A stretch of 64,000 nt of DNA, taken from positions 4,953,501 through 5,017,500 of the forward strand of contig NZ_NPJZ01000001.1 of the NCBI RefSeq assembly GCF_002245895.1. The letters run 5' to 3'. Source of the DNA: Rhodococcus sp. OK302. Lineage in GTDB: Bacteria > Actinomycetota > Actinomycetes > Mycobacteriales > Mycobacteriaceae. Numbering within the stretch: position 1 is the stretch's first letter; each line of letters begins with the position of its first letter. Positions 1-64,000 of the stretch are shown here, one piece after another. A program made the position numbers and the translations under genes. The notes under the pieces were generated by a model. That model did no database searches. It saw only the letters and a list, made by a program, of their open reading frames with translations, and had not been told where the DNA came from.

Positions 1-1
1 A

Positions 2-808
2 GCGATCCGGACTGCGGAGGCCGCATTGGATCAAGCACGAAAACTGCTCGACGGTGTGGATCACGCGGCCGACGACATCCGCAATGCCATCGCAACCTTG
101 CCGGCCGCCATGGAAGACGTGCAGCAGGGAATCACGGCTGCGGATTCGTATCTGGCGCAGGGCGGCGAGCAGTTGGCCACAGCGAAGTCTGCCGCGCAAG
201 CAGCACTCGCTCACGCTCAGGCGTCGAAGGACAGCGATCCCCTCGGCGCCTTCAATCAAGTCGTGGCGGCCGACGCACAGTTGGACGCACTTCTCGCAGC
301 GGCTCAGGAGCAGAAGCAGCAACTCGAACGTGCGCAGCAGCGGCTCGCGCAAGACATCCTGGCTGCGCAGGCCCAGATCACCGCTGCCGGCGACTTCCTC
401 AATACCCGTCGCGGTGCTATCGGCGCCGAGGCACGGACCCGCTACGCCGAGGCTCAGCGCCACCTGCAAGCCGCTCAGCAGTTGCAGGCCTCCGATCCAT
501 CGACGGCTCTGCAACATGCGCAGGCCGCGACCACGTTGGCCACACACGCTCTGCGTGCCGCTCAGAACGACGTCAGCGCGTGGGAAGCGAACCAGCGTCC
601 CCGCGGCGGGGGTGGTGGCAACAACGCTGCCGGCGCGATCCTCGGCGGAATTCTGATCAACAGTGTTTTGCGCGGTGGAGGCGGCGGTCCGCGGTCGTAC
701 GGCGGCCCGAGCAGTAGCGGTCGAGGCGGCGGTTTCGGCGGCGGCGGGTTCAGTGGCGGGGGCGGCGGACGAGGCAGTCGTGGAGGTGGCGGCGGCGGCC
801 GGTTCTGA
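2..808 (+). CDS. TPM-domain membrane protein, C-terminal part (5' end outside window)
   Basis: The reading frame is open from the first bases, so this is the 3' part of a longer gene. The visible part has about 180 residues of Ala/Gln-rich heptad-like sequence, probably coiled coil, rich in DxLLAAAQEQ-type repeats. A short hydrophobic stretch (AAGAILGGILINSVL) follows, then a Gly/Ser/Arg-rich tail of about 50 residues ending in GGGGGRF. This layout matches the C-terminal half of actinobacterial TPM_phosphatase-domain proteins of about 650-680 aa (Rv2345 type), whose N-terminal TPM domain would lie upstream. The family call rests on this architecture, since the TPM domain itself is not visible. 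Cellular role unknown; a membrane-associated envelope function is inferred. Confidence 0.6.
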   Translation, partial: AIRTAEAALDQARKLLDGVDHAADDIRNAIATLPAAMEDVQQGITAADSYLAQGGEQLATAKSAAQAALAHAQASKDSDPLGAFNQVVAADAQLDALLAAAQEQKQQLERAQQRLAQDILAAQAQITAAGDFLNTRRGAIGAEARTRYAEAQRHLQAAQQLQASDPSTALQHAQAATTLATHALRAAQNDVSAWEANQRPRGGGGGNNAAGAILGGILINSVLRGGGGGPRSYGGPSSSGRGGGFGGGGFSGGGGGRGSRGGGGGGRF

Positions 809-907
809 GGCCAGCTATCGAGGTAGTAAAATTCTGACTTTGTTCGCGACCGACCTCGTCGTACGCTCCATCCGGCAAGTCGGGATCACAGATCATACGA
901 AGGTGTT

Positions 908-1639
908 ATGAACAGCGTTGCCCCGCAGATAACCGTGGTTGTACCGACGTACAACGAGCGTGAGAACCTGCCCAAGCTCGTCGATCGCCTTGCCGCGTTG
1001 AAGATCCCGAACCTGCATGTCCTCGTGGTGGACGACAACTCGCCCGATGGAACGGGCGAGGTTGCTGACAAATTGGGCATCGACGGACCCATCCCGGTGG
1101 GTGTTCTGCATCGCACCGTCAAGGACGGACTCGGCCGCGCCTACGTCGCCGGAATGACGCGCGCGCTCGCCGAAAATGCGGACATCGTCATTCAAATGGA
1201 CGCCGATCTCTCGCATCCGTCCGAGGTAATCCCCTCGATGATCGAGATCCTCACCACAACTGACGCTGCTGTGGTGCTCGGTTCACGCTACGTCGAGGGC
1301 GGCGCAGTCGCCGGAGACTGGCCGTGGCACCGCAAGGCACTTTCGGCCTGGGCCAACTTCTACGTCAACGCGATCCTGCGACTACATGTCAAGGACGCGA
1401 CTGCCGGATTCAAGGCATGGCATGCAAAGACTTTGCGTGACATCGACGTGGAATCGGTGCAGAGCAACGGTTACGCATTCCAGGTCGAGATGAACTACCG
1501 AGTTGTGCAGCGCGGCATGAAGATCGCTGAAACTCCGATTCGTTTCGAGGAGCGCACCGAGGGTGTCTCGAAGATGAGCCTGAGCGTTCAGATCGAGTCG
1601 GCGTTGGTTCCGTGGAAGCTCAAGTTCGGCAAGAAGTAA
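908..1639 (+). CDS. ppm1: Polyprenol monophosphomannose synthase (GT2 family)
   Basis: A 243-residue GT-A glycosyltransferase that transfers mannose from GDP-mannose to polyprenyl phosphate. The product is the membrane mannose donor for lipomannan, lipoarabinomannan and protein mannosylation. The sequence shows the N-terminal TVVVPTYNERENL motif, VVDDNSPDGTG (residues 40-50), the metal-binding QMDADLSHP with DAD at 98-100, and GSRYVEGG. No membrane segments are visible, as in the stand-alone catalytic domain; in mycobacteria this domain can be fused to or paired with a membrane apolipoprotein N-acyltransferase. The ATG follows an AGGTGTT sequence (SD-like AAGGTG at 900-905). Family assignment is firm; the polyprenol specificity comes from family knowledge. 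Confidence 0.9.
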   Translation: MNSVAPQITVVVPTYNERENLPKLVDRLAALKIPNLHVLVVDDNSPDGTGEVADKLGIDGPIPVGVLHRTVKDGLGRAYVAGMTRALAENADIVIQMDADLSHPSEVIPSMIEILTTTDAAVVLGSRYVEGGAVAGDWPWHRKALSAWANFYVNAILRLHVKDATAGFKAWHAKTLRDIDVESVQSNGYAFQVEMNYRVVQRGMKIAETPIRFEERTEGVSKMSLSVQIESALVPWKLKFGKK

Positions 1640-1689
1640 GGCCAATTCGTGGATGCACACAACTCCAACAGAACGGCGACATTCCACCC

Positions 1690-2130
1690 GTGACGTTCGA
1701 GTTGTGTGCATTCATGCGCGAATTCAACTGTTCCACACCCGTTCCCGAACCCGAGGGTGCGGAATACGGCGCGCATACCCTGACCGTCGACGGGTCGAGC
1801 GCGGTGTTTCGAATCGCCAAGACCACGCCCACCAAACTCGGCCAGTTCGTGACACTGTGGCGTCGTTCCGACGCCGGGCCCATCCGCCCGTTCGATACCA
1901 GCGACGGCGTCGAGATATTCATCGTGCGAGTCAGCGACGGTGAGCAGTTCGGGCACTTCATCTTTCCCGTCGACGTTCTGGTCAAGCGCGGCGTTGTGTC
2001 CACGGATTTCACGGGCGGCAAGCGCGCCATCCGCGTTTACCCTCCGTGGGTCACCACTACCAGCGCCCAAGCATCAAGAACGCAAAAATGGCAGGTCGAG
2101 TACTTCACACCAGCTGATACGTCGCGATGA
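1690..2130 (+). CDS. MepB-like protein
   Basis: About 146 residues. The core EYGAHTLTVDG ... FRIAKTTPTKLGQFVTLWRR ... PFDTSDGVEIFIVRV ... FGHFIFPVDVLVKRGVVS is characteristic of the MepB family, named after a gene in the Staphylococcus mepRAB operon. Its biochemical function is unknown. The open frame extends back to 1612 inside the preceding mannosyltransferase gene, but that extension is not family-like. I prefer GTG 1690; ATG 1714 is an alternative. The 3' end overlaps the convergent reductase gene by 26 bases. N-terminal residues before the EYGAHT block are weakly conserved, so the start is uncertain. Confidence 0.65.
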   Translation: MTFELCAFMREFNCSTPVPEPEGAEYGAHTLTVDGSSAVFRIAKTTPTKLGQFVTLWRRSDAGPIRPFDTSDGVEIFIVRVSDGEQFGHFIFPVDVLVKRGVVSTDFTGGKRAIRVYPPWVTTTSAQASRTQKWQVEYFTPADTSR

Positions 2131-2686
2131 TGACTCCCGTTGTGGTGGAGACACTTTCGGTCAGGGTGAACTGAGCCAGAGCTGATCCGTCGGGAAACAA
2201 CTTTCGTCCCGTCCCGAGCACCATCGGATGAATGAGCAGTATGTAGGTGTCGATGAGGCGGCGGCGCGCCAGAGCCGAAATCAGTTCCCCACTACCGAGA
2301 ATCACCACATTCGGGCCGGGAGTTTCCTTCAAAGCCGCGACCGTATTGCCCGCGTCGCCGTGCAGGAGGGTGGAGTTCTTCCACGGCAACGGTTCCGTCA
2401 ATGTGCGTGACGCGACGTACTTGCGGGTGTTGTCGAGCACCTCGGTAAACGGATTGCCTGTCTGGAAAGGCCAATACGACGCAAACTGCTCGTAGGTGCG
2501 CCGCCCGAAAAGCAGATCCGATTTCGCGGCGATGCCCTCCCCCATTTTTCGGGCCATCACCAGATCACTGAACGGCGCTGCCCATCCGCCATGTTCGAAG
2601 CCGCCGCGACGGTCCTCTTCGGGTCCACCGGGCGCTTGCATCACGCCGTCGAGAGTCACGCTGTTGGTCACAGACAGATTTCTCAT
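2105..2686 (-). CDS. RibD C-terminal/dihydrofolate reductase-like protein
   Basis: 193 residues from the ATG giving MRNLSVTNSVTLDGVMQAPG, an N-terminus typical of the actinobacterial 'dihydrofolate reductase family' (RibD_C fold). Further family markers are LLFGRRTYEQFASYWPF, KYVASRTL, VVILGSGELISAL and HPMVLGTGRKLFPDG. The protein should bind NADPH; the physiological substrate is unknown, and it is not a true folate-pathway DHFR. An upstream ATG at 2704 in the same frame adds six residues without a family match. Monocistronic and convergent with the MepB-like gene. Confidence 0.8.
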   Translation of the reverse strand: MRNLSVTNSVTLDGVMQAPGGPEEDRRGGFEHGGWAAPFSDLVMARKMGEGIAAKSDLLFGRRTYEQFASYWPFQTGNPFTEVLDNTRKYVASRTLTEPLPWKNSTLLHGDAGNTVAALKETPGPNVVILGSGELISALARRRLIDTYILLIHPMVLGTGRKLFPDGSALAQFTLTESVSTTTGVIIATYQLV

Positions 2687-2781
2687 ACTTCGATCCTGCG
2701 CCACCTCGACCCGCCACGCCAGGAAACGAAAACGGGCGGCCTCCCTCGGTAAGAGGAAGGCCGCCCGAATTACACCTACTG

Positions 2782-4173
2782 CTAGGAGCCGATCAGACGT
2801 GCTGCCAGGTAGCTTTCAACCTGATCGAGTGCGACGCGTTCCTGTGCCATGGAATCGCGCTCACGCACGGTGACTGCATGGTCTTCGAGGGTGTCGAAGT
2901 CGACCGTGATGCAGAACGGTGTACCGATCTCGTCCTGACGACGGTAACGGCGACCGATAGCACCGGCGTCGTCGAATTCGACGTTCCAGTTCTGACGCAG
3001 CTGCGCCGCAAGGTCTTTCGCCTTCGGCGTGAGATCTGCATTGCGCGAAAGCGGCAACACTGCAGCCTTGACCGGAGCCAGGCGACGGTCCAGACGCAGC
3101 ACGGTGCGCTTGTCGACGCCACCCTTGGCGTTGGGCGCCTCGTCCTCGGTGTAAGCGTCGACCAGGAAGGCCATCAGCGAACGGGTGAGGCCGGCTGCCG
3201 GCTCGATGACGTACGGCGTGTAACGCTCGCCGGTCGTCTGGTCGTAGTAGTTCAGATCCGTGCCCGAATGCTTGGAGTGCGTCGAGAGATCGAAGTCGGT
3301 GCGGTTCGCAATGCCTTCGAGCTCGCCCCATTCGCTGCCCTGGAAGTGGAAGCGGTACTCGATGTCGGTTGTGCCCTTGGAGTAGTGCGAAAGCTTCTCC
3401 TGCGCATGCTTGTACAGACGCAGGTTCTCCGGGTTGATGCCGAGACCGGTGTACCAGTCCATGCGGTAGTCGATCCAGTACTGGTGCCACTCGTCATCTT
3501 CACCGGGCTTGACGAAGAATTCCATCTCCATCTGCTCGAACTCGCGGGTGCGGAAGATGAAGTTGCCGGGCGTGATCTCGTTGCGGAAGCTCTTGCCGAT
3601 CTGGCCGATGCCGAAAGGCGGCTTCTTGCGCGACGTTGTCAGTACGTTCGCGAAGTTCACGAAGATGCCCTGCGCGGTTTCGGGACGCAGGTAATGCATG
3701 CCCTCTTCCGTCTCGACGGGGCCGAGGTGCGTCTTGAGCATCATGTTGAAGTCGCGCGGTTCGGTCCACTGACCGATGGTGCCGCAATCGGGGCAACCGA
3801 CGAGGTCCATCGTGACGTCGTCCGGGTTGTCCATCTTCTTCTTAGCCGCGTACGCCTCCTGCAGGTGATCCTGACGGTGACGCTTGTGGCAGTTGAGGCA
3901 CTCGACCAGCGGGTCGTTGAAGACACCGACGTGACCGGAAGCAACCCACACCTCGCGGGGCAGGATGACGGAGGAGTCGAGGCCGACGACGTCTTCGCGG
4001 CTGGTGACCATGTTGCGCCACCACTGACGCTTGATGTTGTCCTTGAGCTCGACACCCAATGGGCCGTAGTCCCATGCGGACTTTGTACCGCCGTAGATCT
4101 CACCGCACGGGTAGACCAGGCCCCGCCGCTTGGCGAGATTGACGACGGCTTCGATCTTGGACTTCGGTGCCAC
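2782..4173 (-). CDS. glyS: Glycyl-tRNA synthetase (class II, single-chain type)
   Basis: 463 residues, the usual length for actinobacterial homodimeric GlyRS, which charges tRNA-Gly in the cytoplasm. The sequence shows [22 protein letters not shown] at the N-terminus, paired CxxC motifs (CLNCHKRH and [10 protein letters not shown]) of the insertion domain, class II motif 2 ([20 protein letters not shown]) and motif 3 with GLTRSLMAF. The frame extends back to 4275, but GTG 4173 gives a family-like start (MAPKSKIE). It is preceded by GGAGAG seven bases upstream, so I chose it over the in-frame ATG at 4188. Divergent from smtB-zur, as in mycobacteria. Confidence 0.95.
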
Positions 4174-4268
4174 TGGATTGCTCTCCATCTGGGTAATAGA
4201 TGCACGGTTTTCCTGCGCTTTTTGCCTACCTAGACTAACTGGCCGCAGAAGTGGCCCTTGCGCCACGG

Positions 4269-4311
4269 TTGACATGCGTACTTATGCATATCAAAATGAA
4301 TGTGATTTGCA
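4269..4311 (+). promoter_or_regulatory. Predicted smtB-zur promoter with overlapping inverted repeat
   Basis: TTGACA at 4269-4274 could be a -35 box. The -10 region (CAAAAT near 4292) lies inside an inverted repeat: TGCATATCA (4285-4293), nine-base spacer, TGATTTGCA (4303-4311), with arms matching at 8 of 9 positions. The repeat precedes the smtB-zur pair. An operator overlapping the -10 fits autorepression by the SmtB-type ArsR protein, as known for the mycobacterial pair. The binding protein (SmtB or Zur) is inferred. Confidence 0.5.
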
Positions 4312-4371
4312 ATAGTGTGGTCTGATGGCCACACCGGAACGTCGTGACAGATCCCTCGAAGGAGCCTCGCT

Positions 4372-4755
4372 GTGAGCATTGCGGATACCGGCGATCTCCA
4401 CAACACCAAGGATCATCCCGATCTCGGACACCCACACAGCCCCTTCGACGCCATCCCGCCGGCGGTAGTCCCCCCGAAGGAAACCCTGGCCGCAGCAGGC
4501 GAAATCCTGCGCGCCCTCGCCGCCCCCGTGCGCATCGCCATCGTGCTCCAACTCCAGGAATCGCAGCGATGCGTTCATGAACTCGTAGGCGCACTCGGCG
4601 TCACTCAACCGCTCATCAGTCAGCATCTCCGCGTCCTCAAAGCTGCCGGAGTTGTCCGCGGCGAACGTCACGGCCGCGAAGTTCTCTACCGACTGGCCGA
4701 CGACCACCTTGCTCACATCGTCGTCGATGCCGTCGCCCACGCAGAAGAAGGATGA
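4372..4755 (+). CDS. smtB: ArsR/SmtB-family metal-responsive repressor
   Basis: 127 residues starting at GTG 4372, preceded by GAAGGAG. The N-terminus is His/Asp-rich (HNTKDHPDLGHPHSP). A winged helix follows (LRALAAPVRIAIVLQL ... VHELVGALGVTQPLISQHLRVLKAAGVVRGERHGREVLYRL), with a C-terminal helix carrying DHLAHIVVDAVAHAEE, an alpha5-type zinc site. It corresponds to M. tuberculosis Rv2358, a zinc-inactivated repressor of its own operon. The stop overlaps the zur start as ATGA, so the two are translationally coupled. An inverted repeat lies in the promoter. Confidence 0.9.
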   Translation: MSIADTGDLHNTKDHPDLGHPHSPFDAIPPAVVPPKETLAAAGEILRALAAPVRIAIVLQLQESQRCVHELVGALGVTQPLISQHLRVLKAAGVVRGERHGREVLYRLADDHLAHIVVDAVAHAEEG

Positions 4756-5201
4756 TCACCACCGCCATGAACAACATCGGACCGACAGCAGTCAAGCGCA
4801 GCACTGCCACCGTCGGCATTCGCTCCACCAAGCAGCGCAGCGCGATCTCCGCGCTGCTCGACGACATCGACGAGTTCAAGTCGGCCCAGGAGCTTCACGA
4901 CGAACTGCGCAAGCGCGGCGAGGGCATCGGACTGACCACCGTCTACCGAACTCTGCAAGCACTTTCCGACGCCGGAACTATCGATGTTTTGCGCACCGAC
5001 AGCGGCGAATCCGTTTATCGCCGTTGCTCTTCCGGCCATCACCACCATTTGGTCTGCCGCACCTGCGGGTTCACCGTGGAGGTCGAGGGTCCGATCGTCG
5101 AGCAGTGGTCGCAGACCATCGCCGACGACAACGGCTTCACCGAGGTCAGTCACACAGTCGAAATTTTCGGTACCTGCCGCGATTGCGCTGCTGCCCTTTA
5201 A
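4752..5201 (+). CDS. zur: Fur-family zinc uptake regulator Zur
   Basis: 149 residues. The N-terminal winged helix contains STKQRSAISALLDDIDEFKSAQELHDELRKRG and TTVYRTLQ. It is followed by the metal-binding dimerisation domain with YRRCSSGHHHHLVCRTCGF and a C-terminal CRDC, which together form the structural Cys4 site and the His-rich sensing site. Under zinc sufficiency Zur represses zinc uptake genes; in mycobacteria it is co-transcribed with SmtB, which makes zur itself zinc-inducible. The ATGA overlap with smtB is preserved here. It ends with a four-base convergent overlap with the next gene. Confidence 0.92.
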   Translation: MITTAMNNIGPTAVKRSTATVGIRSTKQRSAISALLDDIDEFKSAQELHDELRKRGEGIGLTTVYRTLQALSDAGTIDVLRTDSGESVYRRCSSGHHHHLVCRTCGFTVEVEGPIVEQWSQTIADDNGFTEVSHTVEIFGTCRDCAAAL

Positions 5202-5635
5202 GGAAGCAGTCCCTGACGGGCCGTGTCTGCTCCCGTGAGTGCCAACAGCAGCATCGTGGTGAGCGCCTCGTCGGCCAACCCGGCCGCCGGAAAGGTATAG
5301 CGCAGAATCACATCAGCCAGGCTGCCGTGCCCGAACACCGCAATCGATCCGAACTGGATGGTGCGATTGCGCTCGGCCACCTTGCGGTGCAGCGCAGCGC
5401 TGACGGGGCGATCCCACGCCAGCACGCAGGTCATCGACAACACGTCGAGGCCCTCGGAAAGGTTCATCGCCTGGACCGAGCACAAGGCGCCGGAGTACTG
5501 GAAACCCAATGATCCGTCGTCCGCTACGTCGACGGTCACAAAATGTGCCAGCGCTTCGGCAGCACGTTCCTGTAATCGCGCGGCATTGTCGGTTGTCTCG
5601 GTCATGTCTTCACCTGTCATTTCACGCTCTGTCAT
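5198..5635 (-). CDS. Conserved actinobacterial protein (Rv2360c-like), function unknown
   Basis: 145 residues, soluble, no signal or membrane segment. The sequence [22 protein letters not shown] ... [29 protein letters not shown] ... [23 protein letters not shown] resembles the YbjN/type III secretion chaperone-like fold by overall look only. Its start codon overlaps the uppS stop as ATGA, so it is the coupled downstream partner of uppS. The same position is held by a conserved hypothetical in mycobacteria. An internal ATG at 5605 is an alternative start. No function assigned. Confidence 0.7.
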
Positions 5636-6450
5636 TTCACGCCACCGAATCGGCGGTCACGGGATGCGTATTCAACACACGCAGCCCAGAGGTCACGGCG
5701 GTCGAAATCCGGGAAGAGCTTGTCCTGGTACACCATTTCGGCGTAAGCGGACTGCCAGATCAAGAAGTTCGACGTCCGCTGCTCCCCCGACGGACGCAGG
5801 AACAAATCGACGTCGGGCATGTCGGGCTCGTCGAGATACTTGGCAACCGTTGCCTCGGTGATCTTTTCGGGATTGATCTGTCCGGCTGCGACGCGTCGGG
5901 CGATTTCCTTGACGGCATCGGCGATTTCGGCTCGCCCGCCGTAGTTGACGCACATCGTCAGGTTCATCACCGTGTTGTTCTTGGTGAGTTCCTCGGCGAT
6001 TTCGAGTTCCTTGATGACGCTCGCCCACAACCGCGGCTTACGGCCGGCCCAGCGGACCCGCACACCCATCTCGTTCATCTCGTCGCGTCGGCGACGGATG
6101 ACGTCACGGTTGAAGCCCATGAGGAAACGGACCTCGTCGGGGCTTCGCTTCCAGTTCTCGGTAGAGAAGGCGTACGCGGAGAGCCACTCGACGCCCATTT
6201 CGATGCACCCGTTGACGGAGTCCATCAATACGGCTTCACCGCGCTCGTGGCCGGCTGTTCGCGGCAGGCCGCGTTCTTGCGCCCAGCGCCCGTTGCCGTC
6301 CATCACCAGCGCGATGTGGCGCGGGATCAGTTCGGTTTGCAGGATCGGCGGTTTTGCTCCGGAGGGATGGGGGTCCGGGGGCCGGATCACCCGATCTGCG
6401 GAGGAGTCAGGCAGAGTGCGCGGTTCGCGTCGTCGAATCACGCGTTCCAT
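5632..6450 (-). CDS. uppS: Isoprenyl (undecaprenyl/decaprenyl) diphosphate synthase
   Basis: 272 residues. A cis-prenyltransferase that makes the long polyprenyl diphosphate carrier for peptidoglycan and arabinogalactan synthesis. The catalytic motif [19 protein letters not shown] has Asp51. FSTENWKRS, the [10 protein letters not shown] segment and the substrate-binding [15 protein letters not shown] follow. The open frame runs far upstream into recO, but the family begins near [10 protein letters not shown] at 6450, giving a 44-base overlap with recO. In mycobacteria the Rv2361c enzyme makes decaprenyl diphosphate; product chain length cannot be read here. Operon order is recO - uppS - hypothetical. 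Confidence 0.92.
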
Positions 6451-7222
6451 CCTGCCCCACTGCCGCAGCAACCTCGACTGCCGCATGCGGTCGGGAGCGT
6501 TCGATAAGCGGCAAGGTGCGCAATTGCCGCTCGAGATGCCATTGCAAATGGGCTGCGACGAGGCCACTGGCCTGGGTTCGCAGGGACGCAGGGGCCTCAT
6601 CGGTCCCCTCCCATTCACCGCGCACGAGGGCGTCCATGAGATCAAGAACACCGGGCGACGGTGTCGCCGAACCAGGTGGGCGGCAGTACGTACACACTGC
6701 TCCACCGGCCGCGACGTGGAACGCACGGTGTGGGCCGGGAGCCGAGCACTTGGCGCATTCTTCGAGGGCGGGCGCCCACCCGGCGTAGCCCATGGCTCGG
6801 AGCAAGAAAGCATCGAGAACAAACTCGACGGGCCGTCCCTGTTCCGCGATGGCACGCAAAGCGCCGACAGTGAGTCGTTGAAGTTGCGGCGCCGGCGCAC
6901 GTTCTTCGCCGGCCAGACGCTCCGCAGTCTCGAGGATCGCGCACGCCGTGGTGTACCGGCTGTAGTCGTCGACGATGTCGGTGGCAAAGGCGTCGACCGT
7001 CTGTACCTGCGTGATGATGTCCAGGTTTCTGCCCGGCAATAGTTGGACGTCGACGTGGGCAAACGGCTCGAGCCTGGCACCGAACTTGGAGGTGGTTCTA
7101 CGGACACCTTTTGCCACGGCACGCACCAACCCGAACTGGTTGGTGAGCAACGTGACGATGTGGTCAGCTTCGCCCAGCTTATGCAGGCGTAGCACCACCG
7201 CTGTGTCTCGATACAACCTCAC
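6407..7222 (-). CDS. recO: DNA repair protein RecO
   Basis: 271 residues. RecO mediates loading of RecA onto SSB-coated DNA in the RecFOR pathway. The N-terminal OB fold ([26 protein letters not shown] ... [22 protein letters not shown]) is followed by a helical domain and a zinc motif, CAKCSAPGP with a later CTYC. The frame extends to 7297, but GTG 7222 gives the family-typical [12 protein letters not shown] and has GGGAG nine bases upstream. The final 44 bases overlap uppS. A decayed copy of its 5' end lies about 500 bases upstream (see 7620-7747). Confidence 0.92.
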
Positions 7223-7300
7223 CGAACCAGTCTCCCACGTTGCACCGACGCGGCGTCGCAACAAGTCGGATGGGGCCGGCTGAACCGGGGGTGACACCGC

Positions 7301-7334
7301 GAAGTGGTGAGGGCCGAGCGGCCCTCACCACTTC
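7301..7334 (-). terminator. Perfect 15-bp hairpin between small ORF and recO
   Basis: GAAGTGGTGAGGGCC (7301-7315), loop GAGC, then the exact reverse complement (7320-7334). It lies 52 bases after the stop of the small minus-strand ORF and about 80 bases before the recO start, so it would end transcription of the small ORF. There is no clear U-tract, which is common for actinobacterial terminators. It could also act on read-through from the opposite strand, being symmetrical. Confidence 0.7.
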
Positions 7335-7386
7335 GGTGGATCCGGGGTCGGGACTTGCTGGACCAGGACCTACTGCACCGTCTCGA

Positions 7387-7509
7387 TCACAGATCAATAC
7401 TGCTGAAGTCGATGCTGCTCAGCAGGATGCCGGGCAGGATGTCCATCGAGCCGAGGAGGACATGGATCTGAGGTTGCAAGGCGTCCAGAATGCCGGTGAT
7501 CGATCCCAT
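7387..7509 (-). CDS. Small 40-residue hydrophobic/amphipathic peptide
   Basis: A 41-codon ORF with a strong ribosome site: GAAGGAG ends seven bases before the ATG. The product begins MGSITGILDALQPQIHVLLG and ends LLSSIDFSSIDL. It is acidic and hydrophobic, with no Cys and no signal peptide. It is followed by a perfect 15-bp terminator hairpin. I do not recognise it. Size, acidity and lack of a signal recall the small mycomembrane porin subunits of corynebacteria (PorA/PorH class), but there is no sequence match I can claim. It sits between recO and a decayed duplicate of the recO 5' end. Confidence 0.5.
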   Translation of the reverse strand: MGSITGILDALQPQIHVLLGSMDILPGILLSSIDFSSIDL

Positions 7510-7619
7510 CAAAAGCTCCTTCGGTAGAGGTTCTCCTTATCGGAGAACCTTGTGCGGTGGCGCATAGCGTCACGCGAAAGATATCAACGCGAGGGCCGCG
7601 ACGGGGGTGAATCACTGTT

Positions 7620-7747
7620 AACCACTGGTGAGCAGCGTGACGATGGTCAGCTTCACCCAGCTTATGCAGGCGTAGCACCACCGCTGTGTCTCAATACAAC
7701 CTCACCGAACGAGTGTCCGAGGTTGCACCGCCGCGGAAGCGCAACCT
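7620..7747 (-). pseudogene. Decayed duplicate of the recO 5' end
   Basis: This stretch matches the region 7143-7262 over roughly 120 bases with scattered mismatches. It contains the same encoded start [20 protein letters not shown], reading from about 7707 downward. A two-base deletion (gatgtggtc in recO, gatggtc here) shifts the frame directly after GEADH, so only about 25 codons survive. The copied segment begins upstream of the recO start, including the region of its ribosome site. It is a segmental duplication, not a second recO. Confidence 0.8.
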
Positions 7748-7764
7748 CGGACGTAGCGCAACAG

Positions 7765-9063
7765 CTAGCGACTCTCCTGTACATCGCGCAAATACGACTT
7801 GAGCTGGAAGCCGTCCGCGTGAGCCTGCACGACGGTGGGGCGCTGTGTGCCGGCCAGGATCTTGCGGGCGGCCATATGGTCAGTCGGCCTGTTCACGGAT
7901 TCCACGGCCACGAGTCCGACGTCGCCGAAACGCAACACGGAGAAGGTTCCATTCTCCGGGTCACCGACGACAACACACTGATTGTCGGGGTCCCCGATGC
8001 CGGCAATCTGGAGCTTCGCGTCGTACTGGTTCGACCAGAACCACGGGACGCTCCGGTATCCCTCACCTCCGCCGTCGACGAGCAACGCCGCCACGTGGCG
8101 CGCATGATCAACTGCGTTCTGCACCGATTCCAACCTCACCAACCCCGCCCCGTGAACACTGGGATACGTGGCGCAGTCGCCGATCGCACTGACGCGATCA
8201 TCCTGCGTGCGCAGATTCTGATTCACCAGGACACCACCAGTCCGGTCGCAAATGGTCAAGCCTGCGGATGCGGCCAGTTCGACGTTGGGAACAGCGCCAA
8301 CCCCGACCAGGACGAGATCGGCCGCGATCATATCCCCGTTGTCGAGTTCAACCGCGGTCAGTTGCCCATCACTGCCACAGAACCGAGATACCGCTGCTCC
8401 CAATAGAATCCGAACGCCGTTGTCGCGGTGAAGATCGGTGAGATAGCCCGATGTCTCTGCCGAGACGCTATTAGCCAACGGGCGATCAGCGGTTTCGATC
8501 ACCGTCACATGGTGACCGTGGAGCGCAGCCCAGGAAGCAGCTTCCATGCCGATGAAACCGGCCCCGACAATGACCAGGCGCCGCGACTGATCGAGATGTG
8601 CGCGCAGATTGTCGGCGTCAGACCGGGTGCGCAACATGACGACACCCTCCTGGTCGACCCCGGGGATTGCAATCTGCCGGGGACGTGCGCCAGTGGCCAG
8701 GACGAGGTGGCCGTATCCCAGTCTCGTACCGTCCGCGAGTTCGACCTGCTGCTTGTCGAGACACAGCGCACGAACACGAGTTCCGGGGCGCACGCAGATG
8801 GAACGCTTGTCGTAGAACTCCTGACCGCGCAGCACGACGGCCGATTCGTCCGAATCTGTCAGGTACCCCTTGGAGAGAGGAGGGCGCTGGTACGGCAACT
8901 CCGATTCATCACCGAGCAGTGTGATGGGACCGGCGTATCCCCCGTCTCGCAACGACGCGGACACCTGGAATCCCGCCTGTCCGGCCCCGACGATCACTAC
9001 TCCGCCGGCACGTGCCGGCGCAGCGAAACCTGGTGCGAGTGCGGGCAGTAGAGCATTGTTCAT
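7765..9063 (-). CDS. FAD-dependent ferredoxin reductase (rhodocoxin-reductase type)
   Basis: 432 residues. Two dinucleotide-binding folds: VVIVGAGQAGF (GAGQAG at 26-31) for FAD and RRLVIVGAGFIGMEAASWAA for NAD(P)H. FAD-contacting YQRPPLSKGYL and ATGARPR, and the C-terminal SAIGDCATYP, are also present. The family passes electrons from NAD(P)H to a [2Fe-2S] ferredoxin. The gene is last in a set with a P450 and a ferredoxin on the same strand, making a complete class I P450 chain. The start MNNALLPALAPG was chosen over an in-frame upstream ATG at 9111 that adds an unlike leader. Confidence 0.9.
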   Translation of the reverse strand: MNNALLPALAPGFAAPARAGGVVIVGAGQAGFQVSASLRDGGYAGPITLLGDESELPYQRPPLSKGYLTDSDESAVVLRGQEFYDKRSICVRPGTRVRALCLDKQQVELADGTRLGYGHLVLATGARPRQIAIPGVDQEGVVMLRTRSDADNLRAHLDQSRRLVIVGAGFIGMEAASWAALHGHHVTVIETADRPLANSVSAETSGYLTDLHRDNGVRILLGAAVSRFCGSDGQLTAVELDNGDMIAADLVLVGVGAVPNVELAASAGLTICDRTGGVLVNQNLRTQDDRVSAIGDCATYPSVHGAGLVRLESVQNAVDHARHVAALLVDGGGEGYRSVPWFWSNQYDAKLQIAGIGDPDNQCVVVGDPENGTFSVLRFGDVGLVAVESVNRPTDHMAARKILAGTQRPTVVQAHADGFQLKSYLRDVQESR

Positions 9064-9102
9064 CGAGTTCGGGCCTTTACGGAATTCGTGTCGGTGCGCC
9101 GC

Positions 9103-9121
9103 CCTCACCACCTAGGTGAGG
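9103..9121. terminator. Small hairpin between ferredoxin and reductase genes
   Basis: CCTCACC - five-base loop - GGTGAGG in the 130-base gap between the ferredoxin stop and the reductase start. A seven-bp stem may attenuate transcription or stabilise the mRNA between the two genes. No T-tract. Weak evidence for a terminator. Confidence 0.3.
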
Positions 9122-9193
9122 ACGCCGCCGACGGATTGAATGGTGAACGCACACGCGGGCATTCGACGGGAAGATCATGCCCACGAACTATCT

Positions 9194-9517
9194 CTAAACC
9201 TGCTCTTGCGCGACCCGGACGACCAATCCGTCGTAGAGATCAGTCACGGGGAGCTGACATGACAATCGACTGTTCGATTCTCTCGGAGAGAGGGTGCAGT
9301 CGAGCATCTCGCTCTCTGCAGCGGAGACCGCCGGCAAGGAATCCACCGGCCCCTCCTCCACATACACATGGCACGTCGCGCACATGGCATTGCCGCCGCA
9401 CTCCCCCACAATCGATCCGACGTCGTTCCGGACAGCAACCTGCATGACGCTGTTGCCGACTGCTGCGTCCACGGTCACTGCAGTTTGGCCATCAACGATG
9501 TATGTAATCTTCGGCAT
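9194..9517 (-). CDS. [2Fe-2S] ferredoxin (adrenodoxin/rhodocoxin type)
   Basis: 107 residues beginning MPKITYIVDGQTAVTVDAAV. The cluster ligands are in the canonical vertebrate/P450-type spacing: C40-x5-C46-x2-C49 (GECGGNAMCATCH) and C87 in RLSCQLP. The open frame reaches back to 10060 through the P450 gene in another frame; that part is spurious. The ferredoxin lies 29 bases after the P450 stop and delivers electrons from the reductase gene product to the P450. Confidence 0.93.
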   Translation of the reverse strand: MPKITYIVDGQTAVTVDAAVGNSVMQVAVRNDVGSIVGECGGNAMCATCHVYVEEGPVDSLPAVSAAESEMLDCTLSPRESNSRLSCQLPVTDLYDGLVVRVAQEQV

Positions 9518-9546
9518 TTTGCTCTTCTCGCGTTTGTTGTAGGAGG

Positions 9547-10737
9547 TCAGACATGAACTGCAACGTCGAGGGACGCGAAACCGCGCAACACATTGTTGAG
9601 CGCCCGGGTTTCCGACAGAACCTCGAAGCGCTCGACCTTCGCCGCGAGTTCCTCGAACAGTGACCGCATCTCGAGGCGAGCCAAATTCATGCCGACGCAC
9701 GCGTGCGGGCCTGCGCCGAATCCCAGGTGATCCGTCGGGTTTCGTGTGATGTCGAAGCGATCGGGTTCCGGATATTGGCGCTCGTCGCGATTGGCTGCAC
9801 CGTAATAGGTGATGACACGTGAACCCGCCTCGAGCGCGACGCCGTCGACCTCGGTATCGACTGCCACCTTGCGGGAGAAGCACTGCAGTGGCGATTCCAT
9901 CCGCAGCACTTCGTTGATCGCACCCGGGATGAGCGATGGATTCTGCCGAATGAGATCCCACTGGTCCGGATGTCGGGCGAACAACCAGACCGCACTCGAG
10001 ATCGCGAAGATCGTCGTATCGAGGCTGGGCCCCATGTAGTCCATCATCATCATGGGGCACCGCTCTTTCGCGACCTCACCACGATCGGCCGCCAAGAACA
10101 CCGCTTCTGCCCAACTCCCCGGCTTGAGCTTTCCCGGAACTGCCTGCGTGGTGGCGTATTCCACCATTTCCCCCAGCACAGGAAAAGAATTCAACGCTCG
10201 TTCGTTCAACGGGCCGCAACTGTTGAACGACTCGGACGCCCAAAGCAGCATTCTCTCTCGGCCTTCCTCCGGCAGCCCGACCAGATTGGAAACGATTGTT
10301 ACCGGGAGATATTGGGCGAGGTCAGTAACCGCATCGAACTGCCCGCGCGCGGTCAACCGGTCGACGAGATCGCGCGCCTGAGTGCGGATTTCCTCCTGCA
10401 GCGGCCGGAGAGCCTTCGGTGTGAGGGGTTTGACGACCACGCCTCGCGACGTGGCGTGCTCTTCGCCGTCACTGCACAACGTGTTACCGCGAATCATCTG
10501 ATTGCTCTCGTCGTTCATCATCACGCCTTCACCGGAAATGAAAACGTCCGGCGTACGCAGGATGTGAGAGACCGCACTGTAGCGAGTGGCCGCGTGCATC
10601 CCGTATCGATCGAGGAACACAACGGGTCCCTGGTCGCGAAGCTCTCGGTAGCCGGCCCACGGGTCCAGCAGCGCTGCGTCCGTGAAGACGTCAAGGCTGG
10701 AGCGTGGGATGTCCACAGGCGAGGTGCTGACTGTCAT
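9547..10737 (-). CDS. Cytochrome P450, class I, CYP199-like
   Basis: 396 residues, soluble. The haem-binding loop FGAGPHACVGMN has Cys347 as proximal ligand. The ExxR motif is in INEVLRMESPLQ, and the I-helix reads YMGPSLDTTIF instead of the common A-G-x-D/E-T-T. The segments ESPLQCFSRKVAVDTEV and the end NNVLRGFASLDV recall the CYP199 group, which O-demethylates para-substituted aromatic acids. This similarity is from memory, so the substrate is an inference. Start MTVSTSPVD at 10737 follows GGAAGT. First gene of the P450-ferredoxin-reductase unit, divergent from a GntR regulator. Confidence 0.88.
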   Translation of the reverse strand: MTVSTSPVDIPRSSLDVFTDAALLDPWAGYRELRDQGPVVFLDRYGMHAATRYSAVSHILRTPDVFISGEGVMMNDESNQMIRGNTLCSDGEEHATSRGVVVKPLTPKALRPLQEEIRTQARDLVDRLTARGQFDAVTDLAQYLPVTIVSNLVGLPEEGRERMLLWASESFNSCGPLNERALNSFPVLGEMVEYATTQAVPGKLKPGSWAEAVFLAADRGEVAKERCPMMMMDYMGPSLDTTIFAISSAVWLFARHPDQWDLIRQNPSLIPGAINEVLRMESPLQCFSRKVAVDTEVDGVALEAGSRVITYYGAANRDERQYPEPDRFDITRNPTDHLGFGAGPHACVGMNLARLEMRSLFEELAAKVERFEVLSETRALNNVLRGFASLDVAVHV

Positions 10738-10829
10738 GGAAGTCTCCTGCACGATTCGTAATGTTCTGGTCCGGGCCCAATTCCCGGCGATGTGTCACAG
10801 TTCACAAAATCATCAGAATTTCGCATTGT

Positions 10830-10850
10830 CAAGAGAATCTCGAAATTATT
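10830..10850. promoter_or_regulatory. Predicted GntR operator, copy 1 (P450/GntR intergenic)
   Basis: The core AATCTCGAAATT flanked by CAAGAG and ATT lies between the divergent P450 and GntR genes. A near-identical 21-base sequence occurs inverted at 11813-11833, before the catabolic operon that follows the GntR gene. Only two positions differ between the two, and the core is itself roughly palindromic. Occurrence at both flanking promoters suggests the operator of the FCD-type regulator encoded between them. Confidence 0.6.
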
Positions 10851-10884
10851 GGATGAATGGGGTTCCTGTGATTAACTTCGATAC

Positions 10885-11547
10885 ATGGCACAATCCACGC
10901 GCGTCGACGACGCCTATCGCAGCCTCAGGAGGGACATCCTCAGTGGTCGACACCTGCCTGGCGCCAAGCTCCTGTCGGCATCACTGCGCGAGGAGTACGA
11001 CATCAGCAGTGGCGTCCTCCGCGAAGTGCTTCCGCGGCTTGCCGGCGAGGGTCTCGTCGTATCCGAACCCCAGCGCGGATTCCGCGTAATACAAGTTTCG
11101 GTTAGTGACCTCCGTCAGCTCACGGAGGCTCGCGTCCTTGTCGAGACGGCCGCTCTCCGCCAGGCTATCGAGCGCGGCGATCTGCAGTGGGAGACCAGAG
11201 TCGTTGCGGCGCATCACACTCTCGCTGGATCCACACCTCGCGACGACGCCGGGAACCTGTCCGACGAGTGGCTCCTCGCACACTCCAACTTCCACGAGGC
11301 ACTGCTGTCAGGAAGTCCGAACCAGCGACTGCAACGCATCGCAAGCCAGCTGCGAGATACGACCGAACTGTACCGATGCTGGTCCAATCGCCTCGGCGAC
11401 GAGCCGGATCGCGATATCGAAGGCGAGCATCGGCGCATCTTCGAAGCCGCCATCGCAAGGGAGGCCGACTGTGCGGCATCCCTACTCACCGAGCACTACG
11501 AGCACACGACGCAGATCATGATCCGTCTCAGCGAAAGCCTCGGCTAG
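10885..11547 (+). CDS. GntR-family (FCD subfamily) transcriptional regulator
   Basis: 220 residues. N-terminal winged helix about 10-70 (YRSLRRDILSGRHLPGAKLLSASLREEYDISSGVLREVLPRLAGEGLVVSEPQRGFRV) and a helical FCD effector domain about 78-215. The FCD part carries the metal/ligand pattern with Asp/His residues (HSNFHEALLSG, EGEHRRIFEA, LLTEHYEHT). Such regulators typically sense carboxylic acids. It sits between the P450 unit and the five-gene catabolic operon, with matching operator-like sequences in front of each. Confidence 0.9.
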   Translation: MAQSTRVDDAYRSLRRDILSGRHLPGAKLLSASLREEYDISSGVLREVLPRLAGEGLVVSEPQRGFRVIQVSVSDLRQLTEARVLVETAALRQAIERGDLQWETRVVAAHHTLAGSTPRDDAGNLSDEWLLAHSNFHEALLSGSPNQRLQRIASQLRDTTELYRCWSNRLGDEPDRDIEGEHRRIFEAAIAREADCAASLLTEHYEHTTQIMIRLSESLG

Positions 11548-11957
11548 CCGAACATCCAACCGACGGCGAGCATCCGACCGTCGTAGCCGACGCGACAACA
11601 AGAGGGCGATAGGACGCACTGAGGCGTCCTCGCCTCCTTCAATAGGCACAGCCATCGACCCCGCATCGTCGGATCCCCGTCAGTAGACAGCCGTCACTTC
11701 CTCCACGGCACTCGGCTTCGACACGCCTGCAGATTCCGCCCCACCCTCACTCCACAACGCAGACAGCAGGTTCCGTCCGCACCGCTCGCATCCAGGGGAT
11801 CAACTCGGTCTAAATAATCTCGAAATTCTCTTGTTTTATCGAAATAATGTCGGTATAACTAGTAATGTTCATCACACCCGGAGGCTGATCAACGCACTTA
11901 CCTGCCGCCCTCGGCGGCAAGGGATCAGATACCTCTCGCACAACCGGAAGGCACCAC
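11548..11957. other. Intergenic region upstream of catabolic operon
   Basis: 410 bases without a credible gene. The first 260 bases show nothing I can interpret. From about 11811 the base composition becomes AT-rich and contains the second operator-like sequence and a further partial TATCGAAATAATG half-site (11838-11850). This AT-rich block is the likely promoter for the operon starting at 11958. Confidence 0.6.
11813..11833. promoter_or_regulatory. Predicted GntR operator, copy 2 (catabolic operon promoter)
   Basis: The inverted counterpart of 10830-10850: read on the minus strand it gives CAAGAG, AATTTCGAGATT, ATT, differing at two positions. It lies in the AT-rich leader of the FAH-dioxygenase-AACS operon, about 125 bases before the first start codon. 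Assignment to the neighbouring GntR protein is inferred from position. Confidence 0.6.
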
Positions 11958-12824
11958 GTGAAGTTCGCCAACTATGACCAGCGGGCCGTTGTCACCGACG
12001 GACACCGCGCTGTTTACGTCGCCGATGCCAGTGCCGGCGAATTTGCCGACGACCCCCAGCAGATCTTCGCGCGATGGACCGAGTTCGCAGCCTGGGCGGC
12101 GACAGTCGACGTCGCCGATGGTTTTGTCATCGATCCCAGCAAACTCGGAGCACCGTCGCCCAAGCCTCAACAGGTTTTTGCCGTCGGCTTGAACTACGCG
12201 GCACACGCTCGGGAGAGCGGAATCGACGTTCCACCCGAACCCGCTGTGTTCACGAAATTCCCAACCTCGGTCGTCGGCCCCGACTCGGATCTCGACCTGC
12301 CAACGGACACTGTCGACTACGAGGCCGAACTGGTCGTCATCATCGGACAACCGACACATCGGGTCAGCGAGTCGGACGCGTGGGACCACATCGCAGGAAT
12401 CACTGTGGGACAGGATATTTCCGAAAGAACACGCCAAAGAGTCGGCCCTGCAGCACAGTTCAGCCTCGGCAAGTCATTCCCAGGATTCGCCCCGACCGGA
12501 CCGTGGCTGACCACCATCGATGAGGTCCCCGACCCTAACAATCTCGGCATCGGGTGCTCGATCAACGGCACGGTTATGCAAAAGGCACGAACCGACGACT
12601 TGATCTTCTCGGTACCGATCATCGTGGCAAAACTCTCGGAGATTCTGCCGCTGCTTCCGGGAGATCTCATCTTCACCGGCACTCCCTCTGGAGTCGGCGG
12701 CGCACGGACGCCTCCGGTATTCCTTCGTGACGGCGACGTGCTCGAGACCTGGGTCGAAGGCATCGGAACGATCACCTCGCGATGCCGAGCCGGCATTCCC
12801 TACCCGTCCCCGCGCAACGCCTGA
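11958..12824 (+). CDS. Fumarylacetoacetate hydrolase-family protein
   Basis: 288 residues. Family markers are VFAVGLNYAAHARE, FTKFPTSVVGP, the metal-binding VDYEAELVVIIG, AGITVGQDIS, SLGKSFPGFAPTGPWL and the final LPGDLIFTGTPSGVG. Members hydrolyse C-C bonds in acylpyruvates or decarboxylate/hydrate meta-cleavage products. Next to an extradiol-type dioxygenase, hydrolysis or isomerisation of a ring-fission product is the likely job. Begins at ATG 11958 after GGAAGG; 12 bases separate it from the dioxygenase gene. Confidence 0.88.
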   Translation: MKFANYDQRAVVTDGHRAVYVADASAGEFADDPQQIFARWTEFAAWAATVDVADGFVIDPSKLGAPSPKPQQVFAVGLNYAAHARESGIDVPPEPAVFTKFPTSVVGPDSDLDLPTDTVDYEAELVVIIGQPTHRVSESDAWDHIAGITVGQDISERTRQRVGPAAQFSLGKSFPGFAPTGPWLTTIDEVPDPNNLGIGCSINGTVMQKARTDDLIFSVPIIVAKLSEILPLLPGDLIFTGTPSGVGGARTPPVFLRDGDVLETWVEGIGTITSRCRAGIPYPSPRNA

Positions 12825-12836
12825 TAGGAGCACACC

Positions 12837-13760
12837 ATGGCACTCCACCGACTGGTGTCAGTAACCATCGGAATCCCGAACCTCGACGAAACTGCCCGAT
12901 ACTACGAGGAATTCGGCCTTACCCCTTTGCGGGACAACAGGTTTGCCACCGTAGACGGCGGTGAGCAGCTGCGCCTGGTGCACGCCCCGAACCGCCGGGT
13001 TGTGGACGTTACTTTCGGTGCCGATAACCAGGACGATATCGACCGTATCGCGCGCCAACTCCAGAAGCTCGATCTGGATTTCACTACCAGCGACGGCCGG
13101 GTAGAGACATTCGAACCGATCGCCGGCTTCCGAGCGACGGTCGAGGTAACGTCGCACATAATCCAGTCTCCGGTGTCTGCGCCGGTCTACAACGGCCCAG
13201 GCCGGATCGACCGTAGCAACAACCGGGCCCCCGGCATTTTGCGCGAAGATCGTGTGCGGCCACGCAAACTCGGCCATGTAGTGATCGGCTCGACGGACCA
13301 AGCTGCTACACAGAAATTTTTCACTGACGGCATCGGACTCAAGATCAGTGACGTCATTCCGTCACTCGCCGCGTTCATGCGGTGCTCGACCGACCACCAC
13401 AACATTCTTGTGCAACAAGCGCCGGCGGACTTCTTGCATCACACTTCGTGGCAGGTCGACGACGTCGACGAGATCGGCCGCGGCGCGATGGCCATGCTCG
13501 AGAACCACCCGGAACGCCACGTGTGGGGCCTCGGCCGACACCACGTGGGCTCAAACTTCTTCTGGTACTTGAAGGATCCAGCCGGAAACTTCGCGGAGTA
13601 CTACTCCGATCTCGACTGCATCGTCGATGACGCCCTGTGGAAGCCCGGGGTCTGGGAGGGCGCGAAGGGACTCTTCAACTGGGGTCCACCGCCGCCGCCG
13701 TCGTTTGTCATGCCCGAGGATCTCGCGGCGCACATGACCGGATCGCACGATGCCGGCTGA
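12837..13760 (+). CDS. VOC-superfamily extradiol ring-cleavage dioxygenase
   Basis: 307 residues with two VOC modules (about 1-115 and 143-270), the layout of type I extradiol dioxygenases. Candidate Fe(II) ligands are His147 (KLGHVVIG), His201 or His202 (DFLHHTSWQVDD) and Glu254 (NFAEYYSD), the 2-His-1-carboxylate set. The catalytic-type HHVGSNFFWYLKDPAGN segment is also present. It should cleave a catechol-like intermediate next to the hydroxyl pair. The start has GATAGGAGCA upstream, and the 3' end overlaps the acetoacetyl-CoA synthetase gene by 11 bases. Confidence 0.88.
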   Translation: MALHRLVSVTIGIPNLDETARYYEEFGLTPLRDNRFATVDGGEQLRLVHAPNRRVVDVTFGADNQDDIDRIARQLQKLDLDFTTSDGRVETFEPIAGFRATVEVTSHIIQSPVSAPVYNGPGRIDRSNNRAPGILREDRVRPRKLGHVVIGSTDQAATQKFFTDGIGLKISDVIPSLAAFMRCSTDHHNILVQQAPADFLHHTSWQVDDVDEIGRGAMAMLENHPERHVWGLGRHHVGSNFFWYLKDPAGNFAEYYSDLDCIVDDALWKPGVWEGAKGLFNWGPPPPPSFVMPEDLAAHMTGSHDAG

Positions 13761-15750
13761 CTCCGTCACGGCGGACGGCGCTTTGTGGGCTCCGTCCGCC
13801 GAGTTTGCCGCGCAATCGGTCTTGACTGACTATCTCTCTTGGCTCCAACGCGAGCGGCAACTGGATTTCACCGACTATCGCCAACTGTGGGAATGGTCGA
13901 CCACCGACCTCAGTGCATTTTGGTTGTCGATTCGCGATTACTTCAACCTCGACATCGACGACCCTCAGCAGGTCCTCGATGAGAGTGCGGGGATGCCACA
14001 CGTCCGGTGGTTCATCGGTTCGACCACAAATTACGCCGCGAACGCGCTTGTCCACGAACAGGAAAGCGGACTCGCGCTTCAGTCGCTCAACGAGTCCGGT
14101 GTGTTGACCACAATGACGTGGCGAGAACTTCGGCTCGCTGTGGGCGGCTTGGCGACGTGGTTCCGTGCGCAGGGCATTGTTCCCGGCGACCGGATTGTCG
14201 CCTATGTCCCCAACATCGCCGGCGCAGTGATCGCTATGCTCGCGTCCGCCGCGGTCGGCGCAGTGTGGGCGTCTTGCGCGCAGGAGTATTCAGCTCAGGG
14301 TGCGCACGACCGGTTTGCGCAGCTCGAACCCAAGATTCTCATCGCAGCCGACGGATACCACCACGGCGGCAAAATCTTCGACCGCCGCCAGAGCGTTACC
14401 GAATTGGCCGGCTCGTTGTCGACCGTCGAGTCCGTGGTCTGGATCGACAACCTGGGGCTGCTCGACGAAACAACCCGAGGGGAAAGGTTCACCGACCTCA
14501 CCGAGAACGGCTGCGAGCCGGAATTCACGCGCGTGCCGTTCGACCACCCACTGTGGGTACTGTTCTCCTCCGGCACCACCGGACCGCCGAAGGGCATTGT
14601 GCACGGTCACGGCGGAATCCTGCTGGAGCACAGCAAGTTCTGTGGCCTGAACACCGACCTCGTTCCGGGAGACCGATTTCTGTGGCTGGCCACACCGAGC
14701 TGGATGGTGTGGAACATCCAGATTTCCGGACTGCTGGTCGGGGCGACGATATCGACCTATGACGGTGCGCCGTCATGGCCTGATGCCGCGCAGATATGGC
14801 GCATCGCCGAACGCCTCGGTCTCGATGTTCTCGGCGTCAGTGCCGCAAGTCTGGTAGCCGCCCACAAGGGCGATATGCACCCGCTGGACGTCGCGCCGAA
14901 CCTCACACTGAGTGCCATCGGCAGCACCGGTTCACCACTCCCTCCCGATACCGCAACCTGGGTCTACCAACGACTTCCGCAGGTGTGGTTGGCCTCGGCG
15001 AGCGGCGGCACCGACATCTGCTCGTCGTTCGCCGGTGGTGTTCCCACCGAACCGGTGTTCGCCGACCAGATCCAGGGCCCCGCGCTGGGCGTGCGCCTCG
15101 ACGCCTGGAATGAACACGCACAGTCGGTGATCGGGGAAACCGGCGAGATGGTCGTTACTCGCCCGATGCCGTCGATGCCCATCCGCTTCTGGAACGACAC
15201 CGACTTCGCGAAGTACACGAGCGCTTATTTCGACCACTACCCCGGGGTCTGGCGTCACGGCGACTGGATCACGATCACCGAACGGGGTGGCGTCGTCATT
15301 CACGGCCGTTCAGACGCCACGATGAACCGGCACGGGGTACGAATTGGAAGCGGCGAGATCTATCAAGTCGTCGACCAGTTGCAGGAAGTGGCCGACAGCG
15401 TGGTCGTTGGTGTCGAGCTTGCCGACGGTGGGTACTGGATGCCGTTGTTCGTCGTGCCGGCACGCCCACCCGTCGATACCCGTAGGCTCACCCAGCTGAT
15501 CCGCAACGAGATTCGAACTAACGCCAGTCCGCGACATGTTCCCGACGAGATCATCCTCGTCGACTCGCTTCCGCACACCCGAACCGGAAAGAAGCTCGAA
15601 GTCCCGATCAAGCGAATCTTGCAAGGGGCCGACCCTGTCGCGGTGCTCAATCCACAGGCGGTCGACAACGCCGATGCGCTCTACCAGTTCATCGCTTTCA
15701 GACCACTCGACAAAACTCGCACCGATCCCCCGATCGCCGCACGAAAGTAG
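13750..15750 (+). CDS. Acetoacetyl-CoA synthetase
   Basis: 666 residues, the full length of the AACS branch of the ANL superfamily, which converts acetoacetate, ATP and CoA to acetoacetyl-CoA. The sequence shows LWEWSTTDLSAFWLSIRDYF near the N-terminus, the AMP-binding LFSSGTTGPPKGIVHGHGG, SASGGTDICSSF, WRHGDWITITERGGVVIHGRSDATMNRHGVRIGS and the C-terminal TRTGKKLEVPIKR. It overlaps the dioxygenase gene, so it is co-translated. Acetoacetate would be a product of FAH-type cleavage, which links it to the first gene. A related 3-oxo acid as substrate is possible. Confidence 0.9.
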   Translation: MPADSVTADGALWAPSAEFAAQSVLTDYLSWLQRERQLDFTDYRQLWEWSTTDLSAFWLSIRDYFNLDIDDPQQVLDESAGMPHVRWFIGSTTNYAANALVHEQESGLALQSLNESGVLTTMTWRELRLAVGGLATWFRAQGIVPGDRIVAYVPNIAGAVIAMLASAAVGAVWASCAQEYSAQGAHDRFAQLEPKILIAADGYHHGGKIFDRRQSVTELAGSLSTVESVVWIDNLGLLDETTRGERFTDLTENGCEPEFTRVPFDHPLWVLFSSGTTGPPKGIVHGHGGILLEHSKFCGLNTDLVPGDRFLWLATPSWMVWNIQISGLLVGATISTYDGAPSWPDAAQIWRIAERLGLDVLGVSAASLVAAHKGDMHPLDVAPNLTLSAIGSTGSPLPPDTATWVYQRLPQVWLASASGGTDICSSFAGGVPTEPVFADQIQGPALGVRLDAWNEHAQSVIGETGEMVVTRPMPSMPIRFWNDTDFAKYTSAYFDHYPGVWRHGDWITITERGGVVIHGRSDATMNRHGVRIGSGEIYQVVDQLQEVADSVVVGVELADGGYWMPLFVVPARPPVDTRRLTQLIRNEIRTNASPRHVPDEIILVDSLPHTRTGKKLEVPIKRILQGADPVAVLNPQAVDNADALYQFIAFRPLDKTRTDPPIAARK

Positions 15751-15755
15751 TCCCC

Positions 15756-16067
15756 ATGTACCGAGTTGCCATCGTCTACAACCACCCTGAGGATACTGAG
15801 CTGTTCGATTCCTATTATCGGGATCAGCACCTCCCGAAGGTTCGTAACATCCCCGGCCTGCAGCGTCTCGCGGCCGGAAAGTGCGATCCGCTGGGCGGCG
15901 GCCCAGCTGAGGCGTACGCCCTCGCGATGCTGTACTTCGAAAACCAGGAGCAGTGCAACGCCGCCTTGTCCTCCCCCGAAGGCCAAGCCGCTGCCACCGA
16001 TGCTCAGCAATTCGCTACCGGCGGAATGACACTCATCGCGAGCAACGAAGAAACCATCTGGCCCTGA
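15756..16067 (+). CDS. EthD-family small protein (copy 1)
   Basis: 103 residues of the dimeric alpha/beta-barrel (EthD) family: MYRVAIVYNHPED ... FDSYYRDQHLPKVRNIPGLQRLAAGKCDPL ... LAMLYFENQEQCNAALSSPEGQAAATDAQQF. EthD is needed for ethyl tert-butyl ether degradation by a P450 system in Rhodococcus ruber; its reaction is unknown, and relatives include small cofactor-free oxygenases and decarboxylases. Starts five bases after the AACS stop. A paralogue of identical length is encoded at 43004. Confidence 0.85.
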   Translation: MYRVAIVYNHPEDTELFDSYYRDQHLPKVRNIPGLQRLAAGKCDPLGGGPAEAYALAMLYFENQEQCNAALSSPEGQAAATDAQQFATGGMTLIASNEETIWP

Positions 16068-16134
16068 CGTGCCGGTGGCGCGACTGCGCAAAGTCTGTAC
16101 TTGATGTGAATTACCCACCACAAGGAGTATTCAA

Positions 16135-17901
16135 ATGTTCAGTGAGACAACGGAACACATAGAAGTTCCCGTTCTGATCGTCGGTGCCGGACCTGCGGGG
16201 TTGGCTCTGTCGTTGACGCTGGCCCGGTATGGAGTCGAGCACCTCCTCGTCGAACGATACGAAGGAACCGCCCACACCCCTCGCGCGCACATCATCAATC
16301 AGCGAACCGTCGAGATTCTGCGCCATCTCGGTATCAGCGACGATTTCCATGCGGTGGCCACGCCGCAACACCTCATGGCAAATAATGTGTGGTCGACGAG
16401 CCTGACGGGCCCCGAGATCGCACGTTCGGAAACCTGGGGTACCAGTCCCGACCGTGCCGCCGACTACTTCAAAGCCAGCCCCGAGCCGATGGCGAACTGC
16501 CCACAAACGGTGCTCGAGCCACTATTGCTCGAGGCAACACGCGAAGCCGGCAGCGATGTCCGCTTCGGGCACGAGTTTGTCGAGTTCGTTCAGGACGACA
16601 CCGGAGTCACCAGCACTCTGCGCCACCGAGATACGGGCGACGAGGTGAGTGTGCGGTCAACCTATTTGGTGGCTGCAGACGGGGCGAACAGCAAGATTCT
16701 CGGTCAAGCGGGGCTGTCGGCCGAGGGACCTGACGATCTCGCACGTGCAGCCAATGTGTGGTTCCGCGCGGACCTGTCCAAGTACTTGGAGCACCGACCG
16801 GGAGTGCTGTCGTGGAACGTGGCACCTGGCCCCCACGCACCGCTGCGGTTGGGGACGTTGGTCTGCCACAAGCCTTTCACGGAGTTTGTGCTGATCTTCA
16901 TGTTCGACCCTGCCACGGACCCTCTCGAAGATATGACCAACGAGCAGTTGGTTGACCGCATTCGGGCTTTTGTCGGCGACGATGTCGACCCGGAGATCCT
17001 TGGCGTAGCCGGCTGGCAGGTTCGAGCCCAGGTAGCACCGCAGTATCACGTTGACCGCGTGTTCCTGATGGGCGACGCGGTCCATCGGCATCCGCCGACA
17101 AACGGGCTTGGCCTGAACATGTCCGTCGCCGATGCCTACAACCTCGGATGGAAACTGGCGTTGAATCTCGCCGGACGTGGAGGCCGCGCACTCCTCGACA
17201 GCTACACCGCCGAGCGCCAGCCAGTGGGTGTCGAGGGCGTGAACCGCGCAATCACCAGCCTGCAAGAATCGGGTGCAGTCGAAGCCGCACTGGGCTTTGA
17301 ACCAGGACAATCTGTCGAGGACGGGCAAAAAGCCCTGTCAGTACTCTTCGAGGCGGGTCCCGCGGGCGATGCACGTCGTGAAGCCCTGCGACAGGCCGTC
17401 GAACTGAGCAACTACCAGTTCAACGCACACGGAATCGAGCTCGGCTACCGCTATCACAGTGATGCGATCGCATCGGAAGATCAAGCGGAAGCACCGCCGA
17501 CGCGTGATCCGCAGCTCTACTACGAGCCCACCTCCCGTCCTGGAGTGCGCGTCCCCCACGCTCGCCTCGAACGCGACGGTCGCGAGGCTATCTCGTCGCT
17601 GGATCTCGTCTCTGGACTCGAGTTCGCACTACTCACCGGCACCGGAGGCCAGGAGTGGGAACGCGCCGCCGCGACGGCCACCGAACGTTTCGGTGTACCT
17701 GTCCAGGTTCACATCATCGGCAGAAACAGCAGCATCACCGACCCCTATGGCGAGTGGGCCCAACGCCGTGAGGTCGACGAGTCTGGTTGTGTGCTGGTCA
17801 GGCCGGACCGCCACGTCGCTTGGAGAAGCACAAGCTATACCCCCGGCAGCGACACGGAACTCGTGTCCGCTGTCGAACGCGCACTTGGACTGTCTCAGTG
17901 A
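16135..17901 (+). CDS. FAD-dependent aromatic hydroxylase (TfdB/MhpA-like)
   Basis: 588 residues. Rossmann FAD motif VLIVGAGPAGLALSLTLARYG (GAGPAG 17-22), DG-type motif LVAADGANSKI, the GD motif GDAVHRHPPTNGLGLNMSVADAYNLGWKL, and a C-terminal thioredoxin-like domain ending in RPDRHVAWRS. Sequence blocks resemble 2,4-dichlorophenol 6-monooxygenase: HTPRAHIINQRTVEILRHLGI and WGTSPDRAADY. It should hydroxylate a phenol to a catechol using NAD(P)H, feeding the dioxygenase of the same operon. RBS AAGGAG seven bases before ATG. Last gene of the operon. Confidence 0.88.
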   Translation: MFSETTEHIEVPVLIVGAGPAGLALSLTLARYGVEHLLVERYEGTAHTPRAHIINQRTVEILRHLGISDDFHAVATPQHLMANNVWSTSLTGPEIARSETWGTSPDRAADYFKASPEPMANCPQTVLEPLLLEATREAGSDVRFGHEFVEFVQDDTGVTSTLRHRDTGDEVSVRSTYLVAADGANSKILGQAGLSAEGPDDLARAANVWFRADLSKYLEHRPGVLSWNVAPGPHAPLRLGTLVCHKPFTEFVLIFMFDPATDPLEDMTNEQLVDRIRAFVGDDVDPEILGVAGWQVRAQVAPQYHVDRVFLMGDAVHRHPPTNGLGLNMSVADAYNLGWKLALNLAGRGGRALLDSYTAERQPVGVEGVNRAITSLQESGAVEAALGFEPGQSVEDGQKALSVLFEAGPAGDARREALRQAVELSNYQFNAHGIELGYRYHSDAIASEDQAEAPPTRDPQLYYEPTSRPGVRVPHARLERDGREAISSLDLVSGLEFALLTGTGGQEWERAAATATERFGVPVQVHIIGRNSSITDPYGEWAQRREVDESGCVLVRPDRHVAWRSTSYTPGSDTELVSAVERALGLSQ

Positions 17902-18019
17902 CCTTCTGAATTCCCTACGTTCGCCCACCACTAACTCCTTCACTGGCCGATGCCGGCTCGCGTATTACTCACTGCGAGCCGGCATCGGTAGCGGCACATC
18001 ACGCACTGTCGTTGCAGTA

Positions 18020-19012
18020 CTAGGCGACGCGCACCTTCTCCGAACGTCTCGGCTCGCCGCGATACCGGGCCATGTCGCCGGCAATTCCCAGCTTTCTCCA
18101 CGCCCGCCTCGACACGGGATTCATCAAACCGAGTTCGTCTGCCAGCGTGCGCATTTCACCGAAGTAATTTCCCAAGATTCGACGCGACTGCGGACTGCTC
18201 CAGAAGGCTTCTCTTATTACCGACTCGGGAATGTCGAACTTCTTGGCGAATTCCTTTGGCGGTGACATTATTTCGCCGGACAACCACCGCATTGCACCGG
18301 GAAAGGCGACGGACGTCATCGCTCGGCCGAACGGACTCAGCGCTGGAACATGCTGACGCAGGAAGTCGTGAGCAAAGGAGATGTGCCGCGCCTCTTCGGC
18401 AATGTGAATCTCCATGGTGCGCAGCATGACCGGCACCGTGTCCTTACCTTCGCGGATAAGGTCTTTCTGAAAATGGTCGATAGGCTCTTCACCGGCAAGG
18501 ATGCCGATGAAGAAGATGACCGGGAATTTGGCGCCGAGCAACCCCACAAACGGCGACAAGCGCCGGAACAACGGACGCATCCCCGGCACGTCAACGTCGA
18601 CGCGGTTGACGAATTCCTGGAACATCTGGATGTGATTGCACTCTTCGGTCATCTCGTGAAGGCAGTACCGAAACTCGGGAGATTGGTTGGGTAGCGCCAT
18701 GATGTACTGCAGCATTCCTCGGATCAGAATGCTCTCGAATGCCGAGCCCACCTTGGTTACGTTCGCCTGACGCCATTTTCCCATCGCGATACGACGTTCC
18801 AGCGATTGATCCTGATACCAGCGGGTGGCGCCGAGTGGATCCGATACCGCCGAGAGTACCCAGCGCGGATCATTCGGGTCTATCGCGAATTCCGGTGAAT
18901 CCCAGTCGATATCGAGGTAGGGATCAAACCGCCTGTGCACGGACCCATCGGACAGTGTTGCGAGCAACTCGCGGTAAGGCTGATCCATTTTGATAGACGT
19001 TGACCGAACCAT
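18020..19012 (-). CDS. AurF-like diiron oxygenase
   Basis: 330 residues of the ferritin-like AurF family (p-aminobenzoate N-oxygenase type). Helix-borne carboxylate/His ligands are seen in HEMTEECNHIQMFQEF and EIHIAEEARHISFAHDFL, and an earlier Glu is in KVGSAFESILIRGML. AurF oxidises arylamines to nitro compounds; many actinobacterial relatives have no known substrate. The start at 19012 is supported by GAGGAG six bases upstream. A repeated 70-80 bp element lies directly upstream. Convergent with the TfdB-like gene. No operon partners. Confidence 0.8.
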   Translation of the reverse strand: MVRSTSIKMDQPYRELLATLSDGSVHRRFDPYLDIDWDSPEFAIDPNDPRWVLSAVSDPLGATRWYQDQSLERRIAMGKWRQANVTKVGSAFESILIRGMLQYIMALPNQSPEFRYCLHEMTEECNHIQMFQEFVNRVDVDVPGMRPLFRRLSPFVGLLGAKFPVIFFIGILAGEEPIDHFQKDLIREGKDTVPVMLRTMEIHIAEEARHISFAHDFLRQHVPALSPFGRAMTSVAFPGAMRWLSGEIMSPPKEFAKKFDIPESVIREAFWSSPQSRRILGNYFGEMRTLADELGLMNPVSRRAWRKLGIAGDMARYRGEPRRSEKVRVA

Positions 19013-19022
19013 CGGTGTCTCC

Positions 19023-19105
19023 TCAAGGCGCCTGTTCGTCGATCGTGATCAACGAACTCGATTGCGCCTAAACTTAGTGTGACACCACGTCTCACGCAAC
19101 CCCTT
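19023..19105. repeat. Dispersed repeat, copy A (AurF promoter region)
   Basis: Bases 19036-19105 recur at 45366-45433 with two mismatches; weaker identity continues to about 19023. The element contains GTGACAC-cac-GTCTCAC, an imperfect palindrome (6 of 7 paired). Here it lies right in front of the AurF-like gene on the minus strand. It may be a shared operator/promoter or the trace of a duplication. It is too short and lacks the ends expected of an insertion sequence. Confidence 0.75.
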
Positions 19106-19272
19106 CGCTGCCTACGAACCTCCGACATCACCGACCACAGCCGCGATCGCCTCCTCCTGGATAGGCGAAAACTGGGTGCCCCTGGCTGCGGCAAGGGGTT
19201 GCGGCAGCCGTGGCGCGGAATGGCACCGCGCGAGCGCAATATCTGCACCGGAGTGCCCGATGTCTCGGCATC

Positions 19273-19278
19273 TATGAT
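19273..19278 (+). promoter_or_regulatory. Predicted -10 box before the TPP riboswitch
   Basis: TATGAT, followed about seven bases later by the expected transcript start and then by the first aptamer stem at 19290. No convincing -35 box is visible 17 bases upstream, so this is position-based. Confidence 0.4.
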
Positions 19279-19289
19279 CTGATGGTCAT

Positions 19290-19366
19290 CGACACGGGGT
19301 GCCGAAAAAGTCGGCTGAGATCAGACCCGATGAACCTGACCAGTTAGCACTGGCGGAGGGATGTCG
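19290..19366 (+). promoter_or_regulatory. TPP riboswitch (THI element)
   Basis: All conserved blocks are in order: CGGGGTGCC, GGCTGAGA, ACCCG, GAACCTGACC, GTTAGCAC and CGGAGGGA. The closing stem P1 can form between CGACA (19290-19294) and TGTCG (19362-19366). The 3' conserved strand GGAGGG (19355-19360) is also the ribosome-binding site for the ATG at 19369, so ligand binding would hide it directly and block translation. Thiamine pyrophosphate should therefore turn the downstream SDR and flavin monooxygenase genes off. Confidence 0.93.
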
Positions 19367-19368
19367 TC

Positions 19369-20157
19369 ATGACCGAACAGTTTCAGCGTGCTCTCGAACT
19401 CAACGAGCAGATCGTCCTGATCACAGGTGGGGCACGTGGCCTCGGCGCCGCCTTGAGCCGCGCATTTGCGGCACAAGGTGCACGGGTGATCGTGAACTAC
19501 CACAAGAGTGAAGTAGCCGCCCACGCCCTGGTGGCAGAATTGGGATCCGACCACGCTTTCGCAATCCGCGCAGATGTGACCGATCGACAGTCCGTCGATC
19601 AGCTTTTTGCCACCGCACGTACGCATTTCGGCGCGCCGATATCTACCGTGGTCAACAATGCTCTGATTGATTTCACCTTCAACGGCGATGCACGCCCGAA
19701 GGCCGACACGATTTCCTGGGCAGATTTCGATGCACAATTGCGCGGCAGCGTGTCGGGAACTCTCAATACGACGCAAGCTGCGATTGACGGAATGCGGGCG
19801 CTCGGATTCGGCCGAATCATTACTGTCGGAACGAATCTGGTTCAAAATCCGGTGGTGCCCTATCACGACTACACCGCCGCCAAAGCTGCACTCCTGGCAC
19901 TCACGCGGACATTCTCCGCAGATCTGGGTCCCGACGGCATCACCGTCAACATGATTTCCGGCGGACTCCTGCGAACCACCGATGCCAGTGCGGCAACGCC
20001 CGAAGCCGTGTTCGACATGATCGCCGAGAGCACTCCCCTACGTAAAGTGACCACGCCGAGCGAATTTGCCGACGCTGCACTGTTCTTCGCCTCTCCGTGG
20101 TCACGTGCAGTTACCGGCCAGAATCTTGTGGTCGACGGAGGACTCGTCAAGAACTGA
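19369..20157 (+). CDS. TPP-regulated short-chain dehydrogenase/reductase (OarX-like)
   Basis: 262 residues of the classical SDR family, annotated in relatives as 3-oxoacyl-ACP reductase. The sequence shows the cofactor motif TGGARGLGAALSRAF, VVNNALIDF in place of the usual NNAG, and the catalytic region with Tyr and Lys in PYHDYTAAKAALLALTRTF. VTGQNLVVDGGL is at the C-terminus. The canonical Ser appears as TVGTNLVQNP (Thr/Asn), so the catalytic Ser is not obvious. Directly under a TPP riboswitch. I recall THI-regulated SDRs called OarX in comparative studies of thiamine regulons, with no known reaction. Coupled to the next gene by a one-base TGATG overlap. Confidence 0.85.
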   Translation: MTEQFQRALELNEQIVLITGGARGLGAALSRAFAAQGARVIVNYHKSEVAAHALVAELGSDHAFAIRADVTDRQSVDQLFATARTHFGAPISTVVNNALIDFTFNGDARPKADTISWADFDAQLRGSVSGTLNTTQAAIDGMRALGFGRIITVGTNLVQNPVVPYHDYTAAKAALLALTRTFSADLGPDGITVNMISGGLLRTTDASAATPEAVFDMIAESTPLRKVTTPSEFADAALFFASPWSRAVTGQNLVVDGGLVKN

Positions 20158-21500
20158 TGAGAAGACAACTTCATTTGGGTGCGTTCCTACTCGGCTGCGG
20201 ACATCACAGCGCCGCCTGGAGACACCCGGACTCGCCCGTCGAAAGACTCGGCGACATCACGTATTACGAGTCTCTGGCCCAAACTGCCGAACGCGGAAAA
20301 CTTGATGCAGTTTTCTTCGCCGACGGTCACAGCGTTCGTGAACCGGAATCCGGCGCGTCGTGGTTCCTCGAACCGATTACGGCATTGACGGCGATGGCAC
20401 GGGCAACCGAGCACGTCGGACTGGTCACCACAATTTCCACGACGTTCTACACGCCATTCCATGCAGCGCGACTACTCGCCTCACTCGATCACATCAGTGG
20501 CGGGCGTGCGGGTTGGAACGTGGTGACTTCAATGTTCAATCAGGAAGCACGCAATCACGGCCTTGACGCCATGCCTGATCATGCCTCCCGATACGAGCGC
20601 GCTGACGAGTTTGTCGACGTAGCTCTGGCACTGTGGGATTCGTGGTCCGAGGATGCCCTGATTCTCGACCGCCAGGGTAGATTTGCGGACGCTACCAAGA
20701 TTCATCGAATAGGTCATGAAGGCAAGAACTTTCGCGTCGACGGACCGTTGACTGTTCCGCGATCACCGCAAGGAAGACCGGTACTCTTCCAAGCCGGCGC
20801 GTCGGAACAAGGTCGAGAGTTGGCGGCACGACGAGCAGAAGCGATCTACGCGGTTGCCTACGATCTATCGAGCGCGCAGACCTACTATGCGGATGTTAAG
20901 GCCAGAATCGAAGAGTCCGGTCGAGATTCCCGTTCCGTAGCCGTCATGCCCGGCCTGGTCACGTACGTCGGCAGCACACTTGCCGAAGCACGTGCGAAGA
21001 AGGCTGAATTAGATCGACTGTTGCCGACCACCCAGTCGATCCGGCAACTCTCGCTGTTCACCGGCCAGAACTGCGAAACCTGGGACCTTGACGCTCCGGT
21101 GCCGCCCCTGCCGGACCTCGAATCTTTCGACGGTCCGCAGGGCCGGTACGCCACGATCCTGCGGACCGTGGAAAAGGACTCGCCGACGGTCCGGGAATTG
21201 CTCGGAACCTTAGCCGCCGGCGGTGGTCACGCAACCATGATCGGAACACCACAGTCCATTGCCGACGAGATGGAATCCTGGTTTGTCGACGGAGGCGCTG
21301 ACGGCTTCAATCTGATGCCGCCAACTTATCCTCAAGGCCTGGAAGATTTTGTCGACCTGGTGATTCCGGTACTTCAGGCTCGGGGTCTCTTCCGACGCGA
21401 GTACGAGGGTGCAACGCTGCGCGAGAATCTAGTCGGTCCGGAGAGTGCAGCACCGACACCGGGGGCGAAACAGGAACACTCCGCAGGCAAGGACAGCTGA
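20157..21500 (+). CDS. NtaA/DszA-family FMN-dependent monooxygenase
   Basis: 447 residues of the bacterial luciferase-like superfamily, NtaA/SnaA/DszA branch: MRRQLHLGAFLLGCGHHSAAWRHPDS, YESLAQTAERGKLDAVFFADGHSV, TTISTTFYTPFHAARLLASLDHISGGRAGWNVVTS, PVLFQAGASEQGRELAARRAEAIYAVA and GGADGFNLMPPTYPQGLEDFVDLVIP. These enzymes use FMNH2 from a separate reductase and cleave C-N, C-S or ring bonds. It shares the TPP-riboswitch mRNA with the SDR gene, which points to a thiamine-related substrate, perhaps in salvage or breakdown. The ATG at 20157 overlaps the SDR stop by one base. Confidence 0.87.
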   Translation: MRRQLHLGAFLLGCGHHSAAWRHPDSPVERLGDITYYESLAQTAERGKLDAVFFADGHSVREPESGASWFLEPITALTAMARATEHVGLVTTISTTFYTPFHAARLLASLDHISGGRAGWNVVTSMFNQEARNHGLDAMPDHASRYERADEFVDVALALWDSWSEDALILDRQGRFADATKIHRIGHEGKNFRVDGPLTVPRSPQGRPVLFQAGASEQGRELAARRAEAIYAVAYDLSSAQTYYADVKARIEESGRDSRSVAVMPGLVTYVGSTLAEARAKKAELDRLLPTTQSIRQLSLFTGQNCETWDLDAPVPPLPDLESFDGPQGRYATILRTVEKDSPTVRELLGTLAAGGGHATMIGTPQSIADEMESWFVDGGADGFNLMPPTYPQGLEDFVDLVIPVLQARGLFRREYEGATLRENLVGPESAAPTPGAKQEHSAGKDS

Positions 21501-21505
21501 ATCCC

Positions 21506-21606
21506 TCACCGCGCAGTGCGGTTCGGCGGGGCGCTGTACAGAGCGGCGACTGCTTCGTAGCCTGCCGCAGCGTAGTCGTCTTCGAGTGAATCGGACTCGT
21601 TGTGCA
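21506..21606 (-). pseudogene. Remnant of a KAS III partner-like gene (deleted)
   Basis: The encoded fragment ESDSLEDDYAAAGYEAVAA followed by LYSAPPNRTAR and a stop matches two separated pieces of the KAS-like gene at 45444-46367: ESDSLDDDYAAAGYEVVAA and LYNVPPNHEAH. The roughly 80-100 codons between them are missing here. The nucleotide match is also clear across both pieces. The open frame continues upstream to 21784 into sequence unrelated to KAS proteins (GERIPKSRHIIAARAYNYVL...), so this is a chimeric leftover, not a functional gene. Confidence 0.7.
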
Positions 21607-22366
21607 GGTCATCGATGGTGGTGTAGCCCAGGCGCCAGACCGGCAGAGCGAATCGTTCGTTGAGGACATAGTTGTAGGCGCGGGCCGCGATGATGTGGCG
21701 CGACTTCGGGATCCGCTCCCCGAGCGCCTCGACAGCAGGCCGTCCGCTGATTTCTTTGTTCGTACCCGCGGGAGAAAGATTCAATACCCGGGCGACGTGC
21801 GGAACGGGAAGTGATGCGGCCGGGCACTGCGGGGACGTCGGTCACGACGCGAAGGCCGAAGCCACAGGAGTACACAGCCGCTTCGAATTCGACACTGCAC
21901 CAAGATATTCGAGCGCCCATGTCGATCATGCAGACCGAGCGACCGTTCGGAAAGTAATGCCCGCGCCTACGGGCGTACGGATGGCGTGAGTCCGGGGGCA
22001 CGGGGATGATCGGGCGGGGCACACCGTCCGCGTCTGCGTCGACGATCGGTTTGCGGTAGCGCATCCGCGCCCATGTCGAGACGACTGTCGAATCCAACGC
22101 GACTGCCCCGGTCGGCGGGTTGCACCACAGTGATGATCATGAACGACTTTCGGTCGGTGAGAAACAAGTAACCGTCGTCATCGAGGTATCCGATATCGCC
22201 GGTGCTCGTTCGAGGCAGTGTCGATCCGAAGGCGTACATTCCACAGCTGATCGTCCTGGAAGGAATGCCGCTTCCGTCCGACACCATGCTCACCACATTA
22301 CCGTTGAGCAACATATACGAGGCCGAAGTCGCGTCGTCGAGCGGCGAAGTGGTCAAGCCAGTCCTG
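21607..22366 (-). pseudogene. Gene-remnant region with an acyl-CoA ligase fragment
   Basis: No intact gene spans this stretch. On the minus strand, 22131-22206 encodes STGDIGYLDDDGYLFLTD and then RKSFMII, the conserved region near the C-terminal domain of AMP-forming acyl-CoA ligases. The frame then breaks where the expected SGGVNIYP would follow. Other minus-strand frames between 21610 and 22097 read as plausible coding sequence (RRGHYFPNGRSVCMIDMGARISW) that I cannot assign. The region looks like decayed genes fused by deletions. Confidence 0.6.
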
Positions 22367-23320
22367 CTACCTGACAGTAAAACTCGGCGTCGTCAGAACT
22401 TCGGCGTCGCCGCCCACGCTTTCAGCCGTCCAGGTGGCTTTGATCGACGCGACAACGGACTGCAGAAGCGGATCCAGGTCGACCAACTCTCGATTCCAGA
22501 CGATACCCACGTGCAGTTCGAGCTCGTCACTCAACGGAACCACAGCGAATCCCGGATCGGCAAAGATTCCGGCTGCGCCACCGGTCGAGGGGTGCAAAGA
22601 AATTGTGATGCCCTTGTTGCGCCTGATGTGACTCGCCAGGAGCACCGTGTCGTAGTCGGGCATCCGGTGGAACTTCTTGATCCCGGACTCCACGAAACGC
22701 TGGCGCACTCGGCGCATCGCGAAAGGGTGCGGGGTCGCGGGAGGCACCGTCAGTGTGCGATGAGCGAGATCTTCGAGCGCGAGCACTTCGCTACTCGCCA
22801 ATGGATCGTCGGCGAGCATGGCGACCACGAACGAGTACGACCCGATAATCACGCTGTCCAGCAGATCGGTGTTGATGGGTAGATGAACGAGGGCAGCAGC
22901 AAGATGACCCTTCTCGACATCGGCAATCAGATCCGCTGACTGAGCGACGACGAAATCCACCGAACACGGCGCCGCCGCGTCTTCTACGACTGCTATGAAA
23001 CTGTCGGTCATCGCGGGCGGCGCCCGGTGTGTTCCCCCGATACGCATCACCCGGTTGCCGTTGACGAACTCCGCGGCGACGACGTCGAGTTGGTCGATAC
23101 CACGAAGGACGTCGCGGACTCGCTCGAGCAGTGCCCGGCCCAACGGTGTCACCTGCACCTCGTGGTAGCGGCGGACGAACAGTTCGCCACCGAGTTCGCG
23201 TTCGAGTTCCTTGATCATCCGGCTCACCGGTGACGCCGTGAGGTGCATTCTGGCAGCGGCTCTGCCGAAATGCAGCTCCTCTGCAACGGCAACGAAACAC
23301 CTCAGGTGCGACAGATCCAT
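22367..23320 (-). CDS. LysR-family transcriptional regulator
   Basis: 317 residues. N-terminal winged helix (MDLSHLRCFVAVAEELHFGRAAARMHLTASPVSRMIKELERELGGELFVRR) and a periplasmic-binding-like effector domain from about residue 90. The frame extends upstream to 23761 but the canonical LysR start is at 23320. Its position divergent from the CoA-transferase/dehydrogenase/thiolase set suggests that it controls that operon in response to a pathway acid or CoA ester. Confidence 0.9.
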   Translation of the reverse strand: MDLSHLRCFVAVAEELHFGRAAARMHLTASPVSRMIKELERELGGELFVRRYHEVQVTPLGRALLERVRDVLRGIDQLDVVAAEFVNGNRVMRIGGTHRAPPAMTDSFIAVVEDAAAPCSVDFVVAQSADLIADVEKGHLAAALVHLPINTDLLDSVIIGSYSFVVAMLADDPLASSEVLALEDLAHRTLTVPPATPHPFAMRRVRQRFVESGIKKFHRMPDYDTVLLASHIRRNKGITISLHPSTGGAAGIFADPGFAVVPLSDELELHVGIVWNRELVDLDPLLQSVVASIKATWTAESVGGDAEVLTTPSFTVR

Positions 23321-23621
23321 CCGTCGAGAATGTTCGTCGATCGAGCAGTAGTCAACTCGGGAATTCCTACACGTTGCGTTTTGCAGCATATGCGAGCGTC
23401 GAAATGAGTGATGGCCACCGCGACCACATTCGTGTGATCGTTGAACGAGCAGCAGGAAGCCCCCGGCCTTGTCGCGATCCACAGACATCCCCAATTCCAC
23501 ACTGCAGCAAACGTATTCACGAAAACTTGCAGGCGACGGCACCCAGCATCCACATGCCGGACAAACCCGTAGCTTCCCCTCGGTCCCGGACACGAGTTCC
23601 GTCACGAAAGGAATTCTCCAC
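23321..23621. other. Divergent promoter region, LysR / CoA-transferase operon
   Basis: 301 bases. An AT-richer segment occurs near 23370-23400 (TTGCGTTTTGCAGCATATGC), where a LysR-type site could lie, but I could not define a clear T-N11-A operator pair. The last bases contain GAAAGGA, the ribosome site of the following gene. No small gene with a convincing start was found. Confidence 0.4.
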
Positions 23622-24713
23622 ATGAGCATGCCGCAGGACCCCACGTCCGATCTGCCGAACGAACACGATCTTCCCTTGGCAAACGTCCGGGTCGTAGACC
23701 TCACCGGGCGGAGCGGCGAGATGGGTCCACGTATCCTCGCCGATCTGGGAGCCGACGTCATTCGAGTCGCGCCGATCGTAGTCGACCGGCCGTGCGCCGA
23801 TCCTCAGGATCTCGCCGGAGTCGACGTCCATCACGAGACCCACAATGCGAACAAGCGCTCGGTGTCGCTGGACCTCGACACGACTGCCGGCATCGACATC
23901 CTACAACGACTGTTGCAAACGGCAGACATTCTCATTGAGGGTCTCGGAGTGGACAGACTGACCGATCTCGGTCTGGAACCGGCGGCACTTCGGCGGGAGT
24001 TCCCGACCCTGGTGATCGTGTCATTCAGCGATTTCGGCCGCACCGGACCGTACCGGAACTGGACGGCAACGGAGCTGGTACATGTCGCACTCGGAGGTGT
24101 GTTGTCACGGTCGGGCCTGCCCGGGCGCCCGCCGTTGGTTCCTCCCGGACCGATCGCACTCGAATCGGCCGCAGTCACCACCGCATGGGCCGCGTTACTC
24201 GCCTACTACAACCGGTTGCTGACCGATTCGGGGGACGACGTCGACGTCTCGGTGTTCGAAAGCACCGTTCAGATCATCGATCCGGGATTCGGAATGGCGG
24301 GATCCGCAGCCGGCGGCGTACCGACATCCGACGGCCCCCGCGGACGACCCGATTCGAGCCATCTGTACCCGATCTTCCCGTGCACGGACGGATACGTACG
24401 CCTGTGCATCCTCAGCCCTCGGCAATGGCAGGGGATGTTCGAATGGATGGGTAGGCCTGCTGAGTTCGCGGATCCCGAACTCGGTCAACTGAAACACAGA
24501 TACGCCGCAGTGGGCACACTGTATCCCGCGATCGAAGTATTCCTTTCTTCCAAGAGTCGCACGCAGGCGGTGACGGAAGGCCAGCAGTTCGGTGTGCCGT
24601 GCGGCGAACTACTCGACTTCGCGGAGGTTCTCGACTCCGAACACTATTCGGAGCGAGATGCTTTCGCTGCGGTCCCCACCCCCTGGGCGCACTCCGAATC
24701 CCGAACGGACTGA
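23622..24713 (+). CDS. CaiB/BaiF-family CoA-transferase, first half of a frameshifted tandem protein
   Basis: 363 residues of the type III (CaiB/BaiF) family: VRVVDLTGRSGEMGPRILADLGADVIRVAP, NANKRSVSLDLDT, IVSFSDFGRTGPYRNW and SSHLYPIFPCTDGYVRLCI. The normally catalytic Asp region is not certain. The chain stops early: the reading frame ends FAAVPTPWAHSESRTD. The missing family C-terminus (HPLGALRIPNGLMEIDG ... IRRRAPQHGEYDTEILSDL) is encoded by the adjacent frame from about 24675 and runs into the next gene. The shift lies at the C-rich tract near 24675-24685. See the next entry. Confidence 0.75.
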   Translation: MSMPQDPTSDLPNEHDLPLANVRVVDLTGRSGEMGPRILADLGADVIRVAPIVVDRPCADPQDLAGVDVHHETHNANKRSVSLDLDTTAGIDILQRLLQTADILIEGLGVDRLTDLGLEPAALRREFPTLVIVSFSDFGRTGPYRNWTATELVHVALGGVLSRSGLPGRPPLVPPGPIALESAAVTTAWAALLAYYNRLLTDSGDDVDVSVFESTVQIIDPGFGMAGSAAGGVPTSDGPRGRPDSSHLYPIFPCTDGYVRLCILSPRQWQGMFEWMGRPAEFADPELGQLKHRYAAVGTLYPAIEVFLSSKSRTQAVTEGQQFGVPCGELLDFAEVLDSEHYSERDAFAAVPTPWAHSESRTD

Positions 24714-26089
24714 TGGAGATTGACGGCACGCGAGCCGGAATTCGCAGGCGGGCACCGCAACACGGAGAATACGACACCGAGATTCTCTCCGATCTACCAC
24801 CCCTGGCCGGCCCGTCGACGGCGAACTCGCCACAAGCGAACCCCGTCCGACGGCGACCGCTGGACGGAATTCGGGTACTCGATCTCGGCGTCATCGTCGC
24901 AGGTGGCGAAACAGGTCGACTTCTCGCGGACATGGGCGCCGAGGTGATCAAGATCGAAAACACCGCCTTCCGTGACGGTAGCCGACAGTCCATGTCCGGC
25001 GCACTCATCACTCCGGTCTTCGCCTGGGGCCACCGAAACAAGAAGAGCATCGGTATCAACCTCCGTTCTCCCGAAGGCCGTACCTACATTGCGTCGCTCG
25101 TCGAACAATCCGATGTCGTCCTCTCGAACTTCAAACCAGGAACAATGGACAAACTCGGCTTGTCCTATCGGGAGCTGTCCCGGATCAATCCTCGGATAGT
25201 CGTTGCCGACTCGAGCGCATTCGGTAACAGCGGCCCTTGGAACGCCCGACTCGGATACGGTCCGCTGGTCCGCGCCTCGACCGGTCTGAGCCTGGCTTGG
25301 AAGTACGACAACGACAACGGCGGATTCGCTGACGCCTCCACCATCTATCCTGATCACGCAGCGGCGAGAGTTTCAGCGATAGGTGTTCTCGCGCAGCTTG
25401 TCCGACGCCTCAGAACCAGCCGCGGCGGAACAGTGAGCGTGGCCCAAGCCGAAGTGATTCTGGCTCAACACTCGGATCTGTTTGCCAGCGCATCGGTACG
25501 CATCGGCGCGGAGCCGGACAGAGGAACTGGCAGCGCGCCGAGCGGACTGTATCCCGCCGCAGGCACGGACGAATGGATCGTGATCGACGTCCGCGACTCC
25601 GACGACTGGGAACGACTGGCCAAGTGCATCGGCTCGATCGAACTCGTATCCGACCCCCGATTCGAGACTGCGGCGAAACGCCTCGAACACCGCTCCGAAC
25701 TCGACGCCGTCATCGAGAACTGGACCCGCAGTCGATCACCACGGGCAGCAGTCGATCTACTCCAGGAAAACGGAGTCCCGGGCGCCATGATGCTGAGGCT
25801 TCCGGAACTACCCGGAGATCCGCACCTGCAGGCACGCCAAACCTTCAGAGTCGCAAGGCATCCGTTGATCGATCGCCTCCTGCCCAGCGAGAACACACCG
25901 GCGCACTTCGAGAACATTCCCGATGTGGAGTTACGACCGGCTCCGCTTCTCGGCGAACAGACCCGCGAAATCGCGTCGACCCTTCTCGGCTTGTCCGACG
26001 AGGACATCGATCGCATGATCGCCGCTGGCGTCCTCGAGGAAGAACTCCCTCCGACCGACACCGACAACCGGTCGGTCACAAACTACTGA
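24713..26089 (+). CDS. CaiB/BaiF-family CoA-transferase, second half of the tandem
   Basis: 458 residues if started at ATG 24713 (TGATG overlap with the previous stop). The first 45 residues (MEIDGTRAGIRRRAPQHGE...) are the C-terminal tail of the preceding CoA-transferase domain. A complete second domain follows: RPLDGIRVLDLGVIVAGGETGRLLADMGAEVIKIEN, WGHRNKKSIGINLRSPEGR, LSNFKPGTMDKLGL, DSSAFGNSGPWNARLGYGPLVRASTGL and GVPGAMMLRLPEL. Together 23622-26089 would give one protein of about 820 residues, a size known for actinobacterial tandem CoA-transferases. The family moves CoA between acyl-CoA and free acids. Confidence 0.8.
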   Translation: MEIDGTRAGIRRRAPQHGEYDTEILSDLPPLAGPSTANSPQANPVRRRPLDGIRVLDLGVIVAGGETGRLLADMGAEVIKIENTAFRDGSRQSMSGALITPVFAWGHRNKKSIGINLRSPEGRTYIASLVEQSDVVLSNFKPGTMDKLGLSYRELSRINPRIVVADSSAFGNSGPWNARLGYGPLVRASTGLSLAWKYDNDNGGFADASTIYPDHAAARVSAIGVLAQLVRRLRTSRGGTVSVAQAEVILAQHSDLFASASVRIGAEPDRGTGSAPSGLYPAAGTDEWIVIDVRDSDDWERLAKCIGSIELVSDPRFETAAKRLEHRSELDAVIENWTRSRSPRAAVDLLQENGVPGAMMLRLPELPGDPHLQARQTFRVARHPLIDRLLPSENTPAHFENIPDVELRPAPLLGEQTREIASTLLGLSDEDIDRMIAAGVLEEELPPTDTDNRSVTNY

Positions 26090-26154
26090 AAACCCGGTCA
26101 CCGTGCCGACGGTCACCGCGAACACCAGAGCGAACTACAGAAAAGAACAGCGCC

Positions 26155-27648
26155 ATGACCGTCATCCCCGCCCATCCCGTCGTACCTGTCGATCCTTCCG
26201 CGAACCGTCAGCTCGAATTGCTGCGCGCACAGCGTGACGACTTCCTGGCCGACGGACCGCCGTCTGCCGAAGTTCGACTCGATCGGATCGACCGGTTTCT
26301 CGCCTCCGTCCTTGAGCACGGCGACGAGTTGACCGAGGCCCTCGACGCCGATTTCGGAAATCGTCCACGAATTGCGAGCCTGCTCAGCGACATAGCCGGC
26401 GTCATCCCCGGAGTGGAGCACATCCGCAACAACATCGACGAGTGGATGGCAGATCAGGAAGTGACCGGCTCGGATGCTGCAGGCACCCCAACCTTCGTGC
26501 AGATCCGCCCCAAGGGCGTGGTCGGGGTCATCGGACCGTGGAACTTCCCGGTACTTCTGGTCGTACATCCGGCCATCGAGGCGCTGGCCGCCGGAAATCG
26601 AATCATGATCAAGTTCTCCGAGATCCCGTCGAGAACCGCAGACGTGTTCGCCAAGGCGATTGCCACGAGAATGTCCCCGGAGGAAGTGGTAGTGATCAGA
26701 GGCGGAGTGTCGGCGGCATCGACATTTTCGGATCTGCCTTTCGATCACATCATCTTCACCGGATCACCAGCGGTCGGCGCCCTCGTCGCCGAAAACGCGG
26801 GCCGGAACCTGGTACCGGTGACTCTCGAACTGGGCGGAAAGAATCCGGTGGTCCTCGGTGACGACGCCGACGTTGCGTTCGCTGCCGAGCGAATCTCGGG
26901 TGTTCGGATGATGAACGGCGGACAAATCTGCTTGTGCCCGGACTACGTCTTCGTGCCTCGTGCGAAAGTCGACGACTTCGTGAACGAATACCGCAGTTCA
27001 ATCGAGAATCACTTCTCGGACTACCCGAACAACCCCGGCGTCGTCACGATCGTGAACGACCGCAACTTCGATCGAGTCACTGCGCTCATCGACGACGCGG
27101 TGAGCAAGGGCGCACGCGCGATCTCTCTCGTCACCGACGAGGATCAGAAGTCCCTTCCGGACAGGGCATCTCGACGAATCGCGCCCACCTTGCTGCTCGA
27201 TGTCACATCCCAGATGACAATTGCTACAGAAGAGATATTCGGCCCGGTCATCGTCGTGCATCCCTACGACGAGCTCACCGAAGCGATCGACCACATCAAC
27301 GCGCAACCCAGCCCACTGGCAGCGTACTGGTTCGGGTCCGACAGCGCCGACTTCCGAGAGTACATACGCCGCACCACATCCGGTGGAGTAACCCGGAACG
27401 ACCTCGCGGTCCACTGGGGCGTAGAAGGAGCTCCGTCCGGAGGAATCGGGCGCAGCGGAATGGGGGCGTACAGCGGCAAAGTAGGATTCGATACCTTCTC
27501 ACACCATCGAACCGTGACGGCCAGTACCACCGAGACGGCGTTGGCAGCCCGAGTCATTCCGCCCGCCGGTGACATCGAAGCCGAAACCATCCGGGCCGCA
27601 ATCGGTTACGCCCTGGACGCAATCCAGCAGCGCCTGAACAAGTCCTGA
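26155..27648 (+). CDS. Aldehyde dehydrogenase, coniferyl-aldehyde-dehydrogenase type
   Basis: 497 residues of the NAD(P)-dependent ALDH superfamily. VGVIGPWNFPVLLVVHPAIEALAAGN binds cofactor, FTGSPAVGALVAENAGRNLVPVTLELGGKNPVV carries the general-base Glu, and GGQICLCPDYVFVPRAKVD carries the catalytic Cys in GQIC. EEIFGPVIVV and GIGRSGMGAYSGKVGFDTFSHHRTV are typical of the coniferyl aldehyde dehydrogenase branch. It should oxidise an aryl or unsaturated aldehyde to the acid. A frame extension upstream to 25573 lies within the previous gene and is spurious. Confidence 0.88.
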   Translation: MTVIPAHPVVPVDPSANRQLELLRAQRDDFLADGPPSAEVRLDRIDRFLASVLEHGDELTEALDADFGNRPRIASLLSDIAGVIPGVEHIRNNIDEWMADQEVTGSDAAGTPTFVQIRPKGVVGVIGPWNFPVLLVVHPAIEALAAGNRIMIKFSEIPSRTADVFAKAIATRMSPEEVVVIRGGVSAASTFSDLPFDHIIFTGSPAVGALVAENAGRNLVPVTLELGGKNPVVLGDDADVAFAAERISGVRMMNGGQICLCPDYVFVPRAKVDDFVNEYRSSIENHFSDYPNNPGVVTIVNDRNFDRVTALIDDAVSKGARAISLVTDEDQKSLPDRASRRIAPTLLLDVTSQMTIATEEIFGPVIVVHPYDELTEAIDHINAQPSPLAAYWFGSDSADFREYIRRTTSGGVTRNDLAVHWGVEGAPSGGIGRSGMGAYSGKVGFDTFSHHRTVTASTTETALAARVIPPAGDIEAETIRAAIGYALDAIQQRLNKS

Positions 27649-27685
27649 GGCTCTACGTCGACCCGACCACCCGAATAGGTTCACC

Positions 27686-28774
27686 ATGCGCACCACCGCC
27701 GCCGTTTCCACCGGTCCGAACAGTTCGTTCGAACTCCACGAGATCGAGATTTCCGATCCACGCTCGGACGAGATACTGATACGGCTCGTCGCCACCGGTA
27801 TATGCCACACCGATCTCGGCGCCAAGGCCGTCTCGACACCTGATGTCGCAGCTGTCTACGGGCACGAGGGCGCAGGTGTGGTCGAGAAAATCGGATCCGA
27901 GATCACAGATGTCCGAGTGGGCGATCACGTAGTGATCAGTTTCGACAGCTGCGGTAGCTGCCCGAGATGCGTTGCCGGGCATCAGGCTTACTGCCGGGAA
28001 TTCGGTCTGCGCAATGCTTCCGGGAGACGGCTCGACGGTACGTCGCCGCTGACCACGCTGGACGGAACCGAGGTGTGGTCGTCCTTCTTCGGCCAGTCCA
28101 GTTTCGCGCGACACGCGATTGCCCGACGCACGAATGTGATCGTCGTGCCACCTGACGTGGATTTGACGATGGTTGCTCCACTGGGATGCGGATTTCAGAC
28201 TGGGGCCGGTGCAGTCGTCAACATCGTCGATCCGGAACCGAGTTCGAGCCTGACCGTCTTCGGTACAGGCGGTGTCGGAATTGCTGCGGTGATGGCGGCT
28301 TCGGCACTCGGCGTGGAGACGATCATCGCCGTCGATCTCCACGCCGAGCGTCGACAACTCGCTCTCGACGTCGGCGCTACACACGCATTCGACGGTTCCG
28401 ATCCCGATCTGTCGGAAAAGGTTCGCGCACTGACGAAAGAGAGACCGACGGCGGCGATCGACACCACGGCCGTTCCCCAGGTGATACGTACAGCCGCACA
28501 CGTACTCGGACCCCTGGGAACCCTGGTTCTGGTGGGCATCGGCCAACCAGAAGTGAGTTTCGACGTCTCCGACATCATCATGTCGGGAAAGACGATCCGT
28601 GGCTGCATCGAGGGTGATGCCGATCCGGCGATTCTGATTCCACGTCTGCTCGCCTGGCATGCCGAGGGAAAGTTTCCGTTGGAGAAGGTGGTGACGACGT
28701 ACGCCTTCGAGACGATCAACGAGGCCGTGCGAGCTGCGACCGGGGCAACGGTCAAACCGATTCTCATCTTCTGA
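27686..28774 (+). CDS. Zinc-dependent alcohol dehydrogenase (aryl/benzyl alcohol type)
   Basis: 362 residues of the medium-chain dehydrogenase family. Catalytic zinc ligands are in ATGICHTDLGAK and YGHEGAGVVEKIG plus the later PLGCGFQTGAG. The structural zinc site is the four-Cys lobe CGSCPRCVAGHQAYC. The Rossmann motif is TVFGTGGVGIAAVMAA, with an acidic residue after it (AVDLH), which favours NAD. SGKTIRGCIEGDADP matches the aryl-alcohol (XylB-like) group. With the neighbouring aldehyde dehydrogenase it would oxidise an alcohol to an acid. Confidence 0.9.
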   Translation: MRTTAAVSTGPNSSFELHEIEISDPRSDEILIRLVATGICHTDLGAKAVSTPDVAAVYGHEGAGVVEKIGSEITDVRVGDHVVISFDSCGSCPRCVAGHQAYCREFGLRNASGRRLDGTSPLTTLDGTEVWSSFFGQSSFARHAIARRTNVIVVPPDVDLTMVAPLGCGFQTGAGAVVNIVDPEPSSSLTVFGTGGVGIAAVMAASALGVETIIAVDLHAERRQLALDVGATHAFDGSDPDLSEKVRALTKERPTAAIDTTAVPQVIRTAAHVLGPLGTLVLVGIGQPEVSFDVSDIIMSGKTIRGCIEGDADPAILIPRLLAWHAEGKFPLEKVVTTYAFETINEAVRAATGATVKPILIF

Positions 28775-28840
28775 ACCTGAGCGCCCTGGTTGCCCGAACG
28801 CTCATTCAACATGACATCTATTGCAGGAGAAGCAGTACCG

Positions 28841-31210
28841 ATGAACTCACTTCATGATATCGATCCCCGAACACCAGTTCTGGTGGGCGTGGGCCAAGCG
28901 TCCGAACGTCTCGACGATCCCGACTACCGAAAACTGTCTGCAGTCGGACTCGCAGCAGAGGCGGCACATGCCGCGCTCGTCGATACGGGCGTCGACCCCG
29001 TCCTGGTCGGTGCCCGACTCGACACCGTTGCCGGAGTCCGACAGTTCGAGATCTCGAGTCCGGGTGCGTCGGCCCCGCTGGGGAAGTCCGACAACTATCC
29101 ACGTTCGGTGGCAGATCGCATTGGTGCCGACCCCACCCGCGCAATTCTCGAGGTCGTGGGCGGGCAGTCACCTCAGCATCTCGTCACGGAATTTGCACGC
29201 ACCATAGCGGGCGGCGACGCGGATGCTGTGCTGATCTTCGGATCCGAGGCGATCTCCACCACCCGCCACCTCGCGGGGACCGACGACAAACCGGACTTCG
29301 GCGAAACCCGCGGGGGTGAACTGGACGACCGCGGATTCGGATTGAACGGGTTAGCCTCAAGCTATACGGCAAGCCACGGGCTCACCGACATCCCTAGTCA
29401 GTACGCGTTGTTCGACAACGCTCGCCGCGCCCGTCTCGGGTTGACTCGCGAAGCGTATGCGCAATCGATGGGTGAACTGTTCGCACCATTCACCACTGTG
29501 GCGGCGAAGAACCCACATGCCGCCGCTCCGACGGAACGAAGCGCGGACGAGTTGGCCACCGTCACCGAACGCAACAGAATCATCGCCGACCCGTACCCCA
29601 GATTCCTGATTGCACGCGACCAGGTGAACCAGGGAGCCGCCGTTGTGCTGACGTCAGTGGCAGTCGCCACCGAACTCGGGATACCGCAGGAGAAGTGGGT
29701 CTTCCTGCACGGTCAGGCCGATCTCCGTGAGAAGGACCTGCTCGATCGCGCCGACCTCGGCACCAGCCCCGCCGCGATCACTGCTGCCCGGCATGCACTC
29801 GAGGTCGCCGGCATCGGCGTCGACGACCTGAACGTGCTCGACTTGTACAGCTGCTTCCCGATTGCCGTGTCGAACGTGTGCGACGGGCTGGGGCTGGAGG
29901 CCGACGACCCTCGCAACCTCACCTTGACCGGCGGGCTGCCCTTCTTCGGCGGTGCCGGCAACAACTATTCGATGCATGCCATAGCCGAAGTGGTGCAGGC
30001 GCTTCGCGCGGCACCAGGGACTTACGGCTTCGTCGGTGCCAACGGCGGTCTACTCAGCAAGTATTCGACCGGAATCTACTCGACCACACCGATGAACTTG
30101 CGGGAAGACAACAGCACCCGACTGCAGGTCGAACTCGACTCGGCACCGAACGTGCACGTCGCAATCCGAGCGGACGGCTGGGCAGAGATCGAGACCTACA
30201 CAGTTCAGCACCGACGTAACAAGGTGCTCGGGATCGTAGTGGGTCGCCTCGACGACGGACGCCGCTTCCTGGCCACCGGCATCGACGGCGACAGCGAACT
30301 TCTCGCCCGTCTTCAGATCGGGGAGCCGATCGGGAGCAGAGTGTTCGCGAGATCGTTCGGACCGGGCAACGTCGTCACGTTGTCGGAGGAGCGCATGGAC
30401 GAACTTCGTCCTCGAGCCATGCCGCAGCTGCGCAACGACTATCAGTTCGCCACAGTCCGGCGTACGGGCCATCTCCTCGAAGTGACGATCAACCGCCCCG
30501 AGACACGCAACAGTCTCACCCCGCACGCCAACGACGAGCTCGACCAGATATTCGACGCTTATTTCGCCGACCCGGACCTCTGGGTCGCGATCCTCACGGG
30601 AGCCGGCGACAAATCATTCTCCGCGGGCAACGATCTCGGTTACTCGGCGAGCGGGAAACCCATGTGGGTGCCCAAGAACGGTTTCGCTGGGCTGACGAGC
30701 CGACGGAACATGACCAAACCTGTCATTGCCGCGGTCAACGGTTTTGCCATGGGCGGCGGATGTGAAATTGCTCTGGCCTGCCATCTCGTTGTCGCCGACG
30801 AAACGGCGCAGTTCGCACTCAGCGAGGTGAACGTGGGCCTCGTCGCCGCAGCCGGTGGACTCGTCCGGCTGCCACGCTCCGTCCCCGAGAAGCTGGCAAC
30901 CGAGATGATCCTGACCGGCAACAGGATATCCGCGGAGACTGCCAAGACTTACGGCCTCGTCAATCGAGTCGTCCCGGCGGGCACCGCACTCGATGGAGCC
31001 CGTGCGTTGGCGGACGAGATCCTGACCGGATCACCTACGTCGGTACGCATTTCACTTCAGATCATGAATGAGACTCGTGCGGTATCTGACGTAGTCGACG
31101 CGATCGATCAGCGGTCGCCCGCTCTCGACGAGTTACTGGTCAGCGAGGACCTCGTCGAGGGACTGACGGCGTTCGGGTACAAACGTCCACCCGAGTGGAA
31201 GAACCGCTGA
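28841..31210 (+). CDS. Thiolase-like / enoyl-CoA hydratase fusion protein
   Basis: 789 residues. The N-terminal half (1 to about 525) is the thiolase-like 'acetyl-CoA acetyltransferase' type: RTPVLVGVGQASERLDDPDY, LEVVGGQSPQHLVTEFARTIAGGDADAVLIFGSEA, DLYSCFPIAVSNVC and GGLPFFGGAGNNYSMHAIAEVVQALR. It ends in an OB-like segment. The nucleophile motif of degradative thiolases (CxSG) appears as GGQS, with no Cys. The C-terminal 255 residues are crotonase: SFSAGNDLG for the oxyanion hole, FAMGGGCEIALACH and SEVNVGLVAAAGGLVRLPR. One chain could hydrate an enoyl-CoA and act on the product. RBS AGGAG precedes ATG 28841. Confidence 0.87.
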   Translation: MNSLHDIDPRTPVLVGVGQASERLDDPDYRKLSAVGLAAEAAHAALVDTGVDPVLVGARLDTVAGVRQFEISSPGASAPLGKSDNYPRSVADRIGADPTRAILEVVGGQSPQHLVTEFARTIAGGDADAVLIFGSEAISTTRHLAGTDDKPDFGETRGGELDDRGFGLNGLASSYTASHGLTDIPSQYALFDNARRARLGLTREAYAQSMGELFAPFTTVAAKNPHAAAPTERSADELATVTERNRIIADPYPRFLIARDQVNQGAAVVLTSVAVATELGIPQEKWVFLHGQADLREKDLLDRADLGTSPAAITAARHALEVAGIGVDDLNVLDLYSCFPIAVSNVCDGLGLEADDPRNLTLTGGLPFFGGAGNNYSMHAIAEVVQALRAAPGTYGFVGANGGLLSKYSTGIYSTTPMNLREDNSTRLQVELDSAPNVHVAIRADGWAEIETYTVQHRRNKVLGIVVGRLDDGRRFLATGIDGDSELLARLQIGEPIGSRVFARSFGPGNVVTLSEERMDELRPRAMPQLRNDYQFATVRRTGHLLEVTINRPETRNSLTPHANDELDQIFDAYFADPDLWVAILTGAGDKSFSAGNDLGYSASGKPMWVPKNGFAGLTSRRNMTKPVIAAVNGFAMGGGCEIALACHLVVADETAQFALSEVNVGLVAAAGGLVRLPRSVPEKLATEMILTGNRISAETAKTYGLVNRVVPAGTALDGARALADEILTGSPTSVRISLQIMNETRAVSDVVDAIDQRSPALDELLVSEDLVEGLTAFGYKRPPEWKNR

Positions 31211-31240
31211 TTCTGCCGAACAACGTCGAACCGTGAGTGA

Positions 31241-31273
31241 AACCCCCGAAAGTCCGCGGACTTTCGGGGGTTT
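31241..31273 (+). terminator. Rho-independent terminator after the thiolase/hydratase gene
   Basis: AACCCCCGAAAGTCC (31241-31255), two-base loop region, exact reverse complement (31258-31272) and a short T run. It starts 31 bases after the stop codon and closes the operon that begins at 23622. Confidence 0.85.
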
Positions 31274-31629
31274 GCTCGTCGAATTAGCTGCACTAATGTA
31301 CTGATAGTTTCGAATCAACCACGCCACGTTGGGCTTACGACACAACATCGCCCCGATCTACTCCGCTGTTGAATCGGCGACCTATTCTTCCGGTGAACGT
31401 GGTCGCGGTTGCCCACAAACGCAAAGCTCCGCTGAACCCAGATCACGAAAGACTTCCCTGCTGCACTCGAAAATAGCTGCACCCCAAACAACTTGACAAC
31501 GTCGGACTAGTTGTTTGCGAGAATTTTCTAGATCAGGGGTTTGGCTAAATCCACCACACCAACTGGACGATTGGTCTACAGTTCCGAAATTGGAAGCCCT
31601 GCACTGATCGATCTGGCGATGGAGCCCAC
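31274..31629. other. Intergenic region before phospholipase C gene
   Basis: 356 bases, no gene found. The last 150 bases are AT-richer than the surroundings. They include TTGACA (31493-31498) with no good -10 at the right distance, and a small dyad around TTGACAACG/CTAGTTGTT. A phosphate-regulated promoter is typical for such genes but no PhoP box could be identified by eye. Confidence 0.35.
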
Positions 31630-33762
31630 GTGCCTTTGAATTCCTTTTCTCGACGAATGTTTTTGACCGCCGGCGCCGGCGCGGCAGCTGTCGCTGCCAC
31701 CTCGATGTTGCCGCCGTCGTTGCAGCGCGCAATGGCTTCGCCGGTACCGCCGGGAGGGCTCGACTCCATCGAGCACGTTGTCCTGGTCATGCAGGAGAAT
31801 CGCTCGTTCGACCACTACTACGGAATGCTGCGCGGCGTACGAGGATTCGGCGATCCCAACGCGTTGACATTGCGGCATGGGACCTCAGTGTTCGAGCAGC
31901 CGGGTCCGAACGGCCCGGTGCTCCCGTTCCCGATCCGGGACTCCGCTGCCGCGCAGCAGATGGACACCCAGAACATCAGCGGACTCGACCACAGCTGGGA
32001 GGGCGGCCACAACACCCTTGCGGACGGCTGGCACGACGGCTGGATCGAAGCCAAGACTGCCTCAACCATGGCCTACTACGACCGCCGCGACATGCCGTTC
32101 CACTACGAGCTCGCGGACGCGTTCACGATCTGCGACGCCTACCACTGCTCGGTGCCGACATCGACCAGCCCGAACCGCAACTACTGGCTGTCCGGGTACA
32201 CCGGATTCGAACCCGCCGGCCTGAATCCGTTGGGTTCGATGGATTCGTTGGGTTCGGCGGGGTCGTCGGAACCCGGAGGTCCCGGGGGTCGCGCCGTCAC
32301 CAACGCCGCCTACAATCCGTGGCATGCTGGCTACGGGTGGACCACCGTTCCGGAGCGGCTGCAGGCCGCCGGCATCAGCTGGAAGACGTACCAGGAGTGG
32401 GACAACTTCGGAGACAACAACCTCGAGTACTTCACCACCTTCAAGAAGGTGGCGGCTCAGCTACTCAGCGTGACCCCGTACGAGCTCCGGACCTTGGCGG
32501 GGCTCTACCTCGCGTTGCCCGAGTTGCCTGCCGCGGCGCAGAATGCGGCAGTGACCACCCTCGCGAATGCGGCGGACGGGCTCTCTCCCGCCGACCGCGA
32601 GTTGTACGACCGCGCGCTGTACCGGTCACGGCCGGGCACGCTTGCCGCCGAGTTCCGTAAGGACGTCGAGTCTGGAACACTGCCGCAGGTCAGTTATCTC
32701 GTTCCGTCCGAGGTTGATTCGGAGCATCCGTCCGGATCGTCGCCGGCGGCGAGCGCGACGCTGCTGTACCAGGTGCTCGACGCGATCGCTTCCGATCCGA
32801 CGATTTGGGCGAAGACTGCCGTGATCGTCAACTTCGACGAGAACGACGGCTTCTTCGACCATGTACCGCCGCCTCGTCCGCCGCTCTCGGTCGGTTCGGA
32901 GTGGGTGGGGGGTCAGCCGCTCGGGCTCGGCCCCCGGGTGCCGATGACGATCATTTCGCCGTGGACCGTCGGCGGGTTCGTGTGTTCGCAGGTTTTCGAC
33001 CACACGTCGGTGAATCAGTTCCTGGAGAAGCGATTCGGGATCACCCAACCGGAGATCGATCCGTGGCGGCGGACGGTCAGCGGGGACCTGACGTCGGCCT
33101 TCGACTTCGCGAACCCGCGAAGCCGGCCGAATGTCACTCGCCCGCAGCCCACTCCACCGCTCGAGCCGCGGTGGACCCCGACCCCACCGGCCTTGCAGCA
33201 CATGCCGGTACAGGAGAGCGGTACCCGTCCCGCTCGGGCATTGCCGTATCAGCCGGACGCGTATGCCACCGTGGACTCCGGTGCGCGTTCTCTGACGGTG
33301 CACCTGGTCAACGGCGGTGCCGAGTCGGCGCACCTGGCCTTGTATCCCTACGCCGACGAGTTCGACCTACCGCGGCACTACGACGTCCTCGGGCAGACTG
33401 ACGACACCGTAGCCCTCGAGGGTTCGCAGTACAGCCTGACTCTGTTGGGCCCCAACGGTTTCCGGCGCGAATTTGTCGGGTCGATCGACGGCGCGGCAGC
33501 TGCGCTCGACGTGTCCACCCGAATCGACGCGGCGGGCGGAGTGCTCGATGTGACTGCGGCTAATTCAGGGTCCCGCGCTCTGACCGTCGTGATCGACGGT
33601 CAGAGCCGTCTGATCGCGGCCGGCGGCAGTGCGTCGTGGACGGTGCCGTCAGTAGACGGCTGGTATGAGGCCACCGTGGCCGTCGACGAGGATCCGGACT
33701 TCCGCCGCCGGCTCGTCGGGCACATCGAAAGCGGACGGGCCAGCGTCAGCCAACGAACGTGA
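31630..33762 (+). CDS. Tat-exported phosphocholine-preferring phospholipase C
   Basis: 710 residues, the usual size. A twin-arginine signal peptide (SRRMFLTAGAGAAAVAATSML, Arg-Arg at 8-9) is followed by a cut region near AMAS. The phosphoesterase core has IEHVVLVMQENRSFDHYYGMLRGVRGFGD, the nucleophile-region NRSFDHY, GLDHSWEGGHNTLADGWHDGW, STSPNRNYWLSG and NFDENDGFFDHVPPP. Two C-terminal DUF756-like beta domains run from about 530 to 700. It hydrolyses phospholipids outside the membrane to release a phospho-head group, often for phosphate scavenging. Stands alone. Start supported by context only. Confidence 0.9.
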   Translation: MPLNSFSRRMFLTAGAGAAAVAATSMLPPSLQRAMASPVPPGGLDSIEHVVLVMQENRSFDHYYGMLRGVRGFGDPNALTLRHGTSVFEQPGPNGPVLPFPIRDSAAAQQMDTQNISGLDHSWEGGHNTLADGWHDGWIEAKTASTMAYYDRRDMPFHYELADAFTICDAYHCSVPTSTSPNRNYWLSGYTGFEPAGLNPLGSMDSLGSAGSSEPGGPGGRAVTNAAYNPWHAGYGWTTVPERLQAAGISWKTYQEWDNFGDNNLEYFTTFKKVAAQLLSVTPYELRTLAGLYLALPELPAAAQNAAVTTLANAADGLSPADRELYDRALYRSRPGTLAAEFRKDVESGTLPQVSYLVPSEVDSEHPSGSSPAASATLLYQVLDAIASDPTIWAKTAVIVNFDENDGFFDHVPPPRPPLSVGSEWVGGQPLGLGPRVPMTIISPWTVGGFVCSQVFDHTSVNQFLEKRFGITQPEIDPWRRTVSGDLTSAFDFANPRSRPNVTRPQPTPPLEPRWTPTPPALQHMPVQESGTRPARALPYQPDAYATVDSGARSLTVHLVNGGAESAHLALYPYADEFDLPRHYDVLGQTDDTVALEGSQYSLTLLGPNGFRREFVGSIDGAAAALDVSTRIDAAGGVLDVTAANSGSRALTVVIDGQSRLIAAGGSASWTVPSVDGWYEATVAVDEDPDFRRRLVGHIESGRASVSQRT

Positions 33763-33859
33763 CACGGCTCTGTCAACTTAACTGCCGTGAGTCAGGGATG
33801 ATGGTCGGATCAGTCGTGGAGACGAAACGCGGGCGGATGCGACGCGGTCGCTGTACACA

Positions 33860-34150
33860 CGGCACCGCTATCCCGCGGAGATCATCGCGCATTGCGTGTG
33901 GCTGTACTACAGGTTCGCCTTGAGCTTGCGCGATGTCGCAGAGTTGATGCTCGCCCGCGGCATCGTCGTCTCGCACGAGACGATCCACACGTGGTGCGCA
34001 AACAGGGCCGCGCGCCGAGGGTGCTGGTAGCGGTGTTCAGCGCGATTTCGCCGCACTTCCGGCCCCGCCGACACAAGCTTACCCGAGCGATTACCGCTCC
34101 GAAATGACCAACCGATTCGCCACCTGGAACGACGTCACCGCGTACCCGCC
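33860..34150 (+). pseudogene. IS6-family transposase remnant with internal deletion
   Basis: Reading from about 33868, the frame encodes RYPAEIIAHCVWLYYRFALS LRDVAELMLARGIVVSHETIHTWC in two consecutive pieces, the DNA-binding N-terminal segment of IS6/IS26-like transposases. After a deletion at about 34000 the sequence resumes with SAISPHFRPRRHKLTR. Then, in a shifted frame, it gives YRSEMTNRFATWNDVTAYP, the C-terminal end of the same family. The whole DDE catalytic core is missing, so the element is dead. Confidence 0.8.
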
Positions 34151-34195
34151 ACCTGAGCCCGTGTCCCATGAAAGAATCCGCCGCATCACTCGCTG

Positions 34196-34957
34196 CTACT
34201 TCGGAGCCATACGGATTGCACCGTCGAGCCGAATGGTCTCACCGTTGAGCATGGCATTGTCGATGATGTGCGCGGCAAGAGCCGCATATTCAGTGGCCTT
34301 ACCAAGACGTGACGGATGCGGAACCTGCTGCCCGAGGGAACGCTGCGCCTCCTCGGGAAGACCTGCCAGCATTGGTGTTTCGAAAATTCCGGGCGCAATG
34401 GTCACTACCCGGATCAGATGGCGAGCGAGCTCGCGGGCAATCGGCAGTGTCATGGCAGCAACTCCGCCCTTCGAGGCCGCATACGCAGGCTGTCCGATCT
34501 GCCCGTCGAACGCCGCGACCGACGCGGTGTCGATGATGACGCCACGTTCGCCGTCGATGGGGTCGGTCTGCGCGATCTTCTCTGCGGCGAGACGCAGCAC
34601 GTTGAAGGTGCCGATGAGGTTGATGCGAATCACTCGTTCGAAATCGACAAGAGGAAGCGCTCCAGCCTTACCGAGGACTTTGCCCGGCGTCCCGACGCCA
34701 GCACAGTTGACCAGCACACGCAGATCTCCGAGCGATGAAGCGAAGTCCATCGCCGAGACGATATCTCCCTCCGAGGTGACATCGGCCGGCGCGAAGTGGG
34801 CACCCCGGCCGATCTCCTTGGCTGCGACATTCCCTCCGGACGCCGGTAGATCAAGAAGTACTACTTGAGCGCCACGCTCATGTAGTGCTCGGGCGGTCGC
34901 GTTGCCCAACCCTGATGTTCCTCCGGTCACGACAGCGACCGCTCCCGAGATATTCAT
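34196..34957 (-). CDS. SDR-family 3-hydroxyacyl-CoA dehydrogenase (type II)
   Basis: 253 residues: [25 protein letters not shown] with cofactor motif [15 protein letters not shown] for NAD preference, [54 protein letters not shown] (Ser-Tyr-Lys) and [33 protein letters not shown]. This is the pattern of HSD17B10-type 3-hydroxyacyl-CoA dehydrogenases. Downstream of a thiolase on the same strand, it would supply the 3-oxoacyl-CoA substrate. The RBS AGGAG supports 34957 over the in-frame ATG at 34999. Confidence 0.88.
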
Positions 34958-35139
34958 GCACTTCTCCTCTTTGGATGATGGTACGAAAGGTGTGTTCACG
35001 CGCGGTACTTACCGATGCGGGAATAAGTCGGCCCACAGAACGGACCGGTAATACTCAGTGCGTCGGGTCGGGACGCGGATACTTGGGTTGTCCCTGGACA
35101 CGTGCACCGCCATTACTGAACGTGCCGACAATCGTGGAG

Positions 35140-36333
35140 TCAGATGCGTTCGATGATCGTGGCGTTGGCCAACCCGCCGCCTTCACACATCGTCTGCAAT
35201 CCGTAACGTCCGCCGGTGGCCTCAAGGTGGTTCACCAAGGTCCCGAGCAGGCGGGTACCGGAGGAGCCGAGCGCATGCCCGAGCGCGATCGCGCCACCGC
35301 GCGGGTTCAGCTTGGCCGGGTCGGCTCCGAACTCATGCGCCCATGCCAGCGGCACGGGCGCGAACGCCTCGTTGACCTCATAGGCGTCGAGGTCGTCGAT
35401 GCTGAGCCCCGACTTCGCGAGGATCTTTTTCGTCGCCGGGATCGGCGCAGTGAGCATGAAGACCGGGTCGTCACCGGCGACCGAGAACGAATGGAACCGC
35501 GCTCGCGGCGTCAGGCCCAGCTTCGACGCCATCTCCTCACTCATGATCAACACCCCGGAGGCACCGTCCGTCAGCGGCGACGAGTTACCGGGGGTGATCG
35601 CCCACTGCGCTTCCGGGAACCTGTCCGCATACTTATCGGAGAAGAACGACGACTTCAGTCCCGACAACCCCTCAGCCGTGGTGGACGCGCGCACCGTCTC
35701 GTCGACCGCGTGCGGCACCGTCTCCCCGGTCGCGTCGGTCACGTCGATCGGAATGATCTCCCTATCGAACAGCCCGGCTGCGGCGGCCTCGGCGGCCCGG
35801 CGATGAGATTCGGCGGAATAGGTGTCAAGGGCCTCGCGGTCGAACTTCCACTTCGCGGCGATCAGTTCAGCCGAAATACCCTGGTTGACGAGGCCCTCGG
35901 AGTAGCGGGCAGCGATGCCAGGACCGAAGGCGTCCTGTCCGATCGTCGAGCTGCCCAACGGAATCCGCGACATCGACTCCACTCCCGCGGCGATCACGAT
36001 GTCGTAGGCGCCGGCGATGACACCCTGCGCGGCGAAGTGCGCGGCCTGCTGGCTCGATCCGCACTGGCGGTCAACGGTGGTCGCAGGGACCGACTCTGGG
36101 AAACCGGCCGAAAGCAGAGCAGTTCGCGCGATGTTCACCGCTTGCTCACCGATCTGAGAGACGCAGCCGCCGATGACGTCGTCAACCAGGGCGGCGTCGA
36201 CCCCGTTACGTTCGACCAGTGTGCGCAGGACGTGCGCGAGCAGTTCGACCGGGTGCGTACCCGACAGTGCCCCGCCAGGCTTCCCCTTCCCGGAGGCGAG
36301 CCGCAATGTATCGACGATTACTGCACGTGTCAT
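35140..36333 (-). CDS. Acetyl-CoA C-acyltransferase (thiolase)
   Basis: 397 residues of the degradative/biosynthetic thiolase family. The nucleophile Cys is in TTVDRQCGSSQQAAHFAAQGV. VESMSRIPLGS and SPLTDGASGVLIM follow, with NEAFAPVPLAW, GGAIALGHALGSSGTRLLGTLV (His) and the second catalytic Cys in TMCEGGGLANATI. It cleaves 3-oxoacyl-CoA to acetyl-CoA plus a shortened acyl-CoA. It precedes the 3-hydroxyacyl-CoA dehydrogenase gene on the same strand, and both probably finish ring-derived acid breakdown for the adjacent BVMO cluster. Start at ATG 36333 after GAAGGAAA. Confidence 0.92.
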   Translation of the reverse strand: MTRAVIVDTLRLASGKGKPGGALSGTHPVELLAHVLRTLVERNGVDAALVDDVIGGCVSQIGEQAVNIARTALLSAGFPESVPATTVDRQCGSSQQAAHFAAQGVIAGAYDIVIAAGVESMSRIPLGSSTIGQDAFGPGIAARYSEGLVNQGISAELIAAKWKFDREALDTYSAESHRRAAEAAAAGLFDREIIPIDVTDATGETVPHAVDETVRASTTAEGLSGLKSSFFSDKYADRFPEAQWAITPGNSSPLTDGASGVLIMSEEMASKLGLTPRARFHSFSVAGDDPVFMLTAPIPATKKILAKSGLSIDDLDAYEVNEAFAPVPLAWAHEFGADPAKLNPRGGAIALGHALGSSGTRLLGTLVNHLEATGGRYGLQTMCEGGGLANATIIERI

Positions 36334-36862
36334 TGCTGAGTTTCCTTCGGTCGTCTTGAACCCCTCGGACGAGAGGTCTCCATCAGTGGCATCACCGCGG
36401 CACCCACTCTCGAAGAAGCAGAGTCGTTGCATTCGCTGTCAGGTAGCGGCTTGCACACATAGTGCTGCGCTCATATCAAAAATTCCGCACCAAACGCCTT
36501 GCTTCGGCCCCGACCACCAAACTCCTACCGGCGGAGTTGGGTTAGACCCCGAAAGGCGAGCCAGACCAGGTTTACGCACTCACAGAAGCATGCAGGCTTT
36601 GCAATTCTGGGGTTCATCATCGCTTGGTGCCGTGCGCAATGCGCACGGCACCAAGGTAATACCCGCAACCGAAGTTGTTCAGGTCCATCCGCCGGCATCG
36701 CCGCTAGTCAGCGCCAGCCGTAACCTTGGGTACTACGATGATTCCCGCCAGTTCTCGTTGGTGAGAGTCATCCGAATTCGATCAACGCCGTATCCGGTTG
36801 CCCCGCAACCACTTTTGATTCCTCGACACTCGACCAACCGCACCGAGCAGTTGTAAAATCTG
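36334..36862. other. Intergenic region, MFS gene to thiolase gene
   Basis: 529 bases with no convincing gene. It holds a perfect 33-base palindrome (36623-36655) that probably ends the MFS transcript. The rest should contain the thiolase promoter, but no clear -35/-10 pair was recognised. Open frames crossing it on the plus strand lack ribosome sites and family-like sequence. Confidence 0.5.
36623..36655 (-). terminator. 16-bp perfect inverted repeat
   Basis: CTTGGTGCCGTGCGCA, one central A, then its exact reverse complement. It lies about 208 bases after the MFS stop and 290 bases before the thiolase start on the same strand. A terminator or bidirectional transcription barrier is likely. 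With almost no loop in DNA form, RNA would fold with a four- to five-base loop. An operator role is the alternative. Confidence 0.5.
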
Positions 36863-38248
36863 TTATCGAGAAATCGCGTCGAGATCTCGATTTTTGGTGC
36901 GATCACCCATGCTGATAATCCCGGCTGAGACCAGCAACAGAACGATAACCACAGCACAAGTCGTGTAGCCGCCAGGACCAGCCAGGAGTGGAAGCACGAT
37001 GAATGGCGCAACTGCGCCGCCGAGGTGGCCGACCCCGTCACAGATCGCCGTGCCGGTACCGCGTTGAGCAGTCGGGAAAATCTCAGCCGTATACATATAT
37101 GCTGGTGCCGTCATGGTGCCGACCCCGTAGGCGGCGACCAAAGCCCCCACGGCGCCGAACGTGTTTCCGCCGGTCATGATCAAGCCGACGCCAGCGGCGA
37201 AGGTGAGGGTTCCCGCAATAATCAGGCTGCGACGTTCTATCCGTTCGATCAACAGTGCCACCATCACAGCCGCAATGATCGGTGCAACACGGACAAAAGC
37301 GGAAATCTCGAGTGCTTGAGACATCTGGATTCCGACGCTCTCAAGTATCAAGGGCAGATAGCTCACGACTCCGTACATTGCAATGTAGAAGATGAACCAG
37401 TAGCCAAGGACTATCGCGAGTCTCCGTCGCAGTGGTTTACGAAGCAAGGCTCTCAGACTGGATTCGCCTGGATCTGCGCGATGCGTCTCCGCGAAACCCT
37501 CACTTGGATCGACACCGGCATTGCGCTGCATCTGTCGCACAATCGTTGCGGCCTCGTCAACACGCCCCTGTGCAACGAGCCAGCGCGGCGATTCCGGCAA
37601 CGATCTTGAGTTGATGAAGGGCAAGACGACCAGAACCAGCCCCCCGAACATGAGCAGCAAGCGCCAGCCGACTGTAGGTAATCCGTTGAGTATTGGAAGT
37701 GAAACCAGCCCGCATACCAAAATCAACACCATGCCGATCAGGTAGATGCGGGAAAGGTACTCACCGCGACGATCGCGCGGGGCCATCTCACCGATGTAGC
37801 CCGAACACAGTGCAACGACCGCGCCCATGCCGCATCCCGCTAAGAACCGGAACAACGACAGCGATGCGACGTTCCAAGCCATTCCGGTCGCAAAGCCACC
37901 GAGACCAAGAATCAGGAACGTGAGGAAAAGGCCCTTCTGACGCCCAGCACGATCTGCTACGCGGCCGATGAAATACGCGCCTACACAGAAGCCGATGAGG
38001 TTCCACATAACCGGCCAACTGAGGTCTGCACTTTGCAGCCCGAGATTTTCTTTCAAACCGGGAATAATCAAAGGGAACACTGTGACGTCGTAGCTGGCGA
38101 AGAAGAATGCCAACACTAACGCCAGCCAGCCCCCACGACTTAGCCCGACCCGAGGCATCTGGTCAATCGTTGCCTCAATGGTGAGATTGCCACCTCTCGA
38201 CGACACAAACGGTGGGGAGTGTTCGGCGAGTGCATTTTCGTCGTTCAT
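36863..38248 (-). CDS. MFS transporter (sugar/aromatic-acid:H+ symporter type)
   Basis: 461 residues with about 12 membrane helices. Segment 1 is GGWLALVLAFFFASYDVTVF; the loop 2-3 signature is GRVADRAGRQKGLF; ESPRWLVAQGRVDEA follows helix 6 before a long cytoplasmic loop; and GTGTAICDGVGHLGGAVAP is near helix 11. This is the metabolite:H+ symporter/sugar-porter-like pattern. It probably imports the substrate of the BVMO pathway or an organic acid intermediate. Start chosen at ATG 38248 (MNDENALAE); ATG 38266 is possible. Follows the esterase gene on the same strand. Confidence 0.85.
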   Translation of the reverse strand: MNDENALAEHSPPFVSSRGGNLTIEATIDQMPRVGLSRGGWLALVLAFFFASYDVTVFPLIIPGLKENLGLQSADLSWPVMWNLIGFCVGAYFIGRVADRAGRQKGLFLTFLILGLGGFATGMAWNVASLSLFRFLAGCGMGAVVALCSGYIGEMAPRDRRGEYLSRIYLIGMVLILVCGLVSLPILNGLPTVGWRLLLMFGGLVLVVLPFINSRSLPESPRWLVAQGRVDEAATIVRQMQRNAGVDPSEGFAETHRADPGESSLRALLRKPLRRRLAIVLGYWFIFYIAMYGVVSYLPLILESVGIQMSQALEISAFVRVAPIIAAVMVALLIERIERRSLIIAGTLTFAAGVGLIMTGGNTFGAVGALVAAYGVGTMTAPAYMYTAEIFPTAQRGTGTAICDGVGHLGGAVAPFIVLPLLAGPGGYTTCAVVIVLLLVSAGIISMGDRTKNRDLDAISR

Positions 38249-38343
38249 CGCGCTGTCATCTCTCATTCGGTGAGGAGGTTTCAATTGGTGTGTGTCACCG
38301 CGTCCCTGCTGTAGCTCCCGCAAAGACTCCGTACCCAGATCCG

Positions 38344-39291
38344 CTAGATCGTCGCGCCTAGATGCGCTGTAACCAGGTCGATTGCGGTGCCGTACGAGCT
38401 CAGGTTCGGCATCGTCATGAATCCGTGAATCGTGTCTCTGATGTTGATGTGATTCACGAAAGTGCCGTCGCGCTCCAACAAGGACGCGTAGTTGATGCCA
38501 TCATCACGAAGGGGGTCATGCCCCGCCGTGATTACCAACGCTTCTGGTAGGTCGGCAAATGACTGGTTGAGAGAAGGGCAAACGCGCGGATCCGAACGCT
38601 CATCGCTTGTGGCGTACATGTCGAAGAACCACAAAACGTCAGCTGTGGTCAGTACTGGTGCGTGCTCGTTGTCGAACCACGAGGGGCGCGCAATCGCGTA
38701 CTCGGTCCCCGGATAGAAAAGTACCTGAGACTTCAATGCCGGTATCGCTCCGCGATCGAGATGGGTAAGCACGGCGGAAAGATTTGCGCCGGCACTATCG
38801 CCGCCCACCGCTAGCCGATTTACATCGATACCGAGCACCGGTCCGTTCTCTCGGACCCATGAAAGTGCCGCAACTGCATCGTTGACAGCGGCCGGGAACT
38901 TGTTCTCGGGAGCAAGTCGGTAGTCGACAGATACAACGGCAATGTTGTTGCGCAATGCGATATCTCGGCACAAGTAGTCGACTCCGCCGTCAAGTCCGCC
39001 AGTGGCCCACCCACCTCCGTGGAAGTAGAGCAGTGCGGGAATTGGTCGAGCGTCGACGTCCGGACGGTAGACCCGGACGGTGAAGGTCACCTCATTCGCA
39101 TGCACGCTGTGCTCCGACACCTCGCCGACCTGTGGGAGTTCCGGCAGTTGTACACCCATTTGATCGATGGCCGTGCGCACGTCGGCGATAGAGAATCCGC
39201 TGAGGCCTTCAGCGGGCAGAACTGCCGCCAACGCGACTGCGACCGCTTGGGAATCTGCGGCTAGCGGGGTCTGGAGTGAAACTTCGGTCAT
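38344..39291 (-). CDS. HSL-family alpha/beta-hydrolase (esterase/lactonase)
   Basis: 315 residues. The hormone-sensitive-lipase signature is complete: oxyanion motif YFHGGGWATGG, nucleophile elbow VGGDSAGANLS, Asp in ITAGHDPLRDDG and His in DTIHGFMTM. The start codon lies four bases after the stop of the BVMO gene, so it is translated together with it. It should hydrolyse the ester or lactone made by the monooxygenase. A frame extension to 39519 on this strand lies inside the BVMO gene and is spurious. Confidence 0.92.
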   Translation of the reverse strand: MTEVSLQTPLAADSQAVAVALAAVLPAEGLSGFSIADVRTAIDQMGVQLPELPQVGEVSEHSVHANEVTFTVRVYRPDVDARPIPALLYFHGGGWATGGLDGGVDYLCRDIALRNNIAVVSVDYRLAPENKFPAAVNDAVAALSWVRENGPVLGIDVNRLAVGGDSAGANLSAVLTHLDRGAIPALKSQVLFYPGTEYAIARPSWFDNEHAPVLTTADVLWFFDMYATSDERSDPRVCPSLNQSFADLPEALVITAGHDPLRDDGINYASLLERDGTFVNHINIRDTIHGFMTMPNLSSYGTAIDLVTAHLGATI

Positions 39292-39295
39292 GATG

Positions 39296-41146
39296 TTATC
39301 CGTTCTTGTTGAGTTCGAGTCCGGTGAATTCACCGTTTTCCCACCATTCTTCGATGAGCCCCCAGTAGTCCCGGTCGGGCGCTTGATAGATCTCCCGGAA
39401 GATTCCCTGGGTGACGTTTCCCTGGCCGTTGTAGTAACCGGGCGTGCAGGTCGCCTGGTAGGCGGCATGGGACTCGCCGGCGAGACGGACCACCTCGCCC
39501 CACTCGGATTCCGCCTCATGCGTGGGCTCGAAGCTCACGATGTCGGCGTCGAGCGCGTGCTTGATCATTCGGGTGGCATGCCGTGCCTTGCGATCGAGCA
39601 TGTAGGTGTAGTGCACGTTGAATGCGTTCTGGCTCAACCCCAGTTCGATGAGGTTGGGGAAATCTCGCGAGAAGAATCCATGCAGGGTTTTCAGACCGCC
39701 GGCGAAATGCTCGCGAAGGTTGCGCCCGTCGCGCCCGAGAATCTCGTAGCCGTAACTTCCCACCGTGTGCGGTCCGGTTTCGAACCCGGTGGCGAAGATC
39801 AAACAATCAACTTCATGCTCGACACCGTTGGCAACGAACCCGTTTTCGGTGATCCGATCGAGGCCCTGTCGTGCATTGATCAAGGTGACTGATTCTTTAT
39901 TGAAGATCGGCAGGTATTCGTCGTGGAACCCGGGGCGCTTGCAGACCACGCCGAACCATGGTTTCAGCGCCTCAGCTGTCTCCGGGTTTGAGACCGTCCG
40001 GTCGACACGTTCGCGAACAGCGTTGACGATCTTCAAGTCGGACAGGATGGAAAGATGAATCTGGTCTTTCTCCGGCAGTGAGGACACGTCGACATCGACC
40101 AAATCGTGCCCGGGGAGGGCACGGTAGATCTGCGTCCACACATCTTGAACGAGGTCCTCCACGTGCACGAGACCCGACAATTGGTCGGTGAAGTTCTCGT
40201 GCATCTGCGATTGCCAGCCGGGAGTGAGAGTTGCAACCCAGTCAGGATCAGTTGGGGCGTTGTTTCGTTCGGCGACCAGCGCCGGGGTGCGCTGCACGAC
40301 GAACACCTGCTCCGCGGCATCGGCAAGGTGCGGCGCGACCTGGATGCCCGTCGCCCCGGTACCGATCAGTGCGACCCGCTTGTCCCGGAGTTTGTCCAGC
40401 GGGAGATCTTGATCGCCTCCGGTGTACTGGTAGTCCCATCGGCTGGTGTGGATGATCTTGCCCTTGAAGTCATCGATTCCCGGCACAGTCGGGTACTGCG
40501 GTTTGCTGAACGGACCGTTGGCCCTGATGACGAACTTGGCGCGAATGGTGTCTCCGCGGTCGGTTGCGATCACCCAGGCGTTGTGTGACTCATCCCAACG
40601 GACGTCGCTGACGACGGTTTGGAACAGCGCGTTGGGGTAGATATCGAAGAGCCGCCCCAGTCGTTGGGCGTGTTCGAAGATTTCTTTCCCACCGACGTAT
40701 TTTTTGGTCGGCATGTAGCCGGATTCCTCGAGGTACGGCAGGTACAGGTACGACTGGACGTCGCACTGTGCACCCGGGTATCGGTTCCAGTACCAGGTGC
40801 CGCCGAAGTCGCTCGCCTGCTCGACGATGCGAAAATTGTCAATGCCTTGTTCCTTCAACCACTTTCCCGCAGTGATACCGCCGAAGCCGCCGCCGAGTAC
40901 CACGACGTCGAGGTCCAGGTCGACACCTTCCCGGTCGAATCGAGGCGCGTACGGGTCCCAGGTCCGGAGGGCCTCTTCGTCGTGCGCGTCCGCGCCCTTC
41001 GATCTGCTCGTGGGTCGAGCTAGCCGCGCGTCACGCTCTTCGTCGTAGCGGGCAAGCAGTTCTGCGTAGTCGAAGTCCACATCGACCGGAACTCCGGATT
41101 CGGGCAACACGACTGGGGTTTTGACGACGACATCTTTGCTGTTCAT
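39296..41146 (-). CDS. Baeyer-Villiger monooxygenase (cyclic/aryl ketone type)
   Basis: 616 residues of class B flavoprotein monooxygenases. FAD Rossmann motif VVVLGGGFGG (85-90), TWYWNRYPGAQCDVQSYLY, the BVMO fingerprint FKGKIIHTSRWDY, the NADPH Rossmann motif ALIGTGATGIQV and CLIFATGFETG are present. The enzyme uses NADPH and O2 to insert oxygen next to a ketone, giving an ester or lactone. An N-terminal extension of about 75 residues before the FAD fold is seen in the larger CHMO-like subgroup. Start 41146 has AGAAGGA upstream. First gene of a unit with esterase and MFS genes; divergent from an acyl-CoA ligase. Confidence 0.93.
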   Translation of the reverse strand: MNSKDVVVKTPVVLPESGVPVDVDFDYAELLARYDEERDARLARPTSRSKGADAHDEEALRTWDPYAPRFDREGVDLDLDVVVLGGGFGGITAGKWLKEQGIDNFRIVEQASDFGGTWYWNRYPGAQCDVQSYLYLPYLEESGYMPTKKYVGGKEIFEHAQRLGRLFDIYPNALFQTVVSDVRWDESHNAWVIATDRGDTIRAKFVIRANGPFSKPQYPTVPGIDDFKGKIIHTSRWDYQYTGGDQDLPLDKLRDKRVALIGTGATGIQVAPHLADAAEQVFVVQRTPALVAERNNAPTDPDWVATLTPGWQSQMHENFTDQLSGLVHVEDLVQDVWTQIYRALPGHDLVDVDVSSLPEKDQIHLSILSDLKIVNAVRERVDRTVSNPETAEALKPWFGVVCKRPGFHDEYLPIFNKESVTLINARQGLDRITENGFVANGVEHEVDCLIFATGFETGPHTVGSYGYEILGRDGRNLREHFAGGLKTLHGFFSRDFPNLIELGLSQNAFNVHYTYMLDRKARHATRMIKHALDADIVSFEPTHEAESEWGEVVRLAGESHAAYQATCTPGYYNGQGNVTQGIFREIYQAPDRDYWGLIEEWWENGEFTGLELNKNG

Positions 41147-41196
41147 CGAAATCCTTCTGAGAGATTGAATGAAAACCGACACGGCGTCGAAATTTC

Positions 41197-41247
41197 TTGA
41201 CAGCCTGTCGAGTAGTGACATAAGTTACAGACCCAGATGGGATCTGT
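41197..41247. promoter_or_regulatory. Divergent promoter/operator region, BVMO and acyl-CoA ligase
   Basis: TTGACA (41197-41202) overlaps a short palindrome GACAG-C-CTGTC (41199-41209). A second imperfect inverted repeat, ACAGACCC with GGATCTGT in its other arm (41227-41247, 7 of 8 pairs), follows 18 bases later. Two dyads within 50 bases between divergent catabolic genes are plausible binding sites for the EthR-like regulator encoded at 44297. That link is an inference. Confidence 0.35.
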
Positions 41248-41320
41248 AAACCCCACCCAGTCCGCACAGCAATCGAGCCTGGACTGAAGGTTGATAATCG
41301 TCGAGATGAGGAAATTCATT

Positions 41321-42871
41321 GTGACAAAGCACATTTCACTGGAACCCGAACTTGTGTCCGCTGCAGCGACAGGCGGTACTGTCGACGGTGTCCTGCGCCG
41401 CTCCGCCGCGAGGTTTCCCGGCAACACGGCCCTCACCTTCGCCGGAAGGGCGCATAGCTATCGCGAACTCGATGACGCCGTCACCAAAGTGGCTGCATAC
41501 CTGATCTCACTCGGCCTGAATACGGGTGATCGCGTCGCGGCGTACGGCACCAACTCCGATGCATACGTGATCAGCTTCCTGGCCTGTACACGCGCAGGCC
41601 TGGTACATGTGCCGGTTAACTACGCACTCAGGGGCGGGGAGTTGACGTATCTCCTCAGCCAGTCGGGGGCACGGGCTGTCCTGGTCGACCCAACCCTTGA
41701 GGACGTCCTCACTACCGTGTCGAGCGACCTGGTCGCTGTCGAACACATCCTGCTGCTACGCGAGGCGGAGGGTTCCATACTCGAGGTCGCCGCAGAAGAC
41801 GCCGTTCCGAACCTGATGCCGGCTTCCTCACCAACTCACCTGGCCCAGCTCCTCTACACCTCTGGCACTACCTCAAAGCCCAAGGGCGCCATGATGACCC
41901 ACGAGGCTTTGGTCTACGAGTACGTTTCGGCGGTGATGGCACTCGACTTGACGGCCGACGACAACCCGCTCGTCGCAATGCCGCTCTACCACTCGGCAGG
42001 CATGCACGTGTTCATGCTGCCTTACCTCTCGGTAGGCGCGACCGTGAATTTGATTGCAGCGCCTGACATTCCGGAAATACTGCGCCGCGTCGAGGAGGAC
42101 CGGATCGGATCCTTGTTCCTCGCCCCGACCGTATGGGTTCCGCTCGCCAGCCACCCCGATTTGGACTCTCGCGACCTGTCCTCGCTACGCAAGGCACAGT
42201 ACGGCGCGTCGATCATGCCGGTGACGGTGCTCAATCGACTGCGTGAACGCTACCCCGATCTCGGATTCTACAACTGCTTCGGCCAGTCCGAGATCGGTCC
42301 GCTGGCAACGGTGCTCCGCCCCGAGGACCATGAGGACCGGCCTTCTTCCTGCGGTCGACCGGTCTTCTTCGTCGAGGCCAAAGTCGTAGACACGGAAGGA
42401 ACCGACGTCGCCGCCGACGAGCCAGGCGAAATTCTCTACCGCTCCCCACAACTCTGCCGAGGGTACTGGGAGAACCCAGATGCGACGGCGGAAGCGTTCC
42501 GTAATGGCTGGTTCCACTCCGGCGACCTCGTTACGCGCGACGAAAAGGGATTTGTGACCGTCGTCGACCGGATCAAAGACGTCATCAACACCGGCGGCAT
42601 CCTCGTCGCCTCCCGGGAAGTCGAGGACGCAATCTACTCGCATCCAGCAGTCGCGGAGGTCGCAGTCATCGGCGCCCCTGACGACAAGTGGATAGAGGCG
42701 ATCAGCGCTGTCGTGGTTTTGCGCGACGGCGCGCAGGCTACCAAGGAGCAACTGATCGAGCACGTCAAAGAACAGATCGCACCGTTCAAGGTACCCAAGC
42801 AGATCAGGTTCGCCGAATCCCTCCCCCGCAATCAAAGCGGCAAGCTCCTCAAACGGGAACTGCGAGCGTAA
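41321..42871 (+). CDS. Acyl-CoA synthetase (FadD-type AMP-forming ligase)
   Basis: 516 residues of the ANL superfamily. AMP-binding motif LLYTSGTTSKPKGAMMTH, A5-type YNCFGQSEIGP, A8 GWFHSGDLVTRDEKGFVTVVDRIKDVINTGGILVAS and the C-terminal catalytic Lys in LPRNQSGKLLKREL. It activates a carboxylic acid to acyl-CoA, presumably the acid released after ester hydrolysis in the BVMO pathway. GTG 41321 with GAGGAAA upstream is preferred over the in-frame ATG at 41291 or 41306. First gene of a unit with EthD and SDR genes. Confidence 0.9.
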   Translation: MTKHISLEPELVSAAATGGTVDGVLRRSAARFPGNTALTFAGRAHSYRELDDAVTKVAAYLISLGLNTGDRVAAYGTNSDAYVISFLACTRAGLVHVPVNYALRGGELTYLLSQSGARAVLVDPTLEDVLTTVSSDLVAVEHILLLREAEGSILEVAAEDAVPNLMPASSPTHLAQLLYTSGTTSKPKGAMMTHEALVYEYVSAVMALDLTADDNPLVAMPLYHSAGMHVFMLPYLSVGATVNLIAAPDIPEILRRVEEDRIGSLFLAPTVWVPLASHPDLDSRDLSSLRKAQYGASIMPVTVLNRLRERYPDLGFYNCFGQSEIGPLATVLRPEDHEDRPSSCGRPVFFVEAKVVDTEGTDVAADEPGEILYRSPQLCRGYWENPDATAEAFRNGWFHSGDLVTRDEKGFVTVVDRIKDVINTGGILVASREVEDAIYSHPAVAEVAVIGAPDDKWIEAISAVVVLRDGAQATKEQLIEHVKEQIAPFKVPKQIRFAESLPRNQSGKLLKRELRA

Positions 42872-43003
42872 CGCGTTCTGCAAAGCCACATTTCACACCG
42901 GCAAGCCAAAAGCCCCGGCATGGACCACACGGTTCGTGCCGATGAAAAAAGTTCGTCGTTCTCAACCGCCGACGACGAGCGAAACTCAACAGGAGAGATC
43001 ATC

Positions 43004-43315
43004 ATGTACCGAGTCACCATCGCCTACAACCACCCCAGCGATCCCGCCGCTTTTGACGAGTACTTCGTCAACAATCATCTTCCGATCGTGCGCGCCATCC
43101 CGAACCTCGCGAAGGTCACTTTCGGAAAGTGCGAGACGCTGGATGGGTCCGCCCCCGAGCACTACGGAATCGCCGTCATGTACTTCGAGTCGAAGGAAAC
43201 GGCGATTGGCGCACTCACCTCGAAGGAAGGCAAAGCAGCCTCCGCGGACGTCGCCAACTATTCAGCAGACGACGCGCTCATCTCTTTCAGCAACGAGGAC
43301 CACGTCTGGCCGTGA
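43004..43315 (+). CDS. EthD-family small protein (copy 2)
   Basis: 103 residues, same length as the product of 15756-16067 and clearly paralogous: MYRVTIAYNHPSDPAAFDEYF, HLPIVRAIPNLAKVTFGKCETL and EDHVWP at the end, against NEETIWP in copy 1. The conserved NNHLPIVR segment holds a likely functional His. Strong RBS AGGAGAG before the ATG. It is in both aromatic/alicyclic clusters of the window, so the family seems to be a standard accessory of these pathways. Function unknown. Confidence 0.87.
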   Translation: MYRVTIAYNHPSDPAAFDEYFVNNHLPIVRAIPNLAKVTFGKCETLDGSAPEHYGIAVMYFESKETAIGALTSKEGKAASADVANYSADDALISFSNEDHVWP

Positions 43316-43449
43316 AATCGACTGCGGCAGAACATCGCGCTCACATCGCACACGCCTGATGCAGGACCACACCTAGTGGGTTAGACAGGCGCGTCGGGCA
43401 CGAACCCCACACAGGCGCATCCAAATAACAGGAAACGAATGGAGACTAA

Positions 43450-44226
43450 ATGACACGACGATATGTGGTCACAGGCGCCGCCTCAGGCATCGGACGAGCG
43501 AGTGTCGAACGACTCCGCGGTCAAGGTCATCGAGTCATCACAGTTGATATCACCAGTGCCGATATCAACGTCGACCTTTCAGCCTCGGAAGGTCGTGACG
43601 AGATGACACAAGCGGTGACGGCACTCTGCGACGGCCAGGTGGATGCCGTCGTTGCCGTCGCAGGTACGACCGCCCCAACTGCGAAAACCGTGGGCGTCAA
43701 CTTTTTCGGGGCGGTTCGGACACTCGAACTCCTCCGCCCGTTGCTGGCCAAGTCGGATGCGCCCCGTGCAGCGGTGGTGTCGTCGCTGGCCGCCTTACAG
43801 CCGGTCGACGAGAAGCTTCTCGAGCTCCTCCTCGCAGGTGACGAAGCGGCAGCGAAACTCGAGGTCGACCGCATCGGTGATGCGGTAGATGCCACCGGAA
43901 ATAATCCGATGTACACATCAACCAAACGCGCGTTGTCACTGTGGGTCCGAAAGAATGCCTCGGCGCCGGAGTGGGCCGGTTCTCGCATTGCGTTGAACGC
44001 GGTGTCGCCCGGTGTGATTCGCACCCCGATGACGGACCACGGATTCAGCTCAGAGGCAGGGCGTGAGATCTTCTCAGGAATCCCACTCAATGCACCGGCA
44101 GGAAACCCTGAAGTCGTCGCCGCCGCATTGGATTTTCTGACGAGTGCCGAAAATTCATTTACGACCGGCCAGGTACTTTATGTGGACGGAGGAATAGAAT
44201 CAGCATCCCGCTCTGACGAATTCTGA
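43450..44226 (+). CDS. SDR-family oxidoreductase (3-alpha-hydroxysteroid dehydrogenase-like)
   Basis: 258 residues: YVVTGAASGIGRASVERL (cofactor motif TGAASGIG), short strand VITVDITSADINVDLSA, VAVAGTTAPTAKTVGVNFFG in place of the usual NNAG, AAVVSSLAALQP (Ser), MYTSTKRALSLWVRK (Tyr-Lys), NAVSPGVIRTPM and GQVLYVDGG. The compact N-terminal region resembles the HsdA-type subgroup. In the context of a BVMO cluster it could oxidise an alcohol to the ketone substrate. Last gene of the ligase-EthD-SDR unit; a strong hairpin follows. Confidence 0.87.
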   Translation: MTRRYVVTGAASGIGRASVERLRGQGHRVITVDITSADINVDLSASEGRDEMTQAVTALCDGQVDAVVAVAGTTAPTAKTVGVNFFGAVRTLELLRPLLAKSDAPRAAVVSSLAALQPVDEKLLELLLAGDEAAAKLEVDRIGDAVDATGNNPMYTSTKRALSLWVRKNASAPEWAGSRIALNAVSPGVIRTPMTDHGFSSEAGREIFSGIPLNAPAGNPEVVAAALDFLTSAENSFTTGQVLYVDGGIESASRSDEF

Positions 44227-44264
44227 CCCACGATACCCGTCGGAGCACTTGCTCCGGAGTAAAA

Positions 44265-44296
44265 TGAGGCCCTCTCGAGCAATCGGGAGGGCCTCA
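44265..44296. terminator. Bidirectional terminator between SDR and TetR genes
   Basis: TGAGGCCCTC (44265-44274) and GAGGGCCTCA (44287-44296) form a 10-bp stem with a 12-base loop. It lies 39 bases after the SDR stop and abuts the convergent TetR gene stop (44297). A smaller hairpin CGGAGC/GCTCCG lies at 44241-44256. The symmetry suits termination from both sides. Confidence 0.75.
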
Positions 44297-44971
44297 CTAT
44301 GCACCACAATCGTCATTTCGACGTCGTGGATCTATCCCCCATGCGGAACTGAACGCCACTGAACGCAGATTCTCCAGCATTCGCCGGGTTTCACTCGGCT
44401 CAGGCTTCACCAAGCGATCTTGATAATAGGCGTTTATGCTCATGTCATTCAGGACAGTCGCCAATCCCACGTAATCAGAGCTACAGGGCTGCGCCACACC
44501 CGCCAACGCGTCCATTTCGATCTGATGCGCGTATTCGCGGACGAACGATTCCAGCAACGCCGACCACCGGCGACGAATATCGACATCGATACTCACGGCC
44601 TGCATTCCGGCGATCATAACTGCATCGTGGTCAACCCACGTGGAATAGGAGGCATTTGTCAGTCGGTCGTGGTAGTCCTCGATCGATTCGTGAGCGCGTC
44701 GGGGAACTCCGCCCGTCCGCTCGATCCATATGTCCCAAACTTCCGCCACCAAATCACCGAGCACCTCATACTTCGATTCGAAATAAAAGTAGAAGTTTGA
44801 ACGGTTGATACCGGCTGCAGTAGCAATATCTGCCACAGAGAGTTCGAGGAAGTTCCCTTTTGCGAGGAGATCGCGAAACGCGTCTAAGATTGCTCTTTTT
44901 TGAAGCTCACCCTTCGAAGGATGCTGGCGTCGAGAACTCGAGGCTGGTTCATGGTTCTCGATCATAGGCAT
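44297..44971 (-). CDS. EthR-like TetR-family regulator
   Basis: 224 residues. HTH about 25-70 (ILDAFRDLLAKGNFLELSVADIATAAGINRSNFYFYFESKYEVLGDLV) and a ligand domain with WVDHDAVMIAGMQAVSIDVDIRRRWSALLESFVREYAHQIE. The pattern SRxNFYFYFxSK and the downstream 'AGMQA ... W ... L' arrangement recall M. tuberculosis EthR, the repressor of the BVMO gene ethA. Placed at the end of the BVMO/ligase cluster, it is the natural candidate for its regulator. The link is by analogy and position. Confidence 0.85.
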   Translation of the reverse strand: MPMIENHEPASSSRRQHPSKGELQKRAILDAFRDLLAKGNFLELSVADIATAAGINRSNFYFYFESKYEVLGDLVAEVWDIWIERTGGVPRRAHESIEDYHDRLTNASYSTWVDHDAVMIAGMQAVSIDVDIRRRWSALLESFVREYAHQIEMDALAGVAQPCSSDYVGLATVLNDMSINAYYQDRLVKPEPSETRRMLENLRSVAFSSAWGIDPRRRNDDCGA

Positions 44972-45071
44972 GACTAGATCATACCGAGGTCACCCGAACG
45001 ACTGACTGACATGCTGCGCTATGCCCGTGAGACGATCGATTCTCGCCGGGACGGGTCCGGACCACCCAGAC

Positions 45072-45250
45072 TTGCCCAACGGTTACAGCGGCCTGCCGCC
45101 GCAGAGGTCCTGTCCGCGCGCCAATGCGGGCGTGACGTGTCCGACCTTCCAACAGGACGGGAGTTCCTGCCGGACCTCCATGAGCAGCGTCCACGAACGC
45201 TTACTCTCACTGACAGTCGAGCACATAGACCCTCGGGACTTCTGATCCTT
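45072..45250 (+). pseudogene. C-terminal remnant of a tyrosine recombinase (integrase)
   Basis: The plus strand from 45072 reads LPNGYSGLPPQRSCPRANAG then VTCPTF, the Cys-containing C-terminal signature I recognise from actinobacterial integrases (usual form LPNGYCGLPLQQSCPHxNxCLTCPxF). After VTCPTFQ a frame change is needed to continue as TGREFLPDLHEQRPRTLTLT, the next conserved block. Two of the Cys are lost (GYSGL, NAGVT). Only the last 60 or so codons remain. Trace of a past mobile element. Confidence 0.65.
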
Positions 45251-45354
45251 CCGCATTTGAAACAACGAAACGCACTGAGCTGCAACAAATAAGAGAGATT
45301 CTTCATCTCAGGCGACGGCGAGGGCCGCCACTGCTGTATGGGTCCCGTATCTCG

Positions 45355-45433
45355 CCGGGGCCTGTCCGTCGATCGTGATCAACGAACTCGATTACGCCCA
45401 AACTTAGTGTGACACCACGTCTCACGCAACCCC
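45355..45433. repeat. Dispersed repeat, copy B
   Basis: Matches 19036-19105 over about 66-70 bases with two mismatches, including the imperfect palindrome GTGACAC-cac-GTCTCAC. This copy begins 11 bases beyond the stop codon of the KAS-like gene at 45444 and has no gene directly downstream on the minus strand before the integrase remnant. The weaker flanking similarity (GACGGACAGG against GACGAACAGG) extends the match to about 45355. Confidence 0.75.
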
Positions 45434-45443
45434 TGTCGTGGAC

Positions 45444-46367
45444 TTATTCCGACCCGGCACCGTCAAGTCCTGTCGCCGTGTGCGCTTCGTGGTTTGGCGG
45501 GACGTTGTATAGAGCGGCACCGGCTGTCACGCCGGCTCCCACTGTTACAAGAATTATCCGTGTACCCGCAGACCGTCGGGGTTCGTCCCTCTCCAAACCT
45601 GCGATCAGTGCAGCGGTATGTATGTGCTCGTCTTCGGCAACGGTGACGCCTGAACTGGGTATCCCCAGCTTTGTTGCCAATGCCGAACGAAAACCTGGGC
45701 AGGCGGGAGCGGCCACGATGGAATCGACCGCCGCCAGATCGAGTTCCGCCTGCTGCAGACAGGCAGCGACTACTTCGTAGCCTGCTGCGGCGTAGTCGTC
45801 GTCGAGCGAATCAGACTCGTTGAAACGCAGTATATTTCGGTTTTCGGATTGGCTGACCGTTGCCCGGAAAGAATCACCACCGTCGAAATTGTTCAGCCAC
45901 TGCACCGGGCCGAGCCCGTACTCATCGTCGGTCCAACGACACAACGCAGCTCCCCCGACTGCTGAAAACGGAAACCGCTCACTGAGCCGATGTCCCGGGT
46001 CAGCATCACTGGCGACGACGAGGGCACGTTCGATCACGTGAGAGCGAAGGAATCCGTCGACAATCTGCAGTGCGGTCAGGACACCACAGGTGCCGTTCGC
46101 AATATCGAAGGAGAAGGTGCCGTGCTCGCCGGTGTGCGGATCCTCCGGATGCGCCCCGATGTCGTCCTGGATCATCGCCGCGAGGGCCGGCTCACCGAGG
46201 TTGCGGTCACGATACAGACCGGCGTTCAGGAGCAGATCCAGTTCGTCCGGGCGGCAATCGGCCTGTTCGAGGCAAGACTTCGCCGCCGCTACCGCAAGGT
46301 GAAGTGCGCTGTGCCGACTCAGCCATCCAGCCCGAGTGACGTACAGCTGCTCAATGATCGTTCCCAT
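45444..46367 (-). CDS. KAS III-like protein, apparently lacking the catalytic triad
   Basis: 307 residues of the thiolase superfamily (FabH-like). Aligned to its neighbour, the nucleophile segment FDLSNACAG reads FDIANGTCG. The Cys position is Thr93, with a Cys one place later. The His of THQTS corresponds to a VAAPAC segment, and the Asn of YGNTAS to AEDEHI. All three catalytic residues therefore look replaced. It overlaps the active KAS gene by 17 bases and should form a complex with it, as PqsB does with PqsC or chain-length factors do with ketosynthases. Substrate unknown. Confidence 0.75.
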   Translation of the reverse strand: MGTIIEQLYVTRAGWLSRHSALHLAVAAAKSCLEQADCRPDELDLLLNAGLYRDRNLGEPALAAMIQDDIGAHPEDPHTGEHGTFSFDIANGTCGVLTALQIVDGFLRSHVIERALVVASDADPGHRLSERFPFSAVGGAALCRWTDDEYGLGPVQWLNNFDGGDSFRATVSQSENRNILRFNESDSLDDDYAAAGYEVVAACLQQAELDLAAVDSIVAAPACPGFRSALATKLGIPSSGVTVAEDEHIHTAALIAGLERDEPRRSAGTRIILVTVGAGVTAGAALYNVPPNHEAHTATGLDGAGSE

Positions 46368-47454
46368 AGCGCGCCACCAGTCCTTCGTCGATTTCCACCA
46401 GCACTACCCCGATCTCCAACCCGGAGGCCAAGGAGATCAACGCGACAGTCTCGCCGGGCTTGATCCGCCCAGCCTCGAGTTCTTCGACCAACGCCACGGT
46501 GTGGGTTGTCGATGCCGTGTTCCCGTATCGATCGACAGTGATGACCGCGTCGTGCCGCGGACTGTCACCGAACGACGCCTCCATCTGCGCCATACCCTTC
46601 TTGATTGCCCGCGCCGAAGTTTGATGGGTGATCACATGGTCTATGTCGTGGATCGACAGCCCGAGTGTGTCGAGTACTTCGTGCAGCAGCAACGGAGTGT
46701 CGGCGATAGCGGCCTTCTGAATGGCTCGCGAATTGGTGAACATGCGAGCACCCGGCGCATTGCCCTTCGGGTAAGCCAGGCACAACCGGCTGTAATCGGC
46801 GACAGTCGTAAATCCGGCGAGCCGGATCCCCGCCGCACCGGCGGGCGCACGTTCGAGGACAAGCGCCGCGCCCGCATCGCCCAAGGTCAGGGAAGCTAAC
46901 TCTTTGCTCATGATGTTGTGAATATGCTTCGCTGCATTCTGACCGAGCTGCGAAATGTACTCACCGCTCACGACCAGCGCCCGCTCGATCAAGCCCTGGC
47001 GAATCCAGTTGTTGGCCACCATCACACCGGTGAGCATCCCAGCGCAAGCATTCGATAAATCGAAAGTCATAGCCTTGTCGGCCCCGAGAGCCTGCGCAAC
47101 GCCACTACTCATTGTCGGCTCGAGCCACTGAGTGAGGCCGCCACGAAACTTGGTGATGCTGCAGCTGATCACCACGTTTATCGACTCGGCGGCACAACCC
47201 GACCGTCGCAATGCATCCTGCGCGGCTGCAATCGCAAGTGTGTAGGAATCCTCGTCGCCCACACTGACCCGACGCTCGTGGATTCCAGTCAGTCGTTCGA
47301 GGTCGACATGAGTTTCGTGGCGTGTTGTTGCCATCAAATCCTCGGTCGTGAGTCGTGTGACGGGAAGATGCCGACCTGCCCCGGCCACCCTCGTTCGATA
47401 CGGCTCTCGTGTGTCGTGGCATTCCGAGTCCGTCACCAGCCAGTGTTTGACCAT
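46351..47454 (-). CDS. KAS III (FabH/PqsC-like) condensing enzyme, catalytic subunit
   Basis: 367 residues. Complete Cys-His-Asn triad: C137 in FDLSNACAGML, H277 in VITHQTSARA, N312 in RYGNTASTTH. The N-terminal half starts with RTRVAGAGRHLPVTRLTTEDLMA, typical of 3-oxoacyl-ACP synthase III, and GDAGAALVLE is present. It would condense an acyl thioester with a second acyl or amine-type acceptor. RBS GAGGAA precedes ATG 47454. It is followed by the overlapping triad-less homologue and preceded by a Met-rich small ORF and a SHOCT gene on the same strand. Not the housekeeping fabH by context. Confidence 0.87.
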   Translation of the reverse strand: MVKHWLVTDSECHDTREPYRTRVAGAGRHLPVTRLTTEDLMATTRHETHVDLERLTGIHERRVSVGDEDSYTLAIAAAQDALRRSGCAAESINVVISCSITKFRGGLTQWLEPTMSSGVAQALGADKAMTFDLSNACAGMLTGVMVANNWIRQGLIERALVVSGEYISQLGQNAAKHIHNIMSKELASLTLGDAGAALVLERAPAGAAGIRLAGFTTVADYSRLCLAYPKGNAPGARMFTNSRAIQKAAIADTPLLLHEVLDTLGLSIHDIDHVITHQTSARAIKKGMAQMEASFGDSPRHDAVITVDRYGNTASTTHTVALVEELEAGRIKPGETVALISLASGLEIGVVLVEIDEGLVARYGNDH

Positions 47455-47493
47455 TTCACTCGATTCCTCGCTCTGGGATTCCTCACTCCGGAG

Positions 47494-47583
47494 TTACTTC
47501 ATCGGCATCATCTGCATGGGCGGCAGTATGCCCATGCCGTGGAGAAACATCATGAACATGTGGAACATCTGCATCGCATCCAT
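47494..47583 (-). CDS. 29-residue methionine-rich peptide
   Basis: The ORF encodes MDAMQMFHMFMMFLHGMGIL then PPMQMMPMK: 11 Met in 29 residues, plus two His and no Cys. The ribosome site is near-perfect (AAGGAGGTGAT), placing the ATG at 47583 eight bases after GGAGG. A second ATG at 47589 lies too close to the SD. It sits between the SHOCT gene (36 bases upstream) and the KAS III gene (40 bases downstream), all on one strand. Clusters of Met with His (MQMFHMFMM) are the pattern of Cu(I)-binding segments. I do not recognise the peptide family. Confidence 0.6.
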   Translation of the reverse strand: MDAMQMFHMFMMFLHGMGILPPMQMMPMK

Positions 47584-47618
47584 TGCCATCACCTCCTTCG
47601 AGATTCACTGCGAATTAC

Positions 47619-47909
47619 TCAGGGGGACGGCTCTGTTCGTAAAACAGTCAGGCGGCTCCTGTACTCGGCCTCGTCGATCTCCCCACGCGCGTAACGCTCG
47701 GCAAGAAGTTGCTCTGCGCTGTGATGCGGCGGCGGAAAACTTGCCGACGGACTGCTTCCGGACGACCTACTCCCAGACTCCGCGGGTCCGTGTCCGGCAT
47801 AGCGAATCAGCAGAAAAATACCCAAGATCAACAGGCCCCAGAACAGGGCCATACCAACGAACATCAGTACGTAACCCCAACCCCAACTACCGGAATAATG
47901 GTCGTACAT
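47619..47909 (-). CDS. SHOCT-domain small membrane protein
   Basis: 96 residues from ATG 47909, preceded by GGAGG nine bases away. The N-terminus MYDHYSGSWGWGYVLMFVGM leads into one transmembrane helix (VLMFVGMALFWGLLILGIFLLIRYA). A Ser/Pro-rich linker and a C-terminal SHOCT motif follow (AEQLLAERYARGEIDEAEYRSRLTVL). In actinobacteria, proteins with this exact layout are often found near copper or heavy-metal genes; their function is unknown. An open frame extends upstream to 48050 without family-like sequence. First gene of the SHOCT - Met-rich peptide - KAS - KAS unit. Confidence 0.85.
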   Translation of the reverse strand: MYDHYSGSWGWGYVLMFVGMALFWGLLILGIFLLIRYAGHGPAESGSRSSGSSPSASFPPPHHSAEQLLAERYARGEIDEAEYRSRLTVLRTEPSP

Positions 47910-48198
47910 CACAACGGGCCTCCAAGTTCTCCATGCGGCCGTGCGCACTCCCTCGAAGGGGCGTCTCACGCGCCTTCCCTCAGGATGCGCTGTTCCCCGA
48001 CGCATCCACAGGGTCTTTCTGCTCGACTTCCACGAGCAAAAAAGTGTCATCCGTCCTGCCGCAAGTCCTTGTCTTAGGGCACTTCTGCTCCATCTGCCCC
48101 ACTAGCCCCAACCGTGGAATCCTGCCGGTTTCCGGAGCGTTTCAGAGAAGTAACAGGGTGGTAATCAGCGACCCCCGGTTGAATGAGAAGTGCACATT

Positions 48199-49455
48199 AT
48201 GACGAACCTCCCCGAGTTCGAGGAGTTGCTTCCGACCGACCTTGCACCGACGGTCCGTCGCGACATTTCAGCCGTGATTCCCACTGTTTCCACGCCACGC
48301 GTCATGCTGGTCGACCCGCGGTTCGGCCAGCTGGCGGGGCAATTCTTTCGCCTCTTCGAACGCCCTTCCAGCGGCGGTGGAGCATTGGCGGTCTATCTCG
48401 GCGGGGAGCCCGTCGTCGATATCTGGGCAGGGTGGTCGACTCGGGATACCCGCTGGCTACCCGACACCGTGTCTGTGTCCTTCTCCACTGGAAAGGGTGT
48501 TGCCAGTACGGTTTTGCACCGTGTCGTGGAACGTGGGCTGATCGATTACGACACACCGGTCGCCGAGTATTGGCCGGAGTTCGCAAGTGCAGGCAAGGAA
48601 ACTGTGACGGTGCGGCAACTGATGACCCACCAGGCCGGGTTGCATCGTGTACGCGGCCTGGTTCCGGGCCGATTGGCGCTGCTCGATCACGACAGCATCG
48701 TCGGCGCCCTCGCATTGGCCGCACCGGACCGTCGCCGTCTCACCACACCCGGTTATCACGCAGTCACATTCGGTTCGCTGGTCGCCGAACTGACAACTCG
48801 CGCAACTGGTTCATCGTTTACGGACCTGGTCCGCACAGAGATCGCGGAACCTCTCGGAATTCCGGAATTCTGGTTCCAGGTACCCGAGGACGAACGCCAT
48901 CGCATCGCAAAGCTGTTCCCCCGCATCAATCAGTTCAAGGTTCCGTGGGACACCGCTTCCTTCGCGTTGACCCGGTTGCCAGCGCTCAGGAATATCGCGG
49001 ATGCCGGTATGCCGGCGGGGTTCGACCAGTTGGTCCGCAATCCCTCGATCCACGATTACGTCATGCCCGGATGGAACGGCGTTTTCAGTGCTCGCGCCCT
49101 TGCCCGAATGTACGCAGCACTTGCCAACCAGGGAATGGTGGGAGGCAACAGATTTCTAAGTGAAGAAACCCTGGAACAGATGGGCGAGGTACAGACCACG
49201 GCGCGCGACTATGTGCTCGGAATCCGCATGAACTGGCGACTCGGCTATCACTCGGCCTTTGTTGCCAGCCGCAATTCGTCGCTGCAGGCCTTCGGGCACT
49301 ACGGACTCGGCGGATCAGGGGCATTTGCCGACCCGGAGACAGGCTTGTCTGTGGCATTCGTGACCAACCGAATGGGCGGTGCCCTCACTCCGTTTGCCGA
49401 CCTCAGGTTGGCAAAACTGGGCGCCCAGGCGGAATCGATCGCACGCAGAGTGTGA
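48199..49455 (+). CDS. Beta-lactamase-family serine hydrolase (esterase EstB/LipE type)
   Basis: 418 residues of the class C beta-lactamase-like fold. Nucleophile motif Ser-Thr-Gly-Lys in [14 protein letters not shown], Tyr of the second motif in [17 protein letters not shown], and a C-terminal [27 protein letters not shown] that replaces KTG with GHYG. These proteins are cytoplasmic or cell-wall esterases, not antibiotic resistance enzymes. No signal peptide is visible. ATG 48199 is used; an upstream in-frame ATG at 48190 is possible. Divergent from the SHOCT-KAS unit. Confidence 0.87.
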
Positions 49456-49621
49456 ACCGGCAACGCACTGTCAGCGATTGGTCTGGGAACCCTGTACCAA
49501 AGGTGAACGGCCGTTTAGCGTAGTCAGTATGCGCTCGAGTCCGCATACATTTGCTCGAGGCGCAACCACAGCTTTGCCACGGTCTCAACGAAAACACAGA
49601 CTCCACGAACTAGGAGTAGCA

Positions 49622-50548
49622 ATGAGCACGATCATCGAAGTTCACGAGTTGGTGAAGACTTTCGGACGAACTCGGGCGTTGGACGAGCTCGAACTCACCG
49701 TCGACGAAGGGCAGGTACACGGATTCCTCGGCCCCAACGGCGCGGGTAAATCGACCACCCTCCGTGTCCTGCTCGGCAGCCTGCATCCGGACAGCGGCGA
49801 GGCTACCGTTTTCGGACGCAACCCGTGGCGAGATGCCGTCGAACTGCACCGCGACATGGCTTATGTCCCAGGCGACGTGACACTGTGGCCGTCGTTGTCG
49901 GGTGGGGAAACAATCGATCTCCTGGCGCGAATGCGAGGAGGGTTGGACAGCCCGCGCAAGAAGGAGCTGATCGAGCGTTTCGACCTTGATCCGCGGAAGA
50001 AGGGTCGCGCGTATTCGAAGGGCAATCGTCAGAAGGTCACGCTGATCTCGGCGCTCTCTTCAAACGCTCGACTGCTCCTTCTCGACGAACCGACTTCCGG
50101 CCTGGATCCTTTGATGGAAAAGGTCTTTCGCGAGTGCGTCTCGGAGGCCAGTAACCGTGGAGTGACCGTCCTACTGTCCAGCCACATCCTGTCCGAGGTG
50201 GAGGCGCTCTGCGAACGCGTCACCATCATCAGGTCCGGGCGGACGGTTGAATCCGGAACACTCGAGTCCATGCGGCATCTGAGTCGCACCTCCATTACCG
50301 CCGAACTTCTCGGGGACCCTGGCGATCTCAGCCAAATCAAAGGTGTGGAAGACATCCAACTCGTCGGGTCGACGTTGCATTGTCAGGTAGACAGCGAGCA
50401 TCTGGGCGCGCTCATCCGTGTGCTGGGCGATACCGGAGTGCGCAGTCTCATCAGTGCGCCGCCCACTCTCGAGGAACTCTTCTTGCGCCACTACGGGATC
50501 GACGACGCGACGTCGTCCCCCGAGCCTGCGGAGGAAGTGAAGGCATGA
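49622..50548 (+). CDS. ABC transporter ATP-binding protein
   Basis: 308 residues. Walker [11 protein letters not shown]-loop region [24 protein letters not shown], signature motif YSKGNRQKV (in place of LSGGQ), Walker [15 protein letters not shown] and the switch His in LLSSHIL. The C-terminal DUF4162-like portion is from about 215. The atypical signature SKGNRQ is usual for this export subfamily. Start at ATG 49622 with AGGAG upstream; the frame extension to 49379 is inside the hydrolase gene. Coupled to the permease by an ATGA overlap. Confidence 0.93.
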
Positions 50549-52182
50549 GCACCCCCACGATCTCGCGCCCACAGTTCAGCGAGCACGAACCAGTCTCGAA
50601 CTCGAATTTCACAGGAACCCTTCACTTCTTGCGCTTGTACCTCCGCCGAGATCGAATTGCACTCCCCCTGTGGATTCTGATCTTCGCCTCTGCGCCTGGT
50701 CTGTACGTGGCCAGCATCTCCGGCATCTACACTTCCCCTGAGCAACTCGCCGCGTTCGCGGCAACAACAGCGGCAAGTCCGGCCGAGATCGCGATGTACG
50801 GCCCGATCTTCAACTCCAGTCTGGGATCGGTCGGGGTCTGGAAGGCTGGAATATACTCCACCCTGATCGCAATTGCCGTGATCCTCACGATCATTCGTCA
50901 TACGCGAGCCGAAGAGGAAAACGGCAGAACCGAGCTTCTCGACTCCACCTCCGTTGGACGATACTCGAGTCTGACCGCAGCGCTGATTGTCGCCGGCGGT
51001 GCATCGATCCTCACCGGAATTCTCTGTACCGCATCACTTCTCACTCACAATCTTCCTACTGCAGGTTCGGTCGCATTCGGCGCCGCACTCGCCGGTTCCG
51101 GTATGGTTTTCACTGGTGTTGCAGCCGTCGCGGCGCAACTGACTCCCAGCGCCCGAGTCGCCCGCGGAATCGCGATGTCGGCGCTTGGCGTCGCGTTCGC
51201 GCTGCGTGCCATCGGTGACGCAGGATCGGGGACGCTCTCATGGTTTTCACCCTTGGGCTGGGCCCTGCAGATCCGCGCCTATGCCGACGAACGTTGGTGG
51301 GTTCTACTACCCACCCTCGTTACTGCTGCCGCACTTACCTGGAGCGCCTACGCACTCCTACGCAGACGCGACGTCGGCGGAGGACTGATTGCCGAGCGCG
51401 AAGGCCCAGCGGTTGCATCCTCGAGCCTCACGGGAACTCTGGGGCTGGCGTGGCGAATGCAGCGCGGCACACTTGCAGCGTGGACTGTCGGTCTGGGGTT
51501 GTACGGTCTGCTCATCGGCAGTGCTGCACAGGGCGTCGGCGGACAAGTCGGTGACAGCCAAGCCATCCGCGACATCATCACGCGTATGGGCGGATCCCCT
51601 TCACTCGAGAAGTCATTCATCGGCTACGCATTCATCATGCTGGGAATAGCAGCTGCGGCCTACACGGTGTCTGCGTCGCTACGCCTGCACTCCGAGGAAA
51701 CTGCCCAACGCGTCGAACCCGTAACCGCTGGCTCGATTGGCCGAATCCGCTGGGCATCGAGCCACATCGTGTTTGCACTGCTCGGCCCGGCAATCGCACT
51801 CCTCGTTGCCGGAGTTGCAGCAGGAGTGACGTACGGAGTGGCCAACGGCGATGTGGGAGGCACCTTGCCGTCCATTCTCGGTGCTGCACTTGTGCAACTG
51901 CCGGCGGTGTGGGTACTCACCGGAGTCACTGTCTTCCTGTTCGGAGTGATCCCGAGATTCACGCCGGTCGCGTGGGGCGTCTTCGTTGCTTTTCTCTTCA
52001 TCTTCCTGGTCGGATCGATCGCGCAACTCCCCCAGTTGGTACTCGATCTCGAACCGTTCACCCACGCACCGAAACTGCCCGGTGCACCATTCGAAGCAAC
52101 ACCTCTCGTGTGGTTGACGCTCATCGCAGCGGCACTGATTGCGACAGGTCTAGCCGCTTTCCGACGACGGGACCTACGCTGA
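50545..52182 (+). CDS. ABC exporter permease (polyketide antibiotic/tetronasin exporter type)
   Basis: 545 residues with about 12 predicted membrane helices in two halves of six, a fused pair of ABC-2 type domains. Examples are [72 protein letters not shown] and [19 protein letters not shown]. The motif [17 protein letters not shown] is shared by exporters annotated for tetronasin or other polyketides. With the ATP-binding protein it forms an exporter of hydrophobic compounds. Ends five bases before the convergent WS/DGAT gene. Confidence 0.9.
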
Positions 52183-52186
52183 CCAT

Positions 52187-53584
52187 TCAGCATGCCACCG
52201 TCACTGCGACGTCGATTCCCGGCGGACCTACGGCCAACACTGCACGGAATCCATCGGAAACCGCCGCGATCAGCGCCGGCAGATCAGGAACTGCACCCGC
52301 ATCGGCGTTGATTCCGACACACACATGCGTGGTGTACGACATCAACGTCACGTTGAATGCTGAACCGAGAGTAGGACTGAACGCCCACTGCCGGGTGATC
52401 TCCGCGCCCGCAAGATACAGCGGAGTCGTGGAACCGACCACGTCTGAGGCGACAAAATCCATGTGCTTGAGCATGTTGCCCGTCACTGCAACCGGCAGCA
52501 GATTCAGCATCGCGGCCAGGTGGGGCGAAAGCGGAATTGCAGGTTCATTCCGCCAGCTCTCTACGGTGGTGTGGACCCGGTGCATCAGCGGATCCGGATC
52601 CGAGATATCGAGCGGTAGCGCAAATCTTGCCAACGAAATGCGGTTGCCGCCCAACGGGTCTCGATCGGTGCGCAAACTTATCGGCAAGGTCACCATCAGC
52701 TCCGGCGGTACAGCACCGCAGCGTCGGTGGTACTCAGCCATTCCGAGAAGAACAGCAGCCAAGAACGCATCGTTGATCGAGCACTGTGTAGCTGTCGCGG
52801 CAGCGGCAAGGGCCGCAACCGGAAGTTCGAGCACGCCGAAACTACGACGCGCACTACGCTCAGTCATCACCGGCGACAATGTGGTTGTCGCCGGTCGCAC
52901 CATACGTGATGTCGAACCCAGAATTCGGGCGGCGCCGCGGACGGTATCGACAGGGTGGCGCAATGTACGCGCACCCGCTCGAACAGCAGACCCCGCGGCA
53001 GTCCCAACCGAGTGCGCCACAGCATTCGCGCCGGTCAGATGATCGATAGGCGTTACCGCGGTCGGCGCGGACAGACTCGATGTGCCGTCTCTTGACATGC
53101 CTTCCCTTGTCTTGTCAGTGATTTCACGTGTCAGTTGCATTCCCCCGACACCGTCGGTCAGAGAGTGATGGACCTTGACCACCAGTGCCGCGGCGCCGTC
53201 GGCCAGTCCGTCGAGCACTGTGAACTCCCAGAGCGGACGATCCTTGTCGAATGCGGCCATCCCGGCGATGCGCGCGAATTCCAGAACCTCTTTCCAAGTA
53301 CCTGGCTCCGGCAGTGTCATCCGACGCAGGTGCCAGCTGAGGTCGAAGTCGCGATCGTCCACCCATCGAGGCGGAGTCCAGGGAAACGAACTCGCAACGG
53401 CTCGACACTTGAACATCGGTACCGCGTCGATGGCGCGGTACATGACATCGACCAATCGATCTTGGTCAGGAACCTTGTCCAACAGCACAATTGAGACGAT
53501 TGTCGAGCGAAGGATCGGATCCTCCTCCATCCGCCACGACATCAGATCCGTCTGCGTCATCGATCGCACGTCCACTGCGCTCAT
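52187..53584 (-). CDS. Wax ester synthase/diacylglycerol acyltransferase (WS/DGAT)
   Basis: 465 residues. Catalytic HHxxxDG motif VHHSLTDGVGG (HHSLTDG at 139-145), PLWEFTVLDGLADGAAALVVK before it, and the C-terminal domain with NRISLARFALPLDISDPD, FVASDVVGSTTPLYLAGAEITRQ and GSAFNVTLMSYTTHVCVGINAD. It transfers acyl groups from acyl-CoA to diacylglycerol or fatty alcohol and so makes storage lipids. Dormancy-linked in mycobacteria, which fits the neighbouring CBS/PfkB/hydrogenase genes. Start ATG 53584; GTG two codons earlier is possible. Confidence 0.92.
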   Translation of the reverse strand: MSAVDVRSMTQTDLMSWRMEEDPILRSTIVSIVLLDKVPDQDRLVDVMYRAIDAVPMFKCRAVASSFPWTPPRWVDDRDFDLSWHLRRMTLPEPGTWKEVLEFARIAGMAAFDKDRPLWEFTVLDGLADGAAALVVKVHHSLTDGVGGMQLTREITDKTREGMSRDGTSSLSAPTAVTPIDHLTGANAVAHSVGTAAGSAVRAGARTLRHPVDTVRGAARILGSTSRMVRPATTTLSPVMTERSARRSFGVLELPVAALAAAATATQCSINDAFLAAVLLGMAEYHRRCGAVPPELMVTLPISLRTDRDPLGGNRISLARFALPLDISDPDPLMHRVHTTVESWRNEPAIPLSPHLAAMLNLLPVAVTGNMLKHMDFVASDVVGSTTPLYLAGAEITRQWAFSPTLGSAFNVTLMSYTTHVCVGINADAGAVPDLPALIAAVSDGFRAVLAVGPPGIDVAVTVAC

Positions 53585-53615
53585 CACCACTCGATTCCCT
53601 TGTCGTCACCCACCC

Positions 53616-54194
53616 TCAGGGCTGTAGCCGTATCTCATCCACTCCCGGCACCGACGATGCAAGTGCAATGACAACTCCTCGCTGCGGGTCATCCTCGGAA
53701 ACACCACTGATAGTGAGTGTTCCGTCGGCAAACTCCACCGCCCACAGGTCCGGCCCACCGTAGAGGTCAAGTCGATGCCGTACTTCGTCGACAATGCGAT
53801 CAGGGTCCAGCGCCAAGACCCCGATCAGGTCCTGGCGCGTCACGATTCCGATGACATCCCCCTCATGGACGATCGGCACCGCGCGCAAGCCGGAGCGGAG
53901 CATCGCCGAGGCGACGGCGTTGATCTCCGCATCTGCAGTCATCGCAATCACAGGCTTGGTCATGACATCCGCGACCGAGTCGCCGCCGGAGGCGGGCTGA
54001 TCATTCTGCGACAAGTCTTGAAACCTACTCCGGAGAAGGTCACCCTCCGAAACGATCCCGACAAGGTGCTTCTGTTCGTCGATCACGGGAAGAACCGAAA
54101 ATCCCGACCGTGAAATCACCAGTAGACATTCGTCCGTACCGGTCGCCTGATCGATCGTCGTCGCAGGACTACTCATGATGTGTCGTGCAAGCAT
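53616..54194 (-). CDS. CBS-pair and BON-domain protein
   Basis: 192 residues. Two CBS motifs: about 1-60 (MLARHIMSSPATTIDQATGTDECL ... VSEGDLLR) and about 75-130 (VADVMTKPVIAMTADAEINAVASAMLRSGLRAVPIVHEGDVIGIVTRQDLI). A C-terminal BON-like segment (IVDEVRHRL ... VEFADGTLTISGVSEDDPQRGVVIALASSVPGV) follows. CBS pairs bind adenine nucleotides; relatives (hypoxic response protein 1 type) belong to the mycobacterial dormancy regulon. RBS AAGGAG precedes ATG 54194. Divergent from the PEP synthase-like gene. Confidence 0.9.
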   Translation of the reverse strand: MLARHIMSSPATTIDQATGTDECLLVISRSGFSVLPVIDEQKHLVGIVSEGDLLRSRFQDLSQNDQPASGGDSVADVMTKPVIAMTADAEINAVASAMLRSGLRAVPIVHEGDVIGIVTRQDLIGVLALDPDRIVDEVRHRLDLYGGPDLWAVEFADGTLTISGVSEDDPQRGVVIALASSVPGVDEIRLQP

Positions 54195-54423
54195 GCCGAT
54201 TCTCCTTTAGCTGCCCGGTTGAGGCAGCCGACATCGAAGGACTGATGTATCCAGCGTGACAAACTCCTATCCCGCGGCGGAAGGGCCATGGGCACCGTGC
54301 GTGTACCGGTAATCGACCTCGAGTGCAGTGACTTCCGCCTCTGTCGACTCGACACGCATCAGAGTTCGCTGAACACTGTCGGCCGCGATCCGGTAAGCGG
54401 CCCCACTCGGATCGGGAGAGCCC

Positions 54424-56721
54424 ATGAAGACGAGTCGTTCAACCGCCACGCATCCAGTCGCCGCATACCGGTGGGTTGTACCGATCGATGCCGTCGGACC
54501 CGACGATGCACCTACTATCGGTGGCAAAGCCGCCAACCTCGGCGAGTTGATTCGGTCGAAGTTCCCGGTTCCGCCTGCATTCGTGATCAACACTGCGGGC
54601 TATCTCGATGCAATGGATGCTTCCGGCCTTCGAGAAACGTTGAAAAAGGGACCTCTGCCGCGCGCCGACAGCACCGAGGCCGCGGTCGGCTCCGCCGTCG
54701 TTCCCGACGCAATGCGCGCGGAAATTATCGACGCTTATCGTGAACTAGGGCCTTCGACCACACGCGTCGCCGTCCGTTCGTCAGCGCCTGCCGAAGACGC
54801 GGCCGATACGTCGTATGCCGGCATTCACGAGAGCTACACAAACGTGTCCGGAGACAAGAATCTCATCGATGCGGTCCGAAAGTGCTGGGCATCGCTGTGG
54901 TCTGATCGAGCATTGACGTATCGCAGTCTCCAAGGAGTACACGAAGAACCGTCGTTGGCCGTTGTTGTGCAACGCATGGTCGACGCCGACCAGTCTGGTG
55001 TCGTGTTCACTGCCGACCCCCGCACCGGCGCGAGGGATCGCATCGTGATCGAAGCTGCGACCGGCTTGGGTGAAGTGGTCGTGGGCGGACAGGTGGAACC
55101 AGACACGTATGTGGTGTCGAAACCGGATTTGTCGGTACTCGATGTGCACATCGGTTCGCAGTCCTTCGCGATCACATTGTCCGGCGGGACTGAGAAATCG
55201 TCGGAAATTCCTCTACTGCAACGTGAACAACAGATACTCACCGAAGATCAGATCCATCGGCTCGCGGTGCTCGCCGCAGCGGTGGAAGAGCACTATCAGC
55301 GGCCCCAGGACCTCGAATTCGCCTACAGCGGAGAGCAACTGTGGCTTGTCCAAACACGTCCGATCACTACGCTCGGACAGCACGCAGAAACAGAACCGCC
55401 TGACTCGCAATCAGATGGTTCGAGTGCACAGATCCTGGCGCACGGATTGGGCGCCGGACCGGGAAAAGCCACCGGCCGGGTACGGGTCCTACGTTCAGTA
55501 GCAGACGGCCGCAATCTCGTTGACGGTGAAATTCTCGTGGCACCGATGACCCGGCCGGACTGGCTTCCTGTTCTCCGACGTGCCGCCGCAATTGTCACCG
55601 ACGGCGGCGGCATCACGTGCCACGCCGCCATCGTCGGCCGCGAGCTCGGTCGACCCGTTATCGTCGGAACGCGCACGGCAACAACAGATCTTGTCGACGG
55701 AATGCTGATCACTGTCGACGGCACCGCGGGAACGGTCAGGGAAGCGGATGCGGCGACTGCCGTCACTACGAGCGCACCGACGACCCCAACCGCACCTTCG
55801 GCGGCGTCGACCCGCGGACCGACCACGGCAACATCCGTCTACGTCAACCTGGCAACACCGGAAGCTGCAGAAAGAGTGGCCGCCACGGACGTCGACGGTG
55901 TCGGTCTACTTCGGGCGGAGTTCCTGATCATGGACGCCCTCGAAGGCCTACATCCCCGCACGATGATTGCGCGTGGACTGCATGAGAAGTACGTAACCGA
56001 AATGTCTTCGGCTCTCTCGCGCATCGCGGCCGCGTTCGGCTCACGGCCCGTTATCTATCGCGCAATTGACCTACGTACTAACGAATTTGCGCACCTCGAA
56101 GGAGGCGAAGTCGAACCACACGAAGACAATCCGATGATCGGCTACCGCGGATGTTTCCGCTACATCCGGGAACCCGAATTGTTTGCACTCGATCTCGATG
56201 TCATCGCCGAAACCCGAAAGCGCTACCCCAACGTGCATCTCATGATTCCGTACGTTCGGACCGGCTGGGAACTGTCCCAGTGCCTGGCACAGTTGGATGC
56301 CCATCCCCTCGGGTCAGATCATCGGATGCTGCGATGGGTCATGGCCGAGATACCTTCGGTGGCGTATTGGATTCCCCGTTACGCGGCAATGGGAATCGAC
56401 GGAGTATCCATCGGCACCAATGACCTCACGCAATTGGTTCTCGGCGTAGACCGGGATTCGGAGATCTGCAAGGACCTCTTCGACACCATGGATCCTGCGG
56501 TCCTCGACGCCATCGACACGATCATCGAACGTGCCACCGCCGCCGGTATGTCTACCTCACTCTGCGGCCAAGCGGTATCCACGGATCCTGCACTGGCGGA
56601 ACACCTGGTGAGACAAGGAATCACGTCTGTCTCCGTCACTCCCGATGCGGCCGATACGACTCGGCGCGCAATTGCGGTAGCCGAGCGCCGAATTCTTCTC
56701 GGTCAGGCTCGCGCCGGGTAA
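54424..56721 (+). CDS. Phosphoenolpyruvate synthase-like PEP/pyruvate-binding protein
   Basis: 765 residues with three domains. The N-terminal ATP-grasp part (about 15-320) has GGKAANLGELIRSKFPVPPAFVI, AVRSSAPAEDAADTSYAGIHESY and LWLVQTRPITTLG. The phosphohistidine swivel domain has His400 in DGGGITCHAAIVGRELGRP. The C-terminal PEP-binding TIM barrel has LLRAEFLIMD, NPMIGYRGCFRY, SIGTNDLTQLVLGVDRD and the active Cys in STSLCGQAVS. It should interconvert pyruvate plus ATP and PEP. A low-complexity Ala/Thr linker (TTSAPTTPTAPSAAST) separates domains 2 and 3. Genes of this kind occur in dormancy loci next to CBS proteins. Confidence 0.9.
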   Translation: MKTSRSTATHPVAAYRWVVPIDAVGPDDAPTIGGKAANLGELIRSKFPVPPAFVINTAGYLDAMDASGLRETLKKGPLPRADSTEAAVGSAVVPDAMRAEIIDAYRELGPSTTRVAVRSSAPAEDAADTSYAGIHESYTNVSGDKNLIDAVRKCWASLWSDRALTYRSLQGVHEEPSLAVVVQRMVDADQSGVVFTADPRTGARDRIVIEAATGLGEVVVGGQVEPDTYVVSKPDLSVLDVHIGSQSFAITLSGGTEKSSEIPLLQREQQILTEDQIHRLAVLAAAVEEHYQRPQDLEFAYSGEQLWLVQTRPITTLGQHAETEPPDSQSDGSSAQILAHGLGAGPGKATGRVRVLRSVADGRNLVDGEILVAPMTRPDWLPVLRRAAAIVTDGGGITCHAAIVGRELGRPVIVGTRTATTDLVDGMLITVDGTAGTVREADAATAVTTSAPTTPTAPSAASTRGPTTATSVYVNLATPEAAERVAATDVDGVGLLRAEFLIMDALEGLHPRTMIARGLHEKYVTEMSSALSRIAAAFGSRPVIYRAIDLRTNEFAHLEGGEVEPHEDNPMIGYRGCFRYIREPELFALDLDVIAETRKRYPNVHLMIPYVRTGWELSQCLAQLDAHPLGSDHRMLRWVMAEIPSVAYWIPRYAAMGIDGVSIGTNDLTQLVLGVDRDSEICKDLFDTMDPAVLDAIDTIIERATAAGMSTSLCGQAVSTDPALAEHLVRQGITSVSVTPDAADTTRRAIAVAERRILLGQARAG

Positions 56722-56743
56722 ACGTGCCGCCCAGAAACCGCCG

Positions 56744-57592
56744 TCATGCCAGTACCTCTTGAGGGCACTTGTCGAACGCTGTTTTCATTGCCGCACCAAA
56801 GCGTTCTGGATCGTCGATCAGCCAACTGTGGGCTCCCGGAACCGTGATCACGGGCGAATCCGTCAACACCGATCGCATCGATTGGAAACTGGCCGCAGGA
56901 ATGATCCGATCGTCGAGGCCCCAGAGCAGTGCGATCGGCACCCTCCGCAGCACGAGTTGCTCGAGTTCAGCCGTGAAATCAGCGGTCCGCGCCAGATGGC
57001 CGACACGCCAGAACGCACCGGGATTGCCGAGAACGTTGGATATGGCGCAGTCTGCAATGGTCGCTGTCATCCCCAGGACCGACCGGACAGCGAACGCCTC
57101 ACCGACGGCGGCGGCGCCCCATTTCCACAACGGTCGCTCGTGTATCGGTCGTGCAACGTTGTCATCTGTCGACCAGGCACCGCCGCCCACTGCATTGACC
57201 AGCACGAGCTGCGACACTCGGCTCGAGAACTCGTGTGCGGCCGCGATCGCGACACCACCGCCGAATGAATGTCCGACGATGGTGACCGGCTCGTCGATAC
57301 CGACCGAATCGAGGTAACGCTCCAGCCAGTGCGCGTAGCCGACAAAATTCCGCTCGCCCGGTGGTAGTTCGGCGGTACCGCCGAAGCCGGGAAGCGCCGG
57401 CGCGAACACCCGCCTGCCATGCGCCGCCAGTTGACGCAGCGCGTGATCGTAGGACCGTGGAGTCAAACCCCATCCGTGAAGGAACACCACCGGAGGACCC
57501 TGCCCAACAGCACCGTAGGACACGGTTCCGACTCCGGTAACCACCTGATGCCACGCAACGCGGCCGGCTCGGCGAAGATCGTGTTCTGACAT
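56744..57592 (-). CDS. Alpha/beta-hydrolase
   Basis: 282 residues. Oxyanion motif VVFLHGWGLTPRSYD, nucleophile elbow VGHSFGGGVA (Ser), Asp in LWGLDDRIIPAASF and His in VPGAHSWL. No signal peptide. Substrate not predictable; such a hydrolase often accompanies the dormancy gene group. Start ATG 57592 has GAGGA upstream; the frame extends to 57634 without support. Convergent with the PEP synthase-like gene. Confidence 0.88.
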   Translation of the reverse strand: MSEHDLRRAGRVAWHQVVTGVGTVSYGAVGQGPPVVFLHGWGLTPRSYDHALRQLAAHGRRVFAPALPGFGGTAELPPGERNFVGYAHWLERYLDSVGIDEPVTIVGHSFGGGVAIAAAHEFSSRVSQLVLVNAVGGGAWSTDDNVARPIHERPLWKWGAAAVGEAFAVRSVLGMTATIADCAISNVLGNPGAFWRVGHLARTADFTAELEQLVLRRVPIALLWGLDDRIIPAASFQSMRSVLTDSPVITVPGAHSWLIDDPERFGAAMKTAFDKCPQEVLA

Positions 57593-57721
57593 AGGTGGGC
57601 ATTCCTCGAAATAGCAGTGACTGGACTGAGTCACAGCCTTTCGCAGATACCTGCGCGAGACGACGGCCGAACTACCTGGGACATACCTGTTTTTCGGCTC
57701 ACAGAGTTGGAATGACCTGGG

Positions 57722-58687
57722 TCAGGACGGGAATACCCCCAGGTCAGACAGTTCTTGTATCCGCGCGTAGTACATCTCGACGTCGGCAGGTTTACATGCC
57801 GCAGTACCCGGCGTCTGCAGCATTGCAGCCCCCGCCGCAACACCGAACTGCACCGCTTCCACCAGCGAACGGTTATGCACGAGCGAATACACGATGCCCG
57901 CAACCATGCTGTCACCGGCGCCGACCCCACTGATCGACGCAATATCCACCGATGGGACGTATTCGCAGATGTCAGCCGTGACCACTAGTGCGCCGTCGGC
58001 GCCGAGCGAGACGACCACCACTTCGGACACGCCTCGTTCGACGATGCTGCTCGCCGCAGCCGCTTGTTCCGCCTTCGTCTCGAGAGGCCGGTCAACCCAT
58101 TCACGGAGCTCTCGAATACTCGGTTTGACGAGGTAGACGCCTCGCTGCAACGCGCGCAGCGCACCGCCGGAGGTGTCGACAACCAGTTGCGCCCCCGCGT
58201 CGGTGAGCAGGTCGGCGAGCCGCTGACAGAAATCGCAACCGACTCCTGGTGGCAGGCTGCCACTCACGACGACAAAGCGGGATCCTGTTGCGAATTCGCG
58301 CACCCGCGCGAGACACGAATCCACCTCGGCATCCGTCAGCGTCGGCCCCGGCAGAACAAAGCGGTACTGCTGACCCGTCGAGATGTCGTCGACGGTAAAA
58401 CTCTCGCGGGTAGAACCGGAAATCGGCTCGGCAGAAAACCGCACCTGTTCACCACTGAGCAGATCCGCTATCGCCCGTCCGCAGTGTCCACCCGATGGAA
58501 AGACCGCTGTCGCGTCTTCCCCGAGAGAGTGCAGAACTCGGGCGACGTTCAATCCGCCGCCTCCAGGGTCACGACGGGGAGCAGTGCAGCGCATCTTGTC
58601 CGTGGCACGCACCGCGGGCGCACTGGTCGAGATATCGAGCGCCGGATTCATCGTCACCGTCACGACACGAGAGCTATTCTGCGACAT
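57722..58687 (-). CDS. pfkB: PfkB-family sugar kinase (phosphofructokinase B type)
   Basis: 321 residues of the ribokinase fold. VTVTMNPALDISTSAP and RCTAPRRDPGGGGLNVARVLHSLGEDATAVFP contain the first PfkB signature; GAGDSMVAGIVYSL contains the anion hole and catalytic Asp (GAGD). KPSIRELREWVDRPLE contacts the nucleotide-sugar side. Phosphorylates a sugar phosphate, probably fructose 6-phosphate or tagatose/fructose 1-phosphate. In M. tuberculosis pfkB (Rv2029c) is in the dormancy regulon. Overlaps the GNAT gene by 14 bases and is co-translated from it. Confidence 0.88.
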   Translation of the reverse strand: MSQNSSRVVTVTMNPALDISTSAPAVRATDKMRCTAPRRDPGGGGLNVARVLHSLGEDATAVFPSGGHCGRAIADLLSGEQVRFSAEPISGSTRESFTVDDISTGQQYRFVLPGPTLTDAEVDSCLARVREFATGSRFVVVSGSLPPGVGCDFCQRLADLLTDAGAQLVVDTSGGALRALQRGVYLVKPSIRELREWVDRPLETKAEQAAAASSIVERGVSEVVVVSLGADGALVVTADICEYVPSVDIASISGVGAGDSMVAGIVYSLVHNRSLVEAVQFGVAAGAAMLQTPGTAACKPADVEMYYARIQELSDLGVFPS

Positions 58688-59174
58688 GTAGTTTCACCTC
58701 GAGGTGAAGTGTGGATCCGTCACGACGGAGTGAATGTGCCCAGCCTCGTTCACGAATGACCTGAAGCATGGGTGCGTTCTCCCCCATCACCTCGGCCACC
58801 ATACATCGCGCACCGTATCGGTAAGCCTGAGCCTCGAGCCGATCCAAGATCAAGGTACCGATTCCGTGCAACCGCTCGTCTTGCGCTACTACGAGGGCGA
58901 ACTCCACGGTGGTCGGTGAAACCCCGTCCAACACGGCAAAGCTTCCGACACCCACCAATTCTTCGCCGATGAACGCGCCTAGAGCGCATCGCCGATCGTT
59001 GCACTCGCACAACTGATCGGAAAAGGCAGTGAGCTGTTTCGGCTGCGGCCCGAACCACCGCATGTACGAATCGTGCTGGTCGAGACGCGCATGTAACCGC
59101 TGAACCGCACCGACGTCATGTGCTCCGAGGCATCGAACCGTTGTCGTGCCGATTCCGCTGCCAGTCACGGCCAT
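58674..59174 (-). CDS. GNAT-family N-acetyltransferase
   Basis: 166 residues. Acetyl-CoA-binding motif region VEFALVVAQDERLHGIGTLILDRLEAQAYRYGARCMVAEVMGENAPMLQVIRERGW, with QDERLHGIGT replacing the Q/RxxGxG/A core. The N-terminal segment RWFGPQPKQLTAFS is typical of the GNAT domains appended to dormancy-type proteins. Substrate unknown; could be lysine or small-molecule acetylation. Start at ATG 59174; divergent from the hydrogenase operon. Overlaps pfkB. Confidence 0.85.
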   Translation of the reverse strand: MAVTGSGIGTTTVRCLGAHDVGAVQRLHARLDQHDSYMRWFGPQPKQLTAFSDQLCECNDRRCALGAFIGEELVGVGSFAVLDGVSPTTVEFALVVAQDERLHGIGTLILDRLEAQAYRYGARCMVAEVMGENAPMLQVIRERGWAHSLRRDGSTLHLEVKLHVAE

Positions 59175-59243
59175 CGATCATCACCTGATTCGGCTGGAGG
59201 GATACCACCCGATTGAACCGTGGCATTGCCTGCAGTGGGCAGA

Positions 59244-59253
59244 GACTTTTGTC
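59244..59253. promoter_or_regulatory. Possible DosR-like box in the GNAT/hydrogenase intergenic region
   Basis: GACTTTTGTC, preceded by GGGCA, resembles the core of the actinobacterial dormancy regulator site (GGGACTTTNGTCCC-like). It sits between the divergent GNAT-pfkB unit and the hydrogenase operon, whose homologues are hypoxia-controlled in mycobacteria. The outer GGG/CCC positions are not conserved, so this is weak. Confidence 0.3.
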
Positions 59254-59346
59254 ATCGAATATCGTCCTTCGCCCCTACCCCTGCCGGCAGCTCATGCACC
59301 AAGCTGGATCGTGGAGGAATACGGATGTCGCCCGAAAGGAGGATCC

Positions 59347-60501
59347 ATGACCGCTGCCGGATCACCCACCGACCTCACGCGCGATCACGTTGTCATAGAC
59401 CGAGTCGGGCTCGACAAACTGATCTCGGTGTTGTGTGCCGAGGGCTATCGCGTCATCGGCCCGACTGTCCGCGACAGCGCGATCGTCCTGGACACTCTCG
59501 AGTCCGGTGACCAATTGCCGGCGGGATGGGGTGTCGAGACTGGCCCGGGCCGGTATCGACTGAGGAAGAGAGCAGATTCTGCCGTCTTCGGTCACTCCGC
59601 CGGGCCGCAATCCTGGAAGCAGTACCTCCACCCGTCGCGTCAACAACTCTGGAGCGAATCCAAGGACGGCACATTCCACGCACCGCCGACCGAACCGGTG
59701 AAATACGCATTTCTCGGCGTACGTGCATGCGACCTCGCAGCGATCGGAATACTCGAGACAGTACTTTCCGCAGGAGGAAAGTCCGCGACAAGTCTTTTCG
59801 AGAATCTGTTCGTGATCGCAGCAAATTGCACGGAACCCGGCGGGGTGTGTTTCTGTGCGTCGATGAATACCGGCCCGGAGGCAAAAACCGGGTACGACCT
59901 GTGTCTGACCGAAAGAATCGACAACGACGGCCACCGATTCGTCACCGGAGTGGGCACCGCGGAAGGATCCCGGATACTCGCGCTGGTCCGTCGCAGACAA
60001 GCGACGGACGAGGAAACTGCCGAGGCCGCACGCGCTGTCGCCGATGCAGCACACCACATGGGCCGCGAAATGCCCGACGTCGATCTTCGCGGCATGCTCC
60101 GCGACGCACGGGACGCCGATGTCTGGGAGGACGTCGCGTCGCGATGCTTGACGTGCGGAAACTGCACGATGGTGTGCCCGACGTGCTTCTGCACAACTAC
60201 CGAGGATGTCTCCGATCTCGCGGGCGACAATGTCGAGCGCTGGCAGCACTGGTCGTCATGTTTCGACCTGGACTACTCGCAACTACACGGCGGCGCGGTG
60301 CGTGTCAGTGGTGAGAGCCGGTATCGACAGTGGATTTCTCACAAGCTGGGCACCTGGCACGACCAATTTGGCTCGTCCGGCTGCGTCGGTTGCGGTCGAT
60401 GCATCGACTGGTGTCCGGTGGGAATCGACATCACGGCGGAAGCGGCCCGCCTCACTGGTGCCTTGAATGTAGAACCCGACATCGATGCTGGTGGTCACTG
60501 A
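59347..60501 (+). CDS. Group 3b-type hydrogenase iron-sulfur subunit (HyhB/beta-like)
   Basis: 384 residues. Two ferredoxin-like cluster motifs: [16 protein letters not shown] from residue 267 and [16 protein letters not shown] from residue 346. Upstream conserved blocks [17 protein letters not shown] and [25 protein letters not shown] match the beta (anaerobic sulfite reductase A-like) subunit of sulfhydrogenase-type enzymes. It carries electrons between the flavin subunit and the small subunit. AAAGGAGGATCC just upstream fixes ATG 59347; a longer frame from 59146 is not used. First gene of the operon. Confidence 0.9.
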
Positions 60502-60965
60502 TGAACGATCACGCCGGCGAGTACTGTCCGAGAGAAATCGAAGCTCTGGCCGACGATCAACGTCATAGACTCGCTGCTATCTCGCGCGAGGTTCAGTTCG
60601 CGGCCGGTACCGTGGTGTTCCGCGAAGGCGAACACGCCGACAGATGCTGGCTTCTTCGGTCAGGCCGGATTGCGCTCACCACCAGGATTCCCGGACGCGG
60701 CGAGGAAACTGTCGAAACACTTTCTGTCGGTGAGATTCTGGGTGTGTCCTGGTTCCGCCCACCTCGACAGTGGCAGTGGACAGCGACTGCGGTCACTTCC
60801 GTGACAGCAGCCGAGGTCGATGCCACCATGTTGCAGTCCGTCACCGAGAGCGATCCGGATCTCGGACGGGCGATCTACTCGATCCTGGCGAACACACTCC
60901 TCCATCGATTGCAGGCTACGCGCGCACGCCTGCTCGATCTCTATGCACGCGAACATGTTCGGTGA
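60501..60965 (+). CDS. Stand-alone cyclic-nucleotide-binding-fold protein within the hydrogenase operon
   Basis: 154 residues, CRP-type effector domain only: VQFAAGTVVFREGEHADRCWLLRSGRIALTTRIPGRGEETVETLSVGEILGVSWFRPPRQWQWTATA. It has a C-terminal helix but no helix-turn-helix domain, so it is unlikely to bind DNA. The usual phosphate-binding GE(L/I)xxx...R signature reads GEILGVSWFRPPRQW. Start overlaps the stop of the iron-sulfur gene (TGATG), and the end overlaps the flavin subunit gene by 11 bases, so it is made with the hydrogenase. Possibly a redox/nucleotide-sensing subunit. Confidence 0.87.
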   Translation: MNDHAGEYCPREIEALADDQRHRLAAISREVQFAAGTVVFREGEHADRCWLLRSGRIALTTRIPGRGEETVETLSVGEILGVSWFRPPRQWQWTATAVTSVTAAEVDATMLQSVTESDPDLGRAIYSILANTLLHRLQATRARLLDLYAREHVR

Positions 60966-61779
60966 TCAACTCGTCCCGACGCCGTGCAAGGTTGTCGCCC
61001 GCCGGGACGAGAACAGCGATACCTCGACCCTGACCCTCGCCGCACCGGCGCAGTGGTTTCCCGGGTTCCGCCCCGGCCAGTTCATGATGGTCTATGCGCG
61101 GGGGGTGGGCGAGATTCCACTCTCGATCAGTGGAGACCCGGCTCACGCCGATCACACTGTGGTCCATACCGTTCGGGCTGTCGGTGCCGTCAGCCGCGCG
61201 TTGCGCGATGCCTCTGTCGGAGACGTAGTCGGTGTACGAGGACCTTTCGGAAAGGGATGGGATCTGGATTCCGCAAAGGACGATCTGATCGTCGTCGCGG
61301 GAGGCGTCGGCTTGGCGGCAGTACGTTCCGCAGTCCTGGAGGCACAGTCCTGCGGTCGATTTCGTCGAGTTGTCCTCAGCGTGGGCGCTCGCCGACCGTC
61401 CGATCTCTTGTACCGCCCAGATCTCGACGCCTGGAGCCAGGGAGACCTGGTCGACCTCGAGTTATCCGTCGACGTGACGGAACCTGACTGGCCGGGCCAT
61501 GTCGGCTTTGTCACGCAGTCCCTGAACCGCCTCGTTCTCGAGCCCGGACGCACGACGGTACTGCTGTGCGGTCCCGAGCCGATGATGCGGATGTCAGCTC
61601 GTACCATGCTCGGCAAAGGCGTTGGGCGCAAGAATATTCGAGTCTCGCTGGAACGGAACATGCAGTGTGGGACCGGGCTGTGCGGGCATTGCCAACTCGG
61701 CGAACTTCTACTCTGTCGGGACGGTCCGGTAGTCGACTACGGCGTGGCCGAGCCACTCCTCGCAGTGAAGGAGTTGTGA
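60955..61779 (+). CDS. Hydrogenase FAD/NAD(P)-binding subunit (HyhG/gamma-like)
   Basis: 274 residues of the ferredoxin-NADP reductase family: FAD region [25 protein letters not shown](P) region [19 protein letters not shown] and [14 protein letters not shown]-terminal [2Fe-2S] site like PyrK follows ([23 protein letters not shown], four Cys). It exchanges electrons between NAD(P)H and the iron-sulfur subunits. Start uncertain: ATG 60955 or ATG 60943. Ends in a one-base TGATG overlap with the small subunit gene. Confidence 0.9.
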
Positions 61780-62546
61780 TGAGCACACTCACCCTGGCGG
61801 TCTGGAAGTTCGCATCCTGCGACGGATGTCAGCTGACGCTGCTCGACTGTGAGGACGAATTACTCACTTTGGCCGACGCCGTTCACATCTCGCATTTCCT
61901 CGAGATGTCGAGCGCGGTGGAAACTGGACCCTACGACCTCTCACTGGTCGAGGGGTCGATCACCACCGCGGCCGATGTCGAACGCATACACATGATCCGG
62001 GACAACTCCCGGTACCTGGTGACGATCGGCGCCTGCGCGACTTCTGGTGGGATACAGGCTCTCCGGAACTTCGCGGACATTTCCGAGTTCATGTCCGTGG
62101 TCTACGCAAGCCCCGAATACATCGATACTCTCGCGACGTCCACACCGATCGCCGCCCATGTCCCGGTCGATTTCGAACTCCGAGGCTGCCCGATCGATCG
62201 TCGGCAACTCCTCGAGGTGATTTCGTCGTACCTGGTGGGACGCAAGCCGAACATCCCGGACACCAGCGTCTGCGCCGAATGCAAGCGACGTGGCCTCACC
62301 TGCGTCATGGTCGCCGACGGCACACCCTGCTTGGGGCCGGTTACCCATTCCGGCTGCGGCGCACTGTGTCCCGCACATTCGCGGGGTTGCTACGGATGCT
62401 TCGGCCCGTCGTCCGATCCGAATTTGACTGCAATGTCCGGGTGGCTTCGAACCTGCGGGATGACCGACGAGGGTATCGAGCGGGTCTTCTCGACGTTCAA
62501 CGTCGCCTCCCCCGAGTTCGACGGGATCAGGCGAGATGGACAGTGA
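61779..62546 (+). CDS. [NiFe] hydrogenase small subunit (group 3b-like)
   Basis: 255 residues. Proximal-cluster ligands start with CDGC (C14, C17). GACATSGG follows, then [16 protein letters not shown], and the C-terminal Cys clusters [13 protein letters not shown] and [21 protein letters not shown]. No Tat signal, so it is cytoplasmic. The pattern is that of NADP-linked group 3b (bidirectional/sulfhydrogenase) enzymes. Overlaps the large subunit gene by 11 bases. Confidence 0.92.
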
Positions 62547-63828
62547 AAACACCCGGCTGACGCTGGGTTCCCTCGCCCGTGTCGAAGGGGAAGGCCGTCT
62601 GGCATTCACGGTCCGACACGGCCGCGTCGAAGCCGCAGAGTTGAACATCTACGAACCCCCACGGTTCTTCGAATCATTTCTCCGGGGACGCGATTTCCGC
62701 GAGCCTCCCGACATCACCTCCAGGATTTGCGGAATCTGTCCTGTCGCTTATCAAGTCAGCGCCTGCAACGCGATCGAGCAGGCCTGCGGCGCGCACCTCA
62801 CCCAACCGATTCTCGATCTGCGACGACTCCTCTATTGCGGCGAGTGGATCGCCAGTCACACACTGCACATCTACCTGCTGCATGCGCCTGATTTCCTGGG
62901 CGCCGCCGATGCCATCGAACTCGCCCGAATCGCGCGTCCCGAAGTCGAACGTGGGCTCGCTTTGAAGAAGGCGGGAAACGCGATTCTCGAATTGATCGGT
63001 GGCCGATCAATTCACCCGGTGAACGTTCGTCTCGGCGGCTTCTATCGAGCGCCGACGCCGAGTGAACTGGCGCCCCTCGCCGAACAATTGCGCACGGCGC
63101 TCGACGACGCTCTCGCGACGGTGCGGTGGGTGTCGCACTTCGAATTCCCCGATGCCGAGATAGATTCCGAACTACTCGCACTAGCTCAGCCGGGACGCTA
63201 CGCGATCGAAGACGGCATGTTGACAACCACATCCGGATTGTCTTTCACACCCGAGGAATTCTGCGATCACGTCGAGGAACGTCAGGTTTCCTATTCGACC
63301 GCGCTGCACGCGCACCTCGACGGTCATGCCTATCTCACCGGGCCATTGGCGCGGTACAGCCTCCACTCCGCCGAACTGTCGGACACCGCTCGTCAAGCTG
63401 CCACCGAGGCGGGCTTGGGAACAGTGTGCCGCAACCCGTTTCAGAGCATTGTGGTGCGTGCCGTCGAAACGGTGTTTGCCGTGGACGAGGCGCTACGCCT
63501 GATACGCGAGTACCAATACCCGAATCGCCCGTACGTCGACATCTCGCCCCGTGCCGCAACCGGGTACGGCGTCAGCGAAGCCCCGCGAGGCATGCTGTAC
63601 CACTGCTACCAACTCGATTTCGAAGGCCGCATCCTGCGCGCGACAATCATTCCGCCCACCTCCCAGAACCAGGCAGCAATCGAGAACGACCTCCGCAGCA
63701 CCCTCTCCGCGAACCTGAGACTGACAGACACCGAGCTGACAGGACTGTGCGAACGGACCATCCGGAACTACGACCCCTGCATCTCGTGTGCCACTCATTT
63801 TCTCGACCTGACAATCGACCGCGGATGA
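62536..63828 (+). CDS. [NiFe] hydrogenase large subunit (group 3b-like)
   Basis: 430 residues. Nickel ligands in RICGIC (C65, C68) near the N-terminus and DPCISCATH (C415, C418) near the C-terminus. The sequence after His421 leaves a nine-residue C-terminal peptide that the maturation protease should remove. [14 protein letters not shown] at the start is family-typical. It forms the H2-activating NiFe(CN)2CO centre. Followed by its protease gene with an ATGA overlap. Confidence 0.93.
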
Positions 63829-64000
63829 CTGTCACGGTGGTCGGAACTGGGAATGAATTCCGCCGAGACGACGGCGTCGGACCCGTTGTGGCACAAGCAA
63901 TACAACTCAGGAACCCGGCCGGAATGGACGTGGTGATCGAGAACGGCGAGGCTTCGACACTGCTGGATACGTGGGCGGGGTCGGAGTTGGTGATCATCGT
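63825..64000 (+). CDS. Hydrogenase maturation protease (HyaD/HybD family), 5' part
   Basis: 59 codons before the window ends. [20 protein letters not shown] carries the GNxxRRDDGxG motif with nickel-ligand region of the M52 protease family; [20 protein letters not shown] continues the fold. It removes the C-terminal peptide of the large subunit after nickel insertion. Coupled by an ATGA overlap with the large subunit gene. Confidence 0.9.

What the first reader, a model, noticed from the sequence alone, without database searches (positions are those of the whole stretch)
47494..47583. Tiny methionine-rich peptide with a near-perfect ribosome site inside a SHOCT/KAS operon
The 29-residue product has 11 Met and two His and no Cys. 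It is preceded by AAGGAGGTGAT and lies in tight same-strand spacing with a SHOCT membrane protein and two KAS III-like genes. Met/His clusters such as MQMFHMFMM are the known chemistry of Cu(I)-binding segments. A peptide with such composition and strong translation signals is unlikely to be chance, and I know of no described family. It may be a metal chaperone, a precursor peptide or a leader that senses methionine supply.
Basis: partly seen in the sequence, partly recalled or inferred. Interest (0 to 1): 0.8.

Follow-up and report, generated by a model that had tools for sequence, protein, structure and literature searches.

The report
Tiny conserved His/Met copper-type peptide family
A 29-residue, unannotated bacterial peptide proves to be a real, conserved gene whose two histidines and two central methionines would line one face of a helix, as in known silver- and copper-binding peptides, and whose relatives often sit beside copper-resistance genes or low-oxygen survival genes.

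Summary
The ORF is real. It lies on the minus strand, 47494-47583 (MDAMQMFHMFMMFLHGMGILPPMQMMPMK), 35 nt behind a SHOCT membrane protein and 39 nt before a KAS III gene. Eleven type-1 orthologues give pN/pS 0.24. A profile finds the family in 30 of 401 genomes of the window's GTDB family; in a class-wide sample 3 of 394 matched, only one, weakly, outside that family. Over 37 loci the fixed feature is not Met-richness but a motif, HxxMMxxH, followed by G and P-P-M: 31 of 37 loci, and no other hit in 1.24 million six-frame residues. On the predicted helix the four residues share a face, as in SilE silver-binding peptides (PMC10080550, passages). SHOCT lies on the same strand within 2 kb in 22 of 37; a multicopper oxidase, CopA-type ATPase or FTR1 permease lies within 800 nt in 9 of 37. 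Others, the window included, lie in islands resembling dormancy regulons. Best explanation: a helical Cu(I)-binding micropeptide that buffers or hands over Cu(I) together with SHOCT. Metal binding, expression and hypoxic control are inferred, not shown. No Pfam, NCBIfam or PDB sequence match.

The parts
47494..47583 (-). 29-residue His/Met peptide gene; motif H8-x-x-M11-M12-x-x-H15, then G18 and P21-P22-M23
   Evidence: ORF; pN/pS 0.24; motif; family
47588..47598 (-). ribosome-binding site AAGGAGGTGAT
   Evidence: a GGAG-type site precedes the start in the orthologues compared
47619..47909 (-). partner: small membrane protein with C-terminal SHOCT domain
   Evidence: PF09851, E 9e-7; same strand within 2 kb of the peptide in 22 of 37 loci
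46351..47454 (-). KAS III-like gene, next downstream; neighbour in part of the family only
   Evidence: PF08541/PF08545; adjacency
45444..46367 (-). second KAS III-like gene, overlapping the first; weak match
   Evidence: PF08545 20.5-21.1 bits class, below the curated cut-off (21.1 against 24, and 20.7 against 26.6)
48007..48019 (-). conserved 13-mer GAAAGACCCTGTG upstream of SHOCT, role unknown
   Evidence: 13 of 13 type-1 loci (12 with the peptide, plus G021) with at most one mismatch; one further one-mismatch hit in L122

Best explanation
A genuine gene for a helical micropeptide of about 29 residues that binds a soft metal ion, most likely Cu(I), through two His and two Met on one helix face (HxxMMxxH), with further Met ligands in the Gly-x-x-Pro-Pro-Met tail. 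It is made together with a SHOCT membrane protein and buffers Cu(I) or passes it on at the membrane: towards a multicopper oxidase or CopA-type pump where these share the locus, or as a guard against Cu(I) in low-oxygen islands such as the window's. Shown here: the gene, its selection, the motif, the neighbours. Inferred: metal binding and the metal's identity, membrane association, contact with SHOCT, hypoxic use.
For: Purifying selection. HxxMMxxH in 31 of 37 loci and in no other six-frame stretch of the same loci; in 34 aligned cores H8 33, M11 33, M12 34, H15 31, while Met at positions 6, 9 and 17 is kept in 22, 16 and 28. Predicted helix over the motif. SilE peptides with HXXM/HXXMM bind Ag(I) with these residues on one helix face (PMC10080550, passages). 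Multicopper oxidase within 800 nt in 7 of 37, any of oxidase/CopA/FTR1 in 9 of 37, with 0-10 oxidase-domain matches per genome in 15 genomes. SHOCT linkage kept in several gene orders.
Against: No binding, expression or phenotype data. The type-1 group, to which the window belongs, has no copper gene within 800 nt. 4 of 37 loci have none of the tracked neighbours. 6 of 37 lack the full motif. G021 lost the peptide but kept SHOCT. The structure model is single-sequence and of a 31-residue reading. No DosR box was found.
Confidence: 0.55

Rival explanations
1. A small membrane-associated regulator of the SHOCT protein or of a transporter, acting by protein contact without binding metal, as some small membrane subunits do (recalled).
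For: Hydrophobic helix, recurrent SHOCT neighbour (22 of 37).
Against: Does not explain why His and Met at i, i+3, i+4, i+7 are the fixed positions; 15 of 37 loci have no SHOCT on the same strand within 2 kb (the flank of L059 is cut at the contig end).
Confidence: 0.2
2. A translated control element: a short ORF whose translation senses copper or methionine and sets expression of a neighbour, as proposed for other small ORFs beside copper genes.
For: Strong ribosome site, tight spacing. Small ORFs are known to matter for oxidase operons (CutF, PMC8456105, abstract).
Against: It often lies behind its partner: 3' of SHOCT or of the multicopper oxidase. Selection is on amino acids, with synonymous change allowed. 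No Rfam element.
Confidence: 0.08
3. A sacrificial methionine sink against oxidants.
For: 11 of 29 residues are Met; Met is oxidant-sensitive (PMC9302797, abstract).
Against: Met number and position vary outside the motif while His, Gly and Pro are fixed; no methionine sulfoxide reductase was noticed next to it, though none was searched for.
Confidence: 0.07
4. A chance ORF.
For: Small size; absent from the gene tables of the two plasmid records looked at, tables that the tool calls incomplete.
Against: pN/pS 0.24, kept frame and ribosome site; found in 8 of 31 genera sampled.
Confidence: 0.01

Closest known systems
SilE and its Ag(I)-binding model peptides (HXXM, HXXMM)
   Same: His-x-x-Met(-Met) with ligands at i, i+3, i+4 on one helix face; Met/His-rich (PMC10080550, passages).
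   Different: SilE is a longer periplasmic protein of silver-resistance systems with several sites; here there is one motif in 28-35 residues, no sequence match in the PDB, and a different genomic setting.
CusF / SilF periplasmic Cu(I)/Ag(I) chaperones
   Same: His plus two Met as ligands and a nearby Trp in 24 of 34 cores (ligand set from PMC10656224, passages).
   Different: CusF and SilF are beta-barrel (OB-fold) proteins; this is predicted to be a lone helix. No homology was found; the likeness is of ligands only.
CutF-type small proteins of multicopper oxidase operons
   Same: Small product encoded beside a multicopper oxidase and thought to act with copper (PMC8456105, abstract).
   Different: The family here has its own motif and SHOCT partner, and occurs without the oxidase in most loci (30 of 37 have none within 800 nt). 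Sequences were not compared.
Mycobacterial copper small proteins (MymT, SocA/SocB)
   Same: Small copper-linked proteins in related bacteria (search listing; details recalled).
   Different: MymT is Cys-rich (recalled) and the window peptide has no Cys; SocA/SocB were not compared.

Membership tests
SilE | HXXM-type metal motif | tested here: met
   HxxMMxxH in 31 of 37 loci
SilE | Exported protein with several motifs, well over 100 residues (recalled) | tested here: not met
   28-35 residue ORFs with one motif as a rule; no room for a signal peptide plus mature chain
SilE | Ag(I)/Cu(I) binding with helix formation | not testable with these tools
   needs the synthetic peptide
CusF/SilF | OB-fold barrel with His, Met, Met, Trp site | tested here: not met
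   29 residues, helix predicted; no PDB sequence match at E <= 1
Known Pfam or NCBIfam family | Match to a curated model | tested here: not met
   8 proteins each: 0 matches for the 7 peptides given to NCBIfam and the 8 given to Pfam, E <= 1
DosR-type dormancy regulon | DosR box upstream | tested here: not met
   best scores within the shuffled range in 14 upstream regions (consensus and weights recalled/own, so a weak box could be missed)
DosR-type dormancy regulon | Company of dormancy-type genes | tested here: inconclusive
   WS/DGAT, nitroreductase, Hsp20 or hydrogenase within 6 kb in 17 of 37 loci, 10 of them type 1; no chance expectation computed, and the link of these families to DosR is recalled

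The most novel reading that the evidence does not exclude
One of the smallest dedicated, genetically encoded Cu(I) chaperones: a free-standing helix of about 28 residues with a two-His/two-Met stripe, working with a SHOCT membrane protein, used by Rhodococcus, Nocardia and kin both in copper-resistance operons and in low-oxygen dormancy islands, so that hypoxic survival carries its own Cu(I) guard.
Probability: 0.35. Interest if true: 0.85.

Novelty: new variant of a known kind. Interest (0 to 1): 0.7.

Why it matters
A family of real, unannotated genes of about 30 codons with a testable metal site would extend known copper-handling proteins down to one short helix. It gives SHOCT proteins, whose role here is unknown, a recurrent partner. 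It also offers a handle on why copper and hypoxia responses are entangled in related bacteria: loss of csoR induces the DosR regulon in M. tuberculosis and that paper cites copper as more toxic under hypoxia (PMC4801387, passages); a hypoxia-driven copper response is reported in M. bovis (PMC9048740, abstract). The peptide is short enough to synthesise, so the central claim is quick to test.

Tried and rejected
Canonical DosR box upstream of the operon: none above the shuffled range in 14 upstream regions (one of them, L056, has no peptide). Promoter/terminator consensus scan: nothing beyond shuffles. The conserved 13-mer as a regulon-wide operator: not supported; 7 matches in four genomes, the same number as the reversed control pattern, for a form beginning with C or G that excludes the window's own form beginning with A. 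Rfam element in 45300-48300: none at E <= 1. The SHOCT MxxxM segment as a mark of the pair: rejected; it is in 18 of 18 SHOCT proteins aligned from peptide loci but also in several away from any peptide found. Spread beyond the GTDB family: one weak hit (G518, E 0.02) among 394 genomes of a class sample (how many of those lie outside the family is not listed).

Rows left out: L053 (internal duplication) from the 11-sequence pN/pS count; L060 (core deleted), L123 (decayed, no clear start) and L134 (doubtful reading) from the 34-row column count. All 37 loci are; L134 counts among the 31 with the motif. The 37 loci are the 35 distinct places plus two Nocardia records. They are not independent: 12 are type-1 loci of one genus. 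Flanks of L055, L059, L060 and L122 are cut short by contig or fetch ends, so their neighbour counts are lower bounds.

Full report
The observation. The ORF lies on the minus strand at 47494-47583 and reads MDAMQMFHMFMMFLHGMGILPPMQMMPMK: 29 residues, 11 Met, 2 His, no Cys. AAGGAGGTGAT lies 4 nt before the ATG (GGAGG 8 nt before it). The SHOCT gene (PF09851) ends 35 nt before it and a KAS III gene starts 39 nt after it. In a scan for Met-rich ORFs of 20-70 residues with a ribosome-site-like stretch it is the only hit in the window.

It is a gene. A search of 28 genomes of the genus found a match in 12 at E <= 1; the SHOCT protein matched in 17 of 28. In 12 loci including the window (type 1) the peptide follows SHOCT directly, behind a GGAG-type site. 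In 11 of these, leaving out L053 with its internal duplication, pS is 0.384 and pN 0.092, ratio 0.24; mean identity is 86.8% in the ORF and 31.0% in the next 45 nt compared without gaps. One genome (G021) has an identical SHOCT protein but no peptide. The ORF is intact in two related plasmids, of Rhodococcus sp. DK17 and R. qingshengii CS98, and is missing from the gene table held for both, a table that the tool calls incomplete.

It is a family. A profile of ten type-1 peptides and then of 20 peptides reached further: 30 of 401 genomes of the window's GTDB family at E <= 0.02, in 8 of 31 genera. In a class sample 3 of 394 matched, two of them in that same family and one weakly outside it. Named records: Rhodococcus sp. 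IEGM 1379, R. qingshengii, R. opacus, R. koreensis (two places), R. wratislaviensis, a Rhodococcus MAG (two places), Nocardia africana and N. stercoris (10 loci). No NCBIfam model matches 7 peptides and no Pfam model matches 8, nor any PDB sequence the profile.

What is conserved. Over 34 cores aligned by hand H8 is kept in 33, M11 in 33, M12 in 34, H15 in 31, G18 in 34, P21 in 32 and M23 in 32, while Met at positions 6, 9 and 17 is kept in 22, 16 and 28; Trp stands at position 13, beside the Met pair, in 24 (L060, L123, L134 left out). HxxMMxxH occurs in 31 of all 37 loci and nowhere else in 1,244,460 six-frame residues of those loci. The family was found with profiles that contain the motif, so this shows specificity, not independent discovery. 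AlphaFold2 on the single 31-residue reading gives a helix at residues 5-19 (3-17 of the 29-mer), mean pLDDT 82.4, pTM 0.39. Positions i, i+3, i+4 and i+7 face one side of a helix (angles).

Neighbours. Of 37 loci, SHOCT is on the same strand within 250 nt in 18 and within 2 kb in 22; a multicopper oxidase is within 800 nt in 7; an oxidase, CopA-type ATPase or FTR1 permease is within 800 nt in 9; an ArsR-type regulator within 300 nt in 2; OmpR-type regulator or kinase within 3 kb in 5; 4 have none of SHOCT, copper, ArsR or dormancy-type neighbours (Pfam identities). None of the 12 type-1 loci has a copper gene within 800 nt. Fifteen genomes hold 0-10 multicopper-oxidase domain matches each and sixteen hold 2-7 SHOCT matches each, so such closeness is not expected by chance in genomes of about 4-8 Mb. 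The order differs: SHOCT-peptide; peptide-SHOCT (L120, L121, L131, L133); SHOCT-oxidase-peptide (L057, L058, L060); SHOCT-peptide-oxidase (L122). Linkage kept through rearrangement suggests a working relation.

Dormancy-type islands. Type-1 loci sit among WS/DGAT, universal stress, hydrogenase, Rv2632c-like and related genes. Two loci elsewhere have CBS and Hsp20 genes directly upstream (L128, L132), and L084 and L085 have nitroreductases. WS/DGAT, nitroreductase, Hsp20 or hydrogenase lie within 6 kb in 17 of 37, 10 of these type 1; no chance expectation was computed. These families recall the DosR regulon (recalled). L058 combines both worlds: SHOCT, oxidase, peptide and a WS/DGAT gene about 2 kb away. 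No DosR box was found, so hypoxic control remains a guess. A 13-mer, GAAAGACCCTGTG, is conserved upstream of SHOCT in 13 of 13 type-1 loci (12 with the peptide plus G021) at up to one mismatch, with one further hit in L122; its role is unknown.

Mechanism. The most economical reading is a soft-metal-binding helix. SilE model peptides bind Ag(I) through HXXM and HXXMM, with the residues on one helix face, and gain helix on binding (PMC10080550, passages). SilF binds Ag(I) and Cu(I) through one His and two Met with a nearby Trp, and CusF has the same site with a closer Trp (PMC10656224, passages). Copper-resistance neighbours favour Cu(I). A role with SHOCT at the membrane, handing Cu(I) to a pump or oxidase, is inference. 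A copper-hypoxia link is reported for mycobacteria (PMC4801387, passages; PMC9048740, abstract); whether those species carry the peptide was not tested by name.

Print record. The paper searches made listed no paper whose title or shown abstract describes this family. They cover only the open library held, and most listed papers were seen as listing only; PMC8456105 and PMC9302797 were seen as outline and abstract.

Verdict. Real gene, new family, function inferred. What it works like: a single SilE-type site. Membership: neither SilE nor CusF.

Noticed in passing
48007-48019 (minus strand) and the matching place in L044-L055: A 13-mer, GAAAGACCCTGTG, upstream of SHOCT is conserved in 13 of 13 type-1 loci although the surrounding sequence has diverged; it is rare elsewhere. 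Operator, promoter or leader element: unknown.
   Followed up: partly
L028, L029, L032, L037, L038: SHOCT proteins away from any peptide found share an MxxxM pattern in the hydrophobic segment with the peptide-linked ones, which may point to metal handling by these SHOCT proteins themselves.
   Followed up: partly
L053:9109-9243: The peptide of G010 is 44 residues long and carries an internal near-repeat (HELMMWLHGAGLLPHEFMMWLHGAGILPH), as if the metal-site unit had been duplicated.
   Followed up: no
L044 (G021): SHOCT protein identical to the window's, but the peptide between SHOCT and KAS III is gone.
   Followed up: no
L123 about 6982-7047 (minus strand): A decayed-looking relative (LHLFILWLQEMGILPPMHVMPM) without a clear start, directly before a WS/DGAT gene.
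   Followed up: no
window 52187-63828: WS/DGAT, PEP synthase-like, PfkB and [NiFe]-hydrogenase-type genes lie together, resembling a dormancy regulon island (recalled).
   Followed up: partly
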